DNA of 24,697 bases from Clostridia bacterium BRH_c25 (GTDB lineage: Bacteria > Bacillota_A > Clostridia > Lutisporales > Lutisporaceae): the NCBI GenBank assembly GCA_001515955.1, contig LOES01000032.1, positions 1 to 24,697 of the forward strand, given 5' to 3'. The notes beneath the pieces were generated by a model. The model searched no databases. It was not told the origin of the DNA and saw nothing but the letters and a program-made list of their open reading frames with translations. This document shows positions 1 to 24,697 of this stretch, piece by piece. Both the position numbers and the translations under genes were made by a program. Position 1 is the first letter of the stretch, and each line of letters opens with the position of its first letter.

Positions 1-1749
1 CTCTTTATATATGCCCGTGATGTAAGGATTATCATGGGATTTTCTAAGGGTTTTCCCTTCATCCTCTGCATATATTGCCGCTATTCTCTTTTTCCTTACT
101 TCATCGTTAGTCATTCTTGGCTGTCCTCCGCCGCTTATGCAGCCACCGGGACAGCCCATTACTTCAATGAAGTGGTACGGGCTTTCCCCCTTGTGGATTT
201 CGTCCATTAATATCGAAGCGCCCTTAAGTCCGCTTGTAGTGGCAACTTTTACAGTAATGCCATTTAAGAATCCCCACTCTGCCTTAGCATCCAGAATTGT
301 AAATTCAGCAGTTTTTATTCTTTCCAGCCCTTGAATCGGTGCAACATGAAGCTTGTCAAAGGGCAATCCTCTTCCTGTTATAATTTCATACACTGTTCTG
401 AGAGCTGCTTCCATAACACCGCCGGGTGCACCAAAGATATCTGCTGCTCCTGTGGAAAGTCCTAAAGGATTATCTGTTTCGCCTTCCGGAAGAGTAGTAA
501 AATCGATTCCGGCATCCTTGATCATTTTTGCCAGTTCCCTGGTGGTTATAACTGCATCCACATTTGGCGCCCCGTTATTTACCATTTCCGGCCGTGTAAT
601 CTCATATTTCTTCGCAGTGCACGGCATTACAGAAACAACAAACATATTTTTCGGGGCAACATTGATTTTATCTGCAAAATAGCTTTTGCATAAAGCACCA
701 AGCATCATATGTGGAGATTTACATGATGATAAATGTCCGAGTTCTCCAGGGAAGTAATGCTCAATATACTTTATCCATCCGGGGCTGCAGCTGGTTATCA
801 TCGGTAATACGGGAGGACTGCCCGCCGGCTTGAATCCTGTTTTTTCAAGCTGTTCATCACTGATAACCTTATTGGAATGCAGGAATTTTACAAGTCTTCC
901 GAGAAGCTCCGTTCCTTCTTCCATAATTGTTAAGTCCGCTGCAAAATTGGTGTCGAAAACAAAGTCAAAATCCATTTCTTTCAAAGCACTGACCATCTTG
1001 CCGGTAACAATGGTTCCAGGTTCATAACCGAACTCTTCGCCTAAGGCAACTCGAATTGCTGGCGCTGTTTGTATGATCACCGTTTTATGCGGATCCGCCA
1101 AGGCTTCCCATACAGCTTTTGTTGAGTCCTTTTCTTTTAATGCACCTACGGGACATACCGTCGTACATTGGCCACAGTAAGTACATGATGCAGACCCTAA
1201 AGGCAATTCAGGTCCCGGGCTTATTTCTGTTGCAAACCCTCTGAACTGTGAATTCAAAATGCCTACTCCCTGAACTTCGTTGCATGTTGTAACACATCTT
1301 CTGCATAAGATACATTTTGAATTGTCTCTTACAATGGAAGGAGAAGATGTGTCAACAATGTTCTTTGAGCTTTCCCCCTCGAACCGCGATTCCTCTATCT
1401 GTATTAATTCTCCAAGCTTTTGGAACTCGCAATCCTGGTTGCGAGAACACTGCAAGCATTCCTTCGGATGGTCCGAAAGCATTAGTTCATAAAGTACCTT
1501 CCTTGCCTTTCTTACTCTTTCTGAATTTGTATGAATAACCATACCTTCACTTACAGGTGTTATACAGGAGGCTTGAAGATTCTTAGCCCCATCCACCTCA
1601 ACAACACAAATCCTGCATGAACCGAATTTGTGAACACCCTCAAGATAGCACAAGCTCGGTATCAGAATACTGTTTTGCTTTGCAGCCTCAAGAATAGTCG
1701 TTCCTTCTTCCACATTTATCTTTTTATTGTTTATCGTAAGATTAATCAT
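1..1749 (-). CDS. hndD: [FeFe]-hydrogenase catalytic subunit HndD/HydA, 3' end cut by window
   Basis: Catalytic subunit of a cytoplasmic multimeric [FeFe]-hydrogenase that evolves or oxidises H2. The frame is open for 583 residues and runs off the window; it ends in the family's C-terminal RKSHDNP region, so probably only some 20-30 residues are missing. Domains in order: plant-type [2Fe-2S] (C34, C45, C48, C62), His-ligated [4Fe-4S] (H94, C98, C101, C107), two-cluster ferredoxin (C146/149/152/156 and C189/192/195/199), then the H-cluster domain with L1 TSCSPGW (C321), L2 VMPCTAKKYE (C377) and L3 VMGCPGGCISGGGQ (C533, C537). L1 has Ser where monomeric clostridial enzymes have a second Cys; I believe this is normal in HndD-type subunits. 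ATG start at 1749 follows GGGGGTG, 14 nt after the previous gene. Third gene of the hnd operon. The function is clear; the electron partners are inferred from neighbours. Confidence 0.95.
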   Translation of the reverse strand, partial: MINLTINNKKINVEEGTTILEAAKQNSILIPSLCYLEGVHKFGSCRICVVEVDGAKNLQASCITPVSEGMVIHTNSERVRKARKVLYELMLSDHPKECLQCSRNQDCEFQKLGELIQIEESRFEGESSKNIVDTSSPSIVRDNSKCILCRRCVTTCNEVQGVGILNSQFRGFATEISPGPELPLGSASCTYCGQCTTVCPVGALKEKDSTKAVWEALADPHKTVIIQTAPAIRVALGEEFGYEPGTIVTGKMVSALKEMDFDFVFDTNFAADLTIMEEGTELLGRLVKFLHSNKVISDEQLEKTGFKPAGSPPVLPMITSCSPGWIKYIEHYFPGELGHLSSCKSPHMMLGALCKSYFADKINVAPKNMFVVSVMPCTAKKYEITRPEMVNNGAPNVDAVITTRELAKMIKDAGIDFTTLPEGETDNPLGLSTGAADIFGAPGGVMEAALRTVYEIITGRGLPFDKLHVAPIQGLERIKTAEFTILDAKAEWGFLNGITVKVATTSGLKGASILMDEIHKGESPYHFIEVMGCPGGCISGGGQPRMTNDEVRKKRIAAIYAEDEGKTLRKSHDNPYITGIYKE

Positions 1750-1763
1750 TGTTTCACCCCCTT

Positions 1764-4700
1764 CTATTGCCTTCTGTCACATCTTAAACATCTCATGGCT
1801 TCTGCTATAGCATTTAAGCGGTGGAAGCCCTGTGATACTTCATCAAAACTATGCTTTCTTGAATCCATGTCAATATAATTCATTTCAAACCGCTCATGCT
1901 CAACCAATTCGGAATCATCAACCGTATCCGGGATTTCAATGGGTTCACCCCTATTCAGTTTTCCATCTCCGCCAAGATACTTGTCAATAGAGCCTGCAGC
2001 CTTTTTCCCATCTGCAATAGCCCTGATTACTACGTCTGATCCTCTTACAACATCCCCGCCTGCAAACACACCGGGCATTGAAGTCATGAGAGACTCCTCC
2101 TCAACTACAAAGGTACCCATTTTTGTTACTTCAACCTCATCTTTTCTTATAAAGGGCAGATCTGAGTACTGACTTACTGCAGGAATTACATAGTCTACAT
2201 CAAAGACAAATTCCGACCCTTCAATTCTGCGTGGCTTTTTCCTCCCATCCGAGTCAAAGCTGGACAGCTCCATTCTTACGCATTTAACTTGATTTACCCT
2301 TTCTGTTCCGATAAATTCAATCGGCTCAACAAGCTCATGAACAATTACACCTTCCTCTATTGCATCGACTATTTCTCTCTTGTCGGCAGGCATATCCTCC
2401 ATGTTCCTTCTATACAGGACGTGAACCTCATCAACTCCCATTCTGATTGCAACTCTTGCAGCATCTATTGCCGTATTTCCGCCTCCTATTACCGCTACTA
2501 CACCTTTTAGCTCCACTTCTCTGCCAAGATTAACATCTCTAAGGAAATCCAAGCCATGATAGACTCCTTTTAATTTTTCACCCTCGACCCCGACTTTCCT
2601 GGAGAACTGAGTCCCTGTTGCGACGTATATTGCATTATGCTTTGCTTTTATTTCATCAAATGTAATATCTTTTCCTATTTCTGTGTTGGTCAAAACTTCA
2701 ATGCCAATCTGCTTTATTGTATCTATTTCTTTCTTGAGAATTTCTTTAGGCAATCTATATTCGGGGATTCCGAAAACCAAGACTCCCCCTGCAACGGGCT
2801 GTGATTCATAAACCGTTACATCATAGCCTTGTCTTCCCAGATAATATGCACAGGTTAAACCCGATGGACCTGCTCCGACTATTCCTACTGATTTAAATTT
2901 CTTGGGAAATACAAGGTCAGTGAAGGGTTCATTATGCTTCATCATTTCATCCGCAGCATATCTTTTCAAATCTGCAATTGCCAAAGGATCATCCAGCTGT
3001 CCTCTTCTGCATTTGCTTTCGCATGGATGGGTGCACACCCTTCCGCATACAGAGGGGAATGGATTTTCCTGTCTTATGAGGTTATATGCATCCTTCACTC
3101 TCCCAGCAGCAATAAGAGCAACATAGCCGGGTACATTCACATTTGCGGGACAAGCATTTTCACAGGGAGAAATAAACAATTCCGAGCACACACCCGCCCT
3201 GCAGTACTTCTTTCTGATATGCTCATCATATTCATCCCTGAAATACTTTATCGTACTAAGCACAGGATTTGGTGCTGTCTGACCCAAACCACAAAGGGCA
3301 GTATCCTTAACAGTTTGTGCTATTTCTTCAAGAAGCTCTACATCACCTTCCTGCCCTTTCCCGGTAGTAATTCTTTCGAGGATTTCATGCATCCTTTTAG
3401 TGCCCAATCTGCAAGCAGCGCATTTGCCGCAGGATTCCTCCTGTACAAATTCCATAAAATACCTTGCCACATCTACCATACATGTATCTTCATCCATGCA
3501 TATAAGACCGCCGGATCCCATTATAGCGCCCAGCTCAACCAGTGAATCATAGTCTATCGGTGTGTTCAGATGGGCTTTTGTCAAGCAGCCTCCGGAAGGT
3601 CCTCCGGTCTGTGCAACCTTAAACTTTTTACCTTTTGGTATTCCGCCGCCGATGCCGAAGATTATTTCTCCAAGGGTAAGCCCCATAGGAACCTCAATGA
3701 GTCCCGTATTATTTATATCTCCTGCCAATGCAAAGACTTTTGTCCCTTTGCTTTTCTCAGTTCCCAATTCAGCGAACCAACTTGAACCTTTTAGAATTAT
3801 GACCGCAACATTTCCTAAGGTTTCAACATTGTTTATGACAGTAGGCTTCCCAAATAAACCTGACACTGAAGGGAATGGCGGCTTTTGTCTGGGCTCTCCG
3901 CGTTTACCTTCCACCGAGTCCATGAGTGCTGTCTCTTCTCCACACACAAAGGCACCTGCACCAATTCTTATTTCTATATCAAAATCAAATTGGCTTCCAA
4001 AAATATTTTTGCCTAATATGTTTCTTTCTCTCGCTTCATTGATGGCATACTCCAAACCCTCTATTGCCAGCGGGTACTCAGCCCTTATATAAACATATCC
4101 TTTATTCGCTCCTATTGCATACCCTGCAAGAGCCATACCTTCAAGCACCAGATGAGGATTACCCTCCAAAAGGCTTCTATCCATGAAAGCACCCGGATCA
4201 CCTTCATCTGCATTACATATGACATATTTCTGATCACTTTTTGATTTTGCTGCAAGCAGCCATTTCAAACCTGTAGGAAATCCACCGCCGCCTCTACCCC
4301 TCAGTCCAGATTTTTTTACCTCATCTATGACTTGTTCGGGACTATATTCATTAAGAGCCTTTGCAAGGGCATAGTATCCATCATTGGATATATATTCATC
4401 CATAGACCTGTAATTAATCATGCCGCAGTCTCTTAATACTATTTTGCTTTGTCCTTTGAAAAAATCGATATCCTTCATATATGGAGCCTTTTGGCCGGTA
4501 ATTCTATTGGTATAACAGCACTCTTCCACAATCTGATTTCCCAAAAGATGCTTTTTAACTATTTTTTTCATATCCTCTGGTTTTAGCTTACAATAAAAGA
4601 CGCCCTCAGGCAGTACCGTCATTCTTGGGCCAACATCACAAATGCCTATACAACCTGTAAGACTCAGCTTTACTGATGACGTAAGGCCGGCAGCTTCCAG

Positions 4701-4856
4701 TTCTTTAATGAGAGCATCCCTTACTTCACCACAGCCCGAAGAAACACATCCGGTGCCGGAGCAAAAAAGTAAAGTATGCTGATATCGCGCCATCTCCTCA
4801 GAAAAATTCTTTTTGGCCAGATCAAGATCATTAACATTGCATATTTTCTCGCTCAT
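1764..4856 (-). CDS. hndC: HndC/NuoF-like hydrogenase flavoprotein fused to a GltD/NfnB-like NADPH module
   Basis: A 1030-residue flavoprotein subunit passing electrons between pyridine nucleotide and the hydrogenase. Residues 22-115 are a thioredoxin-like [2Fe-2S] domain (C32, C37, C69, C73), equivalent to HndB. Residues about 135-545 are NuoF-like, with the glycine-rich FMN/NADH motif GLRGRGGGGFPTG (184-196), ICNADEGDPGAF (213-224) and a [4Fe-4S] site C476, C479, C482, C522. HndC/HydB proteins normally end in a two-cluster ferredoxin domain. Here residues about 550-1030 are instead a GltD-like unit: Cys-rich helical domain (C557, C565, C569, C604, C608, C612, C616), FAD motif GAGPSG (661-666), second dinucleotide motif GGGN (791-794), the NADPH-type YRRNMEDMPA (815-824), GGD near 933-935 and a terminal CLRC (1023-1026). 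ATG 3 nt after hndA implies translational coupling. Residues are read directly; NADPH use is inferred from GltD/NfnB homology. Confidence 0.93.
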   Translation of the reverse strand: MSEKICNVNDLDLAKKNFSEEMARYQHTLLFCSGTGCVSSGCGEVRDALIKELEAAGLTSSVKLSLTGCIGICDVGPRMTVLPEGVFYCKLKPEDMKKIVKKHLLGNQIVEECCYTNRITGQKAPYMKDIDFFKGQSKIVLRDCGMINYRSMDEYISNDGYYALAKALNEYSPEQVIDEVKKSGLRGRGGGGFPTGLKWLLAAKSKSDQKYVICNADEGDPGAFMDRSLLEGNPHLVLEGMALAGYAIGANKGYVYIRAEYPLAIEGLEYAINEARERNILGKNIFGSQFDFDIEIRIGAGAFVCGEETALMDSVEGKRGEPRQKPPFPSVSGLFGKPTVINNVETLGNVAVIILKGSSWFAELGTEKSKGTKVFALAGDINNTGLIEVPMGLTLGEIIFGIGGGIPKGKKFKVAQTGGPSGGCLTKAHLNTPIDYDSLVELGAIMGSGGLICMDEDTCMVDVARYFMEFVQEESCGKCAACRLGTKRMHEILERITTGKGQEGDVELLEEIAQTVKDTALCGLGQTAPNPVLSTIKYFRDEYDEHIRKKYCRAGVCSELFISPCENACPANVNVPGYVALIAAGRVKDAYNLIRQENPFPSVCGRVCTHPCESKCRRGQLDDPLAIADLKRYAADEMMKHNEPFTDLVFPKKFKSVGIVGAGPSGLTCAYYLGRQGYDVTVYESQPVAGGVLVFGIPEYRLPKEILKKEIDTIKQIGIEVLTNTEIGKDITFDEIKAKHNAIYVATGTQFSRKVGVEGEKLKGVYHGLDFLRDVNLGREVELKGVVAVIGGGNTAIDAARVAIRMGVDEVHVLYRRNMEDMPADKREIVDAIEEGVIVHELVEPIEFIGTERVNQVKCVRMELSSFDSDGRKKPRRIEGSEFVFDVDYVIPAVSQYSDLPFIRKDEVEVTKMGTFVVEEESLMTSMPGVFAGGDVVRGSDVVIRAIADGKKAAGSIDKYLGGDGKLNRGEPIEIPDTVDDSELVEHERFEMNYIDMDSRKHSFDEVSQGFHRLNAIAEAMRCLRCDRRQ

Positions 4857-4859
4857 GCC

Positions 4860-5372
4860 TTATTCACCCCCCTTATGATACTTATCCAATATTTGCTGCA
4901 CTTTGTTGGCATTCACTCTTTGATAAACTTTGCCATTAATGCTTATTACAGGTGCCAAGCCGCATGCGCCTAAGCACCGCATAACTTCAAGGGTAAATTT
5001 TAAATCCTTGGTCGTTTCACCTACATCGATACCCAAATGCTCTTTCAGCTTTTCCAGTATCTTTTTTCCACCTCTGACATAGCATGCAGTCCCCAAACAA
5101 ACTCTTACGGTATATTCACCTTTCGGTTTTGTTGAGAAAAATGAATAAAAGGTAACAACTCCACTAACCTTGGAAACAGGCAAATCCATTTTTTCGGCTA
5201 TGAAGCTTTGAACTTCATGGGGCAGAAAACCAAAGATAGCCTGAGACATATGAAGAATCTGAATTAGATTACTTTCCTTTTTTTCATACTCTTCAATAAC
5301 GTCATTTACCAGTGAATATTTCTCCTCCTCACTTAATTCTTTACACTCACATTTTTGAATAACCTGTGACAT
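4860..5372 (-). CDS. hndA: HndA/NuoE-like [2Fe-2S] hydrogenase subunit
   Basis: Small electron-transfer subunit of the hydrogenase, 170 residues, normal for the NuoE/HndA family. An N-terminal helical part (about 15-80) contains LPHEVQSFIAEKM and SGVVTFYSFF, typical of NuoE. The thioredoxin-fold [2Fe-2S] domain has C92, C97, C133 and C137 in the patterns CLGTAC and RCLGACGLAP. It is the first gene of the operon: the stop is 3 nt before hndC::gltD, and the start has a strong GGGAGGTG ribosome binding site. A -24/-12 promoter lies 43-60 bases upstream of the ATG, so the whole operon is probably sigma-54 dependent. Confidence 0.95.
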   Translation of the reverse strand: MSQVIQKCECKELSEEEKYSLVNDVIEEYEKKESNLIQILHMSQAIFGFLPHEVQSFIAEKMDLPVSKVSGVVTFYSFFSTKPKGEYTVRVCLGTACYVRGGKKILEKLKEHLGIDVGETTKDLKFTLEVMRCLGACGLAPVISINGKVYQRVNANKVQQILDKYHKGGE

Positions 5373-5391
5373 CTAGACACCTCCCTTTTAT

Positions 5392-5411
5392 TGTTTGTTA
5401 TATAACAAACA
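5392..5411. promoter_or_regulatory. 20-bp perfect palindrome over the predicted hnd start site
   Basis: TGTTTGTTATATAACAAACA is a perfect palindrome. It lies 20 bases upstream of the hndA ATG and covers the position (about 5405) where the sigma-54 promoter should initiate. The location suits a repressor operator that blocks open complex or early elongation. The core TTGTTA..TAACAA has Rex-like half-sites, but they are 2 bp apart rather than the usual 6, so Rex is not a safe assignment. It could instead be a short 5' hairpin in the mRNA. Confidence 0.55.
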
Positions 5412-5414
5412 TAA

Positions 5415-5432
5415 TTGCAAGACTCATGCCAC
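5415..5432 (-). promoter_or_regulatory. sigma-54 (-24/-12) promoter for the hnd operon
   Basis: Read on the minus strand this is GTGGCATGAGTCTTGCAA. It matches the sigma-54 consensus TGGCAY-N5-TTGCW, with GG (5430-5429) separated from GC (5418-5417) by exactly 10 bases. Taking C5417 as -12 puts +1 near 5405 and gives a leader of about 33 nt to the hndA ATG at 5372. The gene on the other side of the intergenic region is a sigma-54 activator, which strongly supports the call. Confidence 0.85.
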
Positions 5433-5475
5433 TTCTTTTACAAGCCTGTTATCAATAGAATTAATGCTGGTTTTA

Positions 5476-5509
5476 TTTAACATTAATGCAGTGGCGCATT
5501 AATGTTAAA
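5476..5509. promoter_or_regulatory. Palindromic enhancer (UAS) candidate 1
   Basis: Perfect 14-bp inverted arms TTTAACATTAATGC and GCATTAATGTTAAA are separated by AGTGGC. The centre is about 88 bp upstream of the predicted hnd start, a normal distance for an enhancer-binding-protein site. It contains AATGC-N6-GCATT, which recurs in the second palindrome at 5570-5610. No U-tract follows it on the minus strand, so it does not look like a terminator. Confidence 0.65.
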
Positions 5510-5569
5510 GTGCTACTACACTAAAATGAAGAAAAAACCATGGGTTATGCCTTGAGATATGCAAAAAAT

Positions 5570-5610
5570 ATTAATAATGCAGCAGCGCATTATTAATGCG
5601 CTGCTGCATC
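5570..5610. promoter_or_regulatory. Double palindromic enhancer (UAS) candidate 2/3
   Basis: Two overlapping copies of the dyad seen at 5476-5509. The first is ATTAATAATGC-AGCAGC-GCATTATTAAT (5570-5597), containing perfect AATGC-N6-GCATT. The second is AATGC-GCTGCT-GCATC (5595-5610), with one base off. Their centres are 19 bp apart, about 179 and 198 bp upstream of the predicted hnd start. The same bases also form the terminator-like hairpin of the regulator gene. Confidence 0.55.
5577..5609 (-). terminator. Terminator of the sigma-54 activator gene
   Basis: A dyad with 16-base perfect arms (5577-5592 and 5594-5609) around a single T begins 25 bases past the activator stop. On the minus strand it is followed by TTAATATTTTTTGC, so the T-run lies a few bases after the stem. 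It is probably a Rho-independent terminator, although the dyad may serve mainly as a protein-binding site. Confidence 0.6.
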
Positions 5611-5634
5611 TACTTTTTTCACCCACTATAATAC

Positions 5635-8250
5635 TCATAGCTGGTCTTGTAAATTCTTTAATTTCCTGACAATAGTAGATTGATTTACTCCTAATGCTTC
5701 CGCTATCTTATATGTATTGCCATAAGCTTTATACGCACGGCTGATTATCTGTTTTTCCACCTCAGAAACAGCTTCCTTGAGTGGTATGATGCTGTTAACT
5801 ATGATCTGTCCATTCTGGACCTTGAAAAGCTGATTGATATATGGTGGAATATCCCTGCGTGAGATTTCCGAATCCTTTGATGTTACAACCGTTCGCTCTA
5901 TTATATTTTGCAGTTCTCTGACATTGCCTGGCCAATAATAGCTGTATAATATGGATGGAACCTCAGGCGCAAACTCCTTGTTGCAGCCATATTGCTTATT
6001 AAAGACACCTAAAAAGTGATAAGCAAGGGGAATAATATCATCTTTTCTCTCTCTCAAAGGGGGGATATTGATTGAGACTACATTCAACCGGTAGTACAAA
6101 TCTTCCCTGAATTTTCCCTCATCAACCATTTTCTTCAGGTCATTATTCGTAGCGGCTATTATTCTGATATCTATAGCTTCACTTTTTGAAGACCCGATAC
6201 GCCGTACAGTTTTATCCTGTATGACCTGGAGCAGCTTCACTTGCAATGACAAGGGCAAATCCCCTATTTCATCAAGAAAGATGGTGCCATTATGAGATTG
6301 TTCAAAAAAGCCCGTTTTGCCCCCTTTTACAGCTCCGGTAAATGCCCCATATTCATATCCGAAAAACTCGGATTCCAATAATTTTTCCGGGATAGCTCCG
6401 CAGTTTACCTTAATATACGGTCCATCTTTTACAGGACTCAGATGGTGTATTAATCTGGCAATGACATCCTTCCCCACACCCGTTTCTCCAAGAAGAATAA
6501 CCGTGGATTTGTATTTTGCAGCTTGTTCAACCATCTCCAGCACTTTCCCGAATTCCTGGCTGTTCGTAATTATTCCCGGATAAGTGGATGTATCCTTTTT
6601 GCTCTTTTTTAAAACATTGCGTTTTAATCTGCTCAGCTCTTCGATGTCCCTGATATTTGTTACAACGCCAATAATTTCACCTTTTTCGTCATATATCGGG
6701 TTACCTGTTGCAATGAATTTTCTTTGATTTTTGCATTCCTGCAAAAAAGTAACTCTTCTTTTCTCCTTAAGAGCCAATATGGCTGCAGAAGGATAGATTA
6801 TGCCACTTCCCTCCAATTCCTCTACGGTTAACGGCATTTCATCAATCCCGATCATTTTCTTCCATGCAGAATTGGCTTTTATTATATTGCCGGCAGCATC
6901 ACATACGACCATGCCATCATAAGAGGATTCAAATATCGCATTTAACTCTTCATTCAGACTATTAACAGTATCAAAGGCTTCACTCAGCTTCAGATAACAA
7001 TCGCTCTTTTGAGAAAGCAGATAAGGTATGCACATTTCCACTTCAGCAATCCCTTGATGGACAGCGATGGCCTTTTCTCTGCATGTATTATATCCACAGG
7101 CTCCACAGTTCAACTCGTCTTCTTCACTATGCTTATCTATTCTGGCAAGTATTCTTGTTATACTGCCTTCATCAGGCTGGCTTAAAGGTATCATTTTGTC
7201 ATTAAAGGTTCTCATCATATCAATATCATAATGTTCAGCATACTGTATATCAGTTGATATATCAATTTTCCCATTGGCAAAATCCGTGATCATCTTTTGC
7301 CTTTCATGTATCAGTAAGTCGTTTTTCATGCAAGCACCGTCAATACAGCCTCTGCAGCCCAGTACATCATAGAACAGGAATTCCAATTCTCCTTTTCTAT
7401 TAGACCGCTCTATATGCTTAATAAGCTCAATACAATTATCCATACCATCACAAGAGATCAATTTATCCTCAGCAAACTTGCCTTTCAAATTTGTAATGAT
7501 GCCAGCTGAAAGAGGTATCCCCCTGCCTTTTTTTGAAGCGGCATAATATGGTATGGACTTTTCTCCTGATCGCTTGTTATCCTTTTCATCTATATCTTCA
7601 AACAACACACCCGCTTCTTCATATGTCAAAGCTGTATCAATACATCCTAAAAATTGCTCCTGCATTATTTCATCTTTCTTAGCAATGCATGGTCCTATAA
7701 AGACGATTCTGACATCTTCATTTTTATATTTTTGTCTGATTATCCGTCCTGTAACAATCATTGGGGAACCAATGGGAATCAGATTTGGAATCAGCTCCGG
7801 AAAATGCTTTTCAACTAAATTTACAAAAGTAGGGCATGGAGAACTGAGTAATATTTTATTGTTATTAGCCACAGCATATTCAGCAGAATGATCTATTACA
7901 TACTCTGCTCCGATAGCTGTTTCCCATACCTCTTCAAATCCAACGGCTCCCAGCTTCCCAATAATCTGTTCCGGGGTAAGGGGATAAAGCCCAGCCACAT
8001 ATGAAGGCGCAAGTAATGCTATGGACTTTTTGCCTGAATGTATTATTGATTCTGTAGCCGGGATAGAACTCAGGATTTTTTTTGCTTTGCGGGAACAATG
8101 CTTAACACAATTACCACATTGAATACATCTGGTCTGTATTATTTCTGCCTTGCCGTCTTTGATCCTCACCGCTTTTACAGGACAATTTCTCACACATGAG
8201 TAGCATTGCTTACACTTGGTGCTATCGGTAACAATAACAGCTTCAGTCAC
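5635..8250 (-). CDS. Sigma-54 enhancer-binding protein with [FeFe]-hydrogenase-like sensor and PAS domain
   Basis: A one-component transcription activator of 871 residues. Sensor: two-cluster ferredoxin (C13/16/19/23 and C42/45/48/52), then a hydrogenase-like domain (about 75-345) with degenerate H-cluster motifs: SSPCP (C139), IGPCIAKKDE (C188) and LGCRGCIDGAC (C299, C302, C307). A CGACGYNTC-type Fe-S motif (C382, C385, C390, C407) follows, then PAS at about 432-540. Output: sigma-54 AAA+ domain (about 557-790) with Walker A GETGVGKD (588-595), the sigma-54 contact loop GAFTGA (635-640), Walker B IFLDEIGDLP (657-666) and WPGNVREL; a Fis-type HTH at about 845-868. GTG start at 8250 with AAGGGG eight bases upstream. 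It is transcribed toward the hnd operon, whose -24/-12 promoter it probably activates. Fold and output are seen in the residues. The signal (H2, CO or redox state) and whether an H-cluster is inserted are inference. Confidence 0.93.
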   Translation of the reverse strand: MTEAVIVTDSTKCKQCYSCVRNCPVKAVRIKDGKAEIIQTRCIQCGNCVKHCSRKAKKILSSIPATESIIHSGKKSIALLAPSYVAGLYPLTPEQIIGKLGAVGFEEVWETAIGAEYVIDHSAEYAVANNNKILLSSPCPTFVNLVEKHFPELIPNLIPIGSPMIVTGRIIRQKYKNEDVRIVFIGPCIAKKDEIMQEQFLGCIDTALTYEEAGVLFEDIDEKDNKRSGEKSIPYYAASKKGRGIPLSAGIITNLKGKFAEDKLISCDGMDNCIELIKHIERSNRKGELEFLFYDVLGCRGCIDGACMKNDLLIHERQKMITDFANGKIDISTDIQYAEHYDIDMMRTFNDKMIPLSQPDEGSITRILARIDKHSEEDELNCGACGYNTCREKAIAVHQGIAEVEMCIPYLLSQKSDCYLKLSEAFDTVNSLNEELNAIFESSYDGMVVCDAAGNIIKANSAWKKMIGIDEMPLTVEELEGSGIIYPSAAILALKEKRRVTFLQECKNQRKFIATGNPIYDEKGEIIGVVTNIRDIEELSRLKRNVLKKSKKDTSTYPGIITNSQEFGKVLEMVEQAAKYKSTVILLGETGVGKDVIARLIHHLSPVKDGPYIKVNCGAIPEKLLESEFFGYEYGAFTGAVKGGKTGFFEQSHNGTIFLDEIGDLPLSLQVKLLQVIQDKTVRRIGSSKSEAIDIRIIAATNNDLKKMVDEGKFREDLYYRLNVVSINIPPLRERKDDIIPLAYHFLGVFNKQYGCNKEFAPEVPSILYSYYWPGNVRELQNIIERTVVTSKDSEISRRDIPPYINQLFKVQNGQIIVNSIIPLKEAVSEVEKQIISRAYKAYGNTYKIAEALGVNQSTIVRKLKNLQDQL

Positions 8251-8554
8251 ATTATCAACCCCTTAATTTCTTAATTATCAACCGTACAGCAGTTGAACTT
8301 TTCCCGGTAAAACAGACACTCCCGGGTTGGGTCTCCTCGCAATTACAAAAATGCCCTGTTATGTTAATAATAGCATGACAGAGCATTAAAATTCAATAAA
8401 TCACTTATTTTCTCCTATTATTGCAAATACAAATATTCCACTTGCCTTTATCTCCTCAACGTGTAACCTTCAAGCTCATACATGAATAAACTGTAATATC
8501 ATACTTTTATGAAGATGGTCGATTAAACAGGAAATTTTTTCTGGAGGTATTAGT
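8251..8554. other. Divergent intergenic region between activator and hydrolase
   Basis: No ORF of note. The minus-strand half contains a terminator-like hairpin (8350-8387) and, nearer the activator, a GC-rich stretch with CCCGG/CCGGG complementarity around 8312-8338 that could fold as a leader. I could not match this to a riboswitch class. The plus-strand half is AT-rich and ends in CTGGAGG, the hydrolase ribosome binding site; only weak promoter-like hexamers are visible there (around 8471-8502). Confidence 0.5.
8350..8387 (-). terminator. Terminator-like hairpin upstream of the activator gene
   Basis: Arms at 8350-8363 and 8374-8387 pair on the minus strand as AATGCTCTGTCATG with CATAACAGGGCATT, with one G-U pair and one C-A mismatch. 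T-residues follow directly (TTTTTG). It lies about 100 bases upstream of the activator GTG, with no minus-strand gene behind it. It would therefore have to act as an attenuator or insulate against antisense transcription. Confidence 0.45.
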
Positions 8555-9370
8555 ATGGCATACTATGTTAAAGCAGAGTCGGATGTAAAAATTTATGTAG
8601 AGGATCTTAACCCTGAGGGCAAGAAGACAATCCTATTTTTACACGGTTGGCCCGGAAGCCATAGATTGTTTGAATATCAGTTTAACCAGCTTCCAAAGCT
8701 GGGATATAGATGCATAGGAATAGATACAAGAGGGTTCGGCAATTCAGACAAGCCTTGGGGAGGCTACGATTACGACCGATTGGCAGATGATGTCCGATGT
8801 GTGGTTGAAGCACTGGAATTACAGGATTTCACCCTTTGTGGACATTCAACGGGGGGAGCGATAGCCATTAGATACATGGCCAGATACAATGGACATGGGG
8901 TATCAAAGCTTGCTCTTTTTGCCGCTGCCGCTCCCAGCCTTATACAGCGTCCATATTTTCCTTATGGCTTACCCAAAGCGGCTGTAGATGAAATCATTAA
9001 AGGAACATATAATGACCGGCCTAAAATGTTGAAGGAGTTTGGAGACATGTTTTTCTTCCAGCATATAACCGAGCCGTTCTCAGATTGGTTCTTCCAACTG
9101 GGACTGGAGGCGTCGGGTTGGGCTACTGCGTCAGTTGCAGCCACTTGGCTAGGTGAGGAAAGCTTATTTCATGATCTTGGGAAAATAAGTGTTCCTACTT
9201 TGATTCTTCACGGTATTCATGACAAGGTCTGTCTCTTCCCCTTGGCTGAAGCACAAAGAGAAGGCATTAAGAATTCCAGACTTATACCTTTTAAGTACAG
9301 CGGCCATGGCTTGTTCTATGACCAGCGCGATAAATTCAACAAGGAATTGACACAATTTGTTGAGGAATAA
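8555..9370 (+). CDS. Alpha/beta-fold hydrolase
   Basis: Soluble 271-residue hydrolase of the esterase/haloperoxidase type. The oxyanion region HGWPGS (30-35), nucleophile elbow GHSTGG (Ser98), acid Asp223 in HGIHDKV and His251 in SGHGLF make a complete catalytic triad. There is a normal cap region at about 125-200 and no signal peptide. The start has a CTGGAGG ribosome binding site. It is a single gene facing away from the hydrogen module and converging on the MFS gene. Substrate cannot be predicted; an ester, lactone or drug is equally possible. Its position beside the rifampicin cassette may be accidental. Confidence 0.88.
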   Translation: MAYYVKAESDVKIYVEDLNPEGKKTILFLHGWPGSHRLFEYQFNQLPKLGYRCIGIDTRGFGNSDKPWGGYDYDRLADDVRCVVEALELQDFTLCGHSTGGAIAIRYMARYNGHGVSKLALFAAAAPSLIQRPYFPYGLPKAAVDEIIKGTYNDRPKMLKEFGDMFFFQHITEPFSDWFFQLGLEASGWATASVAATWLGEESLFHDLGKISVPTLILHGIHDKVCLFPLAEAQREGIKNSRLIPFKYSGHGLFYDQRDKFNKELTQFVEE

Positions 9371-9402
9371 TTTCATATGGCGACTTGGGGGTGGCCTTCA
9401 GA

Positions 9403-9443
9403 AACGGTCTTTGCTCCAGGCCTTAGATGCAAAAACAACCGTT
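9403..9443. terminator. Interrupted hairpin between convergent hydrolase and MFS genes
   Basis: AACGGT (9403-9408) and TTTGC (9410-9414) pair with GCAAA and ACCGTT (9438-9443), with a 14-base loop and a short internal loop. On the plus strand TAATATTTT follows. It probably acts as a weak shared terminator. Its arms resemble those of the hairpin at 14041-14073. Confidence 0.4.
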
Positions 9444-9452
9444 CCTAATATT

Positions 9453-10721
9453 TTAAAGGTCGTGAGTTCTTAGTAGTGAGGTTAAAAACAGAATAGAAAT
9501 CGACATTATTATTATAGTAACCGCCAGTATAGTCCAATGGGTCTCAACCCTGCTGAGGATAATTCCATACAGCAGCGCACCAAAGGGCATGCCTCCCTTG
9601 GTAATCATTCCAACGATTGAAAACATACGGGACATATATTCGTTGGGTGTTGCCTTCTGGATAAAGGTCTGCACCGGAACGTTGATGAACATGATAGCGA
9701 CGCTTAACAGGCAGAGAGCTCCTGCCAGCAGGGCGAAGTATAATACCGCACCTTTTCCCGGTACGGGTAAGCTGCGGGGAAACAGCAAAACTGAAAACGC
9801 CAGCATTGTACCCATGAGCAGTCCACAGCCAATCACAAGGGATTTGGTCACCTCCTTCTCTTTACCGAACAGCAGACCCACCAGAATGCTTCCCAGCAGC
9901 GCTCCCAATATCATCACCATTTGCAGATAACCATACTGTGTATCGGAGTATACCAACCGGGTTCTGAAAAACAAAGGCAATACCACTGTAAAAACAGGCT
10001 GGATCAAAGCATATATTAACAGAAAAAAAACACACAGCTTACGGATTACTTTATTAAACAGAATGAATCTGATACCCTCGGACAAATCCGTTACTAATCC
10101 TTTCACACCGGCCGACAGCTCCCGCTTGACATGCTTATATCTGATCAGCAGCTCGCTGCTTCCCGACAGCAAAAATGAGATACCGTTGATGAGGAACAGA
10201 ACCGTAATGCCCCGTTTTGCATACAGGACAGCACCTATGACAGGACTCAGCATACCGGCCAATGTTCTAAGTGCCGCAACGGTGGAGTTGGCCCGGGTCA
10301 GTTCATCCTGAGCTACCAACTGGGGCAGCATTCCTTTCGTAGCCGGATCAAACAAACCATTCAGCAAAGATACTATTACCTGCACCGACAGCAGCAAAGT
10401 CAGGCTCATTCTGCCTGAATACGAACCAAAGGCCAGACCCAATATTACCAAGCCGCTGGCAAAGTCGGTCGTCACCATGATCATCTTCCGGTTCAACCTG
10501 TCTCCAAGCACTCCGGCAAAGGGGTAGACCAGGAGAGCCGGTGCCAGGGACAGGAAGGAAAACAGCCCAACGGTAGCTGCCGAGCCGCCTGCATCGATGA
10601 TATAAAGCGGTATGATCACCATTTGGATGCCCGTTCCCATATCGGATACCATCCTGCCAAGCAGGAGCAATATGAGATTTGTATTTACATCTCTCTTATA
10701 TCTTTTCACAGGACACCTCAT
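9453..10721 (-). CDS. MFS drug-efflux-type transporter
   Basis: Integral membrane protein of 422 residues with about 12 hydrophobic helices, of the MFS group that includes EntS-like and macrolide-type exporters. The helix 2-3 loop signature is seen as AGVLGDRLNRKMIM near residue 75. The ATG overlaps the rph stop in TAATG, so translation is coupled; a GTG at 10709 after GAGGTG is an alternative start. It is the last gene of the tetR-rph-MFS cassette. Base composition appears higher in G+C than the flanking genes: three 60-base lines I counted (9781, 9901, 10501) give 48, 45 and 62 percent. Export of rifamycins or another drug is inferred from context only. Confidence 0.85.
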   Translation of the reverse strand: MRCPVKRYKRDVNTNLILLLLGRMVSDMGTGIQMVIIPLYIIDAGGSAATVGLFSFLSLAPALLVYPFAGVLGDRLNRKMIMVTTDFASGLVILGLAFGSYSGRMSLTLLLSVQVIVSLLNGLFDPATKGMLPQLVAQDELTRANSTVAALRTLAGMLSPVIGAVLYAKRGITVLFLINGISFLLSGSSELLIRYKHVKRELSAGVKGLVTDLSEGIRFILFNKVIRKLCVFFLLIYALIQPVFTVVLPLFFRTRLVYSDTQYGYLQMVMILGALLGSILVGLLFGKEKEVTKSLVIGCGLLMGTMLAFSVLLFPRSLPVPGKGAVLYFALLAGALCLLSVAIMFINVPVQTFIQKATPNEYMSRMFSIVGMITKGGMPFGALLYGIILSRVETHWTILAVTIIIMSISILFLTSLLRTHDL

Positions 10722-13342
10722 TACAGTATTTCTACATACCCTTCTGTTCCGTTTATCCGTATCCTCTGTCCATCTTTGATCAGCTTGGTAGCGTTCTCCA
10801 CACTTACTACTGCAGGCAGACCGTATTCCCTTGCAACAACGGCACCATGGGTCATCATCCCGCCTACTTCCGTCACCAGCCCTTTTACAGACACAAACAC
10901 CGGTGTCCAGCTGGGATCAGTGAATGAGGTGACCAAGATATCGCCTTCCTCTATATTGGCATCCTCTATTCTTAAAACGACCCGTGCACGGCCTTCTATA
11001 GTACCTGATGAAACGGGTACGCCAGCCAAAGCACCTTTTGGGATGTTGCCGGTGTCATATTCACCGGATATAACCTCTCCCTCAGAGGTAATCACACGTG
11101 GGGGTGTCAACTTTTCAAAAACCTCATATTCCGCTTTTCTCTTTATTATTATATTATTATCCACCCTATTTGTATTAACTGCCTCCCTTAACTCCTCAAA
11201 GGTCAGATAATATATATCCTCCCTTTCCCCTATTATACCTTTTTGCACCATCTTGTCGGCTTCCCTCAGCAGAGCTTGCTTGATGATCCAGAGATACTGA
11301 ACAATGACATACTTGTTGTATTCCCTGAAGCCTGCAAAATTGCGCAAAACACTTATGGCCTTCCTTATCTTTTTGGCTTTGCTCTTTCCACCGGGCAGCA
11401 TCATAATACGGTCTATGATATCCTTTTCCTTCAGCTTCGCTTCCTTTAGCCCCTGCTCAAATTTCATACTATGTGCATTTGGCCCGAAGGTCTTTATATT
11501 ACTAAGGAGCATGGGTATGAGTATGGTTGGTTTTTCATTCCATCGCGTCCTTGTCAAATCAATTTCTGCGGAACAGCGCATACCATATTTCTTCAGATAT
11601 GCCTGGATTGAATCACTTACAGCTTTTCCACCTTCCACTTTGGTCATGCCCTCAAAAAAGGTCTTATCACTTGTATGCTCCAAATATTCAAGCACTGCCG
11701 GATACTTCCTGACGACATCCGCTACATCAAGAAGCTCAAGCCCCATTTCAGAGGTAACATTATTATCCACCGATTGTGCCAAGGCATCGGCTGCATTCTT
11801 TTCACCCAGCCATTTCTGAACGCTGTTATTTATCCGGTAAGAGGCGTAAGTTCCTGCGAATACCACTCCATAACCGGCAAAAACAGCATTCTTCATATCC
11901 TCAAAATCCTTCTGAATAAAATCAAACAGCTCATCCCCCGATAAATCAGCAATCCTTAGCTCCCGCGCATGCATCAGCTCCTCATGGTGGACGATAAGTT
12001 CTTTAACAGCAGTCGGATCGTTTTTACGATAGTTCTTTATGGTTCCGATCCCCCAGTTCAACCATACTGAGCCCCCAGGCATCGCTGTCTTTCCCCTATA
12101 CAGTCCATTGATAAAATCCTTCCGTTTCATCAAATTGTAAAGGGCCTTCTGCATCAGAACATCAACGGTGTCAAGACCTTTTAGAAAGGATTTTCTTATT
12201 AACGGTGAAGCAAGTTCATTGGATATATCCATATACAGCCTTCCACCCATTTCATCCATCAACGAGGGTGTTATCTTTTTGAAAAAAGCCTGGAAGAAGG
12301 TCATGCCCAATGGTTTCATGGCCTCTGTCATCATCTGCCGGTGCCCAAAGGATATATAAACACGGTTTTTTCCGTCCTTCACTGCAGGTGCGGGGTATAA
12401 AGTGGTAATAGGACGGCTCTGTACCACAAAAAATATATTTTCATAGAGGCACCATTCGATGTCCTGGGGGCAGCCAAAATAAGCCTCAATCTTTCTGCCT
12501 ATACTCTCGAGCTGCAAAATCTGCTCATCCGTCAACGTCTGTGTATTCTGCCGTCCGGCTTCAATGGCCTTTTCCTCTGTACCTCCTTTTTCCATTGCAT
12601 AGATCGCCAGTTTCTTGGTGGATATCTTTTTATCTACGATACTGCCCTCGCGTACCTTGTAGATATCAGCATTCACCAGGCCGGATACAAGCGCCTCGCC
12701 AAGCCCAAAGCTGGCATCAATGGATGCTACCTTTCTGTTGGCTGTGACGGGGTCTGCCGTAAACATAATCCCTGCAGCCTGCGGGAAAACCATCTTCTGT
12801 ATGACCACGGACAAATAGACCCTGCTGTGGTCGAATTCGTTTTGTATGCGGTAGATTACGGCACGGTCTGTAAACAGCGATGCCCAACACTTGCTTATAT
12901 GCTGCAGGATAGCAGCTTTTCCTATAATGTTTAAATACGTATCCTGTTGCCCGGCAAAAGAGGCCAGGGGCAGATCCTCAGCCGTGGCGCTGGAACGCAC
13001 GGCATAGGCATTTTTTTCACCAAGCTTTGAGAGATGGCAGGTGATCTCTTCATCTATGTCCTTTGGAATTGTTATCTCCTCGATGACCCTTCGAAGCTTT
13101 CCGCTGATTTCACCTATTCTTATCCTGTCTTCCACCTTAAGCTGAGATAATTGCTTCAGCAATGAGTTATACTCCCCGTTATGCCCAATTATACTTTTAT
13201 ATGCTTCAGTGGTAACACAAAAGCCTTCCGGTACCTGTATCCCATCAATCCTGAACAGTTCTCCCAGATTAGCACCTTTGCCCCCGACCACCATGAGCTT
13301 TGTTTTATCAATATCCTGAAAACCCAGTACATATGGATTCAT
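10721..13342 (-). CDS. rph: Rifampicin phosphotransferase
   Basis: Dikinase-type antibiotic-inactivating enzyme: ATP + rifampicin + water give phosphorylated rifampicin, AMP and phosphate. The 873 residues match the known Listeria-type Rph in length and layout. The N-terminal ATP-grasp domain has VGGKGANLGEL, YAVRSSATAEDLP, ASFAGQQDTYLN and DIEWCL..VVQSRP. The central domain, about 325-755, corresponds to the rifamycin-binding part and contains TSEMGLELLDVADV and YGMRC.EIDLTRTRW. The C-terminal phosphohistidine domain has TEVGGMMTHGAVVAREYG with catalytic His832. I chose ATG 13342 rather than the in-frame ATG ten codons earlier because a GGGGGGAGGG ribosome binding site lies just before it and the mature MNPYVL start fits the family. 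It lies 19 nt behind tetR and overlaps the transporter gene by one base. PEP synthase was considered and rejected. Confidence 0.93.
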   Translation of the reverse strand: MNPYVLGFQDIDKTKLMVVGGKGANLGELFRIDGIQVPEGFCVTTEAYKSIIGHNGEYNSLLKQLSQLKVEDRIRIGEISGKLRRVIEEITIPKDIDEEITCHLSKLGEKNAYAVRSSATAEDLPLASFAGQQDTYLNIIGKAAILQHISKCWASLFTDRAVIYRIQNEFDHSRVYLSVVIQKMVFPQAAGIMFTADPVTANRKVASIDASFGLGEALVSGLVNADIYKVREGSIVDKKISTKKLAIYAMEKGGTEEKAIEAGRQNTQTLTDEQILQLESIGRKIEAYFGCPQDIEWCLYENIFFVVQSRPITTLYPAPAVKDGKNRVYISFGHRQMMTEAMKPLGMTFFQAFFKKITPSLMDEMGGRLYMDISNELASPLIRKSFLKGLDTVDVLMQKALYNLMKRKDFINGLYRGKTAMPGGSVWLNWGIGTIKNYRKNDPTAVKELIVHHEELMHARELRIADLSGDELFDFIQKDFEDMKNAVFAGYGVVFAGTYASYRINNSVQKWLGEKNAADALAQSVDNNVTSEMGLELLDVADVVRKYPAVLEYLEHTSDKTFFEGMTKVEGGKAVSDSIQAYLKKYGMRCSAEIDLTRTRWNEKPTILIPMLLSNIKTFGPNAHSMKFEQGLKEAKLKEKDIIDRIMMLPGGKSKAKKIRKAISVLRNFAGFREYNKYVIVQYLWIIKQALLREADKMVQKGIIGEREDIYYLTFEELREAVNTNRVDNNIIIKRKAEYEVFEKLTPPRVITSEGEVISGEYDTGNIPKGALAGVPVSSGTIEGRARVVLRIEDANIEEGDILVTSFTDPSWTPVFVSVKGLVTEVGGMMTHGAVVAREYGLPAVVSVENATKLIKDGQRIRINGTEGYVEIL

Positions 13343-13361
13343 ACATATTCCCTCCCCCCTA

Positions 13362-13949
13362 TTATTTTGCAATTCCTTTCTTGATTATTTTGATAACATC
13401 ATTGAGCTTCTTTAAATACCTATCATCGTCCAGCCCGTTCCTGAAATACTCCTCTAAACCGAAAGTGAAAATCATATTTATAACAAGCTCGGAATCAGTT
13501 TCCGGCTTGATGAGGCCTCGCTCTTTATCACGCTCAATCATTTTCACATATTTTTCGATGGATGCTCTACGGATCTTTTTCATAAATTCGCTGTTATCCA
13601 TCTCCATTTGCATACCTATCTCTACATATTGCGGTTTTACTCTACTCAGTTCAAGGGATTCCTTGGTTCTTTGCACAATGATTTCAAAAACGTCCGCATC
13701 CGGATTCAGGACTTCAGTATTTCCGAGAATCTTCTGCTTTTCCTTTGAAATTTCTTCTAACATATAAATATAGATGTCCTCTTTATCGTTAAAATATTGG
13801 TAGAAGCTTCCCCAAGGTATTCCCGCCGCCTTAACAATCTGGTTGAGTGATGCATCACTGAAACGTTGAGCTGAAAACTCCTGCATAGCGGCGTTAAGTA
13901 TTCTCTTTTTTTTCTCATCATTTAAATTATAAAAAGTATCTTTTGGCAC
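13362..13949 (-). CDS. TetR/AcrR-family repressor
   Basis: DNA-binding repressor of 195 residues. The N-terminal HTH (about 15-60) reads KKKRILNAAMQEFS, then SLNQIVKAAGIPWGSFYQYF, then DKEDIY, typical of TetR. The C-terminal part is a helical ligand-binding and dimer domain with no specific signature. The GTG start at 13949 is preferred over the upstream ATG (13979) because AAAGGAGGTGG lies directly before it. It heads the tetR-rph-MFS operon and probably controls it. The 40-bp palindrome 38 bases upstream of the start is the likely operator. A rifamycin or other lipophilic ligand would be the expected inducer, by inference. Confidence 0.9.
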   Translation of the reverse strand: MPKDTFYNLNDEKKKRILNAAMQEFSAQRFSDASLNQIVKAAGIPWGSFYQYFNDKEDIYIYMLEEISKEKQKILGNTEVLNPDADVFEIIVQRTKESLELSRVKPQYVEIGMQMEMDNSEFMKKIRRASIEKYVKMIERDKERGLIKPETDSELVINMIFTFGLEEYFRNGLDDDRYLKKLNDVIKIIKKGIAK

Positions 13950-13987
13950 AATACCACCTCCTTTTAATAAGCGTAGCACAAAAAAAC

Positions 13988-14027
13988 AGATATGAGAAGT
14001 ATCTCATATGAGATACTTCTCATATCT
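13988..14027. promoter_or_regulatory. 40-bp perfect palindrome: double TetR operator
   Basis: The whole 40 bp is its own reverse complement. Inside are two overlapping 18-bp dyads, TATGAGA-AGTA-TCTCATA (13990-14007) and TATGAGA-TACT-TCTCATA (14006-14023), with centres 16 bp apart. It sits just upstream of the TetR gene, as expected for an autoregulatory operator bound by two dimers. On the minus strand seven T residues follow, so it could also terminate readthrough from the upstream gene. Confidence 0.75.
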
Positions 14028-14040
14028 TTATATTTTTAAA

Positions 14041-14073
14041 GGACGGTACTTGCTTTGGAAGCAAAAACCGTCC
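14041..14073 (-). terminator. Terminator of the ketopantoate reductase gene; GGACGGT/ACCGTCC hairpin
   Basis: Minus-strand stem GGACGGT/ACCGTCC plus an inner TTGCTT/AAGCAA, with a 2x2 internal loop and a 3-base loop, 12 bases past the stop at 14085. TTTAAAAATAT follows. It looks like the dispersed ACCGTCC-type hairpins that I recall as common between genes in Clostridia, so it may be a repeat-family member. Confidence 0.6.
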
Positions 14074-14084
14074 CTGCAGCTTGA

Positions 14085-15002
14085 TCACTTAATTTGTTCC
14101 AATGTCCTTATCATTCTAAACAGGGTGTCATTTATCGGTGTAGGAACTCCATACTTTCTTCCCATTTCCCGCAATACACCGGAGAGCATCTCCACCTCTG
14201 TCTTCCTTCCGGCTTCAATATCCTGCAGCATGGAGGTCTTACCCCCGGCAGAAAGAGTGCCCAGAACCCTATGTACCTCTGCAATATCTCTTTCTCCAAG
14301 GCCGACTCCGGCTTTTTCCGAAACTGCAATTACTTCCCGCATTGCTGCCTCCAGAAGCTCACGGGCTTCATGTATATCACGAAATACCCCATAAGTCGCT
14401 CCAAGAACTGCCGAAGCCTGGTTGACACCTATATTTATCATGTATTTCCACCATATGGCCTTGATCATATCCTCAGGGATAAGATAGGGTATATCCGTTT
14501 CATCGAACAATGATTTAACACTTTCCACTCTTTCAGTATGAAGCTTATTCAGCCTTTCCCCGAAATACAGCTTCCCAAAGCTGGTATAGCGGATATCATT
14601 ACCCGCTCTGACTGCATCAATTCCCACACAGGAGGAATACAGCAGCTTATCCATCCCAAAAGCCTCGCCCACTATTTCTTCATTATCGATACCATTCAAA
14701 AGAGACATTATAACGGTATCGGGGCCTACACTCTTTCTTATTGAATCAATAGCCTGGTTGAGGTTGTGATATTTGACCGCTATAAGGATCAGATCCGCAT
14801 AGGTCACATCATTATCCGGTTCTACGAATTTAAAGTCGTAGGACTTCCCATTTACAGTCAACCTGTCAACTGAATACTTCTCAATCCGATGGCTGTCTGC
14901 AATAACAGTAAGATTGACAGAATCAGTATCGAAAAGCTTTGCAGCATAACTGCCGCCTATAGCTCCCAGGCCAATGACCGATACATTTTTGATATTCTTC
15001 AT
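14085..15002 (-). CDS. 2-dehydropantoate 2-reductase family protein (PanE/ApbA-like)
   Basis: NADPH-dependent ketopantoate reductase family, about 305 residues, typical length. The N-terminal Rossmann motif is VIGLGAIGG at about residues 9-17. A conserved SLLNGIDNEE segment lies near residue 100, the helix with the catalytic Lys reads KAIWWKYMINIGVNQ (near 185), and TSMLQDIEAGRKTEVE near 256-270 carries the substrate Ser and Glu. I chose ATG 15002 because AAAGGAG lies about 10 bases before it; an upstream in-frame ATG (15035) has no such site. It is a monocistronic gene with its own terminator. Family members outside pantothenate biosynthesis exist and no panB/panC is visible, so the exact substrate is open. 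Confidence 0.85.
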   Translation of the reverse strand: MKNIKNVSVIGLGAIGGSYAAKLFDTDSVNLTVIADSHRIEKYSVDRLTVNGKSYDFKFVEPDNDVTYADLILIAVKYHNLNQAIDSIRKSVGPDTVIMSLLNGIDNEEIVGEAFGMDKLLYSSCVGIDAVRAGNDIRYTSFGKLYFGERLNKLHTERVESVKSLFDETDIPYLIPEDMIKAIWWKYMINIGVNQASAVLGATYGVFRDIHEARELLEAAMREVIAVSEKAGVGLGERDIAEVHRVLGTLSAGGKTSMLQDIEAGRKTEVEMLSGVLREMGRKYGVPTPINDTLFRMIRTLEQIK

Positions 15003-15041
15003 ACTATCAGCTCCTTTACAAGGCACATCTGCCATACTGGA

Positions 15042-15071
15042 ATTATACTACTTTTCAAGCCTTACTGCCAT
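15042..15071 (-). promoter_or_regulatory. Possible sigma-A promoter of the ketopantoate reductase gene
   Basis: Minus-strand TATAAT at 15047-15042 with a poor -35 region (ATGGCA near 15071-15066, 18-base spacing). This would start transcription about 30 bases before the ATG at 15002. Only the -10 is convincing. An 8-bp inverted repeat TTACTGCC/GGCAGTAA (15062-15069 and 15099-15106) lies close by. Confidence 0.4.
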
Positions 15072-15125
15072 ACACTTCGCAGATTACTTCAAGCTTCCGG
15101 CAGTAAACATGATATAGCTTGTCTA

Positions 15126-15155
15126 TTTACAATTATTAGTATTTTATGATATAAT
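15126..15155 (+). promoter_or_regulatory. Sigma-A promoter of the FN3 protein gene
   Basis: TTTACA (15126-15131), an 18-base spacer and a perfect TATAAT (15150-15155). The ATG at 15197 lies about 35 bases beyond the expected start site. Confidence 0.65.
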
Positions 15156-15196
15156 TTGTTAAAATATTATAAATAATGGCAATCAAGAGGGTTGTT

Positions 15197-16393
15197 ATGA
15201 AAAAGAAAAGGATTCTTGCAAGATACGGAGCCTCGTTGCTTATCATATTCTCCATGCTATGCAGTATAATAGCTGCTGAAGCTTACGCCTCACCCGATAC
15301 CCAGGCTCCTGCGGCTCCTAAGAGGCTGACTGCTGCCGACGCATCCCATACAGCTATTTCTTTGAATTGGGCGGAAGCATATGACAACACAAAAGTAAAA
15401 GGTTATCAAGTATACAGGGACGGCAAGAAAATAATATCAACTTCAAAAACAACTTATACAAACACCGGTCTGATTCCCGGAACGACATATGCATATGCGG
15501 TAAGAGCCTATGATGCTGCCGGAAATGTATCGGAGAGCAGCAATGTTATAAGTGCTGCAACGATTGGCGACCTGCAAAATCCTTCCACCCCGGAAGGCCT
15601 GACCGCAGCCTCGGTGACCTTCACTTCCGCATCACTCACTTGGAAGCCTTCAACAGACAACGTAGGCATTAAAGGCTATGAAATATACTGCAATGATAAA
15701 AAAGTCGCATCAACATCGTCCACAAGCTATGAGTATAAAAAGCTTACACCGGGTACTGCCTACACCTTTTCCATAAAAGCATATGATAAAGCAGGCAATT
15801 ACTCTTCACAGAGCAATCGCGTTTCCGTCAATACCGCGCCGGACAAAACGGCGCCATCTCCTCCGGATGGGCTTAAAGCCTCTTCTGTTTCGTTAACCGA
15901 AGTCAATCTCACATGGTCGCCCTCCTCCGATAATGTTAAAGTCAGAGGCTATGATATCATCCGTGACGGAATCAAAGTAGGCACATCAAGTAAAACAAGC
16001 TACTGCAGCAAGGGGCTGTTTCCCGGAAAAAGCTATACCTACACGGTGAGGGCCTCCGATATTTCAGGCAATCTATCCGGCAGCAGCAGCTCAATAAACG
16101 TTGCTACACTGAAAGATCAGCAGGCGCCAAAGGCTCCCTCCGGACTTAAGGTAACTGCCGTAAAAAATTCATCCGTATCTCTTACATGGACGGCATCCAC
16201 CGATAATGGAAAGGTTGCTGGGTATCAGATCTACTGCAACGGTCTAGTAATCAGCACTGCAGCCGGAATCTCACGTATAGTGGCAAATCCCTTTGGTCCG
16301 GGCAGTGTAGAGTTCTATATAAGAGCCTATGATCAGGCAGGCAACCTGTCGGACGGAAGCAATACTGTAACGGCTGTCACACCTTCAGATTAA
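15197..16393 (+). CDS. Secreted protein of four fibronectin type III repeats
   Basis: Extracellular protein of 398 residues. A basic N-terminus and hydrophobic core (7-28) end in AEAYA-S, giving a signal peptide cleaved after about residue 31. The rest is four FN3 repeats of about 90 residues (36-123, 126-213, 217-304, 308-396). Each has a W..S.DN...GY.IY core (A, K, S or T after the W) and an A.D.AGN.S type F-G segment. There is no catalytic domain, SLH, sortase motif or membrane anchor, so the whole mature chain is FN3. Such repeats usually serve as linkers in clostridial glycosidases; a free-standing set suggests a binding or spacer role. ATG 15197 is preferred over 15176 because AGAGGG lies just upstream and it leaves a better signal peptide. 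A promoter and terminator of its own are visible. Confidence 0.88.
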   Translation: MKKKRILARYGASLLIIFSMLCSIIAAEAYASPDTQAPAAPKRLTAADASHTAISLNWAEAYDNTKVKGYQVYRDGKKIISTSKTTYTNTGLIPGTTYAYAVRAYDAAGNVSESSNVISAATIGDLQNPSTPEGLTAASVTFTSASLTWKPSTDNVGIKGYEIYCNDKKVASTSSTSYEYKKLTPGTAYTFSIKAYDKAGNYSSQSNRVSVNTAPDKTAPSPPDGLKASSVSLTEVNLTWSPSSDNVKVRGYDIIRDGIKVGTSSKTSYCSKGLFPGKSYTYTVRASDISGNLSGSSSSINVATLKDQQAPKAPSGLKVTAVKNSSVSLTWTASTDNGKVAGYQIYCNGLVISTAAGISRIVANPFGPGSVEFYIRAYDQAGNLSDGSNTVTAVTPSD

Positions 16394-16401
16394 TCTGAAA
16401 A

Positions 16402-16438
16402 GGGGTTGCTGCAAAATGGCAAATTTTGCGGCAGCCTC
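16402..16438. terminator. Bidirectional terminator between FN3 and creatininase-family genes
   Basis: GGTTGCTGCAAAAT (16404-16417) pairs with ATTTTGCGGCAGCC (16423-16436) with two G-U pairs and a 5-base loop; flanking bases extend the stem. It sits between two convergent stops (16393 and 16447). On the minus strand the stem is followed by CCCCTTTTC; on the plus strand the tail is only mildly T-rich. Confidence 0.65.
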
Positions 16439-16446
16439 CTGTATTC

Positions 16447-17256
16447 CTATTTCACCCTTTTCTCTATTAAGCAAGCGACAATCTCAGCAAATTTTTCCAA
16501 ATTGCCGTTAACTGCCATGTATCCTGCCGGATTTCCGACATATCCCAGGGGTGTTACTTTTCTTGATATTTCCCAGCCTTTTCTCCACTCTGTAAGATCG
16601 TCCCCTGATAGATTAGTAGGCTTAAGTGATTTTGCAAGCTCTGCATCAACAGCGCCCGGGAAATATTCATGCATCATGCTTGTCTCTTCAGCCCCGGCGT
16701 GAATATCTATATAACCGGAATCCCCTGCATTCTCCTCTATATCTTCCATCACAATTATGAAATCCTCCCTGCCGGTAAAGCCAAACCTCTTAACCTCGTC
16801 AACCGAAAGTATGCTGTATGCGTTAATTCCAATTTTCTCTCTTGAGCTTTCTATCGCCTCAAAAATAGCACTGTTGTGTTCCGGATCCCCATGATGATTT
16901 ATGTTGAATACATCGGTTATTCCCCAGCGTTTTAAAGAAGAAAATATATCGCAAAGAAGATTTTTCATGGTATCCTTCCGTACAGAAAACGAACCGTAAA
17001 AGGAGCCTAATGCATTGTTTATCCCCCAGTAATATGGCGGGACTACAAGGGTTCTTATACCTTTTGCCTCCAGGCAGCGTCTTGTAAGCTTGCATTTTAT
17101 GTAGCTTCCATAAGCATCAACACCAAGACCCATATGGGGTCCGTGGGCCTCAATAACTCCTGTCGGGAATAATGCTATTGCCCCCTCTTTAACGGCTTCT
17201 TCAATCTGAGGCCAAGCCATATCAACCATTGTTTCGTCAAAAATAGAATAACCCAT
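16447..17256 (-). CDS. Creatininase-family amidohydrolase
   Basis: Metal-dependent hydrolase of 269 residues in the creatininase superfamily (creatininase, formamide hydrolase ArfB, MftE peptidase). Likely metal and catalytic residues are present: E36, H38 and D47 in PTGVIEAHGPHMGLGVDAY, H121/H122 in NINHHGDPEHN, and H186 with E190/E191 in IDIHAGAEETSMM. ATG 17256 is chosen because GGGAGG lies six bases upstream; the ATG six codons earlier has no site. It lies 55 bases behind the DUF1848 gene and ends at a shared terminator. Substrate is unknown: no creatine, riboflavin-like or mycofactocin genes are nearby. Confidence 0.83.
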   Translation of the reverse strand: MGYSIFDETMVDMAWPQIEEAVKEGAIALFPTGVIEAHGPHMGLGVDAYGSYIKCKLTRRCLEAKGIRTLVVPPYYWGINNALGSFYGSFSVRKDTMKNLLCDIFSSLKRWGITDVFNINHHGDPEHNSAIFEAIESSREKIGINAYSILSVDEVKRFGFTGREDFIIVMEDIEENAGDSGYIDIHAGAEETSMMHEYFPGAVDAELAKSLKPTNLSGDDLTEWRKGWEISRKVTPLGYVGNPAGYMAVNGNLEKFAEIVACLIEKRVK

Positions 17257-17311
17257 ATTAAACCTCCCTTTCATTTCAAACTGTATAAGCCGGGTATCCG
17301 GAACTTGTTTT

Positions 17312-18307
17312 CTAAAGAATCGACTCGCGATTACGGCTGGATTTTAAATGCCTTTGGTAGTTGCCAGCAGCATTCTCCGGTGAACTATTGGCATAGCAAT
17401 AGAGGCATTGGTGATTGCAGGTATCATATTGTCCTATATCCTTGCTTACAATGCAGCCGCAGTACTCCCGCTGCCCTTTATCCTTTAATTTTTTAACTTT
17501 GTTCGAATGGTTATCCTCATAATCCAAAAAGCTCATTAATTCTTCATCCTGCGGGAATAGCTCAAGCAATAAATCATAATCAATACATTTATTCCTTTTT
17601 ATATTATATCTGCTCAAATCGATACCCTCCGAGCAAGTTGCTATTTCCAAGCCCCAGCTTCTATTCATTGTACTCAATTCTTTAGCAACTGTCTCCATTG
17701 CTTCAGGCGTAAATTCTTTATAATTAATTTTCCGTCGCAGCAAGTTGTTTTGAACCTTTCTATAGATTGAGATATCAACGAAGCTAATTATCAGCTTATT
17801 TGTATAATCTGCAATCCGGCTCCCTATTTTATAAATCTTATCCAATAAAGCTTCGACATCGATTTGATCCGTCAGTATTAACGGATCAAATCTCCAGATC
17901 ACTTTGTCTTTCCCTATTTTTTCGGAAAGCAGCTTAAAGGTGTCTATTCTATCCTCAAGCTTTCGTACTCTTGGCTCAAACCCTTCTTTTCCATAGTCAT
18001 TCATTGTAAATAAGAAATAATAATTTATACCTTTTTTGTCAATATCGCTAAGACACGGGACTAATGGTCCGGCATCCTTGGTCCAAAATACAATTACACG
18101 TGCCTTCTCGAATGTAATATATTGCGGCTTCCTGTTAAATGGATTTATCCATTTGACATACCCTTCACCCAGTCTATTAATGAGCCATTCAGAATAGAAT
18201 GCGGGTATATCAGTTGACCTGCTTGCAGATATAATAACCGGGGCAATCCCTGATACCCTGCCTTCTTCAGTATCAATGTCCACTATATCCCATTTTCTCG
18301 AACCCAT
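17312..18307 (-). CDS. DUF1848 family protein with C-terminal radical-SAM-like cysteine motif
   Basis: Protein of 331 residues in the uncharacterised DUF1848 family. Near the N-terminus it has VIISASRSTDIPAFY (about 24-38) and a KWINPFNRKPQYI segment, both typical. Near the C-terminus REYCGCIVSKDIGQYDTC leads into CNHQCLYCYAN, giving a CxxxCxxC triad at C297, C301 and C304 with an aromatic before the last Cys. That pattern binds the [4Fe-4S] cluster in radical SAM enzymes but is normally at the N-terminus; extra cysteines are C283 and C285. ATG 18307 follows AAGGAG, and an ATG three codons earlier is less likely. No function is established, and none can be inferred from the creatininase-family neighbour. 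Confidence 0.85.
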   Translation of the reverse strand: MGSRKWDIVDIDTEEGRVSGIAPVIISASRSTDIPAFYSEWLINRLGEGYVKWINPFNRKPQYITFEKARVIVFWTKDAGPLVPCLSDIDKKGINYYFLFTMNDYGKEGFEPRVRKLEDRIDTFKLLSEKIGKDKVIWRFDPLILTDQIDVEALLDKIYKIGSRIADYTNKLIISFVDISIYRKVQNNLLRRKINYKEFTPEAMETVAKELSTMNRSWGLEIATCSEGIDLSRYNIKRNKCIDYDLLLELFPQDEELMSFLDYEDNHSNKVKKLKDKGQREYCGCIVSKDIGQYDTCNHQCLYCYANSSPENAAGNYQRHLKSSRNRESIL

Positions 18308-18425
18308 TAAAAACACTCCTTGCAGATGCCATGCACCTGGTCTTAGAATTTATTCAAGTTTACTCAGCAAATACGTTCTTTTGTTCTGTACATGACACCT
18401 TTTGCTCAATCTCTACCCAAAATAA

Positions 18426-18459
18426 TACACCTCCTGACATTATATTACCAGAAGGTGTA
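18426..18459 (-). terminator. Terminator after the chemotaxis protein gene
   Basis: Eleven-base arms (18426-18436 and 18449-18459), written on the minus strand as ACACCTTCTG and CAGGAGGTGT plus one pair, include one T-G wobble and a 12-base loop. The T-rich ATTATTTTGG follows. It lies 14 bases past the stop at 18474 and probably ends the por-buk-ptb-transporter-MCP transcription unit. Confidence 0.65.
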
Positions 18460-18473
18460 CTGACTGTAAATAT

Positions 18474-20315
18474 TTACCTTATTATGTGCGAATGTGCGGA
18501 GCCTGGCACCATTATAGTATTCATCGTCTCCTTCATATCTAATGACATTTTATTCAAAATACTGGCCATTGAAGCGACTTCCTCAACTGAAGCCGTCATC
18601 TCTTGAGATGATGCTGCTATTTGCTGCGCTGCTGCCGAATTATCTTTTGATATATCCGCCGCGCTTTCTACCTTTTCCACAATCTGTTTTTTATTCTCAT
18701 TCAGTTGATTAATGGACTTATTGACCTCTTCAATTCGAGGAATTATTTTTCCCATATCGGCTATGATTTCTTTAAAGGTATCTATTGTACGGCTGACTGT
18801 CTCCCCTTGACTCTCCATGTTTATGATACCAATCTGAACTGTTTTTGTTACAGCGTTACTGTCATTGGTAACATTGCTCAGCAAATTATTGATTTTATTC
18901 GCTGATGCTTTGGACTGCTCCGCAAGCTTTCTTATTTCATCAGCCACTACGCCGAATCCCCGTCCTGCATCACCTGCCCGGGCTGCCTCAATTGCTGCAT
19001 TTAAGGATAGTAAATTGGTCTGGTCTGAAACCTGATTTATCAATTCGGTGATCTCTCCGATTTCCTTTATGTTATCGTTAAGAAGCTTAACTTTGTCGCT
19101 GACCTCATGAAAGTAGGCATTGATATTCCCGGTTGAGCTGCTAAGCTCTTGAAGCCATTGGTTTCCATCCGTCATCATAACATCCGTATTCTTTGTACTG
19201 TTATGAATTTCTTCTACAGAAAAGATAACCCTCTCCAATTCCTTCCCAAACAGGTTGATGATTTGGTTTATGGTATCCAATTCCTCTGTTTGAGAGCCGG
19301 AGCCCTTCGCCACATCTTGAATGGATGCCGCCACCTCTTGGGATGCCTCCGCCATCTGATTGGATATGTCAGACAATGTGTTGGAATTGTCACTGATATT
19401 TTCCGAGTTTTCTTTAACAGCTACTATTATGTCCGAGATTTTATCAATTGTTTCGGACAGGGCTTTTTTCAACAATCCAAATTCACTTTTTTCGGTGGTG
19501 CCAATCTCCACGGTAAAGTCTCCCGAAGCTATTCTTTTGTAGATACTCATGACTTCCTTAAGAGAATTTCTTATGATAGTGACAATACTTAATGAAAATG
19601 TTAAAAGCAGTGACAGAGCAGCGATTATGACGATAAATAAATTGATTTTATTGCTTTGATAGATCTCTTGGCTTTGTACGTTTAAGTTTTTTGCAATTTC
19701 CTTATTATCCTCTATTATAAAGTTAACATTTTGCAGGAATGAATTTCCGATGTTTTCAAACGGTAATTTATCTTGAATAGAAAGCTCCTCTCCATTTTTA
19801 AGCTTATTCTTAATGCTTTCATAATGACTCATATATGCATTATAATTTTTCTTCAGTACGTCAAAAAATACCGTTGCCTGCTTGGCATTTTCCTCTGTTG
19901 CTGATTCGATATATTCTTGCAGAATGCCTCTTACCGCTTCATCACTGATTTTAACTGTTTTATCTATGCTGTCGAGATAACCCAGTTCAAGCATTTTCGT
20001 CGTTTCCAACCGGATTTTTGCAAAATAGAAGCTGATCTCACTGGCCTTTTGAACCCTGAGAACAACCTCATTGTACATCATAGATACATTGCCGTTTATA
20101 GTATTGACTGCTATATATCCCATGCTTCCAACTGCTGTTACAAAGAAAATACCCAATATTAGAACCGCCATAATACCGTGAGTTATTTTTATATTTCTAA
20201 AAAAACGTATCGCGAGATTTTTCTTTTTCTGGTGATCCCCCCTCTTCAGTTGAATCTCCCTTTTAATTGCCATAATACTACGGATTAGCTTTCCCTTTTT
20301 TAAAAATTTTTTCAT
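18474..20315 (-). CDS. Methyl-accepting chemotaxis protein
   Basis: Membrane chemoreceptor of 613 residues. A long basic cytoplasmic N-terminus precedes TM1 (about 46-70); an extracytoplasmic helical ligand domain (about 71-223) looks like a four-helix bundle; TM2 is about 224-249, then HAMP. The signalling tip [20 protein letters not shown] and [18 protein letters not shown] is fully conserved near 430-467. There is no C-terminal CheR pentapeptide. The last residues ([13 protein letters not shown]) do not look like an MCP end and are encoded by a GTGCCAGGCTCC-type sequence. ATG 20315 (GGGGGAG upstream) is preferred; ATG 20330 is five codons earlier. It lies 19 nt behind the anion transporter, so it may sense the transported acid or a related metabolite; that is inference. 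Confidence 0.92.
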
Positions 20316-20334
20316 AAGTCTCCCCCTCATGTGA

Positions 20335-21696
20335 TTACATGACCCCCATCAATTTCCACCAGGGCACGTATATTAATAATACAACTATTATTGTAATGAA
20401 GGTTAATGCCACGCCCATTTTAATTGTATGCTTATTTTCATAATAGCCGTTACCGTATCCGATCATAATGGATACATGATGGAAGGGCAATATATAATGA
20501 AAGCAAATAGACGCTAGGGCCAGCATGACGACAAACTGGGACGACAGACTTCCGGCCGTGATGGCGACAAGAGTAGGAATAAGCACAGATACCGCTGTTA
20601 CGAGGCTGCCCATTATCATATGAAGAATCATGACCAGTAAAATAATAAATGGTATATAAAGAATACTGGATGCTGCCGGAAAATATCCTGTGATAAACTC
20701 ACTGATTCTATGTGCCACACCGCTTTCCGTAAGCACCTTTCCGATTGAAAACTCTGCTGTCAGGAATATCAAAAGACTGACATTGATAACTTTGAAATCC
20801 TTAAGGCTAATAATCCTGGCAATAAACATAGCAACAACACCAATAATAGCAACATTGGCTGCACTTATGCCATGCTTTGATTCTGTAAGCCAAAGCAAAA
20901 TAATGACAGCAGTAATGGCCAATGCTTTCTTCTCACTGATTCCGAAGTGCAGTTTCTCTTTGGTATCGGTCCTTTCGAAAGTACTCTTGAGATCCTTCTT
21001 GAATATTAGGATAAACGCTGCTGCAATAACAATGGTTGCAACAATCGTAGGCAGTGTCATATACTTGACCCATTCCATGTAAGTCAGATTGATACCGCCG
21101 AATTTCATTGCAGCATAATTAATGATGACATCACCGTTTAAGAACATTAAAGAGGTCACTGTGGATGCAACAAAAACGCTAAAAATCAAAATCATCTTTT
21201 CTTCTTTGTCGACGCTAGTGTTCTTCAAAAAGTTGATATAAATTGAAGCAAGCAGAATAATCCTTGGAAAAGGCTGTGGAATGACGAAAATCAGCAGAAC
21301 GCCTATGACAAAAGACATGATGGCCAATCTTATACTGTTATAGCAGTACCGCTGCAATATATAACCGGAAAACTTGTCAGCCACCTTTGAGTTGACAATA
21401 CCCTGCGAGATCAAATATGATGCTATAACCAAAGTGAAGTTATCCGATAGCGGAAAAAAGAATACTTTTTCTATCGGTGTTCTTCCAAATAAAATAAACA
21501 TAAAAATCAGAAAAACCGATGCCGCATCCTTATAAACGATTCCGGTCCCCCACCATATGATGGTCAAGAACAGGCTGCCTAAGACGATGCTTTGATTTAG
21601 CGACATGCCCATCGGTTTCAATAAAATAATTAATAATGGTACTACAAGCGAAAACAAGAGCTTTGGCATATTTTCTTTCTTTACGATTTGCGGCAA
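20335..21696 (-). CDS. SLC13/DASS-like anion (carboxylate) transporter
   Basis: Polytopic membrane protein of 453 residues with about 11-12 helices, resembling the sodium/anion symporters of the ion-transporter superfamily (SLC13, CitMHS). Two related halves are visible, each with a hydrophobic re-entrant-like segment; [20 protein letters not shown] and [19 protein letters not shown] are in the second half. The start is TTG with AAGGAGG eight bases upstream; the first ATG in frame is nine codons later and has no site. It is placed between ptb and an MCP gene in the same direction. Transport of the organic acid made or consumed by the por-ptb-buk pathway is a reasonable inference. Direction and substrate are not shown by the sequence. 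Confidence 0.8.
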
Positions 21697-21724
21697 TTTA
21701 GGCTCCTCCTTTTAACAAATGTGA

Positions 21725-21757
21725 TTACAGGAGGCATAAAGATATGCCATCCTGTAA
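21725..21757. other. Hairpin between ptb and the transporter gene
   Basis: TTACAGGA and GGCATA (21725-21738) pair with TATGCC and TCCTGTAA (21743-21757), leaving one bulged base and an AAGA loop. It lies 19 bases past the ptb stop and upstream of the transporter ribosome binding site. No T-run follows on the minus strand (ATCACATTTG), so it fits partial termination or mRNA processing inside an operon better than full termination. Confidence 0.5.
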
Positions 21758-21775
21758 GATTGTAGAAATTACTAT

Positions 21776-22669
21776 TTATGATATATAGCTTGCAAGGGCA
21801 ATTGAAAGCAATTTGTTCTTTACCGTATCCGTCCTTGAAGTCATAATAATCGGTGCTGCTGCTCCCATGACCGCCGCCGCTACATCCATGTGTGCATAAT
21901 AGGTAAGTGCTTTTGTCAAAACATTGCCCACCTGGAGATTAGGCGCGAGTATAATATCTGCTTGTCCAGCCACTTCACCCTTTATGCCTTTATGCTTTGC
22001 AGCTTCAGGTGATATGGCATTGTCCAGGGCAAAGGGCCCGTCTACTATTGCATTTTTAATTTGTTCTCTATCAGACATTTTGCTCAGGATCGCTGCATCT
22101 ACCGTGTCGGCAATTTCCGGATTAACGACTTCAAGGGCAGAAAGCACTGCTACCTTCGGTTTGACATAACCCAACCTTAATGCCAATTCTACTGCATTTT
22201 CAATAATCTGCTTCTTTTCATCCAAGCTTGGCTGTATCGCCATTGCACAGTCTGTAAGCAATTGCAGGCCATCTCCGAATTCTTTGTCGAATATGGATAT
22301 CTGGCTTATCAGCTTTCCCCTATTCAATCCTTTTTCCTTGTTAAGCACTGCCTTTAAGAATGTCCCTGTATGCAGCAGCCCTTTCATGATAGCTCCGGCT
22401 TCGCCTTTTAATACAAGCTCTACCGCTTTTTCAGCCGCCTTTTTATGATCCGGCTCGTGAATCAACGTAAAATCCATTTTCTTATGATTCTCAGCTGCTA
22501 TTTTCTCAATTTGCGCCTTGTCTCCAATCAGGATAAACCCTCCCAACTGAAGCTCTACCGCCTTTTCGACCACTTCCAATACATCCAAATCCTCTGCTGC
22601 TGCTATTACAATTTTTTTCTTCACACTATTTCTTACCTGATCCATCAAGTAATTCAAATTCTTTACCAT
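21776..22669 (-). CDS. ptb: Phosphate butyryltransferase family acyltransferase
   Basis: Converts acyl-CoA plus phosphate to acyl phosphate plus CoA, 297 residues, normal for Ptb. Conserved family segments include GGFILIGDKAQIEKIA, GEAGAIMKGLLHTGTFLKAVL, VAVLSALEVVNPE, IVDGPFALDNAIS and ADIILAPNLQVGNVLTKALTYYA. ATG follows AAGGGGTG, 11 nt behind buk. Together with buk it makes ATP from acyl-CoA by substrate-level phosphorylation. No butyryl-CoA pathway is visible and a 2-oxoacid oxidoreductase lies directly upstream, so branched-chain acyl-CoA (isobutyryl, isovaleryl) is a likely substrate; this is inference. Confidence 0.92.
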   Translation of the reverse strand: MVKNLNYLMDQVRNSVKKKIVIAAAEDLDVLEVVEKAVELQLGGFILIGDKAQIEKIAAENHKKMDFTLIHEPDHKKAAEKAVELVLKGEAGAIMKGLLHTGTFLKAVLNKEKGLNRGKLISQISIFDKEFGDGLQLLTDCAMAIQPSLDEKKQIIENAVELALRLGYVKPKVAVLSALEVVNPEIADTVDAAILSKMSDREQIKNAIVDGPFALDNAISPEAAKHKGIKGEVAGQADIILAPNLQVGNVLTKALTYYAHMDVAAAVMGAAAPIIMTSRTDTVKNKLLSIALASYIS

Positions 22670-22680
22670 AACTGCACCCC

Positions 22681-23748
22681 TTAATATTGTTTTGCTGTTT
22701 CTTCACCCTTCAGATATCTTAATGCATTTTCTGCCAACGAGATCATTTCATTTTCACCTGGGCACAAATGAATCGGCGCAATGAAGCTTACCCTTTCCTT
22801 TATCCAATCCGTGAACAGTTTAGAGTGAGCCAAGCTGCCTGTGAGTACGATACAATCCACTTTTCCTTTAAGAACGGCGGCTGCAGCACTTATTTCCTTG
22901 GAAACCTGATACGCCATAGCTTCATATACCTCCAAAGCATAGCTGTCCTCGCTTTTGATCCGCTGTTCCACTTCTAATCCGCTGTTTGTTCCCAGATAAG
23001 ACATTAGCCCGCCGCCGCCTTTTATTTTCTTAAACATTTCCTTTTCTGTGTGTTTTCCGGAATAGCACATCTTAATGATATCTCCAATAGGAAGAGATCC
23101 CGCTCTTTCGGATGAAAAGGGGCCGTCACCGTCCAAGGCATTGTTCACATCGATTATAAATCCCTTTTCGTGTGCCCCTACAGAAATTCCTCCGCCCAGA
23201 TGCGCTATAACAAAATTCAAATCTGAATATTCCTGCTTCAGCTGTTTAGCTATTCTTCCGGCAGTTCGCTTCTGATTGAGTGCATGAAAGCTGCTCATTC
23301 TTTTAATTTCCTTTATTCCTGAGTATCTTGCCAGATTGCAGAGCTCATCTGTTACAGGGGGGTTTGCCGTTACGACGGGAATACCAATCTCTTTGCCCAG
23401 TTCATAAGCAATAAGGTTTCCTACATTGGTGGGATGAGATCCATATTTTTCGCTCTGCATATCTGAAATCATAGCTTCGTTAATGACATAGATACCCCCG
23501 GGAACAGGCTTGACATTGCCGCCGCGGCAAGCAATCACATTAAATGCAGACATTTCATAGCCTTCATGTTCCAGTGCCTTCAATATTTTATTTTTCCTGA
23601 ATTCCTTCTGTTCCCATATATCTCCAAACTGGCTCAGCTCGTCCTGATTATGATTGATTGAAATCTTGTATAGCTCATTCAAATCTTCATATACAGCTAT
23701 CTTTGTCGAGGTAGAACCCAAATTCATTACCAGCATTTTATATTTCAT
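22681..23748 (-). CDS. buk: Butyrate kinase family (branched-chain carboxylate kinase)
   Basis: Acyl phosphate plus ADP gives carboxylate plus ATP. The 355 residues are the usual length. ASKHA-fold motifs are MNLGSTSTKIAVY (8-20), the CRGG and HPTNVGNLIAYELG segments, SSFHALNQKR, HLGGGISVGAH and VLTGSLAHSKLF near the C-terminus. ATG follows CAGGAGG. The upstream 121-base gap to the oxidoreductase gene contains a terminator-like hairpin and an inverted repeat, so buk-ptb may have partly separate expression. Substrate preference between butyrate and branched acids cannot be decided from the residues. Confidence 0.93.
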   Translation of the reverse strand: MKYKMLVMNLGSTSTKIAVYEDLNELYKISINHNQDELSQFGDIWEQKEFRKNKILKALEHEGYEMSAFNVIACRGGNVKPVPGGIYVINEAMISDMQSEKYGSHPTNVGNLIAYELGKEIGIPVVTANPPVTDELCNLARYSGIKEIKRMSSFHALNQKRTAGRIAKQLKQEYSDLNFVIAHLGGGISVGAHEKGFIIDVNNALDGDGPFSSERAGSLPIGDIIKMCYSGKHTEKEMFKKIKGGGGLMSYLGTNSGLEVEQRIKSEDSYALEVYEAMAYQVSKEISAAAAVLKGKVDCIVLTGSLAHSKLFTDWIKERVSFIAPIHLCPGENEMISLAENALRYLKGEETAKQY

Positions 23749-23792
23749 ACATTAAATTCCTCCTGAGCAAAATATGTAGTGGATTTCAAGAC

Positions 23793-23808
23793 GGCAAATC
23801 GGATTGCC
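23793..23808. promoter_or_regulatory. Small inverted repeat upstream of buk
   Basis: GGCAA-atcgga-TTGCC lies about 45 bases upstream of the buk ATG and overlaps a weak -35-like TTGCCG on the minus strand (with TATTTT 17 bases downstream). It is a possible operator. The short arms make chance occurrence quite possible. Confidence 0.3.
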
Positions 23809-23824
23809 TCTCATTTCGAATAAA

Positions 23825-23853
23825 GGAAACATTGTATGTTTTACAGTGTTTCC
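23825..23853 (-). terminator. Terminator-like hairpin after the oxidoreductase beta gene
   Basis: GGAAACATTGT (23825-23835) and ACAGTGTTTCC (23843-23853) form an 11-base stem with one imperfect pair and a 7-base loop. On the minus strand TTTATT follows. It starts 17 bases past the stop at 23870. It probably attenuates readthrough into buk. Confidence 0.55.
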
Positions 23854-23869
23854 TCTATGGAATGTATCA

Positions 23870-24697
23870 TTAACCGATATTTTCCAATTTTTTAATGTAC
23901 TTTTCATAGGTTTTTGTAACATGCTCCTGTAATTCCTGACGCTGTTCCCCCGTTAAGCCCTTGTATCTTCCCTGGGGCTGTATATACTGTTCCACAGGCT
24001 TTAACTCCGCCGGCTTATAATTGATTGTTGTTTTCCCATTTTCATACTCATATAGAATCCAGCATCCAGTCTGAACAGCTGCCTTTGCCAATTCTATAGA
24101 CTTCCCGGGATCATATCGCCATCCGGTAGGACAAGGCGTGTGTATATGCAGCAGGGAAGGGCCGTCTGTATCCTTTGCTTTTTTTACTTTTTTCCTCAGA
24201 TCCGATAAATTATGGATTGAAGCAGTAGCTGCATAAGGAATATCATGGGCAATTGCTATTTGCACCAAATCTTTTCTTCCGGTCGGTTTCCCTGCCGGTG
24301 TAGTTGTTGTGCTTGCGAAGTATGGTGTCGAACTGCTGCCTTGTATTCCTGTATTCATATAGGCTTCGTTGTCATAGCAGACATACAGCACCTTGTCCCG
24401 TCTTTCCAATACGCCTGACAGAGCTTGAATGCCTATATCCACCGTTGCACCGTCACCTGCAAAGGCTAGTACGGTTGTGTCCTTATTTCCTTTCGCATTT
24501 AATGCTGCTCTAACCCCGGCTGCACATGCTGCAGTATTTTCCAGGTTACCTTGAAATCCTGGTATCTTGAGAGCGGTTTCATTTCCAAATCCGGAAAACA
24601 ATGCGGAGCACCCGGGCGGTATGATGATAATTGTGTCTTCTCCCAATACGTCTAAAACATTTCTCATAATCAGCTCCAGCCCGCACCCGGCACAAGC
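23870..24697 (-). CDS. 2-oxoacid:ferredoxin oxidoreductase beta subunit, 5' end cut by window
   Basis: Thiamine-diphosphate-binding beta subunit of a PorB/VorB-type enzyme: 2-oxo acid plus CoA plus oxidised ferredoxin give acyl-CoA, CO2 and reduced ferredoxin. The frame stays open to the window edge for 275 codons and begins in ACAGCGLEL, whose CxxC is the start of the cluster-binding region in this family, so the ATG at 24667 is internal. The ThDP motif runs from GDGATVDIGIQALSG to YVCYDNEAYMNTG. TGIQGSSSTPYF and TTTTPAGKPTGRKD, then PCPTGWRYDPG, are typical. Ptb and buk downstream favour a branched-chain 2-oxo acid (Vor) over pyruvate, but pyruvate is not excluded. The alpha, gamma and delta subunits should lie upstream, outside the window. 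Confidence 0.92.
   Translation of the reverse strand, partial: ACAGCGLELIMRNVLDVLGEDTIIIIPPGCSALFSGFGNETALKIPGFQGNLENTAACAAGVRAALNAKGNKDTTVLAFAGDGATVDIGIQALSGVLERRDKVLYVCYDNEAYMNTGIQGSSSTPYFASTTTTPAGKPTGRKDLVQIAIAHDIPYAATASIHNLSDLRKKVKKAKDTDGPSLLHIHTPCPTGWRYDPGKSIELAKAAVQTGCWILYEYENGKTTINYKPAELKPVEQYIQPQGRYKGLTGEQRQELQEHVTKTYEKYIKKLENIG

Follow-up and report, generated by a model that had tools for sequence, protein, structure and literature searches.

The window, by which we refer to the whole analysed stretch of 24,697 nucleotides, carries a tightly packed operon on its minus strand, in which a nuoE (hydC) gene, a gene fusing HydB to a GltD module and the gene of an [FeFe] hydrogenase, hydA, follow each other (Table 1). 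A single open frame joining a hydrogenase flavoprotein to GltD had been claimed in the initial annotation and could be confirmed, but on the minus strand, where it stays open over its entire length, the plus strand containing many stops. The HydA encoded in the window displays all H-cluster and relay motifs and scored 820.1 against the [FeFe] group A6 model NF040763, above the cut-off of 765.

Upstream of nuoE we located a sigma-54 promoter-like site, which taken alone is not significant (at least one such site in 19 of 100 shuffles) and which recurs in the equivalent place in the relative L002, found by pattern, and in L001 and L003, found by eye. The palindrome AATGC-N6-GCATT occurs twice in the window, a number reached in none of 100 shuffles, and the second copy could alternatively be the terminator hairpin of the adjacent regulator gene. 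The PrdR-like sigma-54 activator encoded there is probably the regulator of the operon. Neither an Rfam match at the gathering threshold nor a tRNA was found in the window.

Table 1. Positions of genes, domains and candidate regulatory sites within the window
Feature	Position	Strand	Details	Basis
[FeFe] hydrogenase HydA, group A6-type	1..1749	minus	583 aa up to window edge	
HydB::GltD fusion gene (P0001)	1764..4856	minus	1030 aa	
C-terminal CLRC	1779..1790	minus	C1023, C1026	alignments
FAD and NADP(H) Rossmann domains	2007..2891	minus	GAGPSG 661, GGGNTA 791, YRR 815-817	Pfam and alignments
Fer4_20, GltD Fe-S ligands	2931..3200	minus	C565 C569 C608 C612 C616 and K631	Pfam and alignments
B2/Zn hinge	3186..3221	minus	H546-x5-C552-x4-C557 (with C459)	alignments
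NADH_4Fe-4S domain, B1 ligands	3219..3473	minus	C476 C479 C482 C522	Pfam and alignment
SLBB domain	3588..3734	minus	GGPSG signature, residues 418-422	Pfam and alignment
NuoF 51K FMN/NAD(H) domain	3804..4319	minus	bifurcating-type A223/M225	Pfam and alignment
N-terminal thioredoxin-like [2Fe-2S] domain, B5 site	4551..4781	minus	C32 C37 C69 C73	Pfam
NuoE/HydC-like [2Fe-2S] subunit	4860..5372	minus	170 aa	Pfam and alignment
Sigma-54 -24/-12 promoter-like site	5417..5431	minus	TGGCAT-N5-TTGC, upstream of nuoE	pattern search
Palindrome, candidate activator site	5485..5500		AATGC-N6-GCATT	shuffle test
Second palindrome	5576..5591		AATGC-N6-GCATT	shuffle test
Sigma-54 activator (PrdR-like AAA+)	5635..8250	minus	N-terminal [FeFe]-hydrogenase-like, Fe-S and PAS domains	

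Architecture and conservation of the fusion

Pfam recovered 2Fe-2S_thioredx (residues 26-102), Complex1_51K (180-351), SLBB (375-423) and NADH_4Fe-4S (462-546) in the N-terminal half and Fer4_20 (553-642) and Pyr_redox_2 (656-950) in the GltD half; the Fer4_20 of GltD was the sole Fer4-type ferredoxin domain detected. Residues 1-557 correspond to a bifurcating-type HydB as far as the B2/Zn hinge, which is the last portion common to both proteins, and residues 559-1030 make up an entire FAD/NADPH module of the GltD type, in which the ligands of two Fe-S clusters are present. This module begins 8 residues past the last hinge cysteine, at the place of the ferredoxin-docking 2[4Fe-4S] tail of HydB, so that the earlier suggestions of a missing two-cluster tail and of GltD clusters in its place were borne out. 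This tail is present in the 18 HydB/StnB-type subunits compared from 12 fusion genomes; in that comparison the L019 row lacks the last two hinge cysteines, its sequence having been cut at a fixed length. At the extreme C-terminus, the CLRC motif, which the initial annotation does not mention, contributes two ligands of one GltD cluster (C1023 and C1026, grouped with C565 and C616), thereby completing the second cluster in a StnC-like manner. T497 occupies the column matching the B2/Zn-region Thr of the HydB alignment, conserved in at least 90% of 63 rows. An AlphaFold2 model built from close homologues only (pTM 0.48, pLDDT below 50 at the junction 555-567) was not used as evidence.

Among the best 120 homologues listed (7997 scored), 119 are full-length with identical architecture and 68-91% identity; the partial copy P0070 (879 aa) was left out, giving an alignment of 120 rows including the window protein. 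All hinge and cluster ligands are common to these rows, the four B5 cysteines among them, and A223, M225 and GGPSG are found in 120/120 rows and in none of four tail-less NuoF controls, which were classed as non-bifurcating from the missing tail alone. The residues A/E, M and GGPSG of Losey 2020 are thus all found in the fusion. For the Phe of the same study (TmHydB F367) the mapping is unsafe, since F occupies the column used in 3/4 controls, and several subunits with a tail show Y there.

In the one class sampled, 30 of 391 genomes contain fusion matches (E <= 1e-290) down to 51% identity, amounting to 31 matches, two of them short (84-1029 and 21-1008) and one with an internal TAA, where counts on relatives stem largely from metagenome-assembled genomes of unstated completeness. 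The design is present in many Clostridia and is carried, for example, by Sinanaerobacter chloroacetimidivorans (L002) and Dethiosulfatibacter aminovorans (L025), and many of the homologue entries in the database are named merely NuoF. The order NuoE-fusion-HydA is kept in relatives wherever contigs permit. Together with the full-length homologues and the occurrence in the sampled class, this rules out a join by assembly or sequencing error, which had been considered earlier. A degenerate GltD module is likewise ruled out, since GltD ligands and nucleotide motifs are kept in divergent fusions down to 49% identity; in 14 such loci, HydA is longer in 5 (664-672 aa). Single-frame fusions of StnB and StnC, suspected from frame lengths, were rejected, a stop lying between the two in L047 and two frames being present in L044.

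Type of the GltD module

The initial annotation had likened the module to NfnB, the flavin-bifurcating half of NfnAB, a comparison that was not supported. The non-Cys ligand position of the FAD-proximal cluster is occupied by Lys in 17/17 fusions, 5/5 StnC and 3/3 solo GltD proteins, as opposed to Glu in 3/3 NfnB, and the Lys (K631 in the window protein) is further found in 120/120 homologue rows and 14/14 divergent fusions. By its residues, the module is StnC-like and not NfnB-like. The flavin of StnC is reported as non-bifurcating on the basis of structure and variants, and the FAD of NfnB as the bifurcating flavin (PMC10482914). An NfnB-type bifurcating flavin is therefore disfavoured, and the FAD of the module is probably not the bifurcating one. 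Grouping was also assessed by quick-method trees, of which the GltD tree (28 rows) places three solo GltD proteins within the same branch as the fusions (support 99), with the fusion clade itself weak (39), and the NuoF tree (42 rows, G002hyd missing) carries the four controls on long branches.

Possible electron path and alternatives

We propose that the fusion serves as flavoprotein subunit in a soluble [FeFe] hydrogenase of three subunits, where the mobile ferredoxin-docking domain of an electron-bifurcating HydB has given way to a StnC-type NADP(H) module and NAD and NADP are coupled, a reading to which we assign a probability of about one half. As judged from conserved residues, the fusion retains an FMN/NAD site of bifurcating type along with B1, B5 and the B2/Zn hinge, the module holds a full predicted ligand set for two Fe-S clusters together with FAD and NADP(H) motifs, and the proposed ferredoxin site of HydB is lost, so that the enzyme probably connects hydrogen with NADH as well as NADPH. 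Electrons from H2 would pass via HydA to FMN, where one branch would reduce NAD+. The second branch, in HydABC leading over the mobile NuoE cluster and the hinge to B3/B4 and ferredoxin, would be redirected to the GltD clusters, FAD and NADP+. With NADP(H) in the place of ferredoxin, the net reaction would read 2 H2 + NAD+ + NADP+ <-> NADH + NADPH + 2 H+ and would be reversible and ferredoxin-independent. It should be noted that the hinge metal of HydABC is Zn according to one group and [2Fe-2S] according to another, with the bifurcation mechanism unsettled, and the electron wire across the hinge is therefore a proposal only. With slightly less assurance, falling just short of even odds, we consider the complex a ferredoxin-independent electron-bifurcating hydrogenase, implying that the HydABC core is modular at the hinge and that the StnC-type swap makes NADP(H) the low-potential partner. 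H2 would then be split into, or formed from, NADH plus NADPH by an enzyme adjusted to H2 pressures of about 100 Pa. At assumed potentials of -280, -375 and -500 mV, the computed H2 ceiling is about 120 Pa for confurcation of NADH and NADPH, whereas NADH by itself would reach 3 Pa and NADH combined with ferredoxin 15.6 kPa.

NADPH alone, at -375 mV, could drive H2 up to a computed 4.9 kPa or so, and coupling is consequently not required for this. This thermodynamic sufficiency at kPa levels, and the definition of bifurcating enzymes by Schut et al., which comprises B1-B5 including the tail clusters missing here (PMC9304861), speak for a hydrogenase in which both nucleotides feed one relay in parallel, either alone being sufficient and bifurcation having been lost with the tail. 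The bifurcating marks of the fusion may be inheritance, not function. However, characterised uncoupled enzymes are reported without the A/M and GGPSG residues (PMC7311640) and without the hinge His (PMC9304861), all invariant in the fusions, and we regard such an enzyme as rather unlikely, though the strongest of the alternatives.

Our preferred coupling of NAD and NADP also leaves out ferredoxin, which the initial annotation had listed as a fourth partner. Ferredoxin could dock on HydA or, in the manner of Nfn, on the distal GltD cluster, joining NADH, NADPH, ferredoxin and H2 in one enzyme, since in NfnB two [4Fe-4S] clusters reportedly pass electrons to ferredoxin (PMC10482914), and two sets of cluster ligands are retained in the fusion. 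A fourth partner is nevertheless unsupported, because the proposed docking domain of HydB/StnB with B3/B4 is precisely the part replaced; moreover the module is StnC-type, and separate tail-bearing subunits exist in all 12 fusion genomes checked for tails, rendering this arrangement rather improbable. Even less probable appears a mainly H2-buffered NADH/NADPH transhydrogenase, with NADP(H) as a mid-potential partner equilibrating with H2 at FMN in a Stn-like input. The module does group with StnC, which is reported to deliver electrons to the FMN core and not to bifurcate, but the input of StnC is described as running via its NuoG-like part into B1 (both PMC10482914), whereas the module of the fusion is attached to the hinge, which the published scheme treats as the low-potential side, and the place of the third substrate is taken by HydA. 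A glutamate-synthase-linked hydrogenase, as suggested for Vallitalea from the GltD name (PMC6163223) and also for HydDB group A2, there listed as putative, is hardly credible, given scores below cut-off for the glutamate-synthase small-subunit models TIGR01316 (361.6 vs 471.75), TIGR01318 (309.6 vs 482.95) and TIGR01317 (235.3 vs 447.7) and the absence of a GltB-like domain from the 17 proteins of the window that were scanned.

The route of low-potential electrons to ferredoxin in HydABC is disputed, and in the fusion the ferredoxin branch is cut exactly at the hinge and another acceptor attached, hinge and FMN site being intact. Whether both nucleotides are still coupled would be a direct test of the hinge-side branch as the low-potential path. 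A direct link between H2 and NADPH would furthermore enter models of fermentation and syntrophy in Clostridia, in which hydrogenases of this sort are usually assigned NADH plus ferredoxin.

Relation to known systems

The general kind of enzyme is already known from Hyd/Bfu; the HydB-GltD variant appears new, and its mechanism is a proposal. The architecture has been reported once before, for the trimeric hydrogenase of Vallitalea guaymasensis L81 (peg.3894-3896) in 2018, in keeping with the annotated NuoF-GltD fusions in some Firmicutes mentioned in the initial annotation. There, the two-[4Fe-4S] domain of HydB is described as substituted by a GltD domain and a second NAD(P)H site and a glutamate link are suggested; the available text of this description rests on domain annotation and gives no measured reaction and no analysis of hinge, ligands, phylogeny or mechanism (PMC6163223). 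Our literature search found no report of a measured reaction for this design. The HydDB rule for group A2 calls for a GltD-containing protein without NuoF immediately downstream of HydA (PMC5037454). In the window, GltD forms part of the NuoF fusion, encoded ahead of hydA, and the next gene past hydA falls outside the window.

With HydABC (A. woodii 7q4v, T. kivui 8a6t, T. maritima 7p5h; Bfu Type 1) the locus shares HydA with the H-cluster, HydC and HydB through FMN, B1, B5 and the B2/Zn hinge. HydA of the relative L002 (607 aa) ends level with that of A. woodii, the end of the HydA in the window lying beyond it. Genes for BfuC (NuoE-like) and BfuA adjoin the fusion gene, and the B1, B5 and B2/Zn (3 Cys + His) sites of BfuB are present. 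The difference lies in the C-terminal 2[4Fe-4S] ferredoxin-docking domain of HydB, in place of which the fusion has the GltD/NADPH module. As this domain with B3/B4 (IPR017896) is part of the published BfuB definition (PMC9304861), HydB-GltD proteins fall outside the definition of Bfu.

NfnAB (T. maritima 4ylf, P. furiosus 5jca) resembles the fusion in its GltD-type FAD/NADPH fold and two [4Fe-4S] clusters, but NfnB differs in carrying Glu where the fusion has Lys, in its N-terminal CLxC pair and in having NfnA as a partner, the latter not found in a scan of 17 proteins from the window, which breaks off within hydA. Closer in module type are StnABC (S. ovata 8oh5) and Nfn-Bfu (9bov, 9n5u), which likewise combine a bifurcating NuoEF core with a GltD module in which Lys fills the cluster-ligand position and the CLxC pair is C-terminal. 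In these systems, however, GltD forms one chain with a NuoG-like subunit, and the ferredoxin tail of StnB is retained (PMC7483475), whereas the fusion carries GltD on NuoF, dispenses with a NuoG-like part and has a hydrogenase as its third partner.

Gene layout of the fusion operon

The single open frame that the initial annotation had proposed for the HydB::GltD fusion is borne out (see table), the plus strand across it being non-coding, and the Pfam domain search it had called for gave NuoF-type, Fer4_20 and Pyr_redox_2 domains in one protein, in the order 2Fe-2S_thioredx, Complex1_51K, SLBB, NADH_4Fe-4S, Fer4_20 and Pyr_redox_2. Its start codon lies 3 bases from the end of the NuoE/HydC-like gene, and a gap of 14 bases separates the fusion gene from the downstream hydA, whose product scored 820.1 with the NCBIfam group A6 model and thus passed the curated cut-off of 765. 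In the 13 fusion-associated HydA proteins examined, the H-cluster motifs TSCSPGW, MPCTAK and C-x-GGC were all present, as were, towards the N-terminus, the [2Fe-2S] motif, the His-type motif and two CxxCxxCxxxC motifs. The window HydA carries TSCSP and SSCKSP motifs, the latter known from an oxygen-tolerant clostridial [FeFe] hydrogenase. At five loci (L055, L060, L062, L063 and L066) the HydA adjoining the fusion has a C-terminal extension, with lengths of 664–672 aa.

Features of the fusion operon and of other genes in the window
Feature	Position	Strand	Remarks
[FeFe] hydrogenase HydA	1-1749	minus	ATG at 1749; continues past window edge
HydB::GltD fusion	1764..4856	minus	open frame, 1030 residues
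NuoE/HydC-like subunit	4860-5372	minus	170 aa; upstream of fusion in minus-strand order
Region with -24/-12-like site and AATGC-N6-GCATT palindromes	5417-5591		upstream of nuoE
Sigma-54 activator	5635-8250	minus	[FeFe]-hydrogenase-like, Fe-S and PAS domains; neighbour of operon
PEP-synthase family protein	10721-13372	minus	passed rifamycin-inactivating phosphotransferase model (1271.7, cut-off 999); adjoins MFS transporter and TetR genes
Fibronectin type III protein	15176-16390	plus	405 aa, repeated domains; orientation opposite to neighbours

The two halves of the fusion protein

Residues 1–562 find their best sequence matches among bifurcating HydB proteins (A. woodii 7q4v, 755.6 bits; A. 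mobile 7t2r; T. kivui 8a6t), and the shared part stops at the hinge H546-x5-C552-x4-C557. Together with C459, these residues are the counterparts of A. mobile H525, C531, C536 and C438, a site read as the B2 cluster by one group and as a Zn site by another (PMC9304861; PMC9499530). From the hinge it is 8 residues to the first GltD ligand, whereas in ordinary paralogues (n = 12) the ferredoxin tail has its leading cysteine 12–13 residues beyond the hinge. The residues equivalent to A223 and M225 and the GGPSG motif, given by Losey et al. as criteria for the bifurcating type (PMC7311640), are invariant along with the hinge His and Cys in 120 aligned rows, made up of the window protein plus 119 homologues from the best 120 of 7997, the partial copy P0070 being excluded; no column could be fixed for the further Phe criterion. 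Four NuoF proteins of relatives that have no tail, used here as presumed non-bifurcating controls, do not show this set of marks, though the Geothrix one has Cys, His and Cys at three of the hinge columns. In a NuoF tree, the 17 fusions fall into a single clade (SH-aLRT 100) that sits among bifurcating HydB and apart from StnB. On the sequence evidence, the marks of the bifurcating type persist in the HydB half.

The joining of HydB to a complete GltD module, as initially claimed, proved real and conserved, with all ligands (C565, C569, C608, C612, C616, C1023 and C1026) invariant in the same 120 rows. We infer a division into two clusters, C565/C616/C1023/C1026 and C569/C608/C612/K631, from StnC and from the cluster assignments of dihydropyrimidine dehydrogenase. 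K631 aligns to StnC K170, and this position holds Lys in 17/17 fusions, 5/5 StnC and 3/3 solo GltD and Glu in 3/3 NfnB. Where StnC has C114, the fusions have Val, Ile or Ala. In StnC, K170 is reported to coordinate the FAD-proximal cluster, NfnB having Glu at that place (PMC10482914). Among the best matches of the GltD part (9n5u_A 414, 9bov_A 410, 8oh5_C 350, 4ylf_B 323 and 5jca_L 310 bits), Nfn-Bfu/StnC modules outscore NfnB. A GltD tree of 28 rows (SH-aLRT) splits NfnB from all others with support of 100 and places the fusions together with three solo GltD at 99, beside StnC (100), the fusion clade on its own reaching only 39. By these sequence comparisons the module is complete and of the Stn type, and since the FAD of StnC is reported to be non-bifurcating (PMC10482914), the analogy first drawn to NfnB, the flavin-bifurcating half of NfnAB, is not supported. 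The stand-alone GltD proteins P0228 (694 aa), P0238 and P0240 belong to the same GltD branch as the fusion and have additional ferredoxin-type motifs beyond the CLxC pair; P0228 retains the HydB hinge H-x5-C-x4-C despite having no NuoF part.

Distribution and putative regulation

A scan of genome contigs returned 34 loci, 25 of which (L001–L025) carry the fusion, three of them truncated by the contig start; one further locus (L026) is of the ordinary tail-bearing HydB type, and at eight Geothrix/Holophagaceae loci only the NuoF part matches. Where the contig reaches, NuoE lies directly upstream (22/22) and HydA downstream (24/24), an order repeated at 14 further loci (one being L011 again), with HydA of L056 cut at the contig end. 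In a sample of 391 genomes of the class to which genome G002 belongs, 30 contain the fusion (31 matches). Among the named carriers are Sinanaerobacter chloroacetimidivorans, Dethiosulfatibacter aminovorans and MAGs under the labels Clostridiaceae, Oscillospiraceae and Peptococcaceae. The L001 record, labelled Calditrichales, has this operon, otherwise clostridial, in a closely related form (88%), pointing to a mislabelled bin or transfer.

By similarity search, 16 of 18 fusion genomes hold an additional HydB/StnB-like subunit, none being seen in G013 and G015. In the 12 of these 16 genomes that were checked, the tail-bearing subunits have the bifurcating marks, and most of the stretches taken from them contain NuoE-HydB-HydA or Stn gene sets. 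At L009 (5981-9446), a second NuoE-NuoF-HydA set adjoins the fusion operon, its NuoF being without tail and bifurcating marks.

The sigma-54 activator, kept beside the operon only in relatives L001–L003, is likely a sensor rather than a catalyst, because its L1-like motif is SSPCP. The -24/-12-like site upstream of nuoE is not significant alone, with at least one in 19 of 100 shuffles. Similar sites are positioned alike in L002, where the pattern matched, and in L001 and L003, where they were recognised by eye (L001 having C instead of the first T). At the other 18 loci scanned, the pattern gave no such promoter in the 400 bases ahead of nuoE, or in as many as the contig offered. Two AATGC-N6-GCATT palindromes lie between the activator and nuoE genes, a number reached in 0 of 100 shuffles. 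These observations suggest a regulation that responds to H2 or redox state in the small group of the window and L001–L003.

Proposed electron path and comparison with known systems

In the scheme published for HydABC, electrons from H2 reach FMN, from where one branch leads to NAD+ and the other via C1, B2, B3 and B4 to ferredoxin (PMC9304861). The fusion is devoid of B3 and B4 and has an NADP(H)-type module attached at the same point. On the most economical reading, NADP(H) would take over the place of ferredoxin in the second branch, and we infer a coupling of NADH and NADPH, the main rival being an uncoupled NAD(P) hydrogenase. If potentials of -280 mV are assumed for NADH, -375 mV for NADPH and -500 mV for ferredoxin, the limiting H2 pressure computes to 3.0 Pa with NADH as sole donor, 121 Pa with NADH and NADPH, 4.9 kPa with NADPH as sole donor and 15.6 kPa with NADH and ferredoxin. 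From these limits, a coupled fusion enzyme would therefore fit lower H2 than HydABC does.

No measured reaction for the HydB::GltD architecture was found in the open-access papers searched. The fusion is real, conserved and complete and, as far as these papers show, uncharacterised. The Bfu survey (PMC9304861) demanded the ferredoxin domain IPR017896 in BfuB, a requirement that would exclude the fusion proteins from Bfu. The HydDB A2 rule (PMC5037454), under which the protein following HydA has GltD and lacks NuoF, does not seem to fit the arrangement within the window, which ends before the gene that follows hydA. The fusion is a variant inside the HydABC/Bfu/Stn world and not a separate kind.
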